DNA of 64,000 nucleotides. Origin: Belliella buryatensis. GTDB lineage: Bacteria > Bacteroidota > Bacteroidia > Cytophagales > Cyclobacteriaceae. A program made the translations under genes and the position numbers. The DNA lies in assembly GCF_900188245.1 (NCBI RefSeq), contig NZ_FZOK01000006.1:124001-188000 (forward strand), written 5' to 3'. How positions within the stretch are numbered: position 1 is the first letter of the stretch; each line of letters opens with the position of its first letter. The notes below the pieces were generated by a model. The model was not told the origin of the DNA. It searched no databases and saw only the letters and a program-made list of their open reading frames with translations. This document shows, one piece after another, positions 1 to 64,000 of this stretch.

Positions 1-2
1 TT

Positions 3-1076
3 GCCATCTTGATATATGCTTGTGGTGAATCGGAAAGAGTATTTGATGGAAAAGTAAAAGTATCTGGTAAAATCAGTAATGCTGGATCTGGAAGCCTAGT
101 TCTAATGAAGCTTGAGGAGAGATCAGAAGAGGTGGGTAAAATAGAATTAGGAGGAAATGGGAGTTTCGAATATGTACTCTCTTTGGATGGACCAGGTTTT
201 TATGAATTAAATATTCTGGATAAAAAAATGGTCAGACTGGCTCTCTATGATCAAGATGTTATCATCAATTATGATCTAGATGATGAAAGTAGTCTTGTGA
301 TTGAAGGATCTGAGGATTCTCAGTATATGCAGAAAGTCGACAAATTGACGGAGGATTACCAGGCAGAAATCAACAATCTAAATACTGCTTACTTTGAAGC
401 CATGACCAATAAGGATCAAGATGCAATCAAGGAAATACAGAATCAGGCAATGAATCTAGAAGGTGACCATGCAGTGAAGGTAAAAGCCGTAATAGACGAT
501 ATGAAGGGAAGTTTTGCAGCTTTGGCTGCGCTAGGCATGATCAATGAAAAGAATGATTTCCTTTATATCGACGAATTAGTCAAGAATCTGAATGAAAAAT
601 ACCCTAATACTAAAATGATAACCACCTTGATGGCTCAATTGGATGATATGCGGGTATTGTCTATAGGCCAAGTAGCACCAGAGATCTCATTGCCAAATCC
701 AGAAGGTGAGTTGGTTAATCTTTCAGATTTAAGAGGTAATTATGTATTAATCGATTTCTGGGCAGCATGGTGTAGACCATGTAGAGAAGAAAACCCAAAT
801 GTGGTAAGGCTTTACAATAAGTATAATCAAAAAGGTTTTGAGGTTTTTGGAGTTTCTTTAGATAGAACTAAAGATGCCTGGGTAAAAGCTATTGAAGATG
901 ATCAGTTGACATGGACGCATGTTTCGGATTTACAATACTTCAATTCAGCAGCGGCTGCGATTTATCAGATTAATGCAATACCAGCTACATATCTTCTTGA
1001 TCCTGAGGGTAAAATAATAGCAAAAGACTTAAGAGGAGCTAGCTTAGAAAATAAACTAAAAGAGCTATTTGATTAA
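3..1076 (+). CDS. TlpA-like thiol-disulfide oxidoreductase lipoprotein (5' end outside window)
   Basis: The open frame runs in from the window edge, so the true start is missing. The first visible codons look like the end of a lipoprotein signal (hydrophobic stretch, then Tyr-Ala-Cys-Gly), which would place the protein on the periplasmic side of a membrane. About 210 N-terminal residues resemble the DUF4369-type region common in Bacteroidota TlpA/ResA proteins. The last 140 form a thioredoxin fold of the AhpC/TSA-Redoxin type with the active site WCRPC about 255 residues in and a cis-proline region (AIPATYLLD) near the end. Such proteins reduce or exchange disulfides of exported proteins or act in cytochrome maturation; the substrate cannot be read from sequence. 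A terminator follows directly, so it is not cotranscribed with the next genes. Confidence 0.85.
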   Translation, partial: AILIYACGESERVFDGKVKVSGKISNAGSGSLVLMKLEERSEEVGKIELGGNGSFEYVLSLDGPGFYELNILDKKMVRLALYDQDVIINYDLDDESSLVIEGSEDSQYMQKVDKLTEDYQAEINNLNTAYFEAMTNKDQDAIKEIQNQAMNLEGDHAVKVKAVIDDMKGSFAALAALGMINEKNDFLYIDELVKNLNEKYPNTKMITTLMAQLDDMRVLSIGQVAPEISLPNPEGELVNLSDLRGNYVLIDFWAAWCRPCREENPNVVRLYNKYNQKGFEVFGVSLDRTKDAWVKAIEDDQLTWTHVSDLQYFNSAAAAIYQINAIPATYLLDPEGKIIAKDLRGASLENKLKELFD

Positions 1077-1098
1077 GTTAAAACAAATAAAATTATCA

Positions 1099-1130
1099 AG
1101 CCACTTACCGCAAGGAGGTGGCTTTTTTTA
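1099..1130 (+). terminator. Rho-independent terminator after the TlpA-like gene
   Basis: Arms AGCCAC (1099-1104) and GTGGCT (1118-1123) are followed by a run of seven T. It lies 22 bases after the stop codon of the TlpA-like gene. Confidence 0.85.
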
Positions 1131-1329
1131 TTCAAAAAAAATATTTTATCTTAATGGGATATAGCTAGTATTTATTATTGAGTTTTTCGCATACATTTGC
1201 GCGAGAAATTCGTTTTCTGTATGCATAAAGTAATTTCAAAATAAATAATTGATTTATTATTTATGGAATGCTTTTTGAAAGCTAGAGGACAATCTCAAAA
1301 GGAACAAACTAAAATCTATAATTCCAAAC

Positions 1330-1800
1330 ATGAAAAAAAGAACCCTTCAATCACCTTTGAACAGATTGGTATTTATTGCACTGTTCGGCTTATTAGCCAT
1401 GGGAGCTTGTAAAAGCAAGAAAAAAGTAGTTGCTGAACCAGCACCTCCTGCTCCAGTAGAGAAAGTAGAACCAGCACCTGCTCCAGCACCTGCACAGCCT
1501 TCAGCAGAAGAAGTCGCTGTAGGGAAGTTGGAAAATTATTTTAGCAGCATCGCTAACTCTACCAATGTTCAAGCTGCCAATAGCACAATTCAAGAAGCTT
1601 TGAGCATGTTTTCAAATCAAGAAACTCCAGTATTGATTGTGATCTATGAAGAAAGTGGTATCAAAGATTACGATGAGCCTACTACCATCGTTAAATACTT
1701 GAACTATCTCAAAGACACCAAGAAAAACCTAAACTTCATCAGCGATATCAGGTTAGATGCCAATGGTAGAGTATCTGAATTGGAACTTCGTCGCAAATAA
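1330..1800 (+). CDS. Small lipoprotein with Ala/Pro linker, function unknown
   Basis: This is a 156-residue protein with a charged N-terminus, a hydrophobic stretch and a lipobox (LLAMGAC, Cys27), so it should be lipid-anchored. A Lys-rich patch and a proline/alanine linker (about residues 36-58) lead to a compact domain of about 95 residues (helix with LENYFSSIANS, later YLNYLKD, then a beta-rich end). This domain resembles in outline the exported proteins encoded just downstream, suggesting a small paralogous family, but no named family was recognised. It is followed 25 bases later by the next gene on the same strand and is probably the first gene of a four-gene transcript. A TACATTTG element at 1192-1199 fits the Bacteroidota -7 consensus, but no well-spaced TTG lies upstream of it. 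Confidence 0.7.
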   Translation: MKKRTLQSPLNRLVFIALFGLLAMGACKSKKKVVAEPAPPAPVEKVEPAPAPAPAQPSAEEVAVGKLENYFSSIANSTNVQAANSTIQEALSMFSNQETPVLIVIYEESGIKDYDEPTTIVKYLNYLKDTKKNLNFISDIRLDANGRVSELELRRK

Positions 1801-1825
1801 TCACTCAATCGATAATAATTAAACC

Positions 1826-2404
1826 ATGAAAAAATACATTTCCCTATTCCTATTCATGTTTGTGGCTAGCGCGACCATCTCTATGGCGCAGTCAGATAAC
1901 ATCAGCCCAGCAAGAAAGCAAGCCATCGATTCTTTGGCTTTGGAAAAAGTAAAGGATTTAAGTAAATACATCTCTATCATCGGTAGCAAAGAGACACAAT
2001 TCTCTGAAGCTAACAGAGTAATGGATAGAGCAGAAGAATTATTCGCTCCAGATGCTGAAATGGGTGTTTCTTCTTTGAACAGAAAAGAGATTGCTTACTA
2101 CAAAGTGAGAAGATATTTCGAAAGATTGATGGCTTTGAACTATGATAGAGTAAACATCACTTGGTATGATATTCATTATATTTCTGATTTGGAAAGACAG
2201 CCGGATGGCAGATATGTAGGTGTGATCACTGTGTATCAAAGATTTGAAGGTACTTCTCTTGAAAGTGGCTTGAACTACAGAGATACTACAAAGAAAGACA
2301 TCACGATCTATGTTGAGAAAAAACAAACTCAGATTGCAGGTAGAACGATAGAGTTCTGGGATGTGATGTTGGGTGACATCAGAGTGACTGAAACTTCAGC
2401 ATGA
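1826..2404 (+). CDS. Exported hypothetical protein, paralogue of the downstream LRR protein's N-terminal domain
   Basis: The 192-residue product has a clear Sec signal peptide ending ISMAQ. The mature part carries an alpha-helical half (KVKDLSKYISIIGSKET, then RAEELF and YYKVRRYFERL) and a beta-rich half (YVGVITVYQRFEG and KDITIYVEKK). The same order of elements, with the phrase 'G-S-K-(E/D)-T', is seen at the N-terminus of the LRR protein two genes on, so the two are probably related. The fold order is NTF2-like in flavour, but that is only an impression. The stop overlaps the next start as ATGA, so the genes are translationally coupled. Confidence 0.7.
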   Translation: MKKYISLFLFMFVASATISMAQSDNISPARKQAIDSLALEKVKDLSKYISIIGSKETQFSEANRVMDRAEELFAPDAEMGVSSLNRKEIAYYKVRRYFERLMALNYDRVNITWYDIHYISDLERQPDGRYVGVITVYQRFEGTSLESGLNYRDTTKKDITIYVEKKQTQIAGRTIEFWDVMLGDIRVTETSA

Positions 2405-3240
2405 GAAAATTAGCAGTAATAATCATCTTATTTATTACATCAATTGAGTTGGCACCGGGGCAGGGTTTATACAGCCCCGGTTCCCCTCAAGATGATGGGA
2501 GATTTGTCGCTTCAACCAAACAGGTGAATCAATTTTTTAGAAGATTCAATGGAGAAGAAAGTGCTGATGGCACGAAACGTTATTATGAAGACGACTCCAA
2601 TTACAGAAATAGAGAACTAAGAGGTAAATTTATTAGCATCCTTTTTGATAATGAAACTTCAGGGATTCAAAACAATCTTAAGACTGAATTCATGAAAGAG
2701 GTGCTTTCTGAGCCATTACCTCAATATTTAGCCTTCCATAGAGGTGAATGGTTTGCAGAAGTTGCCACCACTTTTATTTATAAAGGAAAAAAAGAAAATG
2801 TAACCTTATTCATGAAGCTTCAGCCTGAGGGCTTAGGCTATGAATGGGTAGTTGATAGAGTGAGTTTCGCTCCATTTAAGAATTTATTCAAAAAACCACA
2901 AGGTGATCAGAAGTCTTTCCTACATCCAATGAGTCATGAAATTGGATTTATGAATCTGAGAAAGGCTTTTCAGGATAATAAACTGCCTGAGGCTTATACA
3001 CCTAAAGAATACGAGCCGGATTATTTGACCTTGTTTTTATACGAAGTCAAAAATGGCAATTTGAAATTTGATAATATTTCAGATGTCAAATTCCATTTCT
3101 TTCAAATCAACGACTGGTATTTTGAACTGAATCAGTTCAATAGACCAGGATTTAATACAGGTTGGCTAATTAGCAATTTGATTAAGCTAAAGCCAGGGGA
3201 TAAAGAAGTTGTTCAAAAATTTATATATGACCAGAACTAG
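2401..3240 (+). CDS. Exported hypothetical protein, middle gene of a four-gene exported-protein cluster
   Basis: This 279-residue protein begins with a signal peptide (about 20 residues, ending near APGQG) and has no other membrane segment. It starts inside the previous stop (ATGA) and overlaps the following gene, so it is coupled on both sides. It contains an aromatic-rich domain (FAEVATTFIYKG, WVVDRVSFAPF, HEIGFMNL, FFQINDWYFELNQF). No domain family was recognised. Its position between a small exported domain protein and an LRR protein carrying a similar domain suggests a shared periplasmic or cell-surface assembly; this is inference. Confidence 0.65.
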   Translation: MRKLAVIIILFITSIELAPGQGLYSPGSPQDDGRFVASTKQVNQFFRRFNGEESADGTKRYYEDDSNYRNRELRGKFISILFDNETSGIQNNLKTEFMKEVLSEPLPQYLAFHRGEWFAEVATTFIYKGKKENVTLFMKLQPEGLGYEWVVDRVSFAPFKNLFKKPQGDQKSFLHPMSHEIGFMNLRKAFQDNKLPEAYTPKEYEPDYLTLFLYEVKNGNLKFDNISDVKFHFFQINDWYFELNQFNRPGFNTGWLISNLIKLKPGDKEVVQKFIYDQN

Positions 3241-5683
3241 GTTAACATATCTTTTTTTTGCCGTTTTTCTTCTAAATGGCTCTGTTGCGCAAGCTCAACA
3301 GGCTCTTGGCGACTATACCAAGCAGGAAATCAAGGATCTCAGCCAAAAAGTTGAAGATCAAGTAGCTTTCTTAGAGTACTTTTTCAATACAGTGGGAAGT
3401 AAGGATACTCCTGCTAGAGATAAAGATGTGATCATAAGAGAAAGTTATAAGAAAATTTTTAGAGACCACTTGGTACAAGTCGAAGACGATTTGTTGTTGG
3501 ATAGAAAAGTCATTACCAATAAGGACATTACTGCATATTTGAAAGATATCGAGTTTTTCTTTAAGGATGCGTCTTTTAAATTTAAGGTTAGAGAAGTAAA
3601 ACCGTTTTTGAGAGACAATGGGGAATTGTCTTTTGTTGTTTCCTTGGATAGAACATTGACAGCAACAGGTTTAAATAAAGAAAAAATTACCAATACTAAA
3701 GAACGATTCATTGAGGTCAATGTAGACAAAAAGTCCAATGAATTGAAAATTGCTAGTATTTACACTACTAAATTGAGTAGGGATGAAGAGCTGTTGGAGT
3801 GGTGGAAGCGATTGTCGTTTACTTGGGAAAACTACTTCCGTAAAAAAGTTGGTTTAGCTGAAACTGACTCTGTTACTATAGAGCATTTATACAAAATTAG
3901 TTCAATTGATTCCATCAATCTTTCTGGAAATCAGTTTGTATTGGACTTAGAACCGATTGAAGTACTAAGAGATCTTAAGTTCTTGGATATTAGTAATACG
4001 AAAATTGAAGAGTTAAACCCAATTAGTAATATCACTTTCTTATCTTATTTGAATATTGCTAATACTCCAACCAAAGATATCCAATTTATCAAATATTCAG
4101 ATAGATTGACCCATCTGAATATATCCAATACCGAGATAAGCGATATCAGTGAATTAGGGAATTTGAAAGAACTTTCAATATTAAGGGCACAAAATACACC
4201 GATCACAAGTTTTGCAGTTCTCAATTCATTTTCTGCTTTGAGAACACTCGATTTGAAGGGAAGTGGGTTCAATAATTTAGAAAATATTCAAGAACTTAAT
4301 CAGTTAGTATCTCTTGATATTAGTTCTAATTATCTGATCAATTTTGAACTGCTTTCAAACTTGGTAGGCCTAGAGAATATTAACCTTCAAGAAACAAACA
4401 TTGTTGATTTGACACCATTGAAGGAATTAAAAAAGCTCAAAGTTGTCAACATCAATCAAACGGAAGTCTCTGATATCAATGCCCTTGATGCCATGCCATC
4501 ACTACAACGAATCTATGCAGATAGGACACGTATAGAAGAGTGGGTTGCAGATGAATTTTCTAGAAGAAATAGAAGGGTATTGATGATTCATCATGTGGAG
4601 AATCTTCAGACTTGGTGGGACGGCTTGTCTCAGCCTTGGAAAGAGGTTTTTATCAAGATCAATCCAAATCTCAATAGGGCTGAACCAAGTATAGAAGAAT
4701 TATCTACACTAGTTGGTATGGATTCTCTGGATTTATCTGGAAGTGGAGTAATCAATCTCGGACCAGTTTTGAAGTTCAAAAAAATCAATTATTTATCATT
4801 TGATGACACAGAAGTTGTGGACTTGTCCCCATTAGCAGACATCAAGACCCTGGTAAGAATCACAGGTCGTAATGCAGATGTCACTACACTACAACCTTTG
4901 GTCAATCTTCCAAATGTGGAGATACTCGATTTTAGAAACAACCCTATTAACTCTATTAGTGCGTTAACAGCTGTCAAGTCACTGAAATATCTCAATGTAG
5001 ACAACTCCAATGTTGGGCATAAAGAAGTTGTTTTGTTACTTGAACAAAACCCTTCATTGAAAATAATATTTAGGACTGAGGAATTGCTTGACTGGTGGGA
5101 TAATATGGATGATACATGGAAGTCTTTGATTAAAAAATATTTCAATGTAACAGAAGATCCTAACTTCGAAGAACTTCATCTTTGGACTTCAAGCAAGTCA
5201 CTGAGTATAGAAAGGGAATCTGTTTCTAATTTCAGGAATTTGAAAGCTTTTATTAATTTGAGGAGTCTGAAGATAGTAGATGTACCTGCTATGGATTATT
5301 CAGCCTTGAATGAAATGCTTTTGCTCGATTCCTTGACCATCAATCAGGCTCCTATTTCTGACCTCAATGACGTTTCTCAACTCGTCAACTTAACCTATAT
5401 GGATCTTTCAAATACAGGTGTTGAAGACTTGAGGCCTTTATCCTCACTTAGAAATCTAGTTACTTTGTTGATTTCAGGTACAACCATCAAAAATCTAAGA
5501 GGTCTAGAGTCACTTTACTCTTTAGAAGAATTAGACATTGCAAGTACGAATGTCAGGTCATTGAAACCCGTTCAAGGTCTTACTAATCTAAGTAAGTTGA
5601 GTTGTTTTAATACAAGAATTAACAAAAGAGCAGTAGATAATTTTAGAAAGCTGAATCCTGAGTGTGATGTGAGATATTATTAA
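3227..5683 (+). CDS. Large exported leucine-rich-repeat protein with three Trp-Trp modules
   Basis: I start at the ATG at 3227 (818 residues) rather than the TTG at 3209, because ATG followed directly by a signal peptide (hydrophobic core, then AQAQ) is better. Residues about 30-185 are a helical/beta domain like the 192-residue protein upstream. Three segments then begin with EELLEWWKRL-, NLQTWWDGL- and EELLDWWDNM-type modules (Trp pairs near residues 192-193, 463-464 and 623-624). Each contains a later Trp-Lys or Trp-Glu and leads into internalin-like repeats of 21-23 residues (pattern L..LdiSnT.I.dl.pL). No type IX sorting tail or outer-membrane barrel is seen, so it is probably periplasmic or surface-bound by partners. 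It overlaps the previous gene by 14 bases and ends at a strong terminator. A protein-binding role is likely; its ligand is unknown. Confidence 0.8.
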   Translation: MTRTRLTYLFFAVFLLNGSVAQAQQALGDYTKQEIKDLSQKVEDQVAFLEYFFNTVGSKDTPARDKDVIIRESYKKIFRDHLVQVEDDLLLDRKVITNKDITAYLKDIEFFFKDASFKFKVREVKPFLRDNGELSFVVSLDRTLTATGLNKEKITNTKERFIEVNVDKKSNELKIASIYTTKLSRDEELLEWWKRLSFTWENYFRKKVGLAETDSVTIEHLYKISSIDSINLSGNQFVLDLEPIEVLRDLKFLDISNTKIEELNPISNITFLSYLNIANTPTKDIQFIKYSDRLTHLNISNTEISDISELGNLKELSILRAQNTPITSFAVLNSFSALRTLDLKGSGFNNLENIQELNQLVSLDISSNYLINFELLSNLVGLENINLQETNIVDLTPLKELKKLKVVNINQTEVSDINALDAMPSLQRIYADRTRIEEWVADEFSRRNRRVLMIHHVENLQTWWDGLSQPWKEVFIKINPNLNRAEPSIEELSTLVGMDSLDLSGSGVINLGPVLKFKKINYLSFDDTEVVDLSPLADIKTLVRITGRNADVTTLQPLVNLPNVEILDFRNNPINSISALTAVKSLKYLNVDNSNVGHKEVVLLLEQNPSLKIIFRTEELLDWWDNMDDTWKSLIKKYFNVTEDPNFEELHLWTSSKSLSIERESVSNFRNLKAFINLRSLKIVDVPAMDYSALNEMLLLDSLTINQAPISDLNDVSQLVNLTYMDLSNTGVEDLRPLSSLRNLVTLLISGTTIKNLRGLESLYSLEELDIASTNVRSLKPVQGLTNLSKLSCFNTRINKRAVDNFRKLNPECDVRYY

Positions 5684-5688
5684 TAATA

Positions 5689-5727
5689 AAAAGATAAAGG
5701 GCTTGAAATTCAAGCCCTTTATCTTTT
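5689..5727. terminator. Bidirectional terminator between the LRR gene and the convergent kinase-fold gene
   Basis: Two perfect 18-base arms (AAAAGATAAAGGGCTTGA at 5689-5706 and its complement at 5710-5727) flank a 3-base loop, with A and T runs on the two sides. The right arm covers the stop codon of the minus-strand gene. Confidence 0.9.
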
Positions 5728-6741
5728 GATCACCTGCTCTAAACTTTCTCTAAGAATAGCTCCCATATTTTTACAACTTAAGAATTTCTCATTTTGATAG
5801 TGTTTGGCGAGGTCTTTTTTGAGATGGTCAATATTTTCAGGAGTGGAGATTTTATCCTGTTCCATGCTTTTCAGAATATCTTCAATTTCTTTTGAAGAAG
5901 ATTTGAGTCTATTGGCTATCAAGGCTCGCTCTTCCCGCTGATATTGTACCATGGACTCAGACGTGATATGCTTGATGCCCAACTGTATCAGAGCATTGTT
6001 TTCTTTGAAATACTGAGGGAGGTAAATGGACTTTTTACCTTCATAGGATTGCTGGTCAAAGTCAATCGCTCTGATTCTATAATGTGTTTCTTCAAAATCA
6101 GGAGTGACGTCAATCACGAAGTTTGACGAGTGCATATCACCCAGAAGCCTGACAAAACACCTTTCATTAAACTTCACAAACTCCTTGGCCAATCGGATAG
6201 GGTTGAGCAAACTGTCATGGATATGCTGTTTCATAAACATCTCCCCAGGAATACCAGCGATATGCTCTTCTATTAGCGTATTTTCATGCACGAGATATGA
6301 AATTCTATTTGGCGAGAGGAGATGTTCTAACTCTAACCCATATACCCTAGATGCATCTGCATTTTTGACATAGAAGTAATCGAAGTTATCATTGATTCTA
6401 TTGACAATCCTTACCCTGAAAGGCTGTGTATTGCCGTAAACACACAAATCTATGCGATCTACATAGAGGTGTTTCATGACAGAAATATCACCTTCAGCTT
6501 TAAGGATTGCATAGATTTTTTTGACATTGTAATGGATTTCTTCCCTATCAGATTCATTGAAAAATACAGTTTCCCACAGCGTATCATTACCCTTGAAATC
6601 ATACAGTGGGATAGAACTGCTATAACGAAGTAGGTCCCAATAATGAATTGGGAATCCAGCCTCTCTACCGTATTTAATTAAGTAGCTTCTGAGTTTTTCG
6701 CTGATGGGAAATACAAGCTTTTTTTTACTGATCAATGCCAT
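5719..6741 (-). CDS. Protein-kinase-like-fold protein, function unknown
   Basis: In this 340-residue soluble protein, residues 200-229 carry a phosphotransferase-like catalytic loop. LLGDMHSSN (Asp202, His204, Asn207) corresponds to the HxDxxxxN / GDxHxxN loop of aminoglycoside-phosphotransferase-like kinases, and RAIDFDQ (Asp227, Asp229) corresponds to the metal-binding DFG-like motif. Upstream, Lys126 in YFYVKNAD and glutamates in GLELEHLL (near residue 137) could be the ATP Lys-Glu pair. The glycine-rich loop is not obvious. The last 80 residues are charged and helical. The substrate is unknown. It lies upstream of the terminator shared with the LRR gene and close behind a DUF3817 gene on the same strand, so cotranscription is possible. 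Confidence 0.65.
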   Translation of the reverse strand: MALISKKKLVFPISEKLRSYLIKYGREAGFPIHYWDLLRYSSSIPLYDFKGNDTLWETVFFNESDREEIHYNVKKIYAILKAEGDISVMKHLYVDRIDLCVYGNTQPFRVRIVNRINDNFDYFYVKNADASRVYGLELEHLLSPNRISYLVHENTLIEEHIAGIPGEMFMKQHIHDSLLNPIRLAKEFVKFNERCFVRLLGDMHSSNFVIDVTPDFEETHYRIRAIDFDQQSYEGKKSIYLPQYFKENNALIQLGIKHITSESMVQYQREERALIANRLKSSSKEIEDILKSMEQDKISTPENIDHLKKDLAKHYQNEKFLSCKNMGAILRESLEQVIKR

Positions 6742-6751
6742 CGTCTATCTA

Positions 6752-7075
6752 TTAGGAATCGATCAGTTCTTTTTCTTTTTTCTTCAGATTTCTATCAAAA
6801 ATAAATGGACCAAATGGTAATACGGCGGCCACTAAACCCAAAAATGTCTTGCTGAAACTCCAATCAAGTTTTTTTGCTGTGGGAAAAATTACATAAATAT
6901 AAATGACAAAAAGCATTCCATGTACCCAGCCTACTATTTTGACTGCCATAGGCATATCAAAAACGTACTTTAGAGGCATAGCTATAAAAAGCAGTAGTAA
7001 AAATGACAGTCCTTCGATGATACTGATTTTTCTAAAACGCTTGAGCCACTTGATTTGATTTTCCTTTATAGACAT
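6752..7075 (-). CDS. DUF3817 family integral membrane protein
   Basis: I chose the ATG at 7075 (107 residues, beginning MSIKENQ) over an upstream TTG that would overlap the previous gene. Three hydrophobic helices are visible (SIIEGLSFLLLLFIAMPLKY; the segment with VGWVHGMLFVIYIYVIFP; LGLVAAVLPFGPFIF), followed by a Lys/Glu-rich tail. The phrase 'EG.SFL.L...MPLKY..' and 'G..HG.LF..Y' is characteristic of DUF3817 (YdzA-like) proteins, whose function is unknown. The gap to the upstream gene is 10 bases, which suggests a common transcript. Confidence 0.75.
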   Translation of the reverse strand: MSIKENQIKWLKRFRKISIIEGLSFLLLLFIAMPLKYVFDMPMAVKIVGWVHGMLFVIYIYVIFPTAKKLDWSFSKTFLGLVAAVLPFGPFIFDRNLKKKEKELIDS

Positions 7076-7085
7076 GAAGATTTTA

Positions 7086-7616
7086 TTAAGATTTGATACC
7101 AAATAATACTTGTAGTTTGCTCCAGAGTGATTTTTTTAGGCTGACTTTACCATTGATGTCCTTAAGGTCGTCAGCAAAGAGGTATTCCACACCTTCATCA
7201 TTTAGGATTTCGTAATCGTGTTGTTTTTTATTAGAAAGTTCATGATTCAGTTTTCCAAAAACCAAAATTTTGCTTGGATTAAGTGTTTCAATTGACTTAA
7301 GTGAAACTTCTTCTACGGATTCAGAAGCAGTTAAGGCAATATCCTTTAGCGAACAACCAACAGCGCCTAGGATTTTGAACAAAAACTCTCGCAATTCAGG
7401 TTCTAAATGACTACCCTGATAGATGACCATGATGGCTTTCCCAAAATTTCCTTCAAAAATCAAATCATCTTCTGGCTTCTGCGGCGTATTTACTTCAAAT
7501 TCAGGTTCAGAAGAGTCGTTGAATAATTTACTGATTAATTTAGGAACCTCTTCTTTGACTACCACCAACTCTGAATCTAGAAAAAGACTAAAATGCTCCA
7601 AGTTCATGTTTTCCAT
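7086..7616 (-). CDS. Conserved hypothetical cytosolic protein
   Basis: This 176-residue protein has no signal peptide or membrane helix. The N-terminal half is acidic (KEEVPKLISKLF, then a linker rich in Glu and Pro). The second half looks like an alpha/beta fold (KAIMVIYQG; LREFLFKILGAVG; SKILVFGKL; GVEYLFADDL). I do not recognise a family. A DNA polymerase III accessory (psi-like) protein is one possible class for such small alpha/beta proteins, but nothing here proves it. It is followed by the DUF3817 gene. Confidence 0.55.
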   Translation of the reverse strand: MENMNLEHFSLFLDSELVVVKEEVPKLISKLFNDSSEPEFEVNTPQKPEDDLIFEGNFGKAIMVIYQGSHLEPELREFLFKILGAVGCSLKDIALTASESVEEVSLKSIETLNPSKILVFGKLNHELSNKKQHDYEILNDEGVEYLFADDLKDINGKVSLKKSLWSKLQVLFGIKS

Positions 7617-7673
7617 GTGGCTAAATTGCTCAAAAATTATGGCTCAAACAAACAAATCCTTTGCCCTTAGTAT

Positions 7674-7710
7674 AAAAAAAAGGCTTGAAATAATCTTCCA
7701 AGCCTTTTTT
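7674..7710. terminator. Terminator downstream of the thioesterase gene
   Basis: Arms AAAAAAAGGCTTG (7674-7686) and CAAGCCTTTTTT (7699-7710) give T runs in both directions. On the minus strand it follows the thioesterase stop by 12 bases and separates it from the 7616 gene. Confidence 0.85.
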
Positions 7711-7722
7711 ATTAATAAACAT

Positions 7723-8256
7723 TTAATCTTCTTTTTTGCTATCAAAGTCAAATATTGATCTCAATTCAACTGCATCTTTTGGGTCCATCCTCTTTGCCAA
7801 AACAAGCCTTAGCTGCCTTCTTCTCAATGCACCTTCGTACAATTCGATTTCATCAGCTGTAACAGGCTCTACCTCTGGAACCTCTATGGGTCTTCCTCCT
7901 TGATCTACTGCTACGAATGTAAAAAATGCTCTATGTGTCGTGATTTTCTTATTGGCAGGAATGTCCTCTGCAAAGACCTCGATGAATACTTCCATTGAAG
8001 AGTTGAAGGCTCGTGTCACTTGTGCTTTTAAAGTTACCACATTTCCCAAAGCGATAGGGTGCTTGAAAGAAATGCTATCTGCTGATGCAGTGACTACGAT
8101 TCTATTGGAGTGCTTTTGTGCAGCAATAGCTGCCACTACATCCATCCAATGCATCAATTTTCCCCCCATGAGGTTGTTCAAAGTATTGGTATCATTGGGT
8201 AATACCATCTCGGTCATGATGACTTCTGATTGCTTGGCTAGTTTCTTTCTTGTCAT
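7723..8256 (-). CDS. Acyl-CoA thioesterase, hotdog fold (YciA/BACH type)
   Basis: This 177-residue enzyme should hydrolyse fatty acyl-CoA thioesters in the cytosol. The hotdog core is clear: 'PNDTNTLNNLMGGKLMHWMD' (residues about 20-39) is the family's N-D-x-x-G-x-x-x-G-G-x-L-x-x-x-D-type active-site helix. It is followed by strands carrying SADSISFKHPIALGNVV and THRAFFTFVAVD. A charged C-terminal helix (about residues 130-177) extends beyond the core, as in Bacteroidota homologues. It is flanked by its own terminator and is probably monocistronic. The chain-length preference cannot be read. Confidence 0.88.
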   Translation of the reverse strand: MTRKKLAKQSEVIMTEMVLPNDTNTLNNLMGGKLMHWMDVVAAIAAQKHSNRIVVTASADSISFKHPIALGNVVTLKAQVTRAFNSSMEVFIEVFAEDIPANKKITTHRAFFTFVAVDQGGRPIEVPEVEPVTADEIELYEGALRRRQLRLVLAKRMDPKDAVELRSIFDFDSKKED

Positions 8257-8273
8257 AAAAATTATATTTTTTA

Positions 8274-8281
8274 CAAAAATA
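8274..8281 (-). promoter_or_regulatory. Candidate -7 element for the thioesterase gene
   Basis: On the minus strand this reads TATTTTTG, a full match to the Bacteroidota -7 consensus TAnnTTTG, 17 bases before the start codon. No good TTG is found at the expected upstream distance, so the call is tentative. Confidence 0.4.
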
Positions 8282-8342
8282 CAGAATAAATTATCTATTT
8301 GAAAATTTAATACTCTTTGAATCCATATAATATTTTGCTGAT

Positions 8343-9005
8343 TTATTTTGTTCTCCAGCCTTCTACTCCTAGTAAAGGTACAAAAGCGAAATTATCGAAC
8401 TCTTCTTGAATAATTTGTTTTTCAGTTTTTTTGGTCAACTTCATCATTTTCTGTGTATTTCGATCACCTACTGGGATTACTAGAATACCACCTACTTTGA
8501 GTTGCTTCAAAAGTGAATTGGGAACTACAGGAGCGCCAGCTGTTACGATTATTTTGTCAAATGGTGCTTGTGCTGGAATTCCCTGTGAGCCATCACCAAG
8601 ATAGAAATTGATAGGGATACCAAGTTTGGTTAAAAACTTCTTTGTTCTATCATACAGTTTCTTCTGGTACTCTATGCTGTAGACTATTCCTCCCATCAAA
8701 TGAAGTATGCTGGCTTGGTAGCCGGACCCAGTGCCAATTTCGAGAATCTTGTCTCCCGGATTGATTTCCAATAGTTCGGTTTGGAAAGCCACTGTGTAGG
8801 GCTGGGATATGGTCTGTCCCTCGCCGATTGGGAAGGCTTTGTCTTCGTAAGCATGGGAATCTAAAGCAGTATCGAAAAAAAAATGACGTGGTAAAGTATT
8901 GATGGCTTCTAGTACTGCTTCATTTTTGATTCCCTTGGATCTAAGGAGAGTTACTAAAGCTTTACGTTGGCCTTTGTGTCTATAGGTATCGTCAAGTCTA
9001 AGCAT
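8343..9005 (-). CDS. pcm: Protein-L-isoaspartate O-methyltransferase
   Basis: This 220-residue cytosolic enzyme uses S-adenosylmethionine to methylate isoaspartyl residues in aged proteins so that they can be repaired. Family marks are all present: the N-terminal helix with PRHFFFD, the AYEDKAFPIGEGQTISQPYT stretch (about residues 51-70), the SAM-binding LEIGTGSGYQASIL (about residues 85-98) and the DKIIVTAGAPVVP segment. Length is usual for the family. It reads away from ribE and is probably transcribed alone. Confidence 0.93.
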   Translation of the reverse strand: MLRLDDTYRHKGQRKALVTLLRSKGIKNEAVLEAINTLPRHFFFDTALDSHAYEDKAFPIGEGQTISQPYTVAFQTELLEINPGDKILEIGTGSGYQASILHLMGGIVYSIEYQKKLYDRTKKFLTKLGIPINFYLGDGSQGIPAQAPFDKIIVTAGAPVVPNSLLKQLKVGGILVIPVGDRNTQKMMKLTKKTEKQIIQEEFDNFAFVPLLGVEGWRTK

Positions 9006-9090
9006 GAATACGGAAAAAGATTTTATTAGAAACTTTAATTGAGACTGCTAAGTTAAGCTTTAAAATGGCTTAATTTGAACCATTGATCAA

Positions 9091-9118
9091 TTGCTGTTTG
9101 AGATTACCTGAATCTTTG
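9091..9118 (+). promoter_or_regulatory. Candidate promoter of ribE
   Basis: TTG (9091-9093), a 17-base spacer and AATCTTTG (9111-9118) match the Bacteroidota TTG/TAnnTTTG pattern at all but one position, 21 bases before the ribE start. Confidence 0.5.
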
Positions 9119-9139
9119 ATATTTAAATTTTAATAAGAA

Positions 9140-9733
9140 ATGTTTACCGGAATCATAGAAACCCTCGGAACTATCAAAAATATAGAACAAGAAGGAACCA
9201 ATATTCACTTTGATTTAGAATCATCAATCACTACTGAATTGAAAATAGATCAATCCGTGTCTCACAATGGAGTTTGTCTGACAGTAGTAGCCATAGAAGG
9301 TTCCATTTATAGAGTGACAGCGATAGATGAAACGCTCAAAAAAACGAGTTTGAAAAATTGGGCAATTGGAAAAAAGGTAAATATTGAAAGATGCATGCCT
9401 GCCAATGGAAGGTTTGATGGTCATATCGTTCAGGGGCATGTAGACCAAGTAGGTAGGGTAGAGGCCATCTCTGAGCAGGGTGGATCTTGGATTTTTGATT
9501 TCTCTTTTGACGCCAATTCAGGAAATGTCACGGTAGAAAAAGGCTCGATAACAATCAATGGAACGAGTCTGACCTGTTTCAATTCAAAAAATGGACGTTT
9601 TTCTGTCGCCATCATCCCTTATACCTATGAATTCACCAACTTCCATCAGCTTCAAGTAGGCGATGATGTGAATCTAGAATTTGATATAATAGGGAAATAT
9701 ATTCAGAGGATAATTAGAGGCTATGAAGCTTGA
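9140..9733 (+). CDS. ribE: Riboflavin synthase, alpha subunit
   Basis: This enzyme dismutates two molecules of 6,7-dimethyl-8-ribityllumazine to riboflavin and a pyrimidine, the last step of riboflavin synthesis. The 197 residues start with the invariant MFTGIIE and contain two lumazine-binding repeats, each with its signature (HNGVCLTV near residue 41 and INGTSLTC near residue 138). GHIVQGHVD lies at the junction. It overlaps the convergent PAP2 gene by 13 bases at the 3' end. Other rib genes are not in the window. Confidence 0.95.
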   Translation: MFTGIIETLGTIKNIEQEGTNIHFDLESSITTELKIDQSVSHNGVCLTVVAIEGSIYRVTAIDETLKKTSLKNWAIGKKVNIERCMPANGRFDGHIVQGHVDQVGRVEAISEQGGSWIFDFSFDANSGNVTVEKGSITINGTSLTCFNSKNGRFSVAIIPYTYEFTNFHQLQVGDDVNLEFDIIGKYIQRIIRGYEA

Positions 9734-10302
9734 CGGACTGAATGCTTACTCAATTTATATATAGCTTTACTAATATTCCAAGCCACTATAGCAGATAATA
9801 ACCCAACAATCCCACCTGCAATAACATCGGCGGGGTAGTGTACGCCTAAGTAAATTCTGGTATAGGAAAAGAAAGCAGCCCAGAGGAAAAGCCATTTGAT
9901 ATGTTTATATTTTTGACCTAGGGTCAAAAATAGGATCATAGCAATGCCAAAACTATTGGCTGCATGTGAAGATGCAAATCCATAAAGTCCGCCACATTTT
10001 CCATAATTGTGGACTATTCCGTCCCAATTTGGATCATGGCAAGGTCGCAATCGTTCAAAAAACGGTTTCATAAATCCCGAAGTAAATTGATCAGCAAATA
10101 GAATAGTCAATCCTATTCCAATGAAAACCCACCAAGATGATTTTCCATAGATTCTAATCACCAAGTAACTCAAAAACAAATATAAGGGAATCCAAGGCCA
10201 TGTTTGGGTCAGTTGAAACATTACTGGGTCTAGCTGATCATGATGAAAGCTATTCAAATAAATGAATAAGCCTTCATCCCAAGCTTTGATTGTATCAATC
10301 AT
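9721..10302 (-). CDS. PAP2-family membrane phosphatase (undecaprenyl-diphosphatase-like)
   Basis: This 193-residue membrane protein has about five hydrophobic helices. The three PAP2 phosphatase motifs are visible: KPFFERLRPC, then SSHAANSFG, then YLGVHYPADVIAGG with the catalytic His residues. Such enzymes dephosphorylate lipid phosphates, often undecaprenyl diphosphate for cell-wall recycling; which lipid is used here is not provable. It lies 10 bases downstream of hemF on the same strand and probably shares its transcript. The 3' end overlaps ribE, with no terminator between the convergent genes. Confidence 0.88.
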   Translation of the reverse strand: MIDTIKAWDEGLFIYLNSFHHDQLDPVMFQLTQTWPWIPLYLFLSYLVIRIYGKSSWWVFIGIGLTILFADQFTSGFMKPFFERLRPCHDPNWDGIVHNYGKCGGLYGFASSHAANSFGIAMILFLTLGQKYKHIKWLFLWAAFFSYTRIYLGVHYPADVIAGGIVGLLSAIVAWNISKAIYKLSKHSVRQAS

Positions 10303-10312
10303 CTTTTTGGTT

Positions 10313-11206
10313 TTAAACCCACTTGATATCTTTTTTTAGCAATGCAAGTGTTTTTGCTTCCTCAGAACCCTGTTCTGGTTGATGCATATATTGCCAATTG
10401 GCTACAGGTGGCATACTCATCAGTATACTTTCTGTTCTGCCATTGGTATCCAATCCAAACTTCGTTCCCGCATCCCAGACTAGGTTAAATTCCACATACC
10501 GCCCTCTTCTCAAAGCTTGCCATTGCTTTTCTTTCTCTCCGTAAGTCAGTTTACTGTTTTTATTCATAAAGTATCTGTAGACTTTGGGGAATAAATATCC
10601 GATGGCTTTTGCAAATTCAAAAATTTGAGTCATCTCTGAGTCATCTTTTGAACTCAATCTATCAAAGAAGATTCCGCCTATCCCACGGGTTTCATTTCTA
10701 TGTTTGATAAAGAAGTAATCATCCGCCCATTTTTTGAATTTTGGGTAATAGTCAGGGTTAAACTGATCACAGGTATCTTTTATAGCTTGGTGAAAATACT
10801 TGGCATCCTCTTCATCCACATAATGTGGCGTCAAATCTATACCTCCGCCAAACCAATTGACCCCATTACTCATCTCAAAATACCGGATATTCATGTGGAT
10901 AATAGGAACCATAGGACTTTCAGGGTGAATCACAATAGATACACCTGTTGCAAAAAAATCTGCTTGATCTAGCTGAAGCTTTTGAAGAATTTTTTCAGGT
11001 GTTGGACCTTCTACAGCTGAGAATGCCACGCCACCTTTGGCAATGATATTTCCATCTTGAATGATTCTAGTTCGGCCACCTCCGCCTTCTGCACGTGTCC
11101 ATTGGTCTTCTATGAATTTTGCTTTGCCATCTTCAATTTCTAGCTCGCTACAAATATGATCTTGTATTTGCTTGAAGGCTTCAGCAATTTGATTTTTGTC
11201 TATCAT
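10313..11206 (-). CDS. hemF: Oxygen-dependent coproporphyrinogen III oxidase
   Basis: This enzyme converts coproporphyrinogen III to protoporphyrinogen IX using O2, a step of heme synthesis, and implies aerobic life. The 297 residues show the family marks GGGGRTRIIQDG, IHPESPMVPIIHMNIR, WFGGGIDLTPHY (about residues 118-129) and RRGRYVEFNLVWDAGTKFG near the C-terminus. Length matches the family. The upstream TrpF-like gene ends 9 bases before the start, so the two are probably cotranscribed. Confidence 0.95.
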   Translation of the reverse strand: MIDKNQIAEAFKQIQDHICSELEIEDGKAKFIEDQWTRAEGGGGRTRIIQDGNIIAKGGVAFSAVEGPTPEKILQKLQLDQADFFATGVSIVIHPESPMVPIIHMNIRYFEMSNGVNWFGGGIDLTPHYVDEEDAKYFHQAIKDTCDQFNPDYYPKFKKWADDYFFIKHRNETRGIGGIFFDRLSSKDDSEMTQIFEFAKAIGYLFPKVYRYFMNKNSKLTYGEKEKQWQALRRGRYVEFNLVWDAGTKFGLDTNGRTESILMSMPPVANWQYMHQPEQGSEEAKTLALLKKDIKWV

Positions 11207-11215
11207 TTTTCTATT

Positions 11216-11842
11216 TCAATCTTCTACTTCCAAAGCTTCCAGAATATCTGCTAAATCATCAAAGTCTTTCAACCCAGGTTTGATTTCGTGTCCACCTTGC
11301 AAACAAATCCCTTTTATACCAGTATCTTTAATTATTTCTTCTACAGTATCAGGCTCTAGCCCAAAACCCAAAAGCACTTCACAATTATTTGATAATTCTT
11401 TGATTTTTTGAATTACAGAATCTTTCAATTCAAGTGATAAACTATGTAAGTGTATAGCCACTTCAAAATCCTTATAGGAGTCTGCTTTTGCAATAATTTC
11501 GTCTATTTCTGATTCTTCATTAAGCGTTACTTTTAGAATCAATCCGTAGCCAGAGTTGACCAACATTTTTAAATGAATTTCCTCTTGAATTTCTATAAAT
11601 TTGATTCCACTATACTCTTGAATAGTACTAAGAATGGTGTCTGGATGAGCAGTTTCAAATTCAGCCACGAATTCTAAGCCAGAAAGCCAGTCTGTTATTT
11701 CTTTGAATTTTTCAGGAGATATAAAATCTTCATGATTTTGTTCCAAGTTAAACCCCATAAGATTGACGTACATTCCAGCACAATACCTGGCATCACTTAA
11801 ATTGTTGATATTGCTTATTTTGACAAAAGTTTTGAGAGACAT
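11216..11842 (-). CDS. TrpF-like TIM-barrel protein lacking the catalytic cysteine
   Basis: The 208 residues follow the outline of phosphoribosylanthranilate isomerase. The start VKISNINNLSDARYCAGMYV parallels the TrpF phrase VKICGI...DA, and VLLGFGLEPDTVEEI and GHEIKPGLKDFDDLADIL parallel the phosphate-binding strands and the 'PG.KD' ending. The catalytic Cys of the KICG motif is replaced by Ser (KISN). No other trp genes are nearby; hemF follows directly. This is probably a paralogue with another function or an inactive barrel rather than the tryptophan enzyme. Confidence is good for the fold and low for any activity. Confidence 0.6.
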   Translation of the reverse strand: MSLKTFVKISNINNLSDARYCAGMYVNLMGFNLEQNHEDFISPEKFKEITDWLSGLEFVAEFETAHPDTILSTIQEYSGIKFIEIQEEIHLKMLVNSGYGLILKVTLNEESEIDEIIAKADSYKDFEVAIHLHSLSLELKDSVIQKIKELSNNCEVLLGFGLEPDTVEEIIKDTGIKGICLQGGHEIKPGLKDFDDLADILEALEVED

Positions 11843-11924
11843 GCTTAATTATTTTGTTTTTCTGACTGCTAAGGTAAAAGATTTCGATCGAAAAATGTAT
11901 TTTTAGCCCATTGTACCTATTAGT

Positions 11925-12611
11925 ATGCTTAGAAAATACACTTTAATTTTAAACCTTTCGATAGTCCTTGTACTTGGATGCAGAGAAGTCGAGGATCCTA
12001 CTAGAGATCTTGGTTATGATTTCCAACCTTTAGAAGTTGGTAATTTTTGGGAGTATGCCGTGGAAGAGACTATTGTATTTGGTGAGAATGATTCAGAAAC
12101 AAGCAATTTTTTCATTAGAGATAAAGTAGACTATACGTATAGAAACGAGGAAGGAGAAATCGTCTATGTGATTTTACGCGAAAAAGGGATTAGCCGTAGT
12201 AATTATATTAGTGAAGGTAATTATGCACTTTTCATTAGAAATAATGCTTTGGTGCGAATGCAAAATAATGAAAGGGTAGTGATGTTGGCATTTCCTCCAA
12301 GGCTAGGAAGATCATGGGATGGTCGTGTGTATTCGAGTAATCAGTCAGAACAGTTTGAAATTGACTTGCTTGGTGGTTATACCTTAGAAGATAGGAATTA
12401 CACACAAGCGGCAAGGGTTTTGCAAGAAGAAGATGATGATTTGATTACTTTTAGAGATAAGCGTTATGATGTTTATGTGAAGGGAATAGGTCAGGTTGAA
12501 CATTATTATGAAGTATTGACTTATTGTTCTAGGAATGACTGTTTAGGACAGCAATTAGTCGACTCGGGTAGGAAGACCCACATGAAGATTATTAACTATG
12601 GAAGGAATTAG
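11925..12611 (+). CDS. Lipoprotein of unknown function upstream of a subtilase
   Basis: This 228-residue protein has a short hydrophobic signal and a lipobox-like LVLGC (Cys19), so it should be lipid-anchored. The mature part is beta-rich, with short repeated strands (YDFQPLEVGNFWEYAVEETI, FFIRDKVDYTY, EIVYVILREKG). The opening 'P L..G N.W.Y.V.E' is common among uncharacterised Bacteroidota lipoproteins. Its stop overlaps the protease start by 14 bases, so the two are coupled and may function together at the cell surface. Confidence 0.65.
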   Translation: MLRKYTLILNLSIVLVLGCREVEDPTRDLGYDFQPLEVGNFWEYAVEETIVFGENDSETSNFFIRDKVDYTYRNEEGEIVYVILREKGISRSNYISEGNYALFIRNNALVRMQNNERVVMLAFPPRLGRSWDGRVYSSNQSEQFEIDLLGGYTLEDRNYTQAARVLQEEDDDLITFRDKRYDVYVKGIGQVEHYYEVLTYCSRNDCLGQQLVDSGRKTHMKIINYGRN

Positions 12612-14241
12612 ACTTGTAATTGTTTTTTTATTTGTATTGGTTTTAGGTTCAGTACAAGGACAGAGCAAGTACGCCATTCATTATAAATATAAGCCTCAGA
12701 GTACTTACAGTTTAGATAGGCCACAGGAATTTTTAACCGTCAAGGCAATAGAACGAAGAGAGAGGTATGCGATTCCTTTAGACTCGATGGATCTTCCAGT
12801 CTCAGAAAAGTACATAGAAGAAATATCTGAATTGACTGAAAGCATCCTATACCATATAAGTTGGTTCAATGCATCATTGGTAGTAGCTACAGAAACACAG
12901 ATTGAAGAAATTGAGGCTTTAGATTTTGTAGATAAAGTAGTATATGCTGCGCCAATAATTGGAAATGGAGCAAGGTTAATACAGAAAATTAAAAAAGGTT
13001 TCAATCTTAAATTAAATCTAAAAAACGCAAAGACAACCTCAAATGTATATGATTTTCAGAATGGGCTCTTAGGATTCCAAGAAATGCACGAACTTGGGTT
13101 TAAGGGGGAGGGAATAACTATTGCAGTTTTTGATGCAGGATTCCCAGATGTGAACAATATCGCTGCTTTTAGTCATTTATTTGAAAATCAAAGGGTTATT
13201 GGAGGAAAGGACTTTGTGGATTTAAATAATCAAAATATATTTTTTAAAAATCAGCATGGAATGAATGTGCTTTCTGTAATTGCCTCAAATAAACCTGGGG
13301 AGCTTGTCGCGGGAGCGCCAAATGCAAATTATATCCTCTGTATTACTGAAGATACTTCCAGTGAATATAGAATTGAAGAGTATAATTGGGTTAAGGCTGC
13401 TACATATGCAGATAGTCTTGGTGTGGATATTATCAATTCCTCTTTGGGGTATTTTGACTTTGATGATTCAGCAATGGATTACAATATATTGGATTTAAAT
13501 GGTCAGACAGCAATAATAACATTGGGAGCAAATATAGCTCAAGGTAAGGGGATTTTAGTGGTAACCAGTGCTGGAAACTATGGAAGTTTAGGTGAATCTA
13601 CCATCACTGCGCCAGCAGATGCACAAGGAATTTTGTCTATTGGAGCAGTCAATAGTTCATTGGAAAGAGCTGGGTTTAGTTCTAGAGGACCTACTTCTGA
13701 TGGAAGGATAAAGCCTGAATTGAGTACTTTGGGTCAAGGGGTTTACATCTATGTACGTCCCAATATCAGTGTTTCTCAGTCCAGTGGTACATCTTTTTCT
13801 GCTCCTCAAATAACTGCATTAGCGGCAGGGCTATGGCAGGCAAAACGAGAATGGACAAAGGATGAATTAATTGATGCATTGATCCAAAGCGGTTCTCAGT
13901 ATGACTCACCCAATAATGAATTAGGTTATGGAATCCCCAATTTTTCAAGGGCATATTTTGGAGAAGTTTTGAGTATTGAAAATTCAGAGTCAGAAATTAA
14001 ATGGAAAGTATTTCCTAACCCACTAGAAGGGTCTATTATAAACGTTGAATTCGGAAATAGTTTAGAGGCTTCATTCCTTTTGATAAATTCAACAGGAAGT
14101 ATACTTCTCTCTGGAGAAATTAATAGGAAGTCTAGCCATAATCCATTTGAAATTACAGCACCCAACCTGCCAGTTGGAGTATATGTGCTTGAGGTAAGAG
14201 ATGCTACTATAGTCAGAAGGATAAAATTGATAAAAAAATAG
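12598..14241 (+). CDS. Subtilisin-like S8 serine protease with a type IX secretion tail
   Basis: The 547-residue preproprotein has a signal peptide (about 20 residues, ending VQGQ), a prodomain to about residue 150 and an S8 catalytic domain. The triad is visible: Asp179 in AVFDAGFPD, His220 in NQHGMNV and Ser399 in SSGTSFSAP. The oxyanion Asn327 is in TSAGNYG. The final about 80 residues form a T9SS type A sorting domain (VFPNPLEGS at the start, GVYVLEVRD and IKLIKK at the end), so the enzyme should be exported across the outer membrane by the type IX system. The start ATG lies within the lipoprotein gene in another frame. Confidence 0.92.
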   Translation: MEGIRLVIVFLFVLVLGSVQGQSKYAIHYKYKPQSTYSLDRPQEFLTVKAIERRERYAIPLDSMDLPVSEKYIEEISELTESILYHISWFNASLVVATETQIEEIEALDFVDKVVYAAPIIGNGARLIQKIKKGFNLKLNLKNAKTTSNVYDFQNGLLGFQEMHELGFKGEGITIAVFDAGFPDVNNIAAFSHLFENQRVIGGKDFVDLNNQNIFFKNQHGMNVLSVIASNKPGELVAGAPNANYILCITEDTSSEYRIEEYNWVKAATYADSLGVDIINSSLGYFDFDDSAMDYNILDLNGQTAIITLGANIAQGKGILVVTSAGNYGSLGESTITAPADAQGILSIGAVNSSLERAGFSSRGPTSDGRIKPELSTLGQGVYIYVRPNISVSQSSGTSFSAPQITALAAGLWQAKREWTKDELIDALIQSGSQYDSPNNELGYGIPNFSRAYFGEVLSIENSESEIKWKVFPNPLEGSIINVEFGNSLEASFLLINSTGSILLSGEINRKSSHNPFEITAPNLPVGVYVLEVRDATIVRRIKLIKK

Positions 14242-14292
14242 GGGGCTATAATCTTTTTTATTTCCTTTGCAGCAAATAAAATTTTGCTCAAA

Positions 14293-14946
14293 ATGTCCGT
14301 AAAAATAGCTCCTTCCATCTTAGCATCTGATTTTGCTAATCTTCAAAAAGAAATAGAGATGCTCAATGCATCGGAAACTGACTACATTCATGTGGATATC
14401 ATGGATGGGGTATTTGTTCCAAATATTTCCTTTGGTTTACCTGTAACTGAGGCTGTCAATCGACACGCGAAAAAACCTCTAGATGTTCATTTAATGATTG
14501 TCAATCCTGATCAATATCTTGAAGCATTTAAAAATGCAGGTGCGGCAATTATTTCTGTCCACTATGAAGCATGCACGCATCTTCACAGGACTTTGCAAGC
14601 TATCAAACAACTTGGATGTAAAGCGGGGGTTGCTCTCAATCCACATACCTCTGTAGAATTATTGAAAGATGTGATCAATGATATTGATTTGGTTTGTATC
14701 ATGTCTGTCAACCCAGGATTTGGAGGGCAAAAGTTTATAGATAATACCTATGCTAAAGTGAAAAGATTGAAAGAAATTATTTTTGAGCATGGAGCCACAA
14801 CTGAAATAGAAATAGACGGAGGGGTAAATAAAGATAATGCACCAATGTTGAGGGCTGCTGGAGCTGATGTATTGGTTGCTGGAAGTTTTGTGTTTAACTC
14901 ATCTGACCCTATACAGACGATCAAAGCATTGAAATCCATTGAATAA
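14293..14946 (+). CDS. rpe: Ribulose-phosphate 3-epimerase
   Basis: This enzyme interconverts ribulose 5-phosphate and xylulose 5-phosphate in the pentose phosphate pathway. I start at the ATG at 14293 (217 residues) rather than an upstream TTG, because the family begins close to 'KIAPSILASDF'. Marks: HVDIMDGVFVPN (metal and substrate residues), PLDVHLMI, VNPGFGGQKF and EIDGGVN near residue 175. It stands 51 bases after the protease gene. Confidence 0.95.
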   Translation: MSVKIAPSILASDFANLQKEIEMLNASETDYIHVDIMDGVFVPNISFGLPVTEAVNRHAKKPLDVHLMIVNPDQYLEAFKNAGAAIISVHYEACTHLHRTLQAIKQLGCKAGVALNPHTSVELLKDVINDIDLVCIMSVNPGFGGQKFIDNTYAKVKRLKEIIFEHGATTEIEIDGGVNKDNAPMLRAAGADVLVAGSFVFNSSDPIQTIKALKSIE

Positions 14947-15095
14947 TATTTTGTTTTGAAATTGCCTTCGGTCAGAAATATTTGCCTTTTAACAATTATT
15001 GTGGTTCAGTTTTTGTACATTTCCTTGTGAAAATGCGTTTTAAACGTTTTATTGTAAATTAATTTTATTAAAAAAACTAAATTTAAACTATTGTC

Positions 15096-15620
15096 ATGAT
15101 GAAAAGAGTGTTTGTACTAGCCTTCTTGATGTTGGGATTGATGAGTGTTCAGGTGAATGCTCAGGACGAGTCAGAAGAAGTGACTGAAGAGGAAATGATG
15201 AAATTTGCTTCTATGGAGGCACAGTTTGCGAAGTTTATAGCCAAAAAGCAAGCTGAAATGGAAGATATGATCAAAACGAACGAGGTGATCGAAGGAGGAG
15301 GTGCAAGATACAATGAAATCAAAGCAGCTTGGGGAAATGAACAGAAAATGGCTGAAATTGAAGTGACTGAAGAAGAAAAAACTGAATATCAGAGGATACA
15401 GGATTTTATTGCTTCTATTGGAGATGATGCTAGACAATATAAAACTGATTTGATCATGGATCAGGAAGTATTAGGGGCGGCTACTTATAATAAAGTTAAT
15501 AAAGCAATGAAGGAAGATCCTGAAGTTAAAGAAAAAGTTGATTCCCTGATTGCTGAACTGAAAGCTAAAGCTGACGAGGAAACAGTTACTGAGGATGATG
15601 AAACAACTGAGACAGTTTAA
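15096..15620 (+). CDS. Exported acidic helical protein, function unknown
   Basis: The 174-residue product has a signal peptide ending VNAQ. The mature chain is strongly acidic at both ends (EESEEVTEEEMM and EETVTEDDETTETV) and helical in between, with possible coiled-coil character (FAKFIAKKQAEMEDMI). No domain was recognised. Resemblance to bacterial DUF4168-type exported proteins is possible but not firm. It is transcribed alone, with a terminator directly after it. Confidence 0.6.
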   Translation: MMKRVFVLAFLMLGLMSVQVNAQDESEEVTEEEMMKFASMEAQFAKFIAKKQAEMEDMIKTNEVIEGGGARYNEIKAAWGNEQKMAEIEVTEEEKTEYQRIQDFIASIGDDARQYKTDLIMDQEVLGAATYNKVNKAMKEDPEVKEKVDSLIAELKAKADEETVTEDDETTETV

Positions 15621-15643
15621 TTTCATACATTTAAAATAAATAG

Positions 15644-15675
15644 AAAAAGGTCTTCATTAAGAAGGCCTTTTTTAT
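15644..15675 (+). terminator. Terminator after the acidic exported protein
   Basis: Arms AAAAAGGTCTTC (15644-15655) and GAAGGCCTTTTT (15661-15672) form a hairpin with one G-T pair and a T run. Confidence 0.85.
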
Positions 15676-15703
15676 TGCCAATTCCAGTATTGAACTATCT
15701 TTG
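15675..15703 (+). promoter_or_regulatory. Promoter of the 15723 outer-membrane protein gene
   Basis: TTG (15675-15677), an 18-base spacer and TATCTTTG (15696-15703) match the Bacteroidota TTG / TAnnTTTG consensus. The predicted transcript start is only about 10-15 bases before the ATG, giving a very short leader. Confidence 0.7.
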
Positions 15704-15722
15704 AAATTCGTTATTATCGTAT

Positions 15723-16706
15723 ATGAAAATCAAATTTACAATCATTGCCTTACTAGTTTTTGGGTTTAGTAGCCTTTCGCTGGCGCAAGAGGACTTTTTC
15801 GGAATAGACACTAAAGCCAAGCGTAACAGAATGAGTCAAAGCAATCTAGGGAATGTTTTCAGACAAGCAGTGAGTAACTTTAGTTTTGAGCTTGCTGCAG
15901 GGGGTAATTATCTAAATAATCAAATGTTGTTTAATTCTGAGCAACCGAGTTTTTATCCAATTGATCAGGTTAGAAATATTTCAAATGTAAGTGAGATTTC
16001 TTCTCAAGACACCTTATCTTTTAATGGAGCAGGATTTGGAGTTCCTATCAATCTTGGAGTCAGGTTAAACCTATTTGATATTTTTACTTTAGGTGGTGGT
16101 TATGGACGTGAAATAGGTAGTTTTTCTTCGCTAGCTAGTGGTGATTATGATTTCACTTTTGATCAAAGTGCCTATACTTTTGATAAGCTTTACGGGACAT
16201 TTGGGTTGGTTCTTTACGATGCCAAGAGAAGAGTTAGTTTTTTGAAATGGAGATATAGGAAATTTGCTACTCAGAACACCTATATGCAATCTGAAAAAAA
16301 TCAAAGAATGAGACAAAACTACCCATGGAGATTTATCCTAGAAGGTGAATATGGCCAATTGTTCAGTAGATCTTCTCCTGATGCAAATCTAGATTTCAAT
16401 AATGAACCTTATTATGGGTTGGCACTAAGGGTTGAAAGAGAGTTTTCAGAGTATGCAAGAGTATTTGTCAAAGCAGGAGTAGAATTCAGGGATTTGGTAT
16501 ATGGACCAGAAAACTTTGAAGATATTCAAAATATCAAGCAGAGTGTTTATGGCGCTCAAATTGGACTTTCTATCAGTCTACCGGGAACAAAACGTTGTAA
16601 GGTTCAAGGTTGTGGTGTGGTAATGAAGCACTTACATGAAGGGGTAGAGTATAGAGGCAGTTCTATTTGGAATTTCCAAAACAGAAAAGTGGGTCAGTGG
16701 TATTAA
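15723..16706 (+). CDS. Probable outer-membrane protein, function unknown
   Basis: This 327-residue protein has a signal peptide (hydrophobic core, then LSLAQ). The mature part alternates polar and hydrophobic residues with many aromatics and glycines (GVPINLGVRLNLFDIFTLGGGYG, LALRVEREFSEYARVFVKAGVEF), typical of a beta barrel or large beta-sheet exported protein. Two Cys in RCKVQGCGVVMKH could bind a metal or form a disulfide. No family was recognised. It precedes gyrA by 93 bases. Confidence 0.65.
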   Translation: MKIKFTIIALLVFGFSSLSLAQEDFFGIDTKAKRNRMSQSNLGNVFRQAVSNFSFELAAGGNYLNNQMLFNSEQPSFYPIDQVRNISNVSEISSQDTLSFNGAGFGVPINLGVRLNLFDIFTLGGGYGREIGSFSSLASGDYDFTFDQSAYTFDKLYGTFGLVLYDAKRRVSFLKWRYRKFATQNTYMQSEKNQRMRQNYPWRFILEGEYGQLFSRSSPDANLDFNNEPYYGLALRVEREFSEYARVFVKAGVEFRDLVYGPENFEDIQNIKQSVYGAQIGLSISLPGTKRCKVQGCGVVMKHLHEGVEYRGSSIWNFQNRKVGQWY

Positions 16707-16799
16707 AAGTTGATCAAAAACCCTTTTTTTGAGTGTAAATTCGTGTTTCAAAACCATATTCTTTTTATTATCTTGCAAGCTTATTGAGAATAGATAAAT

Positions 16800-19331
16800 A
16801 TGGCTCAAGGAGAAAACGAGAATATCATACCAATTAACATTGAGGACGAAATGCGTGGAGCCTACATCGATTATTCGATGTCGGTGATTGTTTCCAGAGC
16901 ACTTCCAGATGTCCGAGACGGACTGAAGCCTGTTCACCGAAGAATTCTCTTCGGAATGCAAGAATTAGGTGTATTACATAACAAATCTTTTAAAAAATCC
17001 GCAAGAATTGTAGGTGAAGTCCTGGGTAAGTATCACCCCCATGGGGACTCTGCTGTATACGAAACAATGGTTCGTATGGCACAGCCGTGGTCATTGCGGT
17101 ATCCTTTGGTCGATGGTCAAGGGAATTTTGGATCTGTCGATGGAGATAATCCTGCGGCGATGCGTTATACTGAGGCGAGGTTGAAGAGAATTGCTGAAGA
17201 ATTATTGATAGATATCAATAAAGAAACAGTCGATTTTCAACTCAATTTCGATGATTCCTTAAAAGAACCAGTAGTATTACCTGCAAAAATACCAGCCTTA
17301 TTATTGAATGGAGCATCAGGTATTGCAGTAGGTATGGCTACCAATATGGCACCTCATAACCTAGGAGAAATTGTAGATGGTATCACTGCCTACATTGATA
17401 ATAGGGACATTACTGTGTCAGAGTTGATGGAGTTTATAGTAGCCCCTGATTTCCCTACTGGTGGGATTATCTATGGTTACAATGGCGTAAAAGCTGCATT
17501 TGAGACTGGAAGAGGGAGGATAGTTGTTCGAGGTAAAGCCGAAATTGAGACTAAGGACAGTGGTAAGGAGATGATTATCATTTCTGAGATTCCATATTTG
17601 GTCAATAAGGCGAATATGATCGAAAAGACAGCTCAATTGATCAACGAGAAAAAGATTGACGGGATTTCTGCTATCAGAGATGAATCTGATCGTCAAGGAA
17701 TGAGAATAGTCTATGAGCTTAAGAGAGATGCTATCTCAAATGTAGTTTTAAACAATTTGTACAAGCAGACTCAATTACAAACTTCATTTTCAGTGAATAA
17801 TGTGGCCCTTGTAAAAGGCCGACCACATACACTAAATTTGAAGGATATGATTGTTCATTATGTCAATCACAGGCATGAAGTGGTTGTCAGAAGGACTGAA
17901 TATGAATTAAGGGAGGCAGAGAAAAGAGCTCATATCTTACTGGGCTATTTGGTTGCCTTGGACAACTTAGACGAAGTAATTGCCTTAATCAGAAATTCAA
18001 GAGATCCAGAAACAGCTAGAAATGGCTTGATGGAAAGATTTGATTTGAGTGAAATTCAAGCCAGAGCTATTCTCGATATGAGACTTCAGCGTCTTACTGG
18101 AATGGAGCGTGAGAAGATCCAAGAAGAGTATGATCAAATCATGAAGTTGATTGAAGAGCTAAAGGAAATTCTTGCAGATGAAGCGAAGCGTATGCAAATC
18201 ATTAAAGATGAACTTGCAGAAATAAAAGATCGCTATAATGACCCGCGAAGGACTACTATTGAGCATAATGCGGAAGACTTTAGCTATGAAGATATGATTC
18301 CAAACGAGGAAGTAGTTATTACAGTTTCTCACGAAGGATATATCAAAAGAACAGCACTAACAGAATACAGGACACAAAGTAGAGGAGGGGTAGGTTCAAG
18401 AGGAGCTACTACCAAAAATGATGATTGGACAGAGTATCTTTTTACTGCATCTACTCACAATTATTTATTGATATTTACTGATTTAGGTAAACTGTTTTGG
18501 TTGAAAACCTATGCTATTCCTGAAGGAGCTAAGGCATCTAAAGGAAGACCAATCCAGAACCTGATTAATATTACATCTGAAGATAAGATTAGATCAATCA
18601 TTCAAGTAGGTGACTTGAATGATGCTGACTATATCAATAATAATTTCTTAGTAATGGTAACCAAAAAAGGTATCATTAAGAAGACAACCTTAGAACAATA
18701 TTCACGACCAAGAACCAATGGTATCATCGCTTTGAATATCAGAGATGAGGATCAATTGATGCAGGTTGAAATGACAAATGGGGATTCACATATCATCATT
18801 GCAGCGAAATCAGGGAGGGCAATCCACTTCCATGAATCGACAGTTAGACCTATGGGAAGAACTGCTACTGGTGTAAAAGCCATTTCGTTAAGTAATGTTA
18901 ATGACCAAGTAATTGGCATGGTATGTGCCGCCAGAGAAGATGCTAATCTATTAGTAGTTTCGGAAAAAGGATACGGTAAAAGATCACCCCTTGATGAATA
19001 CCGAATCACCAACCGAGGAGGAAAAGGTGTAAAAGCCATGAATGTCACCGAAAAGACGGGTTCACTAGTTGCCATCAAAGAAGTTGTGGATTCTGATGAC
19101 TTGATGATTATTAATAAATCAGGTATTACAATCAGAACTCCAGTTTCAAATTTGAGAGTAATGGGTAGAGCGACTCAAGGTGTAAGATTGATCAAATTGG
19201 GAGAAAATGACGAGATATCTTCCGTTGAGAAAATCAGAAAAGATGAATCCGAAGTAGATGAACCTATTATAGAAGCTCAGGGAGAAAGCCCTGATTCAGA
19301 AAACAATGAAACTGAGGAACCAAACATTTAA
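16800..19331 (+). CDS. gyrA: DNA gyrase subunit A
   Basis: GyrA cuts and rejoins DNA in the A2B2 gyrase to add negative supercoils. The 843 residues carry the N-terminal DNA-cleavage domain with catalytic Tyr123 ([10 protein letters not shown]), the quinolone-region [12 protein letters not shown] (about residues 79-90) and [19 protein letters not shown] coiled-coil tower and a six-bladed C-terminal domain follow. The GyrA box is QSRGGVG near residue 525, differing at two positions from the QRRGGKG known in enterobacteria; its presence supports GyrA over ParC. The C-terminus is a long acidic tail. gyrB is about 38 kb away. The TPR gene follows after 12 bases. Confidence 0.96.
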
Positions 19332-19343
19332 GAAAAAGACAAA

Positions 19344-20552
19344 ATGAAAAAATTAATCCTATCAATCGCATTGGCAGGTCTTGTTTCTGTGAGTTTTGCT
19401 CAAAAAAAAGTAGCAAAATCTGCTGAGAAAAATTTCAAAAAAGGTGAGTTGACTACAGCACTTGAGGAAATCAATGCTGCATTGTCAAACCCAGAAACCA
19501 TGGATGATCCATCGAATTATTTGTTAAAGGGAAAGATTCAAACTAAAATGTTTGAAGCTGGAGATGAAAATGAAATGTCTACGGTAGCTATTGGAAGAGA
19601 TGCTTTCGGTACTTTCACTAAAACTATGGAAATGGTAGATAATGATGAGAGTTCAAAAGTAGGAAAAGAAGTCTATAAAGATGATTTGGCTGGTATGCCG
19701 GAAAATCTGAGACCATTTGGAATTGTTACATTGAAGAATACAGCTTTCCAAAAAGCAATTGCGACATATGAGGAAGATAATATGGAAATGGCTTACGAGT
19801 TCTTTGCTTTGGCTGGAGATATTGATCCGACTGATTCTACAATGAACTTCAATGCAGGCTACATTGCAAATGATTTAGGTAAGTATGAAGAAGCGAAAAA
19901 ATATTTTAATAGGTTATTGGAGCTCGAGGATTATAATAAATTGAATGCTTATTATTTCTTGATTCAGATTGCAACGAGCGCAGATGCTGATCCAGAAGAA
20001 GCGTTAAGGTTAATAGGAGAGGCTAGAAAAGCAGATCCAACTGATAAGACATTGGCTGAGTATGAAATTCAGTTATTGTTACAATTGAACAAAATGGATG
20101 AAGCTCTTACTTCTGTAGTTTCTGCGTTGGAAAATGATCCTGAAAATGCAGGTATACTCCTTAGATATGGATACCTATTAGAGCAGTCCGGTGATTTAGA
20201 GGGTGCTTTGGTTCAGTATAAGAAATCTGTAGAAGCTGATCCTGACTTCTTTGAAGGAAATAATTATGCAGGAGCAATTTATCTTGAAAAGGCAAGAGTT
20301 ATTCTAAATGAAGTAGGTAATCTTTCTGATGAAGAATGGGAGAAAAGAGCTGATTCTATGAATAAAGAGGCAGAAGGTTATTATAGAGATGCAGTACCGT
20401 ATTTTACAAAAGCAACAGAAATAAGACCAGATTCGACTGATATCTTAGAGATTCTGTTCCAAATACATACTAGACTTGGAAATAAAGAAGAGGCTGAAAA
20501 ATATAACCAAAAACTGATCGCTATCCTCGGTGAAAATTGGATGGAAGGTTAA
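19344..20552 (+). CDS. Exported TPR-repeat protein
   Basis: This 402-residue protein has a signal peptide ending VSFAQ. It carries about six TPR-like helical hairpins (for example NAGYIANDLGKYEEAKKYFN, LRYGYLLEQSGDLEGALVQY and a final pair LEILFQIHTRLGNKEEAEKY), so it probably scaffolds protein contacts in the periplasm. It sits 12 bases after gyrA and is likely cotranscribed, though a functional tie to gyrase is not implied. Partner unknown. Confidence 0.82.
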   Translation: MKKLILSIALAGLVSVSFAQKKVAKSAEKNFKKGELTTALEEINAALSNPETMDDPSNYLLKGKIQTKMFEAGDENEMSTVAIGRDAFGTFTKTMEMVDNDESSKVGKEVYKDDLAGMPENLRPFGIVTLKNTAFQKAIATYEEDNMEMAYEFFALAGDIDPTDSTMNFNAGYIANDLGKYEEAKKYFNRLLELEDYNKLNAYYFLIQIATSADADPEEALRLIGEARKADPTDKTLAEYEIQLLLQLNKMDEALTSVVSALENDPENAGILLRYGYLLEQSGDLEGALVQYKKSVEADPDFFEGNNYAGAIYLEKARVILNEVGNLSDEEWEKRADSMNKEAEGYYRDAVPYFTKATEIRPDSTDILEILFQIHTRLGNKEEAEKYNQKLIAILGENWMEG

Positions 20553-20572
20553 TTCTTAGTTTATTATTTTAC

Positions 20573-20603
20573 AAAAAGCTACCTTTCGAGGTAGCTTTTT
20601 TTG
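20573..20603 (+). terminator. Terminator after the gyrA-TPR unit
   Basis: Arms AAAAAGCTACCT (20573-20584) and AGGTAGCTTTTT (20589-20600) with loop TTCG continue into a T run. Confidence 0.92.
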
Positions 20604-20727
20604 TTATTGAAACCTCTTTATAACCATTGATACTATTTTTAAAATGATCTAAAACCCTTTGGTAAAAAAACGTTTTTAAATGATGATTGCTTCGCTTAGA
20701 TTTTAACTTTCAAATAATTTACCCCAT

Positions 20728-23187
20728 ATGCTAAAACGTTTCAGTTTGTCATTAGCGCTTTGCTGTTTGACCTTCCATTTTGCATTTTCACAAAATCCTT
20801 CTTCGAAACTTTACCATGACTTGTTAAAGTTGAAAGAGACTAAAAGAATTCTCTTTGTAGCTGCACATCCTGATGATGAAAATACGAGGTTGATTTCATA
20901 TTTAGCTAATGGAGAACATGCTCAAGTGGCTTACCTTTCTTTGACTCGTGGAGATGGAGGGCAAAATCTTATAGGTAAAGAACTTGGAATTGAATTGGGT
21001 ATGATTAGAACGCATGAGCTTTTGAAAGCCAGAGAAACTGATGGAGGCAGACAATTTTTTTCGAGGGCACTTGATTTTGGATTCAGTAAGAACCCAGATG
21101 AAACATTGAATAATTGGGAAAAGGAAAAGTTACTCTCTGATGTAGTTTGGATCATTAGAAATTTCCAACCTGACATCATTATCAATAGGTTTAATACCAT
21201 TCCAGGAACTACACATGGGCATCATACTACATCGGCTATCCTTTCTTCAGAAGCTTTTGATATCTCAGCTGATCCAAATGTTTTCTCAGAACAACTCATC
21301 TACACAAATCCTTGGAAAGTAAAAAGATTATTTTGGAATGCCTACAATTGGGGGGGGCAGTATGAGCCAAAAGATGAAATGAATTATCATATTTTTCCAG
21401 TAGGGGATTATAATCCTTTGTTAGGTACTACCTACTCTCAGATTGCAGCAGATAGTAGGACCATGCATAAATCCCAAGGCTTTGGATCCACTTCACAAAT
21501 CGGTTTTGGACAAGACTTTATCGAACAAATCAAGGGAGATCGTTTTGACAACAACCCATTTGAGGGCATTGAAAGTCGTTGGAAAAGGGTTCCAAATGGG
21601 CAATTAATCGTATCAGCAATTGATAAAGCAATTCAGAGTTTTGATTTTATCGATGTGGAGCAAAATGTAAATACTTTCTTGAGTATCAAAAAATTAATGG
21701 ATGTATCTGGTTTTGAGGAGCTATGGTTTAAAGAAAAGCAAGAATTTATCAATCAGTTGATATTAGATGTTTTAGGTGTCAAAACTGAATTTAATATCAG
21801 AAAGGAAATAGCTTATGCTGGTGAATCTGTAGAATCTGAGATGATTTTTAATAATCCGAGTGCGCTTCCTATTAAAATTAATCACGTTAAAAATTCACTT
21901 TTGAATGTAAAGATCGATAAAGAGGCGGTATCAAATAGGCCTGTAAATCAGTCTCTAGCATTTTCTATCCCAAATGACTTTCCAATATCACAACCTTTTT
22001 GGTTAGAAAATCCTGTTGATAACAGTTTGTTTCATATTCAAAATTTAAAAAATATTGGTCCACCTATCAATAAACCAAGCTTGTCTTTATCATTAGATTT
22101 GACTATTGAAGGACAATCTTTGAAAATAGATTTACCATTGATGTACAAGTATAATGACCAAGTAGATGGAGAAATTAAACAACCTTTTACAATTGTTCCT
22201 GAGGTTAATGTGAGCTTGAATCAATCATTAGTGTTTTTGGTTGAGGGTGCTAAACCAGAGCTAACTATTGAAGTAACTTTTAAGGATAAGTTCCTTGATG
22301 GTGAATTACTTTTAGAAGGACTTACAAAACAGCAATATCAAATTCTTACATCAGAAAAGGATCAAAGAAGGAAAAGAATTATCTATCAAGTAAAAATACT
22401 AGATTCTGATGTTGAAAAACAGGATGTAAAAGCTGTTTTTCAAGCGAATGATGGTAGGCTTTTTAATCAAGACAGCAGAAGAATTCTCTACAAGCATATT
22501 CCTAACCTCACATACTTTATACCTTCAAAATTCAGCCTTATTAAGATGAATATTAAGGTGTCTGGTCAGAAGGTAGGTTATATTGTTGGTGCTGGAGATG
22601 ATGTTCCTGATGTGCTGAAAAATATAGGCTATGATGTCAATTTCATAGAAAATGGAGATATTCAAAAGGATAAACTGAATGCCTACAAAACAATAGTAAT
22701 TGGTATCAGGGCATTTAACACCAATCAAAATTTAGCAAACAATGTCGATCAATTGATGGAATATGTCAAGGGTGGAGGTAATCTGATTGTGCAATACAAC
22801 ACATCTTCTCCATTACTTACTCGTGACTTAGGTCCATACCCATTTTCAATATCAAGAGATCGAGTAACCGTAGAAGGTTCTCCAGTCGAAGCTGATTTCA
22901 ATCATCCTGTTTTAAGTTATCCAAACCAAATATCGAGTCAGGATTTCGATGGCTGGGTGCAAGAAAGAGGATTATATTTCACTACTAACTGGGATTCAAA
23001 ATATACCACGCCTTTTATCATGCAAGACCCAGGTGAAAAGGAAAGCGCTGGTTCACTTTTATTTACTCAATATGGTAAAGGTACTTTCACATATTCTGGA
23101 ATCTCTTGGTTCAGGCAACTACCTGCGGGAGTTCCTGGGGCTATCAAAATCTTTGTCAATCTAATCGAACAAGGTGATGGACGATAA
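20728..23187 (+). CDS. Exported PIG-L family deacetylase, large multidomain form
   Basis: The 819-residue preprotein has a signal peptide (about 21 residues, ending FAFSQ). Residues about 40-250 are a zinc-dependent LmbE/PIG-L deacetylase domain with AAHPDDE (His47, Asp49, Asp50) and a second metal site THGHHTTSA (His163-His166). The middle is beta-rich. Residues about 610-810 look like a glutamine-amidotransferase/ThuA-like alpha/beta domain (VGYIVGAGDDVPDVLKNIGYD, KTIVIGIRAFNTN, YVKGGGNLIVQYN). PIG-L enzymes remove acetyl groups from N-acetylglucosamine-type sugars; the exported location suggests a glycan substrate. Its end overlaps a small membrane-protein gene followed by a sodium/solute symporter, which could import the product. 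Confidence 0.88.
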   Translation: MLKRFSLSLALCCLTFHFAFSQNPSSKLYHDLLKLKETKRILFVAAHPDDENTRLISYLANGEHAQVAYLSLTRGDGGQNLIGKELGIELGMIRTHELLKARETDGGRQFFSRALDFGFSKNPDETLNNWEKEKLLSDVVWIIRNFQPDIIINRFNTIPGTTHGHHTTSAILSSEAFDISADPNVFSEQLIYTNPWKVKRLFWNAYNWGGQYEPKDEMNYHIFPVGDYNPLLGTTYSQIAADSRTMHKSQGFGSTSQIGFGQDFIEQIKGDRFDNNPFEGIESRWKRVPNGQLIVSAIDKAIQSFDFIDVEQNVNTFLSIKKLMDVSGFEELWFKEKQEFINQLILDVLGVKTEFNIRKEIAYAGESVESEMIFNNPSALPIKINHVKNSLLNVKIDKEAVSNRPVNQSLAFSIPNDFPISQPFWLENPVDNSLFHIQNLKNIGPPINKPSLSLSLDLTIEGQSLKIDLPLMYKYNDQVDGEIKQPFTIVPEVNVSLNQSLVFLVEGAKPELTIEVTFKDKFLDGELLLEGLTKQQYQILTSEKDQRRKRIIYQVKILDSDVEKQDVKAVFQANDGRLFNQDSRRILYKHIPNLTYFIPSKFSLIKMNIKVSGQKVGYIVGAGDDVPDVLKNIGYDVNFIENGDIQKDKLNAYKTIVIGIRAFNTNQNLANNVDQLMEYVKGGGNLIVQYNTSSPLLTRDLGPYPFSISRDRVTVEGSPVEADFNHPVLSYPNQISSQDFDGWVQERGLYFTTNWDSKYTTPFIMQDPGEKESAGSLLFTQYGKGTFTYSGISWFRQLPAGVPGAIKIFVNLIEQGDGR

Positions 23188-23278
23188 GGTGAATTGGAAT
23201 AAATGGTATTGGTTGTTAATCATTACTTTAGCAGTATTGATTGGCTTATTTTATTGGTTAACCCAGACATTTTCATGA
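23177..23278 (+). CDS. 33-residue single-pass membrane protein coupled to the symporter
   Basis: An ATG at 23177 opens a 33-codon frame beginning MDDKVNWNKWYWLLIITLAV. It continues as a hydrophobic helix rich in Trp and Leu and ends QTFS. It overlaps the deacetylase stop by 11 bases, and its TGA overlaps the symporter start as ATGA (23275-23278). This close packing on both sides and the clean amphipathic-plus-helix layout support a real gene. By analogy with small partner subunits encoded upstream of other sodium/solute symporters it may be an accessory subunit; that is inference. Confidence 0.72.
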   Translation: MDDKVNWNKWYWLLIITLAVLIGLFYWLTQTFS

Positions 23279-24981
23279 GTACAGTTGATTGGATTGTTTT
23301 ATTTTCCACTCTATTTCTTATAGTAGGCTATGGGGTGTATAAAACCTATGGTCCCAAAAGTATGGACAATTACTTAAGAGGCGACAGTGATATGAATTGG
23401 TGGACAATTGGTTTGTCAATCATGGCTACTCAAGCATCAGCTATTACCTTTTTGAGTACTCCAGGTCAGGCATATGAAGATGGGATGCGTTTTATTCAAT
23501 TCTATTTTGGTTTGCCAGTTGCTATGATTATCCTTTCGGTAACATTTATTCCTATTTATTATAAATTAAAAGTTTACACTGCATATCAGTTTCTTGAAAA
23601 TAGGTTTGATTTAAAGACTAGAACATTAGCAGCTCTTTTGTTTCTGACACAAAGGGGCTTAGCAGCAGGGATAACAATCTATGCACCATCTATCATTTTG
23701 TCCACATTATTGGGGTGGAGTCTTTTTTGGACTAATATTTTTATTGGTCTTTTGGTAATCCTATATACAGTATCAGGAGGAACCAAAGCTGTATCAATCA
23801 CTCAGAAACAGCAAATGGCTGTAATGATGGGAGGAATGGTCTTAGCTGGGATCTTAGTAATCAATATGCTTCCTGTGAGTTTCACAGAAGCACTTCATGT
23901 AGCAGGAAAGATGGAGCGCTTGAATATCGTGAACTTTGAATTCAACCTTTCTGATCGCTATAATTTTTGGTCAGGTATGACCGCTGCCTTATTCCTGTTT
24001 CTATCTTATTTTGGAACCGATCAATCTCAAGTTCAGAGATACCTTACTGGAAAAACGCTCTCTGAAAGTAGAATGGGATTGATCATGAATGGACTGTTAA
24101 AAGTACCAATGCAATTTATCATTCTATTTATTGGAGTGATGGTCTTTGTGTTTTATCAGTTTTTTCAGCCACCCGTTGTTTTCAATAAGGTACAAACTGA
24201 AAATTTAATTAATTCGGAACTTAGCGATAATTATTTTCAATTAGAGGGGGAGTTTACAGAGACTTTTGATCAAAAATCTCAATCAATTTCTGATTTGCTA
24301 GTAGCTATTAAAGCTAAAGATAAATTAGCTATTGAAGCAGCTCAAGCAGGTATGAAGTCTGCATATGCCAAACAAGAAGAAATCAGAAAGGATGTTAAAT
24401 CCCTGATCGTACAGAATGATGCCTCAGCCGAAACCAAGGATACAGATTATGTTTTTATGCGTTTTGTGATGGACTATTTGCCTGTTGGTATAGTAGGGCT
24501 TCTTTTCGCAGTGATTTTTTCTGCGGCCATGTCATCTACAGCTTCTGAACTCAATTCACTTGGAACAACGTCTACAGTAGATATCTATAAGAGATCACTT
24601 TATAAGGAGGGTTCTGATAAACACTATATGCTTTCCTCTAAGTGGCTAACGGCATTTTGGGGATTATTTGCAATCTTATTTGCTACCTATGCGTCCTTAT
24701 TCGAGAACTTGATTCAAGCAGTGAATCTTCTTGGTTCACTTTTTTATGGGACAATATTGGGAATTTTCTTGGTAGGCTTTTATATGAAATGGATCAAAGG
24801 TAACGCAGTATTCATTGCGGCATTAATAGCAGAGGCCATCATTTTATTGATTCATTGGCATAATGGAGATACTTTATTGGGAGTAACTATCAATATTGGA
24901 TTTTTGTGGTACAATGCAATAGGTTGTTTACTAGTGATGGTTTTTGCTGCTCTATTTCAACTTATCAATAGGCAGAAATAA
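23275..24981 (+). CDS. Sodium:solute symporter (SSS family)
   Basis: I start at the ATG at 23275 (568 residues, MSTVDWIVLF), which overlaps the small gene's stop, rather than at 23203, whose extra 24 residues read through another gene in a different frame. The protein has about 13-14 membrane helices, the early SSS pattern (GYGVYKTYG, SMDNYLRGDSDMNWWTIGLSI, TQASAITFLSTPGQAYEDG) and FFGTDQSQVQRYLTGK-type residues mid-protein (here SYFGTDQSQVQRYL). A soluble insertion of about 90 residues with coiled-coil character interrupts the helices near residues 310-390. The substrate is probably a sugar or amino sugar made available by the upstream deacetylase; this rests on context only. Confidence 0.88.
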   Translation: MSTVDWIVLFSTLFLIVGYGVYKTYGPKSMDNYLRGDSDMNWWTIGLSIMATQASAITFLSTPGQAYEDGMRFIQFYFGLPVAMIILSVTFIPIYYKLKVYTAYQFLENRFDLKTRTLAALLFLTQRGLAAGITIYAPSIILSTLLGWSLFWTNIFIGLLVILYTVSGGTKAVSITQKQQMAVMMGGMVLAGILVINMLPVSFTEALHVAGKMERLNIVNFEFNLSDRYNFWSGMTAALFLFLSYFGTDQSQVQRYLTGKTLSESRMGLIMNGLLKVPMQFIILFIGVMVFVFYQFFQPPVVFNKVQTENLINSELSDNYFQLEGEFTETFDQKSQSISDLLVAIKAKDKLAIEAAQAGMKSAYAKQEEIRKDVKSLIVQNDASAETKDTDYVFMRFVMDYLPVGIVGLLFAVIFSAAMSSTASELNSLGTTSTVDIYKRSLYKEGSDKHYMLSSKWLTAFWGLFAILFATYASLFENLIQAVNLLGSLFYGTILGIFLVGFYMKWIKGNAVFIAALIAEAIILLIHWHNGDTLLGVTINIGFLWYNAIGCLLVMVFAALFQLINRQK

Positions 24982-25020
24982 AAATATGCATCTCCGAAAA
25001 ACCAGAGATGCATATTTTTT
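24981..25020. terminator. Bidirectional terminator between the symporter and the M28 peptidase
   Basis: Arms AAAATATGCATCTC (24981-24994) and GAGATGCATATTTT (25005-25018) are perfect complements with A/T runs on both sides. It ends 14 bases before the convergent gene's stop. Confidence 0.9.
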
Positions 25021-25034
25021 AATTATTTGTAATA

Positions 25035-26384
25035 CTACCTAGTAATTGGCTGAGGAAATACAGCTAGACTTTCATGTCCACCTTCACCTACAGCTTGCAC
25101 TGCAAAGAAGTAATTGTCTTTAGAATAAGGTATGGTTAGCGTAGTGTCTTCTGTATAAAACTTTTTGGACCACATTGACTCGTTCGTTTCGCGCATCAAG
25201 ACATAATAACCTCTTGCTTTACCAATTTTTGGAGTTTCCCACCTCAATGTGGAAGTATTATTCAATCTTCTTACATCTATACCTACCATTTGTGGTTCTG
25301 AAGGAGCAGTTGCTAAATAGGCTAATGAAGCAAGGTTGATCCCAGTAGCTTTTCTCATATATTCAAAATCCATAAACTCTGGTAAATCTCCGTATTTTAT
25401 ACCATCTTCTAGCCTGACATTTTCATGTTGTGCGTAATAGTTTTCATTCATTTCACAAACTCGGATCGCAGTAAACCCTTCTCTTGCAAAGGGAGTATGA
25501 TCTCCCCCACGTAAGAATCGGTCATTTCTGTATATCAGCTTAACCTCAAGTTGGTCTACGTAGCGTTCTCCAACTTCTTTCATGAATCTTGCGAGTTGTC
25601 TTGATTTGCTATCATTTTCGCCATTGGTATACCTTCTTATCGCAGCCATTTGTTCTGTTTCAGCCATAGGCACACCTTCTGAAAAAATTCTGATTCTTGT
25701 ATTGTCTGCAATTTCTGTTTCAGATGATCTACTATTGCCAATCATATCATTGTTGAGCACGGCAGCTAGATTCCAGTTTTCTGATTTGGCTTTTTTTGCT
25801 AAGTATTCTGCACCTTTAAGTCCTTGCTCTTCACCGCTTACTATTACAAACTTGATAGTGGCAGGATATGGGTTTTTGGACATGATCTTAACTAATTCAA
25901 TGATAGCAGCTACACCAGAACCATCGTCATTGGCACCAGGAGCATCAATTTTTGAATCCATAACACTAAGTGCTCTGCTATCTATATGAGCCATTATAAT
26001 GAACACTCTGTCGTCATTCGGATCAGTTCCTTTTAAAGTAGCTATGACATTTCCCAATTTACTATCTGTTGGAATCCTCCTATTATCACCAGGGATGGTA
26101 AAAAAATCAATTTCTGAGCTTAGCCTTCCTTCTGCATCTTTTTCAAAAGATTTGAAGTGGTTTAACACATAGTTTTGAGATGCTAAAATTCCTCTACTTT
26201 CTTCATCTTCACTGAGTGTGTGTCTAGTGCCAAAGTCTGCGAGGTCTCTTACATATTGCTCTAAGCTTGAAGCACTGATTTCGGAGACCATTTTTTCTAT
26301 TCTTGAATCTCTCTGGATGATTTGAGTTTGAGCAAAAACTGATGTTGATGTCAGGATGCTAATAATTATGAATATTTTTCTCAT
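25035..26384 (-). CDS. Exported M28-family zinc metallopeptidase with a fibronectin-III-like tail
   Basis: I start at the ATG at 26384 (449 residues), directly before a signal peptide (IFIIISILTSTSVFAQ); the longer frame upstream has no signal character. Zinc-site motifs are IMAHIDS, GANDDGSGVAAIIEL and SGEEQGLKGAEYL, then GGDHTPFAREGF near the C-terminal side. These match aminopeptidase-type M28 enzymes that trim peptides. The last about 90 residues (WETPKIGKARGYYVLMRE and onward) look like a fibronectin-III or similar beta-sandwich domain. It is divergent from the DinB-like gene, with 68 bases between them. Confidence 0.9.
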   Translation of the reverse strand: MRKIFIIISILTSTSVFAQTQIIQRDSRIEKMVSEISASSLEQYVRDLADFGTRHTLSEDEESRGILASQNYVLNHFKSFEKDAEGRLSSEIDFFTIPGDNRRIPTDSKLGNVIATLKGTDPNDDRVFIIMAHIDSRALSVMDSKIDAPGANDDGSGVAAIIELVKIMSKNPYPATIKFVIVSGEEQGLKGAEYLAKKAKSENWNLAAVLNNDMIGNSRSSETEIADNTRIRIFSEGVPMAETEQMAAIRRYTNGENDSKSRQLARFMKEVGERYVDQLEVKLIYRNDRFLRGGDHTPFAREGFTAIRVCEMNENYYAQHENVRLEDGIKYGDLPEFMDFEYMRKATGINLASLAYLATAPSEPQMVGIDVRRLNNTSTLRWETPKIGKARGYYVLMRETNESMWSKKFYTEDTTLTIPYSKDNYFFAVQAVGEGGHESLAVFPQPITR

Positions 26385-26452
26385 TTTAGTTATAGGTGAT
26401 TTTGAAACCATTAAATTTACTAAAGTACTATAGATCACCAAACGAGTTTTAC

Positions 26453-26968
26453 ATGAACGAATCAATCAAACCCAAAGTAGGAGAATATGCGCCTTATTAC
26501 GGAAAGTATATTGATAAAATTATCAATGAAGATATTTCCAAGTTGTTACTGAATCAAGTAGAGGAAATAAGAAGGTTTTACGAGGAAATGGGAGAGGAGA
26601 AGAGCAATCAGGCCTATGCTGAAGGTAAATGGACTGCAAAAGAAGTTTTAAATCATATTGCTGATACAGATAGAGTGATGACATTTAGAGCTTTATGTTT
26701 TTCGAGGGGAGAGACTTCACCTTTACCTGGATTTGATCAGGATATCTATGTTTCCAATGCTAGAGCCAATGATATTCCTTTGATGAATTTACTTGAAGAT
26801 TTTGAAATGCAGCGGTATGCGTTGGTATCTATGTTGAAAACGCTTCCTGCAGAAAGTTATATTAAAACTGGAATAGCGAGTAATCATGAAGTAAGCGTCA
26901 GAGCATTGTTTTATATCATGGCTGGTCATATCCAGCATCATTTAGATATTTTGAAGGAGCGATATTGA
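26453..26968 (+). CDS. DinB/YfiT-like four-helix protein
   Basis: I start at the ATG at 26453 (171 residues), after the divergent promoter region; the upstream ATG at 26396 would add an unlikely segment. The DinB_2 pattern is clear: 'YAEGKWTAKEVLNHIADTDR' (metal-ligand His in LNHIADTDRV), a middle arginine/phenylalanine helix (TFRALCFSRGE) and the final GHIQHHLDILKERY with two more candidate metal-binding His. Members are putative metal-dependent hydrolases or thiol transferases; the substrate is unknown. Confidence 0.85.
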   Translation: MNESIKPKVGEYAPYYGKYIDKIINEDISKLLLNQVEEIRRFYEEMGEEKSNQAYAEGKWTAKEVLNHIADTDRVMTFRALCFSRGETSPLPGFDQDIYVSNARANDIPLMNLLEDFEMQRYALVSMLKTLPAESYIKTGIASNHEVSVRALFYIMAGHIQHHLDILKERY

Positions 26969-27219
26969 AGACTTATGAATAGTTGGATTTAAAGGTCTCT
27001 AATTGATTGATTATAATATAAAAGTAGGTAATTAGCATTTATATGAAATATAATAGGGTTAAGATGGATTATTTGTGTTATATTTGCTGAATTTATCAAA
27101 TACAAAAATTTTAAAAATATAGAATTGACCTTGCTTTTTTACAAACCTATTTTGAAGTATTATAGTATTGAAAGCATTGCACGATTGTATATTACAAATG
27201 ACAAACAATTAATAATCAT

Positions 27220-28887
27220 ATGAAAAGAACAAGAGCACAGGAATCACGCGCAGCCATTGAGAGACTATATATTACTATGAGGCACTTATTTATGAGAGGG
27301 TCTTATAAACCTATGGGAGTTTCTGGTGAGTCGCTTGTGAGTTCACTTTTGGTGTTAAGTCCAGAAATTTATGGCTTAGTCGTGGACGAAGAAAAAATAG
27401 AGCTAGATGGATTATTGTATGTAATGGAACGCCTTCCGAGAGGAATTGAAGAGTGTCGATATGTAAGATTAATCAGTCGTGAAGGATATGAAAATTCCGA
27501 TTTTTCTACTTTGGTCCCTGCTAAAAGGAGAAGAAACTGTTACCGAGTAGATGATGATCAGATGTATGTCGAAATGACAAGAGGGAAATCTGATATATAT
27601 GATATTCTTACCCATTTAACTTTTCTATATATTGAGTCAGAGAAAATTAGAGCTAATTCTACCGATCATAAAGGTAGAATAAATCTTAACTGGGAGATGC
27701 TTGAAAAAATTGTTGAAAAGGAGCGAAACGGTGAAGAATTTGATAAAGAAGCAGCTTGCTCGTATCTCAGTCATATTACCGGAAGAACTTTTGACGAAAC
27801 GCATGTAGCGGTTGGGAAATTTGGTCAATCATCTAACTCCAATAGTTTGTTTTCTATTATTTATCATCTTGGAAAATTGTCAATTGATGAATTTGCTTCT
27901 GAGAAAGATAGAGAAATTTCATTTTCTGCAACTTTAAGAGAGAGAGTAGGACACCATGTATACGGAGAATTATGGGCAAATAGAATCAAAAGTGTTCTTG
28001 ACGAGCATGATTTATTAGATAGACCTATTCATATCATTTCCGCTAACTTGCATAGTGTACTGAATACGATCTATGGACACCAGGCCTTAGGGTTGACAAA
28101 CTACGATGAAATTGAAAAAGTAGCCATGGATATCAGTGTAGGAGACAAGAAGAATAAGGCTAAAGAAATTCAAGCATTTGCTAATCGAAATGGTTTTATT
28201 GATCTTCCAGATTTATCAGGAACCAATATTGGAGTTCAAATATTTGATACAGCCCAGATGAGTAAAGATACCGTGGTTCCCGGGATTAAGCTTCCGAAAG
28301 ACCCGAAGGCTAGACCTGTTATCGTAGTCATGGATTATGCATTTGGAGAGCAGGCTTACGAGTGTTTTGATGAATTATTGAAGCCATATGAAAAAGAGGG
28401 TAAGGTAGTTCCACTAGACGTGGTATCTGCCTCTATCATGGGTAAGGCGGGTATTCTAGAAGGAAATAAAGGTGACATCATGATTCCAAGCAGTCATGTA
28501 TTTGAAGGGACTGCAGACAATTACCCTCTAAAAAATGAATTTAAAAGATCAGACTTTGAGGGTTATGGGCTAGGTGTTTATGATGGTCCTATGATTACAG
28601 TACTCGGTACTTCTTTGCAAAACAAAGATGTACTTAGATATTTTATGGAGTCCTCATGGAAAGCATGTGGGCTTGAGATGGAAGGGGCTCACTATCAAAA
28701 AGCTATACAGTCAGCAAGTAAAATTAGAAATTCGATAAGGAAGAATGTAAAAGTGTTATATGCTTATTATGCATCTGATAACCCCCTAGAGACGGGGAGT
28801 ACACTTGCTTCAGGCGCATTAGGGATGGAAGGTGTAAGACCCACATACTTGATTACCTATAAGATTCTGGAAAAAATATTTTCTTAA
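27220..28887 (+). CDS. Conserved 555-residue protein with a nucleoside-phosphorylase-like C-terminal half
   Basis: This long soluble protein is of a kind I have seen only in Bacteroidota (it may match DUF6909). The N-terminal 200 residues are helical and basic (MKRTRAQESRAAIERLYITM). The C-terminal half has strands and loops reminiscent of purine nucleoside phosphorylase/MTA-SAH nucleosidase folds: RPVIVVMDYAFGEQAYE, GVYDGPMITVLGTSLQ and GLEMEGAHYQKAI, where the family's 'EMEgA' contacts ribose. Several usual catalytic residues cannot be assigned by eye, so enzyme activity is not claimed. It stands alone between a 251-base AT-rich gap and a terminator. Confidence 0.6.
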   Translation: MKRTRAQESRAAIERLYITMRHLFMRGSYKPMGVSGESLVSSLLVLSPEIYGLVVDEEKIELDGLLYVMERLPRGIEECRYVRLISREGYENSDFSTLVPAKRRRNCYRVDDDQMYVEMTRGKSDIYDILTHLTFLYIESEKIRANSTDHKGRINLNWEMLEKIVEKERNGEEFDKEAACSYLSHITGRTFDETHVAVGKFGQSSNSNSLFSIIYHLGKLSIDEFASEKDREISFSATLRERVGHHVYGELWANRIKSVLDEHDLLDRPIHIISANLHSVLNTIYGHQALGLTNYDEIEKVAMDISVGDKKNKAKEIQAFANRNGFIDLPDLSGTNIGVQIFDTAQMSKDTVVPGIKLPKDPKARPVIVVMDYAFGEQAYECFDELLKPYEKEGKVVPLDVVSASIMGKAGILEGNKGDIMIPSSHVFEGTADNYPLKNEFKRSDFEGYGLGVYDGPMITVLGTSLQNKDVLRYFMESSWKACGLEMEGAHYQKAIQSASKIRNSIRKNVKVLYAYYASDNPLETGSTLASGALGMEGVRPTYLITYKILEKIFS

Positions 28888-28909
28888 ATACTAGAAAAAG
28901 TAAATTTCA

Positions 28910-28950
28910 ACTAAAAGCCTGATGTGTAAATATCAGGCTTTTAGTATTTT
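28910..28950 (+). terminator. Terminator after the 555-residue protein gene
   Basis: Arms ACTAAAAGCCTGAT (28910-28923) and ATCAGGCTTTTAGT (28932-28945) are perfect complements, followed by ATTTT. Confidence 0.85.
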
Positions 28951-29021
28951 ATAGATTAATATTTCGTTTCTTGATTTTTGCAAGTGTCTAAAATCATCAT
29001 AAAAACTGACTTTCCTCATGT

Positions 29022-29049
29022 TTTGGGGAATATGGACATTATACCTTTG
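29022..29049 (+). promoter_or_regulatory. Candidate promoter of the YceI-porin-YceI group
   Basis: TTTG (29022-29025), a 16-base spacer and TACCTTTG (29042-29049) match the Bacteroidota promoter pattern. The spacer is one base shorter than the usual 17-23. The ATG follows 25 bases later. Confidence 0.55.
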
Positions 29050-29074
29050 GATCATAATCAAAAGCCAAAAAGCC

Positions 29075-29653
29075 ATGAACAAGTTTAGCTTACAAATAAT
29101 CAAAACCACCCTCATTGCAGTCTTTTTCTTATTTAACTACGCCACATTTGCACAATCAGACTTCACTTTAGCGTCTGGAGCAGATCTGAAAGTTACAGGA
29201 ACTTCTACTTTGCACGACTGGGATATGAAATCTAGCACAGCAACAGGCAAAGCACAGATTACCTTAGAAAGTGGTAAAGTAGTCAATGCGAAAAATGTAA
29301 CGATCACGATGCCAGCTGAAAGCATCAAAAGTGGTAAAAGTGGTATGGATAAGAATGCATATGCCGCGTTGAAAACAAAAGACCACAAAGATGTAAAGTT
29401 CTCTTTAAAAGAGCTGGTAGTTAAAGGAGCTGGATTTGAGGCAATTGGTGACTTTACAATAGCAGGAGTTACCAAATCGGCAAAATTCCCGGTTACTGCC
29501 AACCTTACAGGCGAAAAGGTCACTTTCAAAGGGCAACATGATTTCAAATTAACAGATTATAACATTGATCCTCCCACAGCTTTGATGGGAACAGTAAAAA
29601 CAGGTAATGAAGTAAGTATCCATTTCAATGTCACATTCCAACCAACAAAATAA
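29075..29653 (+). CDS. YceI-like exported lipocalin-fold protein
   Basis: I start at the ATG at 29075 (192 residues), directly before a signal peptide ending ATFAQ. The mature part fits the YceI domain: GTSTLHDWDMKSS near its start, MPAESIKSGKSGMDKNAYAAL, KFSLKELVVKGAGFEAIGDF and FKLTDYNIDPPTALMGTVKTG at the end. YceI proteins bind isoprenoid or other long hydrophobic molecules in the periplasm. It is followed 7 bases later by a porin-like gene and then a second YceI-like gene, so the three are probably cotranscribed. Confidence 0.88.
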   Translation: MNKFSLQIIKTTLIAVFFLFNYATFAQSDFTLASGADLKVTGTSTLHDWDMKSSTATGKAQITLESGKVVNAKNVTITMPAESIKSGKSGMDKNAYAALKTKDHKDVKFSLKELVVKGAGFEAIGDFTIAGVTKSAKFPVTANLTGEKVTFKGQHDFKLTDYNIDPPTALMGTVKTGNEVSIHFNVTFQPTK

Positions 29654-29660
29654 TTAAATT

Positions 29661-30926
29661 ATGAAAAAGTACATCCTTTCCCTAATTGCTATCGCAGGCT
29701 TATCAGCCGCTACGATGGCCCAAGGACTCCAAAGAGATATGCAATTCTGGAGATCCTATGATCAAAGAGGTATCAATGTTTTCGAAACAGGAAAAGCTGA
29801 TACAGTTGAATTTGATGGTATCAAAGTAAGAGTTGGAGGTCACTTCACTCAGCAATTCCAAAGCTTAAGCCATAGCAATGCGGCTGGCTCTCCAGCACTT
29901 ATCGAAATCGGCGCGGGTACTAACTTAGCTACAGCCAACTTGAATATCGACGTCGCATTGGCAGATGGTGTGAGATTGAACTTGGTGACTTATCTATCTT
30001 CTAGACACCACCCTGAAACATGGGTAAAAGGTGGGTTCTTACAAGTAGATAAATTAGGTTTCTTAGGAATCGGTAATACAGATTGGTTTGACAAGTACCT
30101 GACAGTGAGAGTAGGTCACATGGAGATCAATTATGGTGATGCTCACTTCAGAAGATCAGACAACGGTAATGCGATGTATAATCCTTTCATAGGTAATTAT
30201 ATCATGGATGCATTCACTACAGAAGTTGGAGGTGAAGTATTCTATCAAAATAATGGCTTCCTAGCGATGGTTGGTGTCACAGGTGGTGAAATTCAAGGCG
30301 GTATCACCCGACCAGATGACAGAAAGTTAAACTTATTAGGTAAAGTTGGTTATGATAAATATGTCACTGATGATGTGAGAGTAAGATTGACAGGGTCTAT
30401 TTACACTACATCAGGGTCTGCCAGAAATACCCTGTGGGGAGGCGACAGAGCAGGTTCTAGGTATTATTTAGTAATGGATCCAGTGGGGGCAACAACAGCA
30501 GGAAACTTTACGTCAGGTAGACTAAACCCAGGTCAGACAGATAATATCACAGCTATGGTATTCAACCCATTCGTGAAAATCAAAGGCTTGGAATTGTTTG
30601 GTAACTTTGAGCAATCAAAAGGTAAAGCTGCCAACGAGCAAACTGATAGAACTTGGAACCAAATTGGAGCAGATGCTGTCTACAGAATAGGCGTAAAAGA
30701 GAATGTTTACCTTGCTGCAAGATACAATAAAGTAAGTGGTGAGTTAGCCGGTGGTAGAGATGTAAGCATTGATAGAGTTCAGATAGGCGGTGGCTGGTTT
30801 GTTACCAAGAATATACTAGCTAAACTTGAATATGTGAACCAAAACTATAACGACTTCGCTGTTGGAGATATCAGAAATGGCGGAAGGTTCAATGGCCTAA
30901 TGATAGAAGGTGTCATAGGATTCTAA
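29661..30926 (+). CDS. Porin-like outer-membrane beta-barrel protein
   Basis: This 421-residue protein has a signal peptide (ending ATMAQ). The mature protein is a long run of amphipathic strands with short glycine-rich turns (KVRVGGHFTQQFQSL, LNLVTYLSSRHH, VRVGHMEINYGDAHF, IGADAVYRIGVKENVYLAARYNK-type), ending in VIGF with a C-terminal aromatic as usual for assembled barrels. It resembles phosphate-selective or general porins. The substrate is unknown. It sits between two YceI-type genes. Confidence 0.78.
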   Translation: MKKYILSLIAIAGLSAATMAQGLQRDMQFWRSYDQRGINVFETGKADTVEFDGIKVRVGGHFTQQFQSLSHSNAAGSPALIEIGAGTNLATANLNIDVALADGVRLNLVTYLSSRHHPETWVKGGFLQVDKLGFLGIGNTDWFDKYLTVRVGHMEINYGDAHFRRSDNGNAMYNPFIGNYIMDAFTTEVGGEVFYQNNGFLAMVGVTGGEIQGGITRPDDRKLNLLGKVGYDKYVTDDVRVRLTGSIYTTSGSARNTLWGGDRAGSRYYLVMDPVGATTAGNFTSGRLNPGQTDNITAMVFNPFVKIKGLELFGNFEQSKGKAANEQTDRTWNQIGADAVYRIGVKENVYLAARYNKVSGELAGGRDVSIDRVQIGGGWFVTKNILAKLEYVNQNYNDFAVGDIRNGGRFNGLMIEGVIGF

Positions 30927-30939
30927 ATTAAAAATAATC

Positions 30940-31461
30940 ATGCGTGTTCTTATAGCATTGATTCTCGTATTCAGTCACATCTTTCCTTCAGAAAAGGAAT
31001 TGATTATCAAGGAAAAGGTCATCACTGTACAAGGTCAGACCTCCTTTGGAAGCTTCAAATGTGACTACCAGAATCAAGGTTTTAAGGACACGCTTTTTGT
31101 TAATAGTGTCAAAAGCCAAAGACCAATTATTTTTGATATTCCTGTTCAGGAGTTTGGTTGTGGGAATTTTTTACTTAATAAAGACTTCAGGAAAACGATT
31201 AAGGCTGAGGAGTACCCACATGCTAAAGTTCGGGTAAACAACATGAAATTAAGAGGTAAGGACTATACCTGTGACGTAATTGTCAATATAGTAGGAAAAA
31301 GGTTAGAGTATAAAAGCTTGGAGCTTACTAACGGTGGAAATCAACTAAAAGGTAATATAATCCTTAATTTTGATGAACTCGACTTAAGTCCTCCAAAAAA
31401 ACTAGGTGGGTTAATTAAAGTTGAAGAGCAACTTGCCTTGGAAATCAAACTTGGATTCTGA
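30940..31461 (+). CDS. Second YceI-like protein
   Basis: This 173-residue protein has an N-terminal hydrophobic segment (signal-like, without a strong cleavage site). The body follows the YceI pattern loosely: VITVQGQTSFGSFKCDY, an 'IPVQEFGCGNFLLNKDFRKTIKAEEYPHAKVRV' region matching the YceI 'sik.gn...d..lk...f.d...yP.a.F' segment, then LELTNGGNQLKGNIILNF. Two Cys lie in the loop regions. It is the third gene of the YceI-porin-YceI set and converges on argH with a 2-base gap. Confidence 0.7.
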   Translation: MRVLIALILVFSHIFPSEKELIIKEKVITVQGQTSFGSFKCDYQNQGFKDTLFVNSVKSQRPIIFDIPVQEFGCGNFLLNKDFRKTIKAEEYPHAKVRVNNMKLRGKDYTCDVIVNIVGKRLEYKSLELTNGGNQLKGNIILNFDELDLSPPKKLGGLIKVEEQLALEIKLGF

Positions 31462-31480
31462 CCCTATTTGGCAGAATCCA
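31452..31480. terminator. Possible hairpin shared by the convergent YceI2 and argH ends
   Basis: Arms TGGATTCTG (31452-31460) and CAGAATCCA (31472-31480) span both stop codons. No T run follows on either strand, so termination is uncertain. Confidence 0.35.
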
Positions 31481-32807
31481 ATAATTTTATATAAGCCTGA
31501 TTAACTTTTTCAAAATCAAATTTTCCGATCACTGCTTCCATTTTGGTATTGATGTCATCTATACAAAGATTTCCTATGCTTCCTTCATGTGTATGGTTTA
31601 CTTTTTCTTGATTCGGATTGAAATCATCCCTTTCAATATCCATCCCAACCATTTTATATGCATCTCTAAAAGGCACGCCTTTTAAAACAAGTTCATTCAC
31701 AATTTCGACAGAGAAAACATGCTTATAGAATGGATCTTTCAGGATTTCAGGTTTGATTTTGATTTCTCTGAGCATTAAGCATGTCATATTGATACATGAA
31801 ATCAGGGATTCCAAACCTGGAAAAACATGTTCTTTTAATAGTTGGAGATCACGATGATAGCCCGTAGTTGTATTGGTGAGTATTAAGGTGATAGCTTGAG
31901 GGATATTTTGAATTTGATTTGTTTTGGCTCTGATCAATTCGAATACATCTGGATTCTTTTTGTGAGGCATGATGCTACTACCAGTGGTCAACTCATCGGG
32001 AAAGGAAATAAATCCGAAGTGCTGATTCATGAAGATGCAGATATCTGCTGCCATTCTGTTCAATGTGCTGGCTAAACCTGCCATAGCAAAGGAAATAGTT
32101 TTCTCAGTTTTTCCACGACTATTTTGGGCGTTGATCACGTTGTGATGGAGATCATCAAAACCAAGTAAAGATGTAGTCAGTGTTCTGTCTAGTGGAAATG
32201 AAGAGCCGTAACCAGCCGCTGAACCTAAAGGATTTTTGTTGGCCAAATTATAGGCAGTCAAGACTAACTCAAGATCCTCTGCCAATCCCTCAGCAAAAGA
32301 TCCAAACCACAATCCAAATGATGAAGGCATTGCAAGTTGTGTATGTGTATAGCCTGGCATCAAGTCTGATTGATGTTTTTTTGATAGTTTTTGGAGTAGA
32401 TCAAATAATTCTTTTGACGCTTCTACCAATTCGCGGATGGCTGCTCTGTAGTAAAGTTTTAGATCAACCAAGACTTGATCATTACGCGATCTTCCGCTAT
32501 GTAGTTTCTTACCAACTTCCCCATATCTTTCAGTCAACAAGAACTCCACTTGAGAGTGCACATCTTCCACCCCTTCTTGGATGTCAAATTGACCTTTTTC
32601 TATTTCTAGATAGATTTCTTTCAATCCCTTCAAAAGTATACTTAATTCTTCTTTGCTTAAGAGGTCTATTTTCTCAAGCATAATAGCATGTGCCATTGAA
32701 CCTAGTACATCAAAAGGAGCTAAAAGTATGTCAAATTCAGGATCTTTGCCAATTGTGAATTGTTCGACTTCTTTGCTGCTCGTTTTATCTTTTTGCCAAA
32801 GCTTCAT
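31464..32807 (-). CDS. argH: Argininosuccinate lyase
   Basis: This is the last arginine step, splitting argininosuccinate to arginine and fumarate. The 447 residues belong to the fumarase/aspartase superfamily: HSGRSRNDQVLVDLKLY (about residues 102-118), PGYTHTQLAMP, and the signature GSSIMPHKKNPD (about residues 278-289) with the flexible catalytic loop. It is the promoter-distal gene of the minus-strand arginine operon, 12 bases after argE. It is slightly shorter than many ArgH proteins, as usual in Bacteroidota. Confidence 0.95.
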   Translation of the reverse strand: MKLWQKDKTSSKEVEQFTIGKDPEFDILLAPFDVLGSMAHAIMLEKIDLLSKEELSILLKGLKEIYLEIEKGQFDIQEGVEDVHSQVEFLLTERYGEVGKKLHSGRSRNDQVLVDLKLYYRAAIRELVEASKELFDLLQKLSKKHQSDLMPGYTHTQLAMPSSFGLWFGSFAEGLAEDLELVLTAYNLANKNPLGSAAGYGSSFPLDRTLTTSLLGFDDLHHNVINAQNSRGKTEKTISFAMAGLASTLNRMAADICIFMNQHFGFISFPDELTTGSSIMPHKKNPDVFELIRAKTNQIQNIPQAITLILTNTTTGYHRDLQLLKEHVFPGLESLISCINMTCLMLREIKIKPEILKDPFYKHVFSVEIVNELVLKGVPFRDAYKMVGMDIERDDFNPNQEKVNHTHEGSIGNLCIDDINTKMEAVIGKFDFEKVNQAYIKLLDSAK

Positions 32808-32819
32808 TAGTTATAGGGA

Positions 32820-33884
32820 TTATGCTGTTTGAAAATATTGATGGAGTAACTTGATGTATGAAATAAAACCAGATTCAATTTCGGATAAATATATGAATTC
32901 ATCTGCTGTATGCGACCTAGCTGAATCTCCAGGACCCATCTTTAGTGAAGGGAAAGGCATCAAAGCTTGATCTGATAGGGTAGGGCTACCATATTGACTG
33001 ATGTTCAATTCATTTAAAACTTTTAAAATTCGGTGATTATTTGGGATTTTGGAAGAGTTAAGTCTTAATGATCTAGGTACTAGAGTGGCTTTAAGCTTAG
33101 GAGTTATTTCTTCCAATGCTTCTTCAAGAGAGTAGGCATCAGTAACTCTTAAATCCAGCGTATAATTACAAGTATCGGGTATAACATTATGCTGTGTTCC
33201 AGCTTGTATAAGCGTAGCTGTAATTTTTGTTTTTCCTAAGTATTTTGACTCTCGTTCAAATTGGTAGTTCTGAATAAATAGTAAATCATCTAGTGCCTCG
33301 TAGATTGCATTGAGACCTTCTTCTCTTGCAGCATGACCAGCTTTACCTTTGACAGTTGCATCTACTACGAGAAGGCCTTTTTCTGCTACTGCTGCTTCCA
33401 TCTGAGTAGGTTCTCCAACAATTGCTAGGTCGATCTTGGGAAGCAAATTCAAAATGCTCTCAACACCATTTTTACCTGAAATCTCTTCCTCGGCAGTAGC
33501 TGCTAAGATCAGGTTGTATGAACACTCTTGGTCATAATAATGAAGGAAAGTAGCGATCAAAGCAACAAGGCATCCACCTGCATCATTACTCCCAAGACCA
33601 TAAATTTTGCCATCCTCAATAAGAGGAGTGAAGGGATCTTTGGTGTAGCCGGAATTAGGCTTAACAGTATCATGGTGTGAGTTTAGCAGTACAGTGGGCT
33701 TGGATTCATCAAAGAACTTATTTTTAACAAGTATATTGTTTTGAGACCTAATTAGTGGTATTTTTCTTTCTAAGAAAAATTTATTTAGAATTTCAGCCGT
33801 TTGAGCTTCTTCTTTACTGAAAGAAGGTGTTTTGATAAGTTCTTTGAGGAGATCTATCGCTGCGTGATAATCAGGGGAAGCCAC
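32820..33884 (-). CDS. argE: N-acyl-citrulline/ornithine deacylase, M20 family (ArgE')
   Basis: This 354-residue zinc hydrolase has metal motifs NSHHDTVKP (about residues 68-76), LGSNDAGGCL and ATAEEEISGKNG, and a dimerisation domain in the middle (GKAGHAAREEGLNAIYEAL). In operons with an ArgF' carbamoyltransferase, as here, the enzyme removes the acyl group from acyl-citrulline to give citrulline for ArgG; that assignment rests on context. The family also includes DapE and related deacylases, but the position between argB and argH decides it. Confidence 0.88.
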   Translation of the reverse strand: MASPDYHAAIDLLKELIKTPSFSKEEAQTAEILNKFFLERKIPLIRSQNNILVKNKFFDESKPTVLLNSHHDTVKPNSGYTKDPFTPLIEDGKIYGLGSNDAGGCLVALIATFLHYYDQECSYNLILAATAEEEISGKNGVESILNLLPKIDLAIVGEPTQMEAAVAEKGLLVVDATVKGKAGHAAREEGLNAIYEALDDLLFIQNYQFERESKYLGKTKITATLIQAGTQHNVIPDTCNYTLDLRVTDAYSLEEALEEITPKLKATLVPRSLRLNSSKIPNNHRILKVLNELNISQYGSPTLSDQALMPFPSLKMGPGDSARSHTADEFIYLSEIESGFISYIKLLHQYFQTA

Positions 33885-33964
33885 GTTCTAACTTAAAATT
33901 TTAATGAAAATTAACTTCAATTATAGGTGTTATTTATGCGTATTAAATAATTGATTTTAAATTA

Positions 33965-34765
33965 CTAATAAAGATCATATTTATGACTTTCTATCATAGT
34001 TCCCGAGACTTTTCCTTTAGAAGCAAGAAGTAGATTTTCAGCTTTTCCTATCCAAACCAAATTGACGCCTTTCTTGAGAGCAGAGAAGGCATTATCTAAT
34101 TTCGGAATCATACCAGAGTGGATTACTTGCTCTTGTTTGAGTTCTTGATAGATATCTTCATTGATCAATGGGACAATCGAGTCGTCATTTTTTTCATCAA
34201 TTAACACGCCTGCTTTATTGAAACAATAATATAGATTTACCTTATGTTTTCCTGAAAGTGCCACTGCCATTTCAGAAGCTATTCCATCAGCATTAGTATT
34301 GAGGAGTTGTCCTTTTTTGTCATGAGTGATTGCGCTAATCACTGGAATGATATCATTATCTAGTAAAATTTCTAACAGGTCTGTATTCACAGCTTTAATG
34401 TCACCTACAAAGCCGTAATCTATTTTTTTTACAGGTCGCTTTTTGGATTGAATTAAGTTGCCGTCAGCACCAGTCATTCCCAATGCATTTTGTTTTAATT
34501 TTTGAAGTTTTGCTACTATCTGCTTATTGATCAATCCAGCATATACCATTGTGACGATGTCTAATGTGTCTTTGTCGGTGATTCTTCTGCCATCGATCAT
34601 TTCTGGCATGACTCCGAGGCTTTCTCCAAACTTTGAAGCAAGGACTCCACCGCCATGGACTAAAATTTTTTTTCCAGGAAATCTAGAGAAAAGAAAAAGG
34701 AATTCTTCGAGTTTTTCTGGATAGTCAATGACATTTCCTCCAATTTTTATGATGCTAATATTCAT
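33965..34765 (-). CDS. argB: N-acylglutamate kinase
   Basis: This 266-residue amino-acid kinase-fold enzyme phosphorylates N-acetyl- or N-succinylglutamate. Marks: IKIGGNVI at the N-terminus, VHGGGVLASKFGESLG (substrate and nucleotide loop), NTNADGIASEMAVAL (about residues 155-169) and GMIPKLDNAFSALKKGV near the end. It is the fourth enzyme gene counting from the operon's distal end; argF' ends 29 bases upstream of its start. Confidence 0.93.
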   Translation of the reverse strand: MNISIIKIGGNVIDYPEKLEEFLFLFSRFPGKKILVHGGGVLASKFGESLGVMPEMIDGRRITDKDTLDIVTMVYAGLINKQIVAKLQKLKQNALGMTGADGNLIQSKKRPVKKIDYGFVGDIKAVNTDLLEILLDNDIIPVISAITHDKKGQLLNTNADGIASEMAVALSGKHKVNLYYCFNKAGVLIDEKNDDSIVPLINEDIYQELKQEQVIHSGMIPKLDNAFSALKKGVNLVWIGKAENLLLASKGKVSGTMIESHKYDLY

Positions 34766-34794
34766 GGTCTAAATAGGTTTGGTGAGTTTGGTTT

Positions 34795-35739
34795 TTATTC
34801 TAATATCATGCTAAGGACGGCTTGTGCCGAATAGATTCTATTTTCAGCCTGTTTTTGAACTAGACTTCTCTTTCCATCTAAAATTTCATCTGACAGCTCT
34901 ATGTTTCTTCTTACAGGAAGACAATGCATTACTTTGGCTTGAGGCGCTTTATTGAGATGAGTCTCTCTAAGCATCCAAGCTGGATCTGTAGTAAGAATTT
35001 TTCCGTAGTCATTGAAGGCAGACCAGTTTTTGACATAAACAAAATCGGCTTCCTCCAAAGCCTTTTTTTGATCATACTCAATATTGGCACCTTTAGTGAA
35101 CTTATCATCTAATTCATACCCTTCTGGATGGGTAATTGTTAAGTCATGCCCACATCCTAATGTCCACTCTGCAAAAGAATTAGCTACTGCATGTGGGATG
35201 GCTTTGATATGTGGAGCCCATGTGAGAACCACTTTAGGTTTTGTGCTTGAAAGTATATTTTCTTGAATAGTAATCATATCAGCCAAACTTTGTAATGGGT
35301 GCCTGATAGCACTCTCTAAAGAAATGACCGGAATACCTGAATATTTAATAAATTGATTGAAAATATAATCTTCAGAATCTTCTTTTTTGTCAACCAAGGA
35401 AGGAAAAGCTCTTACTGCTAGCACATCAAAATAAGTACCCATAACGGCTGCAGCGTCTTTGATGTGCTCCACTGTACCTTTATTCATGATAGCACCTTCT
35501 TTCATTTCCAAAGCCCAACCTTCCTTATCCATATTCATTACAATGGCTTCCATGCCAAGATTCATTGCTGCGATTTGCGTACTTGCTCTGGTTCTCAGTG
35601 ATGGATTTAAAAAAATACAACCCACACGCTTCCCTAGTCCTTTAGAGATATCCATTCGGGGATTATTTTTATAAGCTAGGGCTTTTTCGATCAATTGATC
35701 TGCTAATGGTCTATTTTCGAATTGGGTGAAATGATTCAT
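34795..35739 (-). CDS. argF': N-acylornithine carbamoyltransferase ArgF' (succinyl-type suggested)
   Basis: This 314-residue enzyme transfers carbamoyl from carbamoyl phosphate to N-acylornithine. Marks: NPSLRTRAST (carbamoyl-phosphate loop), HPLQSLADM (HPxQ motif) and MHCLPVRR. At the loop that sets acyl preference the sequence is NKGTVEHI, placing Val90 where Xanthomonas acetylornithine enzymes have Glu92 and the Bacteroides fragilis succinylornithine enzyme has Pro90. Replacing that Glu by small or hydrophobic residues is known to shift preference to succinylornithine, so N-succinylornithine is favoured by inference. A MITE separates it from argD. Confidence 0.9.
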   Translation of the reverse strand: MNHFTQFENRPLADQLIEKALAYKNNPRMDISKGLGKRVGCIFLNPSLRTRASTQIAAMNLGMEAIVMNMDKEGWALEMKEGAIMNKGTVEHIKDAAAVMGTYFDVLAVRAFPSLVDKKEDSEDYIFNQFIKYSGIPVISLESAIRHPLQSLADMITIQENILSSTKPKVVLTWAPHIKAIPHAVANSFAEWTLGCGHDLTITHPEGYELDDKFTKGANIEYDQKKALEEADFVYVKNWSAFNDYGKILTTDPAWMLRETHLNKAPQAKVMHCLPVRRNIELSDEILDGKRSLVQKQAENRIYSAQAVLSMILE

Positions 35740-35837
35740 GATAGTAAAGTTCCTAATGAAAGGATAGTGAATAGGTTGATTTGAAAGTTTTTCAGCTATA
35801 ATAGATTTTCTTACAATGATAATGATGTCTTGATTAT

Positions 35838-36006
35838 ATTTTAGAATATGATTATCCGCAATGACACCAGTAATTCAATAAAACGAAAGGATCAAGCGGA
35901 TAATCATCAACGGACGACGGTCGACAGTCGACAACATCTGAATTTAAGGTGTGTGCGTAATAAAATATGGTTACTGGTGCGAAAGCGGATATACATATTT
36001 TAGAAT
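35838..36006. repeat. 10-bp direct repeats flanking MITE copy 1 (target-site duplication)
   Basis: ATTTTAGAAT occurs at 35838-35847 and again at 35997-36006, immediately outside the 149-bp element. Copy 2 of the element has a different 10-mer at the same two places. Confidence 0.8.
35848..35996. mobile_element. 149-bp palindromic MITE-like element, copy 1 (inside the arg operon)
   Basis: The ends are imperfect 12-bp inverted repeats (ATGATTATCCGC at 35848-35859; GCGGATATACAT at 35985-35996). Inner inverted pairs are CACCAGTAA (35865-35873) with TTACTGGTG (35971-35979), and ATTATCCGC (35851-35859) with GCGGATAAT (35896-35904). The middle has two GTCGAC palindromes (35920-35925, 35927-35932). 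It matches copy 2 (45574-45722) at 134 of 149 positions by eye, in the same orientation. It has no coding capacity and must be moved, if at all, by a transposase elsewhere. It lies 16 bases from the argD stop and 108 bases before argF'. Confidence 0.82.
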
Positions 36007-36012
36007 AATGAT

Positions 36013-37152
36013 TTAAGCTAAAATTTTCTTTAAACTATCTAAAAACGAAGATAATTGATTTATTTCAATATTTAAAGGTGGAAGCAAACGAATTGTATGC
36101 TTTCCTGCCGAACTTCCTGTAAATATTCTGTAAATATTCACTAAATCAGAACGAATAGGGGCAGCTTCTTTTTCTAAATCTATGCCTATCATCAAGCCTT
36201 TTCCTCTAACGTCAGTTACACCAGCGATCATTGCTAATTCACGCATCAGATACTCACCCGATTTTAGGGCATGTTCTTGTAGGCTTTCCTTTTCAAGTAT
36301 TTCTAAGACTGCCAATCCAGCTGCACAAGCCAAATGATTCCCTCCAAAGGTGGTTCCTAGTAAACCGAAACTTGCTTTGATGTCTGGATGGATCAAAACA
36401 CCTCCAATTGGATAGCCATTCCCCATGCCTTTAGCCATCGTAATCATATCTGGAACAAGCCCTGTGACCCATTGATGCGCAAAAAACTTACCTGTTCTCC
36501 CATATCCTGATTGAACTTCGTCAAGAATCAATTTAGCATCATAGCTCTTACATAATTCAGAAAGTTTTAGGAGAAAACCAGGATTTGGAACTTGAATCCC
36601 ACCAACTCCCTGAATTCCTTCTATGATAATTCCTGCAATGTTCCCTTTTCGCAAAAGATTTTCCACTTCGGCAATTTCGTTCCAAGGTAAAATATGAAAA
36701 TCTGTTCGCTGATTGCTGGGAGCGATGATTTTCGGATTATCAGTCAAAGCTACTGCTCCTGATGTCCTACCATGAAAAGCACCTGAAAAAGAAATAAAGC
36801 CAGATTTTCCTGTTCCAAAAGAGGCTAATTTGAGCGCGTTTTCATTTGCTTCAGCACCAGAGTTACATAAGAATAGGTTAAAATCTGTGTAGCCAGAAAG
36901 CTCTCCTAATTTAGTAGCCAATTGTTTTTGAATCGGTATCTGAACAGAATTGGAATAGAAGGCGATTTGATCAAGTTGGTCTTTAATCCGCTGATTGAAA
37001 TGTGGATGTGAATGTCCCACAGAAATCACAGCATGACCACCGTACAAATCGAGATATTCAGCACCATTTTCATCCCAAAGTTTGGCTCCTTGTGCCTTTA
37101 CAGGAGTGACATTGATCAAAGGGTAAACGTCAAATAAATTCATCTCTCTCAA
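36013..37152 (-). CDS. argD: N-acylornithine aminotransferase
   Basis: This 379-residue PLP class III aminotransferase converts N-acylglutamate semialdehyde to N-acylornithine. Marks: NSGAEANENALKLA (PLP phosphate), GAFHGRTSGAVALT, LILDEVQSGYGRTGKFFAHQ (cofactor Asp and Gln region) and ITMAKGMGNGYPIGG with the Schiff-base Lys. It starts one base after the argC stop, so it is tightly linked. A MITE insertion follows it, then argF'. A second class III aminotransferase at 48601-49785 is not in an arginine context. Confidence 0.93.
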   Translation of the reverse strand: MREMNLFDVYPLINVTPVKAQGAKLWDENGAEYLDLYGGHAVISVGHSHPHFNQRIKDQLDQIAFYSNSVQIPIQKQLATKLGELSGYTDFNLFLCNSGAEANENALKLASFGTGKSGFISFSGAFHGRTSGAVALTDNPKIIAPSNQRTDFHILPWNEIAEVENLLRKGNIAGIIIEGIQGVGGIQVPNPGFLLKLSELCKSYDAKLILDEVQSGYGRTGKFFAHQWVTGLVPDMITMAKGMGNGYPIGGVLIHPDIKASFGLLGTTFGGNHLACAAGLAVLEILEKESLQEHALKSGEYLMRELAMIAGVTDVRGKGLMIGIDLEKEAAPIRSDLVNIYRIFTGSSAGKHTIRLLPPLNIEINQLSSFLDSLKKILA

Positions 37153-37153
37153 C

Positions 37154-38119
37154 TTAAAATGCGATACTCTTCAATTTTAAACCCAAATCTTCTTCCAATC
37201 CAAAAGCTAAATTAAAGTTTTGGACTGCTTGACCTGAAGCACCTTTGAGAAGGTTGTCTATAGCAGAATAAATCACCAATTGCCCTTGCTCTTTCTTGAT
37301 GTGAATGATGCATTTGTTGGTATTCACCACTTGCTTCAAATCAATGTCATTTCTCGAAACATGGGTAAATGAAGCATCTTTGTAGAATGCATCATACAAT
37401 TGGTATGCTTCCTCAAGTTCTCCATCAAAAGGAAAGTAGGAAGTAATCCAAATGCCTCTTGGGAAATTTCCTCTATAAGGAACAAAGAGCAACTCTGAAT
37501 TGAATTCAGGTTGAATTTGCAGGAAAGTTTGTTTGATTTCCTGAAGATGCTGATGGGTGAAAAGCTTGTAAACAGACATGTTGCTGCTTCTATAGCTAAA
37601 GTGTGAGGTTTCGGCTAACTTTTTCCCAGCTCCCGAACTACCTGTGATTCCAGAGATATGAACAGGATTTTTGATCCAATTTTTTACCACAGCAGGAGCA
37701 AGGCCTAGTTGAATCGCAGTAGCAAAGCAGCCTGGATTGGCTATTTTCTTCGCTGATTTTAATTTTTCAATATTAACCTCGGGAAGTCCGTAATGGAAAC
37801 CATTGCTTTCATCTCTAAAATCTGTACTCAAATCAATGATGACAGTATCATCAGAGAACTTGTATGTGTCTAGGAAGCCTTTGGTCTCGCCATGTGGCAA
37901 ACCTAGAAAAACAGCATCAATTCCATCTGTAGAAACTTGATCTGTAAATATCAAATCTGTATCGCCAATCAAATCAGGATGTATTTCGGCAACGCGTTTC
38001 CCTTTTTGGCTATTGCTATGAACATAAGTCAAGTTGACCATCGGATGATGGACCAAAAGTCTCAGTAATTCTCCACCCGTATAGCCCGCTGCACCGATAA
38101 TGGCTACATTAATTTTCAT
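37154..38119 (-). CDS. argC: N-acyl-gamma-glutamyl-phosphate reductase
   Basis: This 321-residue NADPH enzyme reduces N-acylglutamyl phosphate to the semialdehyde. Marks: VAIIGAAGYTGGELLRLL (nucleotide-binding start), FLGLPHGETKGF and the active-site KIANPGCFATAIQL, with catalytic Cys near residue 131. HISGITGSSGAGK and the histidine of LFTHQHLQEIKQ follow. It overlaps argG by 11 bases. Confidence 0.94.
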   Translation of the reverse strand: MKINVAIIGAAGYTGGELLRLLVHHPMVNLTYVHSNSQKGKRVAEIHPDLIGDTDLIFTDQVSTDGIDAVFLGLPHGETKGFLDTYKFSDDTVIIDLSTDFRDESNGFHYGLPEVNIEKLKSAKKIANPGCFATAIQLGLAPAVVKNWIKNPVHISGITGSSGAGKKLAETSHFSYRSSNMSVYKLFTHQHLQEIKQTFLQIQPEFNSELLFVPYRGNFPRGIWITSYFPFDGELEEAYQLYDAFYKDASFTHVSRNDIDLKQVVNTNKCIIHIKKEQGQLVIYSAIDNLLKGASGQAVQNFNLAFGLEEDLGLKLKSIAF

Positions 38120-39308
38120 GATCCTGCTTGTTTACTTGATGGAAAATAGCAGTTTGGTTGCCGAGAATTTTGGTAAATCCTTTGACATCTTGTGCGGTAT
38201 AACCTTTGTTCATCTCTCCATAACTTCCAAACTTGGAAGCCATCAAATCGTGCTCAGACTCTATTCCTATCAATTGGAAGCGGTAAGGATGCAGCATTAC
38301 TTTGACCTTTCCAGTGACAAATATTTGTGTATCTGCCAGAAATGCTTCTAGGTTCCGCATCACAGGATCTAGATAATGTCCTTCGTGCAGGTGATTGCCA
38401 TAGAATTCAGCTAGCTGATTTTTCCAGAAAGTCTGCCATTTGGTTAAAGTGTGTTTCTCAAGTAATTGGTGGGATTTGATGATAATCAAAGGTGCAGCAG
38501 CCTCAAATCCAACGCGACCTTTAATTCCAATTATCGTATCTCCCACATGAATATCTCTTCCAATTCCGAATGGAGCAGCCAATTCATTTACTTTCAATAT
38601 GGCATCAACAGGATTATCAAATAGGGTGTCATTGACACCAATCAATTCTCCCTTTTCAAAGATTAGGCTTATTTCTTCGGCTTTCTCCTTAGTAACCTGA
38701 GTAGGCCAAGCTGAGTCAGGAAGTGTTTGACTGGAAGTCAAGGTTTCCTTTCCTCCAACAGAAGTTCCCCAAATCCCTTTATTGATACTGTATGCAGCTT
38801 TTTCGAAGTTCATCGAAATGCCATGTTTTTTGAGATAATCGATTTCGGCTTCTCTGCTCAACTGAAGGTCACGGATAGGAGTGATGATTTCAATGTCAGG
38901 GATGATGGTTTGAAAAATCATATCAAAACGAACTTGATCATTTCCTGCTCCTGTACTTCCGTGTGCTACACATTTAGCACCGATTTTCTTTGCATAATCA
39001 GCAAGTGTTTTTGCCTGTAAAATTCTTTCGGCTGATACAGAAAGTGGATAAGTTTGGTTTTTCAAAACATTGCCAAATACCAAGTATTTGATGACTTCCT
39101 GGTAGTAAGTTTTGGTTACATCAAGAATCGTAAATGATGAAATTCCGAGACTCGCTGCTCTTTTTTCTGTTTCTGATAGTTCTTCATCAGAAAAACCTCC
39201 TGTATTGATCAGTACTGCGTGGACTTCATATCCAAGGTCTTTGCTAAGGTGAAGTGCACAAAAAGTGGTGTCTAATCCTCCGCTATATGCTAATACTACT
39301 TTTTTCAT
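38109..39308 (-). CDS. argG: Argininosuccinate synthase
   Basis: This 399-residue enzyme joins citrulline and aspartate with ATP. Marks: LAYSGGLDTTFC (ATP-pyrophosphatase loop, residues 5-16), CVAHGSTGAGNDQVRFD (about residues 112-128) and SINKGIWGTSVGG. It is the second gene of the operon, 33 bases after the GNAT gene, and overlaps argC. Confidence 0.95.
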   Translation of the reverse strand: MKKVVLAYSGGLDTTFCALHLSKDLGYEVHAVLINTGGFSDEELSETEKRAASLGISSFTILDVTKTYYQEVIKYLVFGNVLKNQTYPLSVSAERILQAKTLADYAKKIGAKCVAHGSTGAGNDQVRFDMIFQTIIPDIEIITPIRDLQLSREAEIDYLKKHGISMNFEKAAYSINKGIWGTSVGGKETLTSSQTLPDSAWPTQVTKEKAEEISLIFEKGELIGVNDTLFDNPVDAILKVNELAAPFGIGRDIHVGDTIIGIKGRVGFEAAAPLIIIKSHQLLEKHTLTKWQTFWKNQLAEFYGNHLHEGHYLDPVMRNLEAFLADTQIFVTGKVKVMLHPYRFQLIGIESEHDLMASKFGSYGEMNKGYTAQDVKGFTKILGNQTAIFHQVNKQDHEN

Positions 39309-39341
39309 TTTAAGATTTTTTGTAAGCTTCTGGCTTGTGGT

Positions 39342-40022
39342 TTAAAATAGGTTGAAGGTTTTATTCTTAGTTTTTTTGAGATTCAGCAAGACATATTTTT
39401 TCAATCTTGTCCAACGCTCAAAAAGCTTGATATTTTTCTTGAAATCATCTCGAAGGGCCAAGTCTTCATGCTGAATTTTTTGAGCCTTAGGTTCATAAAG
39501 CATAGCTGTACATAGGCAGTTTTGTCTGTTTTTGCTTTGCAGGATTTCAAAATTGACACAGCTTTGACAGCCTTTCCAAAACTGTTCGTCATCAGTCAGA
39601 TCGGAGTAAGAAACAGGAATATAACCCAATTCAGAGTTGATCTTCATCACTGCTGCGCCGGTTGTCAAGCCGAATATTTTAGATTCAGGATATTTGGTTC
39701 TGCTGAGTTTGAATATTTCTTTTTTGATCAAACGAGCAAGTCCATATTTTCTAAACTGAGGAGCGACGATAAGCCCTGAGTTGGCCACATATTTTCCATG
39801 GCCCCAAGCTTCGATGTAGCAAAATCCCGCCCATTCACCATCAGATGTGGTGGCGATCACAGCTTTGCCTTCCATCATTTTGGTCATGATGTATTCAGGA
39901 GATCTTTTAGCAATCCCAGTACCTCTGGCTTTTGCTGACTGCTCCATTTCATCCGTGATCATGGAAGCATAAATTGTATGTGCCTCCGTAGCTGGCCTGA
40001 TTATAAAAGAGTAATTGTCCAT
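39342..40022 (-). CDS. GNAT acyltransferase heading the arginine operon, probable N-acylglutamate synthase
   Basis: This 226-residue protein has a GNAT fold (ANSGLIVAPQFRKYGLARLIK is the acyl-CoA loop at about residues 81-101, and KINSELGYIPVSYSDL a later strand). After the fold, a Cys-rich segment GCQSCVNF...QNCLC (CxxC, 13 residues, CxC) may bind a metal. A Lys-rich tail ends the protein. As first gene of the arg operon, with no other argA or argJ in the set, it most likely makes N-acetyl- or N-succinylglutamate; the acyl donor is not shown. The assignment is by context. Confidence 0.72.
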   Translation of the reverse strand: MDNYSFIIRPATEAHTIYASMITDEMEQSAKARGTGIAKRSPEYIMTKMMEGKAVIATTSDGEWAGFCYIEAWGHGKYVANSGLIVAPQFRKYGLARLIKKEIFKLSRTKYPESKIFGLTTGAAVMKINSELGYIPVSYSDLTDDEQFWKGCQSCVNFEILQSKNRQNCLCTAMLYEPKAQKIQHEDLALRDDFKKNIKLFERWTRLKKYVLLNLKKTKNKTFNLF

Positions 40023-40397
40023 TGAGTGTATTGAAATAGACAGAGTGTTGACTCTTAGGTTAATTTAGAAATGATAGATTGTGGAAATAATGCTGATTGA
40101 GGTCGCCCACATAGGGCACCAAAAATTAAGATAGGGGCGTTGCCCTAAAGCTATTCCTAAATTCTCTAAGCGGAGATAAAAATAACAAAGCCATTGGACC
40201 CAAAATGTTTGGGACAATTGAAGAATAAGTTGCTATGTCTTTTTTACTGTACATGGTCTTTGTGTCAGCAAAGGTTACAAGTATTGAAACAATATGCAAA
40301 TTATTATATCAATAATTTAAAAATTCAAAGAATCTATTTCAGAATCAGAAACAAATAATTGATGTTCTTTTAGTATTTGAAAAAGATAAACTACCTC
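40023..40397. other. 375-base AT-rich gap with two small GC hairpins
   Basis: No gene is seen here. It should hold the arg operon promoter, but no clear TAnnTTTG was found. Two adjacent hairpins stand out: GCCC-ACATA-GGGC (40105-40117) and GGGC-GTT-GCCC (40135-40145). The 'GGGGCGTTGCCCTAAAGCTATTCC' type of text, given here only by its coordinates 40134-40157, resembles short repeats often met in Bacteroidota genomes and may be a decayed one. Confidence 0.45.
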
Positions 40398-40553
40398 CTA
40401 AAATATAAAAAGCATCAATAAAAAGATTGCTAGCAATACAGCTACCCAAGCGTATATCGGATTTCGACGGGGGAATTCAAAGTTGCAGATTGGACAAAAA
40501 ACAGCTGTTTTATCTACATCCATGGCACAGGAAGGGCACTCTTTTGTTTTCAT
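40398..40553 (-). CDS. 51-residue zinc-ribbon membrane protein
   Basis: This gene is below usual length cut-offs. The frame begins MKTKECPSCAMDVDKTAVFC and has two CxxC pairs (Cys6/Cys9 and Cys20/Cys23), the form of a small zinc ribbon. A basic turn (PRRNP) and one C-terminal membrane helix (about residues 33-51, AWVAVLLAIFLLMLFIF) follow. Thus the ribbon should face the cytosol with the helix in the inner membrane. It is divergent from the DsbA-like gene 56 bases away. The partner is unknown; similar small ribbon-helix proteins are common as uncharacterised products. Confidence 0.8.
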   Translation of the reverse strand: MKTKECPSCAMDVDKTAVFCPICNFEFPRRNPIYAWVAVLLAIFLLMLFIF

Positions 40554-40609
40554 ATTTTTGAACTCTTGGTGTTGAAATTTGATTGTAATGGCAATAAAAC
40601 CTAAAAATC

Positions 40610-41320
40610 ATGAAAATAGAAATTTGGTCGGATATCATGTGTCCTTTTTGTTATATCGGCAAGAGACGATTGGAATCTGCTTTGGAGAATTTTGAGTATA
40701 AAAACAATGTTGAAATCGTCTGGAAAAGCTTTTTGCTCAATCCAGATATGAAAACAGACCTTAGCAAATCTACCGCTGAATACTTAGCAGAAACCAAAGG
40801 TTGGAGCATAGAACAAACCCATCAAATCACCAATCAGGTAACAGAAATGGCGAATGGTGAAGGTTTGGTGTACAACATGGACAAAACTGTAGTCGCCAAT
40901 GCGAAGAATGCACATCGCTTGTTACAACTTTCAAAAACCTTAGGAAAAGGTGATGAAATGAAAGAAAGGTTATTGAAAGCCTATTTCACAGAGGGGAAAA
41001 ACATCGATGATTTCGCAACATTGGTGTCTTTGGCAGAAGAAGTTGGTCTTGAAAAAGAGCGTGTTGAAACTTGCTTGAATTCAAAAGAATTTGCAGAGAA
41101 TGTCGAACAGGATATCCTTGAGTCTCGACAAATAGGAGTGAGGGGAGTTCCGTTTTTTGTGTTAGACAGAAAATTTGGCATTTCAGGTGCTCAACCTGTT
41201 GAAGTTTTTGAAGATACTTTGAATAAAGCTTGGGCTGATTTTGTAAAGGAAAACCCGATTCTCCAAATGGAAAATGGTGACCAAGGTAATGCTTGTGACA
41301 TCGATGGGAATTGCGATTAA
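40610..41320 (+). CDS. DsbA-family oxidoreductase, FrnE-like
   Basis: This 236-residue cytosolic protein (no signal peptide) has the thioredoxin-type motif CPFCYIGKRR (Cys11 and Cys14), a helical insertion (residues about 60-150) and the cis-proline loop GVRGVPFFVLD. FrnE-like proteins catalyse disulfide exchange or isomerisation, and some act in stress resistance. Near the C-terminus GNACDIDGNCD adds two extra Cys. It ends at a strong terminator and is monocistronic. Confidence 0.9.
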   Translation: MKIEIWSDIMCPFCYIGKRRLESALENFEYKNNVEIVWKSFLLNPDMKTDLSKSTAEYLAETKGWSIEQTHQITNQVTEMANGEGLVYNMDKTVVANAKNAHRLLQLSKTLGKGDEMKERLLKAYFTEGKNIDDFATLVSLAEEVGLEKERVETCLNSKEFAENVEQDILESRQIGVRGVPFFVLDRKFGISGAQPVEVFEDTLNKAWADFVKENPILQMENGDQGNACDIDGNCD

Positions 41321-41323
41321 AAG

Positions 41324-41358
41324 AAAGGCTTTTGGAACTATCTCCAAAAGCCTTTTTT
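41324..41358 (+). terminator. Terminator after the FrnE-like gene
   Basis: Arms AAAGGCTTTTGGA (41324-41336) and TCCAAAAGCCTTTTT (41343-41357) with a short loop and T run. Confidence 0.9.
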
Positions 41359-41459
41359 ATTGAACATTAATATCTGCTTTTATTCAGTAGTTAAATCAAT
41401 GATGCAAATAGCAGTTTTGAAACATTACTAACTAATTTACTGATAACCAAAAAACAATA

Positions 41460-42371
41460 TTAATATGTCCCATATACTTTCATTCTAATTTTATAAACTG
41501 CTTCTGATGCCGTGATAAATAAGGTCTTGCGATCAGGACCTGCAAACACCACATTAGCAGTCCATTTTTCAGGAACTGGTATGTGACCGATTTCTTCACC
41601 TTTTCGATTATATATCTTCACTCCATCTTCTCCTGTCAGGTATAAATTTCCTCGATAATCTATGGTCATTCCATCTGACCCTCTATTTATGAAAACCTCT
41701 TTATTAGTTAGAAAACCATCTTCGATTATATCGTATTTGTAAACTTTTTCGGCACCTAAATCTGCTACATAGAGTGTTTTGCCATCATAAGTTCCTACGA
41801 TGCCATTTGGTTTCATTAGTTTGTCATCAACTCTCATGAATTGTAGCCGATCAGCTGATAGCAGATATAAGTGTTCTCCATTTTGTTCTGACACCGCATC
41901 TCTTGTCCAATATTCTCTCTTGTAGAGTGGATCCGTGATGTACATGGTGCCTGAAGGAGTAATGAAAAGATCATTAGGACCATTTAATTTTTTGCCTTGG
42001 TAAGCCTCCAATAGGACAGTTTTATTTCCTTTATCATCAATAGACCATAATTGATTATTTTCATCTGCGCAAGCTATGATATTTCCTTCTCTATCCATAA
42101 ACATGCCGTTTGAGCGTCCTGCGTCTTCCATAAAAATCTCAGTTTTATTGGTGAAAAAAGACCATTTAATAATCCTGTTATTGGGTTGATCTGTGAAGTA
42201 AACATCTCCTAGCCTAGAAACTGCTGGGCCCTCTGTGAATCCAAAGCCATCAGCAATTTTCTCAAGCTGAGCATTTTTTTCGATAAGGTTTTTTTTATCT
42301 GCGATTTGAGCTTGGGAAGTACCCAACGAAAGGGATAAAAAAATAATGACACTAAATATTTTACGCTTCAT
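41460..42371 (-). CDS. Exported SMP-30/gluconolactonase-like beta-propeller
   Basis: This 303-residue protein has a signal peptide ending TSQAQ. Six-bladed propeller repeats are visible (EGPAVSRLGDVYFTDQPNNR, SNGMFMDREGNIIACADE, NGPNDLFITPSGTMYITDP, PNGIVGTYDGKTLYVADL, GSDGMTIDYRGNLYLTGE). The metal-site Glu, Asn and Asp fall in the usual places of the family (EGP, NGPNDL, PNGIV). It probably hydrolyses a sugar lactone in the periplasm. It is divergent from the AbgT gene. Confidence 0.9.
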   Translation of the reverse strand: MKRKIFSVIIFLSLSLGTSQAQIADKKNLIEKNAQLEKIADGFGFTEGPAVSRLGDVYFTDQPNNRIIKWSFFTNKTEIFMEDAGRSNGMFMDREGNIIACADENNQLWSIDDKGNKTVLLEAYQGKKLNGPNDLFITPSGTMYITDPLYKREYWTRDAVSEQNGEHLYLLSADRLQFMRVDDKLMKPNGIVGTYDGKTLYVADLGAEKVYKYDIIEDGFLTNKEVFINRGSDGMTIDYRGNLYLTGEDGVKIYNRKGEEIGHIPVPEKWTANVVFAGPDRKTLFITASEAVYKIRMKVYGTY

Positions 42372-42448
42372 TTGATATGTGATTTATGACAGGTGAATTA
42401 TTTTTCTTTGCAAGATAGGATAACGAGCCTGTTTTTTCTAATTCTATA

Positions 42449-42478
42449 TTGTAAATGCCTTCGAGCTTGTTATTTTTG
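42449..42478 (+). promoter_or_regulatory. Promoter of the AbgT transporter gene
   Basis: TTG (42449-42451), a 19-base spacer and TATTTTTG (42471-42478) are a full match to the Bacteroidota promoter consensus, 20 bases before the ATG. Confidence 0.72.
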
Positions 42479-42498
42479 GCAAAGCCCAAGTATGAATT

Positions 42499-44052
42499 AT
42501 GGAAAAATTTGAAGAAAAGAGTAAATCCACTTTAGATAGGTTTTTGGATTTTATAGAAAAGGCGGGAAATAAATTGCCTGACCCCGCCATGCTTTTTTTG
42601 ATTTTATTACTGATCACTTGGGGGCTTTCCGCGATTCTAGCTCCGATTAATTTCAACGCATTTGATCAGATGAAAGGTCAAGAAATCCGAGTAATCAACT
42701 TATTAACAGGAGAGAAGCTTGCAGCATTTCTTTCAAATATGATTGCCATTTTTATCAATTTCCCACCTTTGGGAGTAGTCTTACTTGCTATGTTGGGTGT
42801 GGGGGTGGCTGAGCACTCTGGTTTTATCAATGCTGGATTGAAATATCTACTTGGAGTTACGCCAAAGATGCTCCTTACACCTATTTTGGTTTTGGTTGCC
42901 ATAGTTAGCCATACAGCGGCTGATGCTGGATATGTGTTAGTTATTCCGCTTGGAGGAGTGATATTCTATGCTGCAGGTAGACATGCTGTTGCTGGAATAG
43001 CAGCCGCATTCGCGGGAGTATCGGGTGGTTTTAGTGCCAATTTCATCCCCTCAAGTATCGACCCATTGATTCAAAGCTATACACAGTCAGCTGCCCAGAT
43101 TATTCAGCCAGACATTTCGTTGAATCCACTTAACAACATTATTTTTACTGGAATATCAAGTATGATTGTTATAGCTGTTGTATGGTATTTGACAGATAGG
43201 GTAATAGAACCTCGATTAAACAAAAACCTTAAAATAGATGAGAATATAGTTGATATTCCTAAAATGGAATCGCTAAGCTTAAAAGAAAAAAGAGCTTTTT
43301 GGTTAGGGTTTTCTACTTTGTTGATAGGAGTGATTTTGTTATTCTTTTGGGTATTGCCAGAAGATTCTGCTATGAGAGATGCTGAAGGTGCAATTACTTC
43401 CCGTTATGCTCCATTGATGGCTTCTATTGTTCCTTTGATTTTTATTCTTTTCTGGATCCCTGGGTTGGTTTATGGCTTTGCCAGTGGTGCCTATACTACG
43501 ATGAAAAATATGGTAGAGGGTATGAGTAAGTCGATGGGGAGTATGTCTCATTATATTGTTATGGCATTTTTCTGTGCTTTATTTATCAATGCTTTCACGG
43601 AGTCGAAAATTGGGAGCATCGCAGCTTATAAGGGTGCTGAGTTTTTACAATCTTTGGGATTGCCTGCTCAAATTACTATAGTTGGTATTGTGATTTTAAC
43701 GGCTGTTGTAAATTTGTTTGTAGGATCTGCTTCGGCTAAATGGGCACTTATCAGCCCGGTATTTGTGCCTATGTTGATGCAATTGGGTATTTCACCGGAC
43801 CTTACACAGGCTGCCTATAGAGTAGGTGATTCTGTATCTAATATCATTACACCACTTTTGCCTTATTTTCCTCTGATTGTAGTATTCTGTCAAAAATATG
43901 TCAAGTCTACAGGTATTGGTACGTTGGTTTCGATTATGATACCATATTCACTGACCTTATTGGTAGTTTGGACATTGTTCCTTTTGTTATACTGGACTCT
44001 TGGGATTCCGTTGGGACTACAGTCAACTTATGAATTCGAAATGGTAAAATAA
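42499..44052 (+). CDS. AbgT family transporter
   Basis: This 517-residue inner-membrane protein has about 12 helices. AbgT marks include NKLPDPAMLFLILLLITWGL near the N-terminus, HTAADAGYVLVIPLGG, FAGVSGGFSANF-type glycine/serine re-entrant residues and NLFVGSASAKWALISPVFVPM near the C-terminus. Members take up p-aminobenzoyl-glutamate or export sulfonamide-like antimetabolites; which applies is unknown. It has its own promoter and stands alone. Confidence 0.9.
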   Translation: MEKFEEKSKSTLDRFLDFIEKAGNKLPDPAMLFLILLLITWGLSAILAPINFNAFDQMKGQEIRVINLLTGEKLAAFLSNMIAIFINFPPLGVVLLAMLGVGVAEHSGFINAGLKYLLGVTPKMLLTPILVLVAIVSHTAADAGYVLVIPLGGVIFYAAGRHAVAGIAAAFAGVSGGFSANFIPSSIDPLIQSYTQSAAQIIQPDISLNPLNNIIFTGISSMIVIAVVWYLTDRVIEPRLNKNLKIDENIVDIPKMESLSLKEKRAFWLGFSTLLIGVILLFFWVLPEDSAMRDAEGAITSRYAPLMASIVPLIFILFWIPGLVYGFASGAYTTMKNMVEGMSKSMGSMSHYIVMAFFCALFINAFTESKIGSIAAYKGAEFLQSLGLPAQITIVGIVILTAVVNLFVGSASAKWALISPVFVPMLMQLGISPDLTQAAYRVGDSVSNIITPLLPYFPLIVVFCQKYVKSTGIGTLVSIMIPYSLTLLVVWTLFLLLYWTLGIPLGLQSTYEFEMVK

Positions 44053-44070
44053 AAGCTTTTCAAGTGAAAT

Positions 44071-45456
44071 TTATTTTAGTATGAAGATTGAATCTAGGTT
44101 TATTTTAGGTAGGTAGCTTCTTAGGATGTATTTACTTTCTTGATATGGTTTTACGCGTTGAATCATATCTAGCAACCCTGTTGGATATTGGACACTTAGT
44201 TCTTTTTCAATAAATGTATATCCCGAAAACATTCCATTTTCAAATAATAAAGCTGCTTCTTCATTTTGGTGTCTACCCATTGTTTTGATGAATAGGATTT
44301 TTTCTTCTCTCGCTATTTTTTCTAACCACTGATTAGCTCTGATATTATATTTTTCGGGCACTTCTTGGTTACAACAAGCCCCTCTACATTTGTTGTGTTC
44401 AAAATCATAGCAAGCTGATTTTGTTTTTTGTACACCTGAGAGCTTAGGACAAAGTTCATATTCAGTAATTCCGTCATTTAGAAACTTCCAAGCATCAGTA
44501 TGGTTTTCAAATTGTATGATCGAAGGTTGAGAAGAAGTCACCTTGGAAACTTGAAATCTTACAAAACCTAGACTATCATGATATTGGATAATTCCCCAAG
44601 GTTGACTGATGAATTTCTGTGATATATTATATTTAGGCCAAGTTCTTTTTATTTCTTGTAGCTCTAAGAGATAAGCTAACATTTCGCTTCCTGTCAAAAC
44701 CCAAGAGATGTCGTGGACCTCATTTTTCATTTCCATTTTTTGTTGTCCTTTGCTTGCACCTGAAAAGTGACTTTTGAATCTACTTTTGATATTATTTGCT
44801 TTACCGATGTAGATTATTTTGTGATTTGCATCATAAAAATAATAGATACCCGTTTTTTCGGGAAGCTGCTGATACTTTTCCTTAGAAATATTTGGTGGTA
44901 AAAATGCTTCTCCATTATTTTTTCTGAGCATTTCAGATATTAGGTTGAAATTACTGGATGCTATTTTAGAAAGAATAATCGCTGTAGCTTTGGCATCCCC
45001 ATAAGCTCGATGTCGTGCTTCTATTTTAATGTCTAAATGTTCACACAACCTTCCTAAGCTATAAGACTTATAGCCAGGAAAGGCTTTTCTACTTAATCTC
45101 ACTGTACAAAGCTTCGGTGTATTCAAATGAATATTTTGGTGTAAAAGTGCCTTTTGGAGAAAGGTATAATCAAAACTGACATTATGTGCTACGAAAACTC
45201 TGTCTTTCAATATCATATAGATTTCTTCAGCTATTTCTGAAAATATGGGTGAGTCTGATATCATCTCAGTATCAATACCCGTCAAACCTGTGATGTAAGC
45301 AGGGATTTGTGTCTCCGGGTTAATCAGGGTTTGATAGCTATCTGTTATTTTTTCACCATCGAAGATCAATATAGCTATCTCTGTTATACCGCGCCCAGCT
45401 GCTGGATTTCCACCAGCAGTTTCTATATCTACAATTGCAAATTCTTGGCCTTTCAT
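44071..45456 (-). CDS. DnaQ-like 3'-5' exonuclease fused to a GIY-YIG nuclease domain
   Basis: In this 461-residue protein, residues 1-165 are a DEDDh exonuclease (AIVDIETAGG with Asp/Glu, VAHNVSFDYTFL and RHRAYGDAKAT with the catalytic His and Asp). Residues about 195-280 are a UvrC-type GIY-YIG domain (TGIYYFYD, KIIYIGKANNIKSRFKSHF). A further C-terminal region has several Cys (CPKLSGVQKTKSACYDFEHNKCRGACCNQ), partly like the UvrC Cys-rich area. Related Cho-like fusions act in DNA repair. It is convergent with AbgT and ends 18 bases away. Confidence 0.9.
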   Translation of the reverse strand: MKGQEFAIVDIETAGGNPAAGRGITEIAILIFDGEKITDSYQTLINPETQIPAYITGLTGIDTEMISDSPIFSEIAEEIYMILKDRVFVAHNVSFDYTFLQKALLHQNIHLNTPKLCTVRLSRKAFPGYKSYSLGRLCEHLDIKIEARHRAYGDAKATAIILSKIASSNFNLISEMLRKNNGEAFLPPNISKEKYQQLPEKTGIYYFYDANHKIIYIGKANNIKSRFKSHFSGASKGQQKMEMKNEVHDISWVLTGSEMLAYLLELQEIKRTWPKYNISQKFISQPWGIIQYHDSLGFVRFQVSKVTSSQPSIIQFENHTDAWKFLNDGITEYELCPKLSGVQKTKSACYDFEHNKCRGACCNQEVPEKYNIRANQWLEKIAREEKILFIKTMGRHQNEEAALLFENGMFSGYTFIEKELSVQYPTGLLDMIQRVKPYQESKYILRSYLPKINLDSIFILK

Positions 45457-45563
45457 GTTATAAAATTAATAAATTCAATTTTGTGCATTGTTTCAACTGA
45501 CAGTATTTGTCATTGTTTATTTAGTTTCACATGGGTTTCTAGTAACACTTCCAAAAATTAAAA

Positions 45564-45732
45564 ATATGTAAATATGATTATCCGCAATGACACCAGTAAT
45601 TCAATAAAACGAAAGAATCAAGCGGATAATCGTCGACTGATGACGGTCGACCGTCGACAACAGCTGAGTTTTAGGTATGAGTCTAATAAAATATGGTTAC
45701 TGGTGTGAAAGTGGATATACATATATGTAAAT
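45564..45732. repeat. 10-bp direct repeats flanking MITE copy 2 (target-site duplication)
   Basis: ATATGTAAAT occurs at 45564-45573 and at 45723-45732, immediately outside the element. It differs from the 10-mer at copy 1, as expected for duplication of two unrelated target sites. Confidence 0.8.
45574..45722. mobile_element. 149-bp palindromic MITE-like element, copy 2
   Basis: It has the same length, orientation and layout as copy 1, with 15 differences in 149 positions. Terminal inverted repeats are ATGATTATCCGC (45574-45585) and GTGGATATACAT (45711-45722). Inner GCGGATAAT is at 45622-45630. Differences cluster in the centre and right third, where CGGTCGACCG forms a self-complementary core. 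The outermost 41 bases on the left are identical. Confidence 0.82.
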
Positions 45733-45868
45733 AACCATTTTTTAGGCTTCTAGTACAATGTATTGTTTAGTTAATTCTAGTGAATAAATTTACATTTAGT
45801 GAAACATATTCTTTTAATTTACTGTTTGATGTATATACATGTAATTTTCATATTGACTATCTGAAATA

Positions 45869-47206
45869 ATGAAACAAGTTCCTATAATTTCTCTCCAAGA
45901 AGCCGCTGAATTGGTCAAGGATGGAGATGTTTTACTTCAAGGAGGATTTGGGATGACTGGCAACCCAGTGCACTTGATGCACGCTCTGGCAAAGACAACG
46001 ACAAAAGACTTGACCTTTATTGGGAACAATGTAGGTGAACCTGGAATAGGAGGAGGAAGGCTTTTGAGAAATGGGCAGATTAAAAAGATGATCGGTTCTT
46101 TTTTTACTTCCAATCCAGAAGCAGTCAAAGCCGCTCAAGAGGGCAAAGTAGAATTTGAGTTGATTCCTCAAGGGTCATTGGCTGAGGCCATCCGAGCTGG
46201 TGGGGCTGGAATAGGAGGTTTTTATACTCCTACAGCAGAGGGAACTGTGATTGCTGAAGGAAAAGATGTGAAAGAAATAGATGGGGTGAAACAGGTATTT
46301 GTCAAAGGGATCAAAGGTGACGTAGCCTTCATTCGTGCTTGGAAAGCAGATACCGCTGGCAACCTTCAATATCGCTTGACAGAGCAAAACTTCAACCCAG
46401 CCATGGCTACAGCAGCTAAGATAGTCATTGCAGAAGTGGAAGAAATTGTACCTGTTGGAGAGCTTGATCCCAATTATATCCATACCCCAAGCTGTTTTGT
46501 GGATTATTTGGTAGAAGTGAAGTTGACAGAAGAGGATTTAGGATCCTCAGCCAAGGTGGGCAGTTCAGAAGATATTCCAGCTGATCGAATGTTGATTGCC
46601 AAAAGAGCTTTAAAAGAATTACAGAAAGGTGATGTGGTCAACTTGGGCATAGGAATTCCTACCTTAATTGCCAATTTGATCAGTCCTGAGGATGGTATCA
46701 TCATGCATTCGGAAAATGGAATGTTGGGAATTGGTCCATCTCCCAAGGAAGGTGGCGCTATGGATTACCCTGTCAACGCGGGTAAAATTCCTGTTACGGC
46801 TTTACCCGGTTCATCCTACTTTGATTCTGCTGCATCTTTTGGTATGATCAGAGGAAAGCATGTAGATGTAGCTGTGATGGGCGGCTTGGAAGTAGATGAA
46901 GTAGGAAATTTGGCCAATTGGGCTGTTCCAGGAAGACCACTTTTAGGAGTTGGTGGAGCCATGGATTTGGCTTCTGGGGCTAGGAAATTGATTGTGACGA
47001 TGAACCATACATCACCCAAAGGTTCCAAGATCGTGAAATCATGTAACTTGCCTTTGACAGCTAAGGCATCAGTGGATATGGTGATTACGGAGTTGGCGGT
47101 GTTTGAATTTATCAAAGGGAAATTGACCCTAACGGAACTGATGCCAGGCGTGAGTTTGGAAGAAGTGAAGAAGAATACTGAGGCGGATTTTGAAGTTAGA
47201 TTGTAG
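45869..47206 (+). CDS. Fused alpha-beta CoA transferase (SCOT/3-oxoacid type)
   Basis: The 445 residues contain both subunits of a class I CoA transferase in one chain. The alpha part (about residues 1-235) has [30 protein letters not shown] and [13 protein letters not shown]. The beta part (about 240-445) has [13 protein letters not shown] and [10 protein letters not shown], whose Glu carries the covalent CoA intermediate. These enzymes move CoA from succinyl-CoA or acetyl-CoA to a 3-oxoacid. The thiolase gene 156 bases downstream suggests a shared degradative route, either a beta-ketoadipate type or acetoacetate use. Confidence 0.9.
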
Positions 47207-47362
47207 ATTTAAGACGTAAGATGCCAGAATGGAAAGAAGGAAAGAGAACCTTTGAAGTCTTTTTTTGATCTCGAAGGTTTTAATAGAGCCTTTGGATATC
47301 AAAATATACTCGGTAAATCCATTTTCTTTAAATACTTATTTCAATCATTGAATTAAAATCTT

Positions 47363-48571
47363 ATGAACTACAACGCATATATTATAGATGGTATTAGAAC
47401 GCCGATTGGAAATTTTGGTGGGGGATTGTCTACTGTCAGGGCTGATGATCTGGCGGCGATGGTAATCAGAGAATTGGTCAGTAGAAATCCCGCCATTCCT
47501 ACTGATCAAATTGATGATGTGATTTTAGGTTGCCATAATCAGGCGGGTGAGGATAATAGAAATGTAGCGAGGATGTCGGCTCTTTTGGCAGGCCTGCCGG
47601 TGAAAGTTCCCGGAGAGACCGTCAACAGGCTTTGTGCTTCTGGGATGTCTTCTATCATTCATGCCGCTAGGGCTATAGCAGCAGGAGACGGAGATGTTTT
47701 CATTGCGGGTGGAGTAGAGCAGATGACCCGTGGACCTTTGGTGATTTCCAAGGCAAGCAGGGCGTTTGGCAATGATGCAAAAATGGAAGATTCCAGCTTT
47801 GGCTGGCGCTTCGTCAATCCCAAGATGGAGGAAATGTATGGCACAGATCCCATGGGAATCACAGCTGAAAACCTCGTGGATCAGTATCAGATCAATAGAG
47901 CAGATCAGGATTTGTTTGCATATCAATCTCAAATGAAAGCTGCAGAAGCACAAAGAAGTGGAATCTTGGCGGAGGAAATCATGCCTGTAAGCATCCCTCA
48001 GAGGAGATCCGAACCAATTGTATTTGACCAAGATGAATTCATCAAGCCTCAGACTACTGTTGAGGGATTGAACAAGCTCAGGGCCGTTTTTAAGAAAGAT
48101 GGTACAGTAACTGCCGGCAACGCTTCCGGCTTAAATGATGGTGCAGCGGCAACCTTGATTGTGTCTGAGAGGATTGTCAAGGAATATGGTCTAAAGCCAT
48201 TGGCTAAAATCGTAAGCTCGGCAGTAGTAGGAGTGGAGCCAAGAATCATGGGCATTGGCCCAGTTCCGGCTACAAAAAAAGCCTTGGAAAAAGCCGGTTT
48301 GACTTTAGCAGAAATGGATGTTATAGAGCTGAATGAAGCTTTTGCAGCTCAAAGTTTGGCTTGTACCAGAGTTCTAGGATTGGCAGATGACGACCCTAGG
48401 GTCAACATCAATGGTGGAGCCATTGCTTTAGGACATCCATTAGGAATGTCCGGCACTAGAATAACCTTAACTGCTGCCAAATCATTGGAGAGATTAAATA
48501 AGAAATATGCATTAGCTACCATGTGTATTGGGGTAGGGCAAGGATACGCTGTGGTTTTGGAACGCGTATAA
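47363..48571 (+). CDS. Acetyl-CoA acyltransferase, 3-oxoadipyl-CoA thiolase-like
   Basis: This 402-residue thiolase has the nucleophilic Cys in NRLCASGMSS (near residue 90), GGAIALGHPLGMSG (His near 358) and MCIGVGQGYA (second Cys near 389). The phrase GCHNQAGEDNRNVARMSALLAGLP, split here as GCHNQAGEDNR and NVARMSALLAG, closely follows PcaF/PaaJ-type enzymes, so 3-oxoadipyl-CoA or a related 3-oxoacyl-CoA is the likely substrate. It pairs with the CoA transferase upstream. No other aromatic-degradation gene is in the window, so general ketoacid use remains possible. Confidence 0.88.
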   Translation: MNYNAYIIDGIRTPIGNFGGGLSTVRADDLAAMVIRELVSRNPAIPTDQIDDVILGCHNQAGEDNRNVARMSALLAGLPVKVPGETVNRLCASGMSSIIHAARAIAAGDGDVFIAGGVEQMTRGPLVISKASRAFGNDAKMEDSSFGWRFVNPKMEEMYGTDPMGITAENLVDQYQINRADQDLFAYQSQMKAAEAQRSGILAEEIMPVSIPQRRSEPIVFDQDEFIKPQTTVEGLNKLRAVFKKDGTVTAGNASGLNDGAAATLIVSERIVKEYGLKPLAKIVSSAVVGVEPRIMGIGPVPATKKALEKAGLTLAEMDVIELNEAFAAQSLACTRVLGLADDDPRVNINGGAIALGHPLGMSGTRITLTAAKSLERLNKKYALATMCIGVGQGYAVVLERV

Positions 48572-48574
48572 AGT

Positions 48575-48605
48575 AAAAATTCCGGCTTAAACCGGAATTT
48601 TTATT
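48575..48605. terminator. Bidirectional terminator between the thiolase and the aminotransferase
   Basis: Arms AAAAATTCCGG (48575-48585) and CCGGAATTTTT (48592-48602) are perfect complements with a 6-base loop and A/T tails. It overlaps the stop codon of the convergent gene. Confidence 0.9.
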
Positions 48606-49785
48606 TTACTTCATCAATTGCTGTTAGAATAACAGCGCAAGCTTCGTGGATTTGTTCTTCTGTAATGATCAAAGGAGGAGCAATACGCATAGCATCATCA
48701 CAGAATAAAAACCAATCTGTAATCACACCTTTGTCAATTGCAAGGTCAATAATAGGTTTCAAAACATCAAATGATTCAAATTCAACAGCCATCATTAAAC
48801 CTTTGTTTCTGACTCCTTTGATTTTTGGATGCTTAAGTAATTTTTTGAACAGCTCTGCTTTACCCTCCACTTGATCCAAAAGATTTTCTTTTTGAATCAC
48901 CTCTATCGTGGCTAGTGATGCCGCTGCACTCACAGGATGTCCTCCAAATGTGGTAATGTGTCCAAGTAGAGGGTTATTTTTGAAAACCCCCATGACTTCT
49001 CTATTTGCTACAAAAGCCCCAATTGGCATACCACCACCCATGCCTTTGGCACAAACCAAAATATCTGGAACTATATCAAAGTGCTCAAAAGCCCAAAACT
49101 TTCCTGTTCTACCAAATCCTGCTTGGATTTCGTCTAGGATCAATAAAGTACCTGTTTCGTTGCAACGCTTTCTCAATGCTTGGAAGTAATTGCTACAAGC
49201 GACTTTGATTCCAGCTTCTCCCTGAATAGTTTCTATGATGACGGCAGCTGTATCAGTTGTAATTTCTAATAGTTGATGAAACGAGCCGTAGACCACATTT
49301 TTGATACCTGGAAGTAATGGTCTATAGGCTCTCTTAAATATTTCATTTCCTCCAACTGAGAGTGAACCATGGGAAGATCCATGGTAAGCATTGATACAGG
49401 AGATGATTTCTCTTCTATTGGTGTATCTTTTGGCTAATTTCAGCGCTCCTTCTACGGCTTCACTACCGCTATTCACGAGGTAGACATTGTCCAAATGCTC
49501 AGGCAAAGTATCAGTTAGTGCTTTTGCTAATTTGGTTTGTGGACTTTGTACATATTCACCATATACCATCAAGTGGAGGTATTTATCCAATTGCTCTTGA
49601 ATTGCAGTCAAGACTTTCGGGTGTCTATGGCCTACATTACTCACACCAATACCAGAAATCAAATCTAAATACCTCTTTCCTTCTGGTCCATACATGTACA
49701 CTCCTTCCGCCTTTTCGATTTCAATCATCAAAGGGAAGTCGGTGGTTTGTGCTAAGTGGGAAAGAAATAATTGTCTATTATTCAT
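48601..49785 (-). CDS. Class III PLP aminotransferase (ornithine/4-aminobutyrate type)
   Basis: This 394-residue protein has PLP marks NSGSEAVEGALKLAKR (about residues 107-122), AYHGSSHGSLSVGG, LILDEIQAGFGRTGKF and LVCAKGMGGGMPIGA with the Schiff-base Lys. It is a paralogue of argD but outside the arginine operon, so it likely acts on another omega-amino acid, such as 4-aminobutyrate, ornithine or a lysine product. The substrate cannot be fixed from sequence. A methyltransferase gene lies 36 bases upstream on the same strand. Confidence 0.85.
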   Translation of the reverse strand: MNNRQLFLSHLAQTTDFPLMIEIEKAEGVYMYGPEGKRYLDLISGIGVSNVGHRHPKVLTAIQEQLDKYLHLMVYGEYVQSPQTKLAKALTDTLPEHLDNVYLVNSGSEAVEGALKLAKRYTNRREIISCINAYHGSSHGSLSVGGNEIFKRAYRPLLPGIKNVVYGSFHQLLEITTDTAAVIIETIQGEAGIKVACSNYFQALRKRCNETGTLLILDEIQAGFGRTGKFWAFEHFDIVPDILVCAKGMGGGMPIGAFVANREVMGVFKNNPLLGHITTFGGHPVSAAASLATIEVIQKENLLDQVEGKAELFKKLLKHPKIKGVRNKGLMMAVEFESFDVLKPIIDLAIDKGVITDWFLFCDDAMRIAPPLIITEEQIHEACAVILTAIDEVK

Positions 49786-49821
49786 TCTTTATATTAGTTC
49801 AGTAGATTTTGGTTCAAGTAG

Positions 49822-50721
49822 CTATTTGATTTTTCTAAACCTGAAAAATATTCCAAGTGGAAGTTTCTTTGCAAACCTATCTACTAAATACAACTCTCCA
49901 TGTTCAGCGTTGTTAACTTCCTTGAAATTAGAATTCACCAAATTGGCAGCGATGATAGAAGAGAAGCTCAAAGAGTACATATTGAGTATAAGAAAATGAT
50001 GCTCTGGCTCTAAAAGTTCTGCGCAAAGTTTCAACATTTCATTGATTTGCTCTTCCAAAATCCACTTTTCACCATCGGGGCCACGTCCATAAGCCGGTGG
50101 ATCTAGGATAATACCATGGTATTTATTACCTCTTCTGACTTCTCTTTTAATAAATTTCATGGCATCATCTACTATCCAGCGAATATCATTCAGATTAGAG
50201 GACTCCATGTTATGTTTAGACCAGGTCACTACTTGCTTTACAGAATCAAGGTGGGTCACATCTGCTCCCGCAGCCTTAGCCGCCACACTTGCAGCTCCAG
50301 TATAGGCAAAGAGATTCAAGACTTTAGGGTTCTTTACAGGCAATTTTTTGATTGTATCAGAAATATAATCCCAATTCACTGCCTGTTCGGGAAATAAGCC
50401 AATGTGCTTAAAAGAAGTCATTGCCAAGTTCAAAATAAGTTTTACTTGATCTTGGTTATTATATTTTATTTGCCAGTTATGAGGGATTTTTTTTTGCTCT
50501 ATCCATTGTCCTTTTTCAGGGTTGTTTTTTTCTTTAGCAAAAATGGCGTGAGCCATGCTATTCCATTCGTCTGAAGATAAACTTTTATCCCAAATAGCTT
50601 GTGGCTCAGGTCTGCTAAGAATAAAAGACCCAAAACGTTCTAGTTTTTCAAATCCACCGGTATCGATCAATTCATAATCCTCCCAATACTGTGGAGTCAA
50701 TGACAAAATTGTTTCCTTCAT
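49822..50721 (-). CDS. SAM-dependent methyltransferase, RlmI/RlmK-like
   Basis: This 299-residue Rossmann methyltransferase has the SAM loop VLNLFAYTGAASVAAKAAGAD (shown by residues about 136-156), LDSVKQVVTWSKHNM and the DPPAYGRGPDGE motif that in RlmI/RsmJ-type enzymes faces the target base. A small N-terminal domain (about 90 residues) precedes it. It probably methylates rRNA, but the position is unknown. It is divergent from the exported protein at 50832. Confidence 0.85.
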   Translation of the reverse strand: MKETILSLTPQYWEDYELIDTGGFEKLERFGSFILSRPEPQAIWDKSLSSDEWNSMAHAIFAKEKNNPEKGQWIEQKKIPHNWQIKYNNQDQVKLILNLAMTSFKHIGLFPEQAVNWDYISDTIKKLPVKNPKVLNLFAYTGAASVAAKAAGADVTHLDSVKQVVTWSKHNMESSNLNDIRWIVDDAMKFIKREVRRGNKYHGIILDPPAYGRGPDGEKWILEEQINEMLKLCAELLEPEHHFLILNMYSLSFSSIIAANLVNSNFKEVNNAEHGELYLVDRFAKKLPLGIFFRFRKIK

Positions 50722-50831
50722 CTTGCAAAAATAAAGATATAATTGAAGGCGTGTATAAATGATTCGAATTTGCTGGTTAATTTCCTATATTTATTACCCA
50801 TAATATGCTCATGATCAAGGATTATTTTATT

Positions 50832-51500
50832 ATGAAATTTCTATTTATTTTCGGATTGACTTTTATTCAGGTTTTAACTCTTGTCGCGCAAAATGACAAG
50901 GATGTTGCTTATTACGAGCAAGGTTTTGATGTGATCATGATCAATGCAAGAAGTACAGGAATCAAAGGAACGCCATTTTTATTTGATCATGCACTTTACG
51001 GAAATATCACGCTGAAATCAGGAAAACAACATGAAAAAATTCCTTTTAACATTGATTTACTAAAAGAAGAGCTTATCATTCAGGCTGAAGGAAATAATGA
51101 GTTACCACTTCCTGTTCGAAATTGGGTGAGTTTAGAAACTTTAGGTGAAGTCAAAAGAGAGTTTAGGATCGAAATGATTCATGCTAAACCTAAGATTGTG
51201 GAGTATATTGGGGAATGGGAGGGATCTATCGTTGTAGCATTGCATGGCAAAAAAATTGTAAAGCCTACGGCAACTCGGGACAGCTATTCTCCAAGGCAGT
51301 TTGATACATATACTCATAGTGTTAGTTATTTTAGAATATCAGGGATGTCCCAAGAGGAATTTAAAGTCAATCAATTTATCAAAGAAATAGGAAGCAGTGA
51401 AGCTAAGAATTTGATCAAAGCTAATAAATGGAAGATCGATGATCCTGTTGATTTTAAAAATCTCCTTCAAGCATTACAAACTAAGAGGCTATTGCTTTAA
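50832..51500 (+). CDS. Exported hypothetical protein
   Basis: I start at the ATG at 50832 (222 residues), directly before a signal peptide (FLFIFGLTFIQVLTLVAQ); the ATG at 50805 would add nine residues. The mature chain is mixed alpha/beta (GTPFLFDHALYGNITLKSG, KPKIVEYIGEWEGSIVVALHGKK, YFRISGMSQEEFKVNQF). No family was recognised. It converges on the SDR gene and overlaps it by 4 bases. Confidence 0.6.
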   Translation: MKFLFIFGLTFIQVLTLVAQNDKDVAYYEQGFDVIMINARSTGIKGTPFLFDHALYGNITLKSGKQHEKIPFNIDLLKEELIIQAEGNNELPLPVRNWVSLETLGEVKREFRIEMIHAKPKIVEYIGEWEGSIVVALHGKKIVKPTATRDSYSPRQFDTYTHSVSYFRISGMSQEEFKVNQFIKEIGSSEAKNLIKANKWKIDDPVDFKNLLQALQTKRLLL

Positions 51501-52330
51501 AGCCAATCTGCTAACAATTCCTCACATTTAGTCCATAGCTTTACACGCATATTTTTAGATAAAGCTGAAGAGGATGGTTGTATTGCTTTTGAGTTTTTGA
51601 AGTATGATCCATTAAAGCTTTCGGGAAGTTCTGACTTTGCCAAAAAGATGCTAGTCTTTGCACCATCTTCCGGACTGATCATAAATGGAGATGCAAGCTT
51701 CCAAAGAAAAGCAAAAACACCACTTGTATCCGATCCAAAATTGGTTTTGACTACTCCAGGGTGAAGCGCATAGCTTTTAAGACCGATACTTCCATATTTA
51801 TCAACAAGTGATTTTGTAAACAGGATATTGAAAAGCTTTACATTGGCATAAGCACCAAATGAACTGTAATTAATCTCTCTGTAATTAAGGTCTGTAAACT
51901 TCACTCTGGCTGCTCTGTGAGCTTCAGAGCTGACATTGATTACTTTAGAACCTTTGGCTTTTAGTAATAGTGGCATTAATTTTTGGGTCAAAAGAAAATG
52001 CCCTAGGTGGTTTGCAGCAAGACTTGTTTCAAATTGATCTTTGGTAAATTCTTTTTGCTTGAATATTCCCCCTGCATTGTTGATCAGAACATCAAGTTGA
52101 TCGCAATGATTAGATAATTCTTGGGCAGCATTCACTACAGAGTCCATATCAGTCAAATCACAATAAATAAAAATGCATTTTTGTTGAGAGTCTATTTTTA
52201 ATTCGCGTAACAAATTTTCTGCTTTTTGCTTATTTCTTGCCAAAATGAATAATTGATTAAATACAAGAACAAGATTTTTCAAAGTATATTCACCAATTCC
52301 TGATGTGGCTCCAGTAATCGCTAGATTCAT
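51497..52330 (-). CDS. Short-chain dehydrogenase/reductase
   Basis: This 277-residue classical-type SDR has the nucleotide loop ITGATSGIGEYTLKNL (about residues 4-19), a conserved LINNAGG, Ser in INVSSEAHR and an active-site YANVKLFN (Tyr-x-x-x-Lys). The sequence is close to the retinol dehydrogenase/WW-domain oxidoreductase subgroup (TGATSGIG..., HPGVVKTNFG). The substrate is unknown; the rhodopsin genes are a few kilobases away, but no link is evident. Confidence 0.88.
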   Translation of the reverse strand: MNLAITGATSGIGEYTLKNLVLVFNQLFILARNKQKAENLLRELKIDSQQKCIFIYCDLTDMDSVVNAAQELSNHCDQLDVLINNAGGIFKQKEFTKDQFETSLAANHLGHFLLTQKLMPLLLKAKGSKVINVSSEAHRAARVKFTDLNYREINYSSFGAYANVKLFNILFTKSLVDKYGSIGLKSYALHPGVVKTNFGSDTSGVFAFLWKLASPFMISPEDGAKTSIFLAKSELPESFNGSYFKNSKAIQPSSSALSKNMRVKLWTKCEELLADWL

Positions 52331-52573
52331 AATTTTAACTTTACAAATAAACCAAAGTGGTTCTAAAATGTTATAGAAAGGCTTAAAAATGAAATTTTGT
52401 ATAATGAAATAAAACTTATATTTAAGGCAAAATTTAGTAATTTTAGGCTTTTGAAATTTTAATATTTCAAAAAATATAGAAACTTATTCTTTACTGTTGT
52501 TTTATAAATATTGTGATAGTCAATGTTTTAAAAGGAACTTGTGAGGATATATTGACTTAATTCCGATAAAATA

Positions 52574-53395
52574 GTGAAAGTAAAAGAACCATTTATTGAT
52601 GTAGAGAAAATATTGAAGGATAAAAATCCTAAACTTCATCGCTGGTTACCTTCTTTTGTACTTAGCTATATCAAAAGGATTGTTCATGAAGGTGAGGTAA
52701 ACCGCATTATGGCCAAGAATGGTCATCTTCAAGGTCTTGATTTTGTGAATGCCTTAATTGAAGAATTTGGTGTTGTAGTAGAGCTCAAGGGTGAGAAAAA
52801 TATACCGATGGGTAGATCTGTCATATTCGCATCCAATCATCCATTAGGGGGTATGGATGGAATAGCTTTTATGTATGCACTTGGAAAGTATAGATCAGAT
52901 ATTCGCTTTCTAGTCAATGACATTCTTACCAATATCAAGAATTTTGAACCGATGTTTATACCTGTTAACAAGCATGGTGCTAATACAAGAGAGGTGACAA
53001 AATTAATCGAAGAAACTTATGCTGGAGAACACGCCATTTTGGTTTTCCCGGCAGGGCTAGTCTCAAGAAAGCAAAATGGTAAAATTAAAGATCTAGAGTG
53101 GAAAAAAAGCTTTATCAGTAAAGCCAAAAGATACAAGAAAGATATTGTACCAGTTTATATTGAAGGCAAGAATTCTAACTTCTTCTATAACTTGGCTATG
53201 ATTCGGAAAAACATAGGTATCAAAGCCAACATTGAAATGTTTTATCTATCAGACGAGATGTTTTCGCAAAAAGGTAAAAAAGTAGTAATTCATGTGGGAA
53301 AACCTATTTCTTATCAGTATTTTGATTCATCAAAAAGTGAAAAGGAGTGGGCGGAAGAAATTAAAGAGACCGTTTATCAAATGGCCAAAAAATAA
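52574..53395 (+). CDS. Lysophospholipid-type acyltransferase, GlsA/OlsA-like
   Basis: This 273-residue membrane-associated acyltransferase starts with GTG (52574). The catalytic motif is SNHPLGGMDG, an H-x5-D spacing seen in OlsA/hemolysin-type acyltransferases rather than the classic H-x4-D of PlsC. VFPAGLVSRK is the second conserved block and DIVPVYIEGKN the third. It is followed 5 bases later by an N-acyltransferase like Bacteroides GlsB, so the pair probably makes a glycine or ornithine acyloxyacyl lipid. This gene would add the second, ester-linked fatty acid. Confidence 0.82.
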   Translation: MKVKEPFIDVEKILKDKNPKLHRWLPSFVLSYIKRIVHEGEVNRIMAKNGHLQGLDFVNALIEEFGVVVELKGEKNIPMGRSVIFASNHPLGGMDGIAFMYALGKYRSDIRFLVNDILTNIKNFEPMFIPVNKHGANTREVTKLIEETYAGEHAILVFPAGLVSRKQNGKIKDLEWKKSFISKAKRYKKDIVPVYIEGKNSNFFYNLAMIRKNIGIKANIEMFYLSDEMFSQKGKKVVIHVGKPISYQYFDSSKSEKEWAEEIKETVYQMAKK

Positions 53396-53400
53396 GGTTT

Positions 53401-54354
53401 ATGCAAGCAATTATACCTGCGGTAAATAAAGAAATTTTGAAGAAAGAGCTTACACCCGAGCGATTTCTTAGATATACAAATAATGGGAATAATCACATTT
53501 ATCTGATTGATTTTCATACTGCTCCCAATGTCGTGAAAGAGATCGGCAGATTGAGGGAATTAACCTTTAGAGGCGCTGGTGGAGGTACAGGATTAGCGCT
53601 TGACATTGATGAAAACGATACTTGTGAAAACTGCTATCAGCAATTGATCACTTGGAATCCAGAGGAAGAAGAAATAGTAGCGGGCTACAGATTAATTTAT
53701 TGCAAAAATGCTTCATTTGATGAAAATAACGTCATCAATCTCTCCACTGCGCACCTATTTAAATTCTCTGATAAATTTATAAAGGAATATATTCCACATA
53801 CCATTGAATTGGGCAGGTCGTTTGTACAGCCCAAGTATCAACCTAGCTTAGATAATCGTAAAGGGCTATTCTCTCTTGATAATTTATGGGATGGGCTAGG
53901 TGCTGTAGTTATGTTACATCCAGAGGTAAGGTATTTGTTTGGCAAAGTAACAATGTACCCTCACTATAATCGAGAAGCTAGAGATCTTTTGTTATATTTC
54001 ATGAATCATTACTTTCCAGACAAGGATCAATTAGTGAGCCCTTTGGATCATATCCGATTGGGATACGAGACAGATTTATCAGGTATCGCCCATATCTTTG
54101 ATAGATTGGATTATAAAGAAGGATACAAGTTATTGAACTCAAGAGTAAGGGCAGCTGGAGAAAATATTCCTCCATTGATCAATACTTACATGAACCTTTC
54201 TCCAAGTATGAAAACTTTTGGCACTGCACTTAATGACGAGTTTGGAGCGGTAGAGGAGACAGGTATTTTGATTACTATTGACGATATCTATGAAAGCAAA
54301 AAGCATAGACATATGGATACTTTTGAAAGAGATAGAGTTTTTGGATCAAGATGA
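53401..54354 (+). CDS. Amino-acid N-acyltransferase, GlsB/OlsB-like
   Basis: This 317-residue protein fits the GNAT-like OlsB/GlsB family. IGRLRELTFRGAGGGTG with acidic DIDENDTCENCYQQL, then EEEIVAGYRLIYCKN and ELGRSFVQPKYQPS, are the family's core blocks (about residues 45-155). Members join a 3-hydroxy fatty acyl group to the amino group of glycine, serine or ornithine. With the upstream acyltransferase it forms a two-gene aminolipid unit. Its stop overlaps the next gene as ATGA. Confidence 0.8.
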   Translation: MQAIIPAVNKEILKKELTPERFLRYTNNGNNHIYLIDFHTAPNVVKEIGRLRELTFRGAGGGTGLALDIDENDTCENCYQQLITWNPEEEEIVAGYRLIYCKNASFDENNVINLSTAHLFKFSDKFIKEYIPHTIELGRSFVQPKYQPSLDNRKGLFSLDNLWDGLGAVVMLHPEVRYLFGKVTMYPHYNREARDLLLYFMNHYFPDKDQLVSPLDHIRLGYETDLSGIAHIFDRLDYKEGYKLLNSRVRAAGENIPPLINTYMNLSPSMKTFGTALNDEFGAVEETGILITIDDIYESKKHRHMDTFERDRVFGSR

Positions 54355-54716
54355 AGAAAACTGTAATTATAGGAGCTACAGCCAATCCCTCTAGAACTGC
54401 TTTCATAGCTGCGGAGATGTTTTTAGCTTACAAAATTCCATTTGTACCAATAGGGATTAAGCAAGGGGTAGTTTTTGGACAAGAAATTTTAGATTTGAGA
54501 TCTAAGCCAGAAATAGAAGATGTTCATACAGTTACGCTCTATATTGGACCCAAAAATCAACCAGAATGGTATGAATACATTCTTTCTTTGAAATCAAAAA
54601 GAGTAATATTTAATCCAGGAACGGAAAATCCGGAATTTATTAAAATAGTTCAGGAAAATAATATAGAGGCTATGGTGGCTTGTAATCTTGTTTTATTGAG
54701 AACTAAACAATTTTAA
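54351..54716 (+). CDS. Small CoA-binding-domain protein
   Basis: This 121-residue Rossmann-like protein of the CoA_binding_2 (YccU) type has TVIIGATANPSRTAFIAAEM near the N-terminus, VPIGIKQGVVFGQEIL and a Cys in VACNLVLL at the C-terminus. It probably binds CoA or a related nucleotide. It is coupled to the GlsB-like gene (ATGA) and overlaps the convergent blh gene by 4 bases; whether it supplies acyl-CoA-related control to the lipid genes is unknown. Confidence 0.8.
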   Translation: MKKTVIIGATANPSRTAFIAAEMFLAYKIPFVPIGIKQGVVFGQEILDLRSKPEIEDVHTVTLYIGPKNQPEWYEYILSLKSKRVIFNPGTENPEFIKIVQENNIEAMVACNLVLLRTKQF

Positions 54717-55585
54717 CCTTTTTGTTGCTCTATAAAATTATTCATCACAAATATATGTGGAGCCGAGATCAATGATACTAGCACGAAAAACAAAAGGATG
54801 ATTTGTTCTTCGTTCAAAAATTCTTTTGAAAGGTAGAGAATAAGGGAGATTCCAAGGATGCTGATACTACTAAAAGGGAGCAGTTGCTTGAAAAACACTT
54901 TTAATTGACTCGAATTCAATTGTTTTGTCAAGACATAATATTCGGCCTTCATGCTCGGTAAAGCATGCCAAAAGCCAAAATATATCCCAAAGCTTAAAAT
55001 CAGCGGAGCGAAATAGAGTAATAAACTCAAAAAGCATATTTCTAATGCCAATTTGAATGACCCTTTCTGCCTTTGAATTAAAGTCAATCCCACAGATGTC
55101 GTAAATAAAATTACCATTAAGGTTAAGGACATGGGTTCTAAAATGCTGATATCAACTATGGAAATTAGGATATCGTAAGTTGACTGAAAATCACTTAAGA
55201 GAATAATCAACAGGAAATTGGAACCAAGAATGAAATAAGTAATTGGTTTAAATTTGATTTGGTCAAAATCTAAAAAATGCGTTTGGCCAAAATGATATGC
55301 TGAAATTATTATAAAAACTGCCAAGGATAATTTTGGGAAAAAGTACCATGAAATTAGATATAATGCCATGATGCCAAGATATTTAAATAGAAAAAGACCT
55401 AAAGAAGATTTTTTATTTGAACCTTGGGGAAGTAAGTGATCTATTGCTCCATGTGGTATTCCTATACTGAGTAACACTACAGCAAAGACAATCCATTGGA
55501 AAGTAACATTCTCCTTGAAAAAAAGGAAAAACAAAAGACTTAGCACTAAAGCAAGGCCTTTGCCAATATTTTCAATGCTGCTCAT
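54713..55585 (-). CDS. blh: Beta-carotene 15,15'-dioxygenase, Brp/Blh family
   Basis: This 290-residue multi-helix membrane enzyme cleaves beta-carotene into two retinals for the rhodopsin. Iron-ligand histidines fall in the family's usual places: IPHGAIDHLL (about residues 43-52), AYHFGQTHFLDF (about residues 95-106) and FGFWHALPSMK (about residues 203-213), with a final HIFVMNN region. The start codon lies inside the crtY 3' end (14-base overlap), so translation is coupled to lycopene cyclase. Confidence 0.92.
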   Translation of the reverse strand: MSSIENIGKGLALVLSLLFFLFFKENVTFQWIVFAVVLLSIGIPHGAIDHLLPQGSNKKSSLGLFLFKYLGIMALYLISWYFFPKLSLAVFIIISAYHFGQTHFLDFDQIKFKPITYFILGSNFLLIILLSDFQSTYDILISIVDISILEPMSLTLMVILFTTSVGLTLIQRQKGSFKLALEICFLSLLLYFAPLILSFGIYFGFWHALPSMKAEYYVLTKQLNSSQLKVFFKQLLPFSSISILGISLILYLSKEFLNEEQIILLFFVLVSLISAPHIFVMNNFIEQQKG

Positions 55586-56714
55586 AATTCAATAAAGATT
55601 TGATGAATATACCGAAAGAAAGCTTACGAAGTATATTCACTTCCTCAATGAAATTGGTTTCTTCATTCAAAAATTTAAGTACCTGATCACCTGGAATTCT
55701 AGAAAACATCTCCTGAAAAATATCAGGTAGTTTATCAGGCCATTTTGAAGCAATATTCAAAAGGATATTGTCATAAAATTTAAACCTAAATGGTCTATTC
55801 CACGACAAGTTAGTTTTTTTGCTACCATTGACTAGCTCTTTCACCAATTGTTTGGAGTGTCTTTGTATCGTATGATAGGTATAACCTGTAGAAGGCTTTG
55901 TACAACCTCCAATTGTACCTACATTGATCCAATTGGGATTAGTCGAAGTAGAAAAGGCTTTGGTTGACATTGGAATAGAGCCTTTTTCTTCAAAGGTTAT
56001 TTCAAAATCTGCTGAAAACTTTTTTTCGATGTATGCTTTGAGAATTTGAACCATCTCATTTTGATCTACATCTACTTTGTCATACAAGGTGTACTCAACA
56101 AGTGCTTCTTTTTCATTGTAAGGAAGGATATAAAAGAAAGAGAAATTTTCACTTTGATTTGGAACAAAATCCATCAAGGTGATATGTTTAGGATCAAATA
56201 CAGGAGTTTTTGTTTTTATTTTCCAACCAAGGAATATTTGCTTTAGTACATTTTCAGGAAGTTCACCACTCAACTTTGGAATTGAATTAATGACTTTTTT
56301 TCCTGAAAAACTACCCAATGAGGCTGTTAATAATTCGAAACTTCCTTCTGCTGTTGTATTGACTCCGAGAATTTCATCATTGATAAATTTTATATTTGGT
56401 TTATCAGCAATCATTTCCAACATCTGATGATAGAAATCTGATGATTTAATATGATAGTATTTAAGATTTTTGAGACTGCTAACAGTGTTCTTATCCCCAG
56501 TTAGGGCTATTGAATTCCAAAAAGTGGGATTGTCCTTATTTGGATGTGTATCCAAAGGAGTTGGTGACCAGTAACACCAAGTTCTATCATTTTGATCCTT
56601 TTTTGAGGAGTCTATCACTAGAACGTTTTGATCATTGAGTGGGCTATCTAGCAAATAATAGAGGAAGCTAAATCCAGCACATCCAAGACCTGATATGATG
56701 AAATCGTAGGTCAT
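55572..56714 (-). CDS. crtY: Lycopene beta-cyclase, CrtY type
   Basis: This 380-residue FAD/NAD(P)-binding enzyme makes beta-carotene from lycopene. Marks: DFIISGLGCAGFSFLYYLL (dinucleotide loop, residues 4-22), DRTWCYWS, GWKIKTKTPVF, MDFVPNQSENFSFFYILPY and GTIGGCTKPSTGYTYHTIQ (about residues 267-285). It lies between the rhodopsin and blh genes on the minus strand and ends within blh. Other carotenoid genes (crtE, crtB, crtI) are not in the window. Confidence 0.93.
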   Translation of the reverse strand: MTYDFIISGLGCAGFSFLYYLLDSPLNDQNVLVIDSSKKDQNDRTWCYWSPTPLDTHPNKDNPTFWNSIALTGDKNTVSSLKNLKYYHIKSSDFYHQMLEMIADKPNIKFINDEILGVNTTAEGSFELLTASLGSFSGKKVINSIPKLSGELPENVLKQIFLGWKIKTKTPVFDPKHITLMDFVPNQSENFSFFYILPYNEKEALVEYTLYDKVDVDQNEMVQILKAYIEKKFSADFEITFEEKGSIPMSTKAFSTSTNPNWINVGTIGGCTKPSTGYTYHTIQRHSKQLVKELVNGSKKTNLSWNRPFRFKFYDNILLNIASKWPDKLPDIFQEMFSRIPGDQVLKFLNEETNFIEEVNILRKLSFGIFIKSLLNYEQH

Positions 56715-56743
56715 AGTTGGGGAGGGATGATTATAAATAAAAA

Positions 56744-56770
56744 GGTCACTCTGGTAATACCAGAGTGACC
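56744..56770 (-). terminator. Rho-independent terminator between the rhodopsin gene and crtY
   Basis: A near-perfect hairpin (GGTCACTCTGGTA at 56744-56756, TACCAGAGTGACC at 56758-56770) lies 13 bases after the rhodopsin stop. On the minus strand it is followed by TTTTTATTT, so it should end most rhodopsin transcripts before crtY. Confidence 0.88.
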
Positions 56771-56782
56771 AAATTAAGTGTA

Positions 56783-57532
56783 TTAAGCTGCTACAGATTT
56801 GTTTTTGTTGGATTCTGCAATAGCTACAGAATAGATCACTAAACCGAATCCGATTTTGTTGATAGCATCAGCCAAGTTGTAGAACAAATCAATGCTACTT
56901 ACTTCAAACATACCAGACAACAAGTTTCCAGGAAGGACCATGTAACCGATTGGGTAGATTGACCATCCAAGCGTAATGAAGATCTTCAACAAGAACATTG
57001 CTCTACCCAAAGCAGGGCTATCAGAAGATTTAGCCAATTTGGCTACATCACCAGCAAATACTTCATACACAATGTATAGATAACCTACAGTTGATAAAAC
57101 ACCCCAAAAAACATTGTTATCGATTCCAGAAGTCTCACCAATGTAACCAGTCACCAACATTACCAAAGATGCAACAATCAATTTGGTCAATGTAGATCCT
57201 TTAGCACCGAAAGGTTTTGTCAAAAGATAAAACTCCACACACATCAATGGAACAGTAAGTGTCCAATCAACATATCTGAAAGCTGTCGGTGAACTACCCG
57301 TTTCCAGGTAGAAATCTCTCATATAATAGTAATGCACTGCCGCAATACCTGTAATGAGACCTGATACAAGAAGTGAAGTTTTCCACTTCCCATCCACAGA
57401 ACTTCTTTCTACAAAGAAGAAGACTGCTGATGCAAACATAGCCATGTACCCAATAAAAAAGGTAATGGCAACAGGGTCACTGTTAACGATACGATCCAAT
57501 CCGATCATTTCTGCTGTTAAAATTGTGTTCAT
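56783..57532 (-). CDS. Proteorhodopsin, DTE-type green-absorbing proton pump
   Basis: This 249-residue seven-helix opsin pumps protons out of the cell with light. The RYVDWTLTVPLMCVEFY segment gives Asp89 (acceptor), Thr93 and Glu100 (donor), the DTE set of proton pumps. Met97 is at the tuning position (Leu105 in green proteorhodopsin), predicting green absorption. His67 pairs with Asp89, and Lys226 (in ADAINKIGFG) holds retinal. Gly144 (VFWGVLST) aligns with Phe152 of proteorhodopsin, where xanthorhodopsin has the Gly that opens a carotenoid site. crtY and blh follow after a terminator. Confidence 0.96.
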   Translation of the reverse strand: MNTILTAEMIGLDRIVNSDPVAITFFIGYMAMFASAVFFFVERSSVDGKWKTSLLVSGLITGIAAVHYYYMRDFYLETGSSPTAFRYVDWTLTVPLMCVEFYLLTKPFGAKGSTLTKLIVASLVMLVTGYIGETSGIDNNVFWGVLSTVGYLYIVYEVFAGDVAKLAKSSDSPALGRAMFLLKIFITLGWSIYPIGYMVLPGNLLSGMFEVSSIDLFYNLADAINKIGFGLVIYSVAIAESNKNKSVAA

Positions 57533-59873
<2,341 letters not shown>

Positions 59874-59895
59874 AAATTTTGAAAAATATCTTTCA

Positions 59896-59918
59896 GGGAG
59901 CGAATCGCTCCCTTTTTT
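59896..59918 (+). terminator. Terminator after gyrB
   Basis: GGGAGCG (59896-59902) and CGCTCCC (59906-59912) with loop AAT are followed by six T. Confidence 0.92.
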
Positions 59919-59952
59919 ATTTCGTTATAAAATTCTTAAACTTAAGCTCAAT

Positions 59953-59979
59953 TTTGAGGATTAATATTAAGTAGATTTG
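59953..59979 (+). promoter_or_regulatory. Candidate promoter of ppk1
   Basis: TTTG (59953-59956), a 15-base spacer and TAGATTTG (59972-59979) match the Bacteroidota elements, but the spacer is shorter than usual. The start codon follows 19 bases later. Confidence 0.42.
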
Positions 59980-59998
59980 CCTTTAGAATACTTTGATT

Positions 59999-62122
59999 AT
60001 GAATATTGCAACCAAAGATAAATTTGATAGCATCATATATGCGAGTGATTTAGTTAGTAGAGATTTGAGCTGGCTTAGGTTCAATGAGCGTGTTTTTGAT
60101 CAATCCAAAAAAGAGTCAAGGTCTATTTTTGAGAAGTTGAAATTTCTGGCCATCACAGCGTCAAACTTGGATGAGTTTTTTATGATTAGGGTAGGATCTC
60201 TTTACAATTACCTTGATTATGACAAAGAAAGAGTAGACTATTCTGGACTTCGAGAAGAACCATTCAAAATAAAGTTAATGCTTGAATGCCAGGCTTTTCA
60301 TAAAAGGCAACAAGAGCATTTTCAAAAGAACCTTCTACCAAACATGGTAGATTCAGGTTTTATTTTGAGTAATGTCAAAAATCTCACACAGGATGAGCAG
60401 GAGTATATCAGATCATATTTTAATAAGGCGATTTATCCTATGCTTACGCCTATGGTTTATGATGGGTACAGGACTTTTCCTATTTTGATGAATAAACTTT
60501 TGGTTTTCGGTGTAGTAACATTGGCCCCAGGAGAAAAAAAGGAAAATAGAAAGCTTTCTTTCGTTCAAATTCCAGCGAATATTCCAAGATTCTTTGAAGT
60601 TGAACGAGAAGATGTGGTGATTTATATTCCTATTGAAGAAGTAATAAGGGAAAACCTGATTTCACTTTTTCGAAATGTAAATATAGAATCGGTAAACCTC
60701 TTTAGAATTACGAGAAATGGTGATTTTACTTTAGAAGAAAGTGAGGATATGGATGCTAACTTCCTTGAAGAAGTAAAGCGAAAACTGAATGAAAGAAAAA
60801 CTGGTAGGGTAGTGCGTATTGAAATTGAAGAGGGGTACAGCAAATGGATGATCAATTTGCTAAAGGAGCGCTGGAATATTCAGGATGACAGTATTTTCAA
60901 AGTGGAGAGAAGAAGTATGTTGGATTTCACAGGACTTTGGCAAGTAATTGGAAATAAGCGTTTCAAAGACAGATTACCCCAAATGCCCTCGCCAGTTCAT
61001 CCTTTATCTTATCCGGAAGAAGGCACAGAGGATATTTTTCAAGTTTTAAAAAATAGGGATATTCTTTTACACCACCCATACAACAACATCGATCCGATTC
61101 TTGATCTAATTGAAAAGGCAGCAGATGATCACAATGTGATGGCTATCAAGATGACTATATATAGACTTGCCAGTGACTCGAGGATTACCAAGGCGCTACT
61201 TAGAGCGGCTGAGAATGGCAAGCACGTATCGGTGCTTTTTGAAGTCAAGGCTAGGTTTGACGAGGAAAATAACATTCGTGAAGCCAAAAAGCTTCAAAAA
61301 GCGGGCTGCTTCGTAATCTATGGTATCAGTAACTTAAAAACGCATACCAAGCTAATGCTAATCGTCAAGAAAGACGAAAATAAGGTTACAAGATATGTGC
61401 ACTTAGGTTCAGGAAATTACAATGAAGATACAGCAAGGCTTTACACTGATATTGGTTTGTTGACTACAAATGAAATTCTCGCTAATGATGTGTCAGAATT
61501 CTTCAATGTTATCACAGGACATTCAATGCCAGACACCTATGAAAGCCTGATCACTGCACCTCGAGATATGAGGAATCAACTGATTAGTTTTATTGAACAA
61601 GAGTCAGAAAATGCTAAAAATGGGCTTCCAAGTGGAATTTTTATTAAAGTTAACTCTTTAGAGGATTCTGAGATTATTTATGCTTTGTACAGAGCTTCAC
61701 AGGCAGGTGTTCAAGTTAAGCTGATCATAAGAGGGATTTGTTGTCTCCGGCCAGGAAGACCTGGGTTGAGCGAAAATATCGAGGTTTTTTCTATTGTTGG
61801 AGATTACTTAGAACATTCAAGGATTTACCATTTTCATAATAATGGAGAGACAAGAACGTATGCTGGCAGTGCAGATATGATGGTAAGAAGTTTTGATAAG
61901 AGATTGGAGTCTCTTTTTAAAGTGGATGCGCCTCTTTTAGAAAAGCAATTAATGAATATCATTTCATTTAATCTGAGAGATAATGTCAATTCATATATGA
62001 TGCTAGAGGATGGTACCTACATTAGGAAAATGCCTCAAGCAGATGAAGAGGAGTTCAATATCCACAAGGAGTTCTTTCACCTCAACGTAGATGAAGTCAT
62101 GCAAGTGAAGTTGATAGATTAA
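59999..62122 (+). CDS. ppk1: Polyphosphate kinase 1
   Basis: PPK1 makes inorganic polyphosphate from ATP. I start at the ATG at 59999 (707 residues) rather than a TTG six bases earlier. Marks: LSWLRFNERVFDQ and NLDEFFMIRVG in the N-terminal domain, DILLHHPYNNIDPILDLI mid-protein, SNLKTHTKLML with the autophosphorylated His, and HLGSGNYNEDTARLYTDIGL with RPGRPGLSENIEV in the catalytic half. It converges on an exopolyphosphatase-like gene with a shared terminator. Confidence 0.95.
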   Translation: MNIATKDKFDSIIYASDLVSRDLSWLRFNERVFDQSKKESRSIFEKLKFLAITASNLDEFFMIRVGSLYNYLDYDKERVDYSGLREEPFKIKLMLECQAFHKRQQEHFQKNLLPNMVDSGFILSNVKNLTQDEQEYIRSYFNKAIYPMLTPMVYDGYRTFPILMNKLLVFGVVTLAPGEKKENRKLSFVQIPANIPRFFEVEREDVVIYIPIEEVIRENLISLFRNVNIESVNLFRITRNGDFTLEESEDMDANFLEEVKRKLNERKTGRVVRIEIEEGYSKWMINLLKERWNIQDDSIFKVERRSMLDFTGLWQVIGNKRFKDRLPQMPSPVHPLSYPEEGTEDIFQVLKNRDILLHHPYNNIDPILDLIEKAADDHNVMAIKMTIYRLASDSRITKALLRAAENGKHVSVLFEVKARFDEENNIREAKKLQKAGCFVIYGISNLKTHTKLMLIVKKDENKVTRYVHLGSGNYNEDTARLYTDIGLLTTNEILANDVSEFFNVITGHSMPDTYESLITAPRDMRNQLISFIEQESENAKNGLPSGIFIKVNSLEDSEIIYALYRASQAGVQVKLIIRGICCLRPGRPGLSENIEVFSIVGDYLEHSRIYHFHNNGETRTYAGSADMMVRSFDKRLESLFKVDAPLLEKQLMNIISFNLRDNVNSYMMLEDGTYIRKMPQADEEEFNIHKEFFHLNVDEVMQVKLID

Positions 62123-62128
62123 GGTATG

Positions 62129-62164
62129 AAAAAACGCCTCACTCTGATTAGTGAGGCGTTTTTT
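62129..62164. terminator. Bidirectional terminator between ppk1 and ppx
   Basis: Arms AAAAAACGCCTCACT (62129-62143) and AGTGAGGCGTTTTTT (62150-62164) are perfect complements with a 6-base loop and A/T runs. It reaches the stop codon of the minus-strand gene. Confidence 0.93.
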
Positions 62165-63054
62165 CATTTAACCACTTTCTTGATCTTATTTCTCTCGTAA
62201 AGTACATTCATCAAACCATCTTTTAAACCTACATCTGGTACGATCATTTTCTTCGAAGAAGCTGCGGTCATGGCTGCCAAATAAATTTTGCTCGCTGGAA
62301 TGATGACATCAGCACGATCAGGATTTAAGTTCAGCTTGTTGATCCTATCTTCATATGAAAAGGATTCTAAGTATTGTTGAATTTCTTTAATTTTATCTGG
62401 GCTGATGTATCTTTTATTTTTAGCAGGGTTAGACATCTCAAAAATCTTATTAATGTTACCACCAGTTCCTATACAGGTGATTTTATCCTTACTCGTAATG
62501 TTTTCTCCTATGAATTTATTCATACTCTTCCAGACAGAAAGCGGTATGTTGTCATCTAAGGCTCTAACTGAACCTATTTTAAAGGATTTTGAAGCAATTT
62601 TCTCCTTGTTCTTGTATATATTAAGCTCAGTACTCCCTCCTCCAACATCGATATGCAAGTAAGGTTTCTCGTCAATATATGACCAGAGTGCAAGGTTGAT
62701 CAATTCTGCTTCTCGATTTCCATCTATAATTTGGATTTTCAATCCGATATCCTGCTTGACTTCATCTGCAATCTCTTTTCCATTAGCTGATTCGCGCATA
62801 GCTGAAGTAGCACATACTATGTAATCATCTACTTCATAGAGATCTATTAATAGTTTGAAAGCCTTCATCAGTTTGACAAACTTCCTCCTATTTTTATCAC
62901 TTATCTTTTGAACATGGAACACATCCATTCCTAGCCTAAGAGGGAATCGGAGATATTCCAGTTTTTTGAAAGTAGTTTTGTCTTGATAGTGAGTTACATT
63001 AGTGATTTGTAGCCTGATGGCATTGGATCCGATATCTACTGCTGCTAGTTTCAA
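62164..63054 (-). CDS. Exopolyphosphatase/GppA-family phosphatase, single-domain form
   Basis: This 296-residue enzyme of the sugar kinase/actin fold has AAVDIGSNAIRLQI (phosphate loop, residues 4-17), CATSAMRESANG, HIDVGGGSTELNIY and CIGTGGNINKIF. It lacks the C-terminal HD-like domain of full Ppx. It hydrolyses polyphosphate or pppGpp; the choice is not fixed by sequence, but the convergent ppk1 favours polyphosphate. Confidence 0.88.
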   Translation of the reverse strand: MKLAAVDIGSNAIRLQITNVTHYQDKTTFKKLEYLRFPLRLGMDVFHVQKISDKNRRKFVKLMKAFKLLIDLYEVDDYIVCATSAMRESANGKEIADEVKQDIGLKIQIIDGNREAELINLALWSYIDEKPYLHIDVGGGSTELNIYKNKEKIASKSFKIGSVRALDDNIPLSVWKSMNKFIGENITSKDKITCIGTGGNINKIFEMSNPAKNKRYISPDKIKEIQQYLESFSYEDRINKLNLNPDRADVIIPASKIYLAAMTAASSKKMIVPDVGLKDGLMNVLYERNKIKKVVK

Positions 63055-63162
63055 ATGGAAAGTTTTATTTTAGTAAAACAAAAGCGCTTAAAATCTAATT
63101 GATTTTACTTAAGAAAATCAAATCTAATTTAACTAAAATTAGCTTCCTAAAGCTATAGCTTA

Positions 63163-63372
63163 TTATTTTTTTCTTCCAACTAAAAGCACCACTAGTCCTG
63201 CTGCAATGCTAATTCCTCCTGCATAATTAGGCCAATTTAATTTGTTTTCTTTGGTTTTGTTTACCTGAATTGGACCAGCATCTATGATATTTTCTTCCGT
63301 GTTGAAACTGAACCCTGAAAAAAGAAACATTGCAATTCCTGCGACAATCAAAATAATTCCTAAAGTTTTCAT
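63163..63372 (-). CDS. Small DUF3185-like membrane protein
   Basis: This 69-residue protein has two membrane helices (TLGIILIVAGIAMFLFSGF and YAGGISIAAGLVVLLVG) joined by a short polar loop with PIQVNKTKENKL and ending GRKK. The layout fits the DUF3185 family of unknown function. It lies between ppx and the TerC gene; 48 bases separate it from the latter. Confidence 0.75.
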   Translation of the reverse strand: MKTLGIILIVAGIAMFLFSGFSFNTEENIIDAGPIQVNKTKENKLNWPNYAGGISIAAGLVVLLVGRKK

Positions 63373-63420
63373 AGCTTTTTGTTGGTTTGTATATTTTTAG
63401 GGAGCAATAAGCTTACCAAA

Positions 63421-64000
63421 CTATGATTTTGTACGAATTGACTTGAATCTATTCCAGGATGCTATAATACTGATTAATAGTATTCCAAATACTACTGAAA
63501 GAGAAATGTAGGAGGGAAAATGATAAGCAGCGGATAATACCATCTTGAAACCTATAAATATCAAAATGAATGATAGTCCATGTTGTAAATAATGAAACAT
63601 CTCAAAGCTATTTGCTAAGAGGAAGTAAAGTGCTCTTAAGCCAAGGATTGCAAATATATTGGAAGTATATAGTATCACAGGATCATTGGATATAGCAAAA
63701 ATCGCGGGGATTGAATCTACTGCAAAAAGAAGGTCAGTGAATTCAATTACTGCAACTACTACAAGTAGCTGTGTTGCAAATCTTTTACCATCAATCTTTA
63801 CAAAAAACTTTTCCCCATGGTATTTTGGATCTACTCTGAATAGTTGATGAATAAGTTTGGTTCCCAATGATTTTGAGAAATCTTTATTTTCCTCTACTTC
63901 TTCATCTTGTTTCCAAGTCTTAATTCCAGCATATAATAGAAAAATGCCAAAGATGGTTAAAATAATATTTATATGTATCTCAATACCAAATAGATAAAAT
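63421..64000 (-). CDS. TerC/Alx-family membrane protein (5' part outside window)
   Basis: The frame continues to the window edge, beyond an internal TTG at 63867 that is not a likely start: the upstream codons read IFGIFLLYAGIKTWKQDEE, typical of TerC. The visible part has LLVVVAVIEFTDLLFAVDSIPAIF, with the conserved acidic residues, and SNIFAILGLRALYFLL, the family core. A final helix and a basic tail follow. TerC/Alx proteins move Mn2+ or protect exported metalloproteins; the exact role here is unknown. Confidence 0.9.
   Translation of the reverse strand, partial: FYLFGIEIHINIILTIFGIFLLYAGIKTWKQDEEVEENKDFSKSLGTKLIHQLFRVDPKYHGEKFFVKIDGKRFATQLLVVVAVIEFTDLLFAVDSIPAIFAISNDPVILYTSNIFAILGLRALYFLLANSFEMFHYLQHGLSFILIFIGFKMVLSAAYHFPSYISLSVVFGILLISIIASWNRFKSIRTKS

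Follow-up and report, generated by a model that had tools for sequence, protein, structure and literature searches.

The window analysed here, a stretch of 64,000 nucleotides of Belliella buryatensis, carries two segments of almost the same sequence in different gene neighbourhoods, raising the question of what they are and how they came to lie there. A preliminary description, made from the letters alone, read them as two copies of a new palindromic family of miniature inverted-repeat elements (MITEs). They belong to a MITE family that is new but of an established type, and its target duplication, at 10 bp, is unusually long. Judged from their sequence, these non-autonomous elements were very probably moved in trans by an IS1595-family transposase whose own insertion sequence (IS) has the same ends.

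Structure and Position of the Two Copies

Both elements are 149 bp long and agree at 134 of 149 positions, exactly as first described, coordinates included (Table 1). Copy 1 occupies a 273-bp gap between two minus-strand genes. Blastn of this copy against the whole window (E up to 0.01) matched these two places only, in keeping with the two copies initially counted, and the window has no tRNA that could point to tRNA-linked integration.

Table 1. Features of the two MITE copies and their surroundings (positions in the window)
Feature	Position	Strand	Remarks
MITE copy 1	35848..35996	+	149 bp; empty site in B. pelovolcani
MITE copy 2	45574..45722	+	149 bp; absent in B. pelovolcani
Left 10-bp target site duplication, copy 1	35838..35847	+	ATTTTAGAAT
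Right 10-bp target site duplication, copy 1	35997..36006	+	
Left 10-bp target site duplication, copy 2	45564..45573	+	ATATGTAAAT
Right 10-bp target site duplication, copy 2	45723..45732	+	
Left terminal inverted repeat, copy 1	35848..35872	+	A-type end
Right terminal inverted repeat, copy 1	35972..35996	-	B-type end
Internal inverted copy of end decamer, copy 1	35896..35905	+	GCGGATAATC
Internal inverted copy of end decamer, copy 2	45622..45631	+	
7-bp-period core tract, copy 1	35905..35932	+	four units, each ending AAC or GAC
7-bp-period core tract, copy 2	45631..45658	+	
Ornithine/aspartate carbamoyltransferase gene	34795-35739	-	one border of copy 1 gap
Class-III aminotransferase gene	36013-37152	-	other border of copy 1 gap
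Exonuclease/GIY-YIG gene	44071-45456	-	one side of copy 2
CoA-transferase gene	45869-47206	+	other side of copy 2

Regarding the ends, the imperfect 12-bp inverted repeats, ATGATTATCCGC on the left and ATGTATATCCGC on the right (reverse complement), match at 10/12 positions in copy 1 and 9/12 in copy 2, and the inverted repeat reaches about 27 bp, with 20 of 27 positions matching in each copy. The term palindromic holds for these ends and not for the remainder of the element. Outside the duplications, the flanks of the two copies are unrelated, as had been noted, being identical at 31/100 and 32/100 positions. The adjoining 10-mers had been taken as common to both sites; instead, each copy is bracketed by its own perfect 10-bp direct repeat, ATTTTAGAAT at copy 1 and ATATGTAAAT at copy 2. 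These repeats are target site duplications. The first reading had missed them, and the parent insertion sequence and the 7-bp core repeats had likewise gone unseen.

Target Site Duplications and Empty Sites

The duplication has a fixed length of 10 bp. Flank identity over 91 Belliella end pairs, of which L005 (196 bp) is evidently an artefact, is highest at exactly 10 bp, with a mean of 76.9% vs 45.8% (SD 1.4%) in shuffled pairs; it is modestly raised at 9 and 11 bp and at the control level at 7, 8, 12 and 13 bp. Some copies have poor duplications, such as L005 and L047 (3/10 each) and L044 (2/10). The targets are AT-rich, with the preference A-W-W...W-W-T.

Four places were compared with B. 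pelovolcani, in which one copy elsewhere in the genome (C30:157889-158037) has a base-clean empty site and window copy 1 a clear one, thus supplying the empty-site alleles proposed as a check. At window copy 2 and at L003 the element is also absent, within diverged flanks where the junction is not base-exact.

Copies in the Genome and in Related Species

A search of the genome, in which 40 of 52 candidate matches were scored, so that copy numbers are lower bounds, revealed at least 18 near-full copies with sharp ends, 88-100% identical over 142-149 bp and far above chance, besides decayed ones. Neither confinement to the two window places nor membership in a conserved gene feature was seen, the two outcomes named beforehand as speaking against a MITE. 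At least nine copies, the query copy included, are 97-100% identical to the query copy, which points to a recent spread. Seventeen of the 18 are intergenic, and 17 have no spanning open reading frame of at least 100 aa, the eighteenth having a 100-aa frame that starts inside the element. At 149 bp, the element is too short for a transposase and carries no such gene of its own.

The element was also matched in six of seven congeners and in none of 51 genomes outside Belliella, in a cross-genome scan that scored up to 14 candidates per genome; other scans scored up to 40 per genome, and copy numbers from all of them are lower bounds. With a longer query, a match of end length (29 bp at 93%) was found in the neighbouring-genus genome G008, and the matches listed for other Cyclobacteriaceae include elements whose ends are the same. 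Possible long autonomous elements were considered at six places with a match of some 25 bp (L023, L024 and L027 in this genome, L032, L033 and L038 in congeners) and rejected: no transposase was seen by eye among frames of at least 80 aa within 1.5 kb, and L024, L027 and L038 contain diverged elements of about 150 bp.

Fold, Internal End Copy and Core

The predicted folds are more stable than those of shuffled sequences on both strands of both window copies (z -3.0 to -3.8). Together with the intergenic position of nearly all copies, this stability would suit extragenic palindromes of the REP/BIME type that depend on a RAYT (IS200-like) transposase for their movement, or a selectively maintained structured RNA or regulatory element. 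Such an origin is nevertheless extremely improbable, as the inverted ends are paired in all four predicted folds and account for their stability, no known RNA family of Rfam matched at the gathering score in window positions 35000-46500, and the copies have exact 10-bp target duplications and empty sites. To our knowledge, neither of the latter is expected for REP sequences.

Besides its two ends, the element carries the end decamer once more, inverted, in its interior. The sequence GCGGATAAT, with at most one mismatch, was found in this region in 73 of the 91 Belliella end pairs (55 exact) vs one of 91 shuffled interiors. As a possible second right end, the internal copy bounds a single 60-bp stretch of L111, with a 7/10 flank match. 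The elements form a size class of about 150 bp across genera, with a core of 7-bp period. The 121 elements analysed had been preselected for duplications of at least 7/10 and a length of 125-175 bp, and some Belliella copies among them may be counted twice, as the sequence collections overlap; the periodicity was tested on a subset of 43 interiors made non-redundant. A requirement of the core for movement is weakened by the 93-bp L139 and the 87-bp L199, which lack it and carry 9/10 duplications. Nor is the 7-bp repeat private to the element, as seven of eight extra genome regions look by eye like free-standing tracts; the eighth, L322, looks like a decayed element.

Candidate Parent Insertion Sequence

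A transposase-bearing relative sharing the ends of the element, proposed as a check, was found in the form of an IS1595-family insertion sequence. The candidate parent in the same genome (G000:C19:231286-232323) is 1,038 bp long, has ends like those of the MITE and a perfect 10-bp duplication, ATTGATTAAT, and its transposase gene is split over two frames. The transposase matches PF12762, PF12760 and NF033547 (IS1595 family transposase), the last on two pieces in this genome (3.3e-36 and 6e-14, the second alone being under the curated cut-off). Intact relatives are present in sister species, as seen in B. calami, where an open 310-aa frame is 89% identical to the query transposase piece; the B. 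calami protein matches the IS1595-type DDE domain PF12762 (DDE_Tnp_IS1595) at 9.1e-21 and the N-terminal zinc ribbon PF12760 at 8.1e-06. In this genome, none of seven matches at about four places is a full-length open transposase frame, and the MITE is therefore probably stationary here now; the query was a 227-aa piece, which leaves room for a more distant intact transposase.

Among 15 distinct Belliella IS end pairs, an unfiltered count that enters L084 and L104a as the single copy they are, the duplication is 10/10 in nine, 9/10 in two and poor in four (L076 and L079, 7/10; L087 and L091, 5/10), and both open-frame B. calami copies fall among the latter. The 8-bp duplication usual for the IS1595 family is thus not seen here, as the MITEs have no excess at 8 bp and the insertion sequences mostly have 10 bp.

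Compared by blastn with the Belliella insertion sequences, the element matches at its ends only, the closest matches being 25-26 bp at 88-92% and 24-37 bp at 78-83%. The interior has no significant similarity to them beyond the internal end copy of 12-15 bp. Consequently, the MITE did not arise from them by mere internal deletion, and it is the ends and the duplication length that connect the two. This unshared interior, as well as the lack of a full-length open transposase frame among the matches in this genome, could be expected if a different transposase moved the MITE and its ends resembled those of the IS1595 type through convergence or shared host sites. That case is very improbable, considering that the A-type and B-type forms of the end, about 25 bp each, are both common to MITE and IS, that the duplications of both are 10 bp, and that in B. 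aquatica a MITE and an insertion sequence have one 10-bp spacer in common.

Neighbouring Elements 10 bp Apart

Adjacent elements are spaced exactly 10 bp apart at all nine exact-motif sites. At L048, three neighbours of differing sequence and length (149, 143 and 144 bp) follow each other in this way, and at L077 an insertion sequence lies 10 bp from a MITE. Closely similar pairs, such as the two related copies at L029, could also stem from a single insertion that recombined or was duplicated in tandem, and need not reflect separate insertions into the same target; for the stacking as a whole this is rather unlikely, since duplication alone does not yield the unlike neighbours of L048 or the mixed pair of L077.

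Proposed Movement and Comparison with Known Systems

The dispersed copies, 10-bp duplications, empty sites and insertion sequence with the same ends support the initial reading of a MITE family. From the shared ends and the duplication length, we infer mobilisation in trans. The transposase of an IS1595-family (ISXO2-like) insertion sequence, about 1,035-1,040 bp long and sharing these ends, would bind both ends of the MITE and make a cut staggered by 10 bp in AT-rich targets (A-W-W...W-W-T), and the 10-bp direct repeats would result from repair of the gaps; movement may follow a cut-and-paste or a copy mode. More speculatively, the Cyclobacteriaceae might have an IS1595-type branch with a 10-bp stagger that inserts preferentially into the duplication flanking its own elements, stacks unlike subfamilies 10 bp apart and sustains long-lived MITEs of about 150 bp, with the core and the third end copy possibly kept for movement, e.g., through DNA length, bending or host-factor binding.

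In the portion of PMC8101967 available, the IS1595 family comprises the groups ISPna2, ISH4, IS1016, IS1595, ISSod11, ISNwi and ISNha5, with a target duplication of usually 8 bp, and the related Merlin elements have GG tips; the IS1016 elements have duplications of 7-9 bp in the available portion of PMC12561309. The Belliella parent resembles the family in its size of about 1 kb, single transposase gene and PF12762/PF12760/NF033547 matches, and its elements share AT-rich targets with ISApl4 (same portion of PMC12561309). However, its duplication is 10 bp, the tips are ATG instead of the GG of Merlin, and the third catalytic position, judged by eye, seems to be taken by N (H-x-A-I-S-N-L-K). As in bacterial type II MITEs, the elements are short and non-coding, have terminal inverted repeats and target duplications, occur in many intergenic copies and share their ends, though not their interior, with a parent, but they differ in their own sequence, in the size class of about 150 bp across genera and in the 7-bp-period core. 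BrickBuilt, a Porphyromonas gingivalis MITE with a 23-nt minisatellite, is likewise a Bacteroidota MITE with tandem repeats inside it that vary in number; according to the available portion of PMC4596501, it has IS5-type ends, a 23-nt unit and short, uneven duplications, whereas the Belliella element has IS1595-type ends, a 7-bp unit and 10 bp. Among the titles and abstract openings searched, no description of the element, or of MITEs of Belliella or Algoriphagus, was found.

With this finding, a bacterial family that had none in the literature searched gains a defined MITE-IS pair, and the IS1595-type target duplication is extended to 10 bp. In addition, it offers a countable case of elements that re-use one target beside their own ends, and the size class and 7-bp core make the length and core needs of a bacterial MITE testable.

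The Two Window Copies and Their Target Duplications

The two elements of the window are each 149 bp long and agree at 134 of 149 positions, reproducing both figures of the preliminary description, and the imperfect 12-bp terminal inverted repeats reported there were recovered with 10 of 12 positions matching in copy 1 and 9 of 12 in copy 2 (20 of 27 when extended). The flanks had been described as unrelated except for the neighbouring 10-mers. The first part holds, with 31/100 and 32/100 positions identical between the two sites, but the 10-mers are not common to both: each copy is bounded by a perfect 10-bp direct repeat of its own, ATTTTAGAAT for copy 1 and ATATGTAAAT for copy 2. Copy 1 occupies a 273-bp gap between class-III aminotransferase and carbamoyltransferase genes, both on the minus strand, and copy 2 is flanked by a divergent gene pair. 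The frame adjoining copy 2 joins exonuclease (RNase_T) and GIY-YIG domains.

Coordinates of the elements, the candidate parent and associated features
Feature	Location	Description
MITE copy 1	window 35848-35996	149 bp
MITE copy 2	window 45574-45722	149 bp
Frame adjoining copy 2	window 44071-45456	single frame
MITE compared with B. pelovolcani	C30:157889-158037	
Parent candidate	G000 (own genome):C19:231286-232323	1,038 bp, MITE-type ends
60-bp stretch	L111:318-377	
7-bp tracts (L323-L329)	G000 C15:102640-102727	
	G000 C15:104628	
	G000 C22:6234	
	G000 C24:24237	
	G000 C28:93715-93734	
	G000 C44:12798-12824	
	G000 C44:13547	

Regarding the duplication length, pairing of ends at distances of 110-220 bp within the fetched loci of Belliella yielded 91 end pairs, which were compared with a control in which flanks were shuffled among elements. 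Left and right flanks are 76.9% identical at length 10, against 45.8% (SD 1.4%) in the control, while identity at 7, 8, 12 and 13 bp stays at control level, so the target duplication is 10 bp long; a modest excess appears at 9 and 11 bp (44% vs 39% at each). Among the 40 pairs with a duplication match of at least 9/10, target position 10 is T in all, position 1 is A in 31, and positions 2, 3, 8 and 9 are A or T in 39, 39, 40 and 40, respectively.

Copies, Distribution and Empty Sites

Instead of only two places, copy 1 as query has at least 27 matches in the own genome (3.88 Mb, 52 contigs), with 40 of 52 candidates scored. At least 18 are near-full copies with sharp ends, spanning 142-149 bp at 88-100% identity, at least nine of them at 97-100% (query included), the remaining nine of the 27 being partial or more diverged. 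Seven of the 59 genomes searched matched the 149-mer, namely the own genome and six of seven other Belliella genomes (congeners), with none among 51 outside the genus; a longer query gave an end-length match (29 bp at 93%) in G008, of a neighbouring genus. A spanning ORF of at least 100 aa is absent from 17 of the 18 near-full copies, the exception being a 100-aa frame beginning at the element's own first base, and a neighbouring frame overlaps about 29 bp of the copy at locus L015.

Four MITE places were compared with B. pelovolcani, and empty-site alleles were found. The C30 place is intact there, its two flank matches (92-93% identity) overlapping by 8 bp, with one target copy and no element in the alignment. 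The place of window copy 1 is likewise empty, its flanks there enclosing a single target-like stretch. The element is also absent at the places of window copy 2 and of the L003 copy, where intergenic flanks are too diverged for a base-exact junction. The proposal of a mobile family is thus borne out by the 10-bp duplications, the near-full copies, the empty sites and a likely parent: this is a real, recently spread MITE family.

A Probable Parent Insertion Sequence of the IS1595 Family

The preliminary description had called for an autonomous relative with the same ends and a transposase. A mismatch-tolerant end search located left and right ends 1,038 bp apart on contig C19, bounded by the perfect 10-bp repeat ATTGATTAAT and encoding an IS1595-family transposase (PF12762, PF12760, NF033547). 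Its coding sequence is divided between two overlapping frames, of 227 and 104 aa. The 227-aa piece as query has seven matches at about four places in the own genome, none in a full-length open frame, and a more distant intact transposase there is possible. Transposase matches (E up to 0.001) occur in all eight other genomes (seven congeners and one neighbouring genus), being only fragments, interrupted frames or weak matches in G004, G005, G006 and G008. In B. calami a frame of 310 aa is open and shares 89% identity with the query piece, and the congener G003 (one contig, 4,196,595 bp) gave 20 matches, of which 15 fall in open frames of 283-334 aa. MITEs of this subfamily are few in G003, which has more parent copies than any other congener: there are at least two short matches to the 149-mer, with 14 of 36 candidates scored.

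Both Pfam domains are present in both open-frame proteins tested, and eight aligned open-frame proteins have EYDEA, TD and H-x-AISNLK blocks in common, as judged by eye. Some IS1595 subgroups are D-D-N, and these blocks suggest such a triad here.

Fifteen distinct Belliella insertion-sequence end pairs, 1,033-1,040 bp long, have duplications of 10/10 in nine, 9/10 in two, 7/10 in two and 5/10 in two. By blastn, the MITE matches insertion sequences only at its ends and at an internal 12-15 bp end copy; in the closest cases one side shares 25-26 bp (88-92% identity) and the opposite side 24-37 bp (78-83%), and other scattered matches are weaker (E near 1 or above). Ends and duplication length are thus common to both and interiors distinct, which fits a type II MITE whose parent is probably an IS1595-type element. 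Passages of one report give 8-bp duplications as usual for IS1595-family members (PMC8101967), and passages of another give 8 bp for ISApl4 and 7-9 bp for IS1016 elements (PMC12561309), whereas MITE and probable parent have 10 bp, a measured departure from these lengths.

Stacking at 10-bp Spacing

A search of 196 family genomes for back-to-back ends separated by 0 to 30 bp gave nine sites in five genomes (two of the three in G217 identical in sequence), each with exactly 10 bp between the ends; none lies in the own genome, and the reversed control gave none. When the end pattern was relaxed across all fetched loci, 14 distinct junctions within 60 bp emerged; ten of them show the 10-bp spacer, and the remaining four have spacers of 18, 37, 51 and 52 bp. 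Three neighbours of different sequence stand at this spacing in L048 (G006:C17), an insertion sequence and a MITE exactly 10 bp apart in L077 (G001:C21), and stacked elements, also exactly 10 bp apart, in L028 (G004:C30) and L029 (G002:C11). Such stacks are most simply read as successive insertions at one 10-bp target next to an element already in place.

Size Class and the 7-bp Core

In at least 109 named loci, pairing of ends at distances of 60-2,500 bp yielded 767 pairs among the matches listed. A flank match of 7/10 or better is present in 77 of them, including 35 of 149 or 150 bp, six of 143 bp and four of 1,040 bp. The listed loci come from Algoriphagus, Belliella, Litoribacter, Cognataquiflexum, Cyclobacterium and Rhodonellum, and from MAGs labelled Spirosoma fluviale, Cytophagales or Cyclobacteriaceae. 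Both shared ancestry and constraint may underlie the size class near 150 bp.

In region 50-100 of 43 non-redundant interiors, self-match at lag 7 is 0.435 vs 0.250 after block shuffling (z 18), with echoes at lags 14 (z 11) and 21 (z 5.6); an elevation is also seen at lags 3, 10 and 17 (z 4.8-6.3). A single A. faecimaris contig carries two elements, of 143 and 150 bp, whose lengths differ by one 7-bp unit. The end decamer recurs inverted inside the element (GCGGATAAT, at most one mismatch); this internal copy is present in 73 of the 91 Belliella end pairs vs 1 of 91 shuffled interiors. The core is not strictly needed, since elements of 93 and 87 bp without it have 9/10 duplications.

The L111 stretch runs from a left end to the internal end copy, and its flanks match at 7/10; it may be a mini-element in which the internal site serves as right end. 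Free 7-bp tracts (unit GTYGACN), by eye without MITE ends, also occur in the own genome; the two-unit pattern is found there 24 times forward and 22 reverse vs 1 and 0 in the reversed control, and the three-unit pattern in 5 of 118 order genomes, the control also matching in four genomes.

None of the papers listed by the literature searches names this element in its title or the opening of its abstract, ISfinder lying outside the search. BrickBuilt, presented in part of one account as a Bacteroidota MITE with an internal minisatellite (PMC4596501), likewise has an internal repeat core, so a MITE with such a core is not new as such. The element described here is of a known kind but represents a new family, and three of its traits are unusual: 10-bp duplications, 10-bp stacking, and a size class of about 150 bp with a core of 7-bp period.
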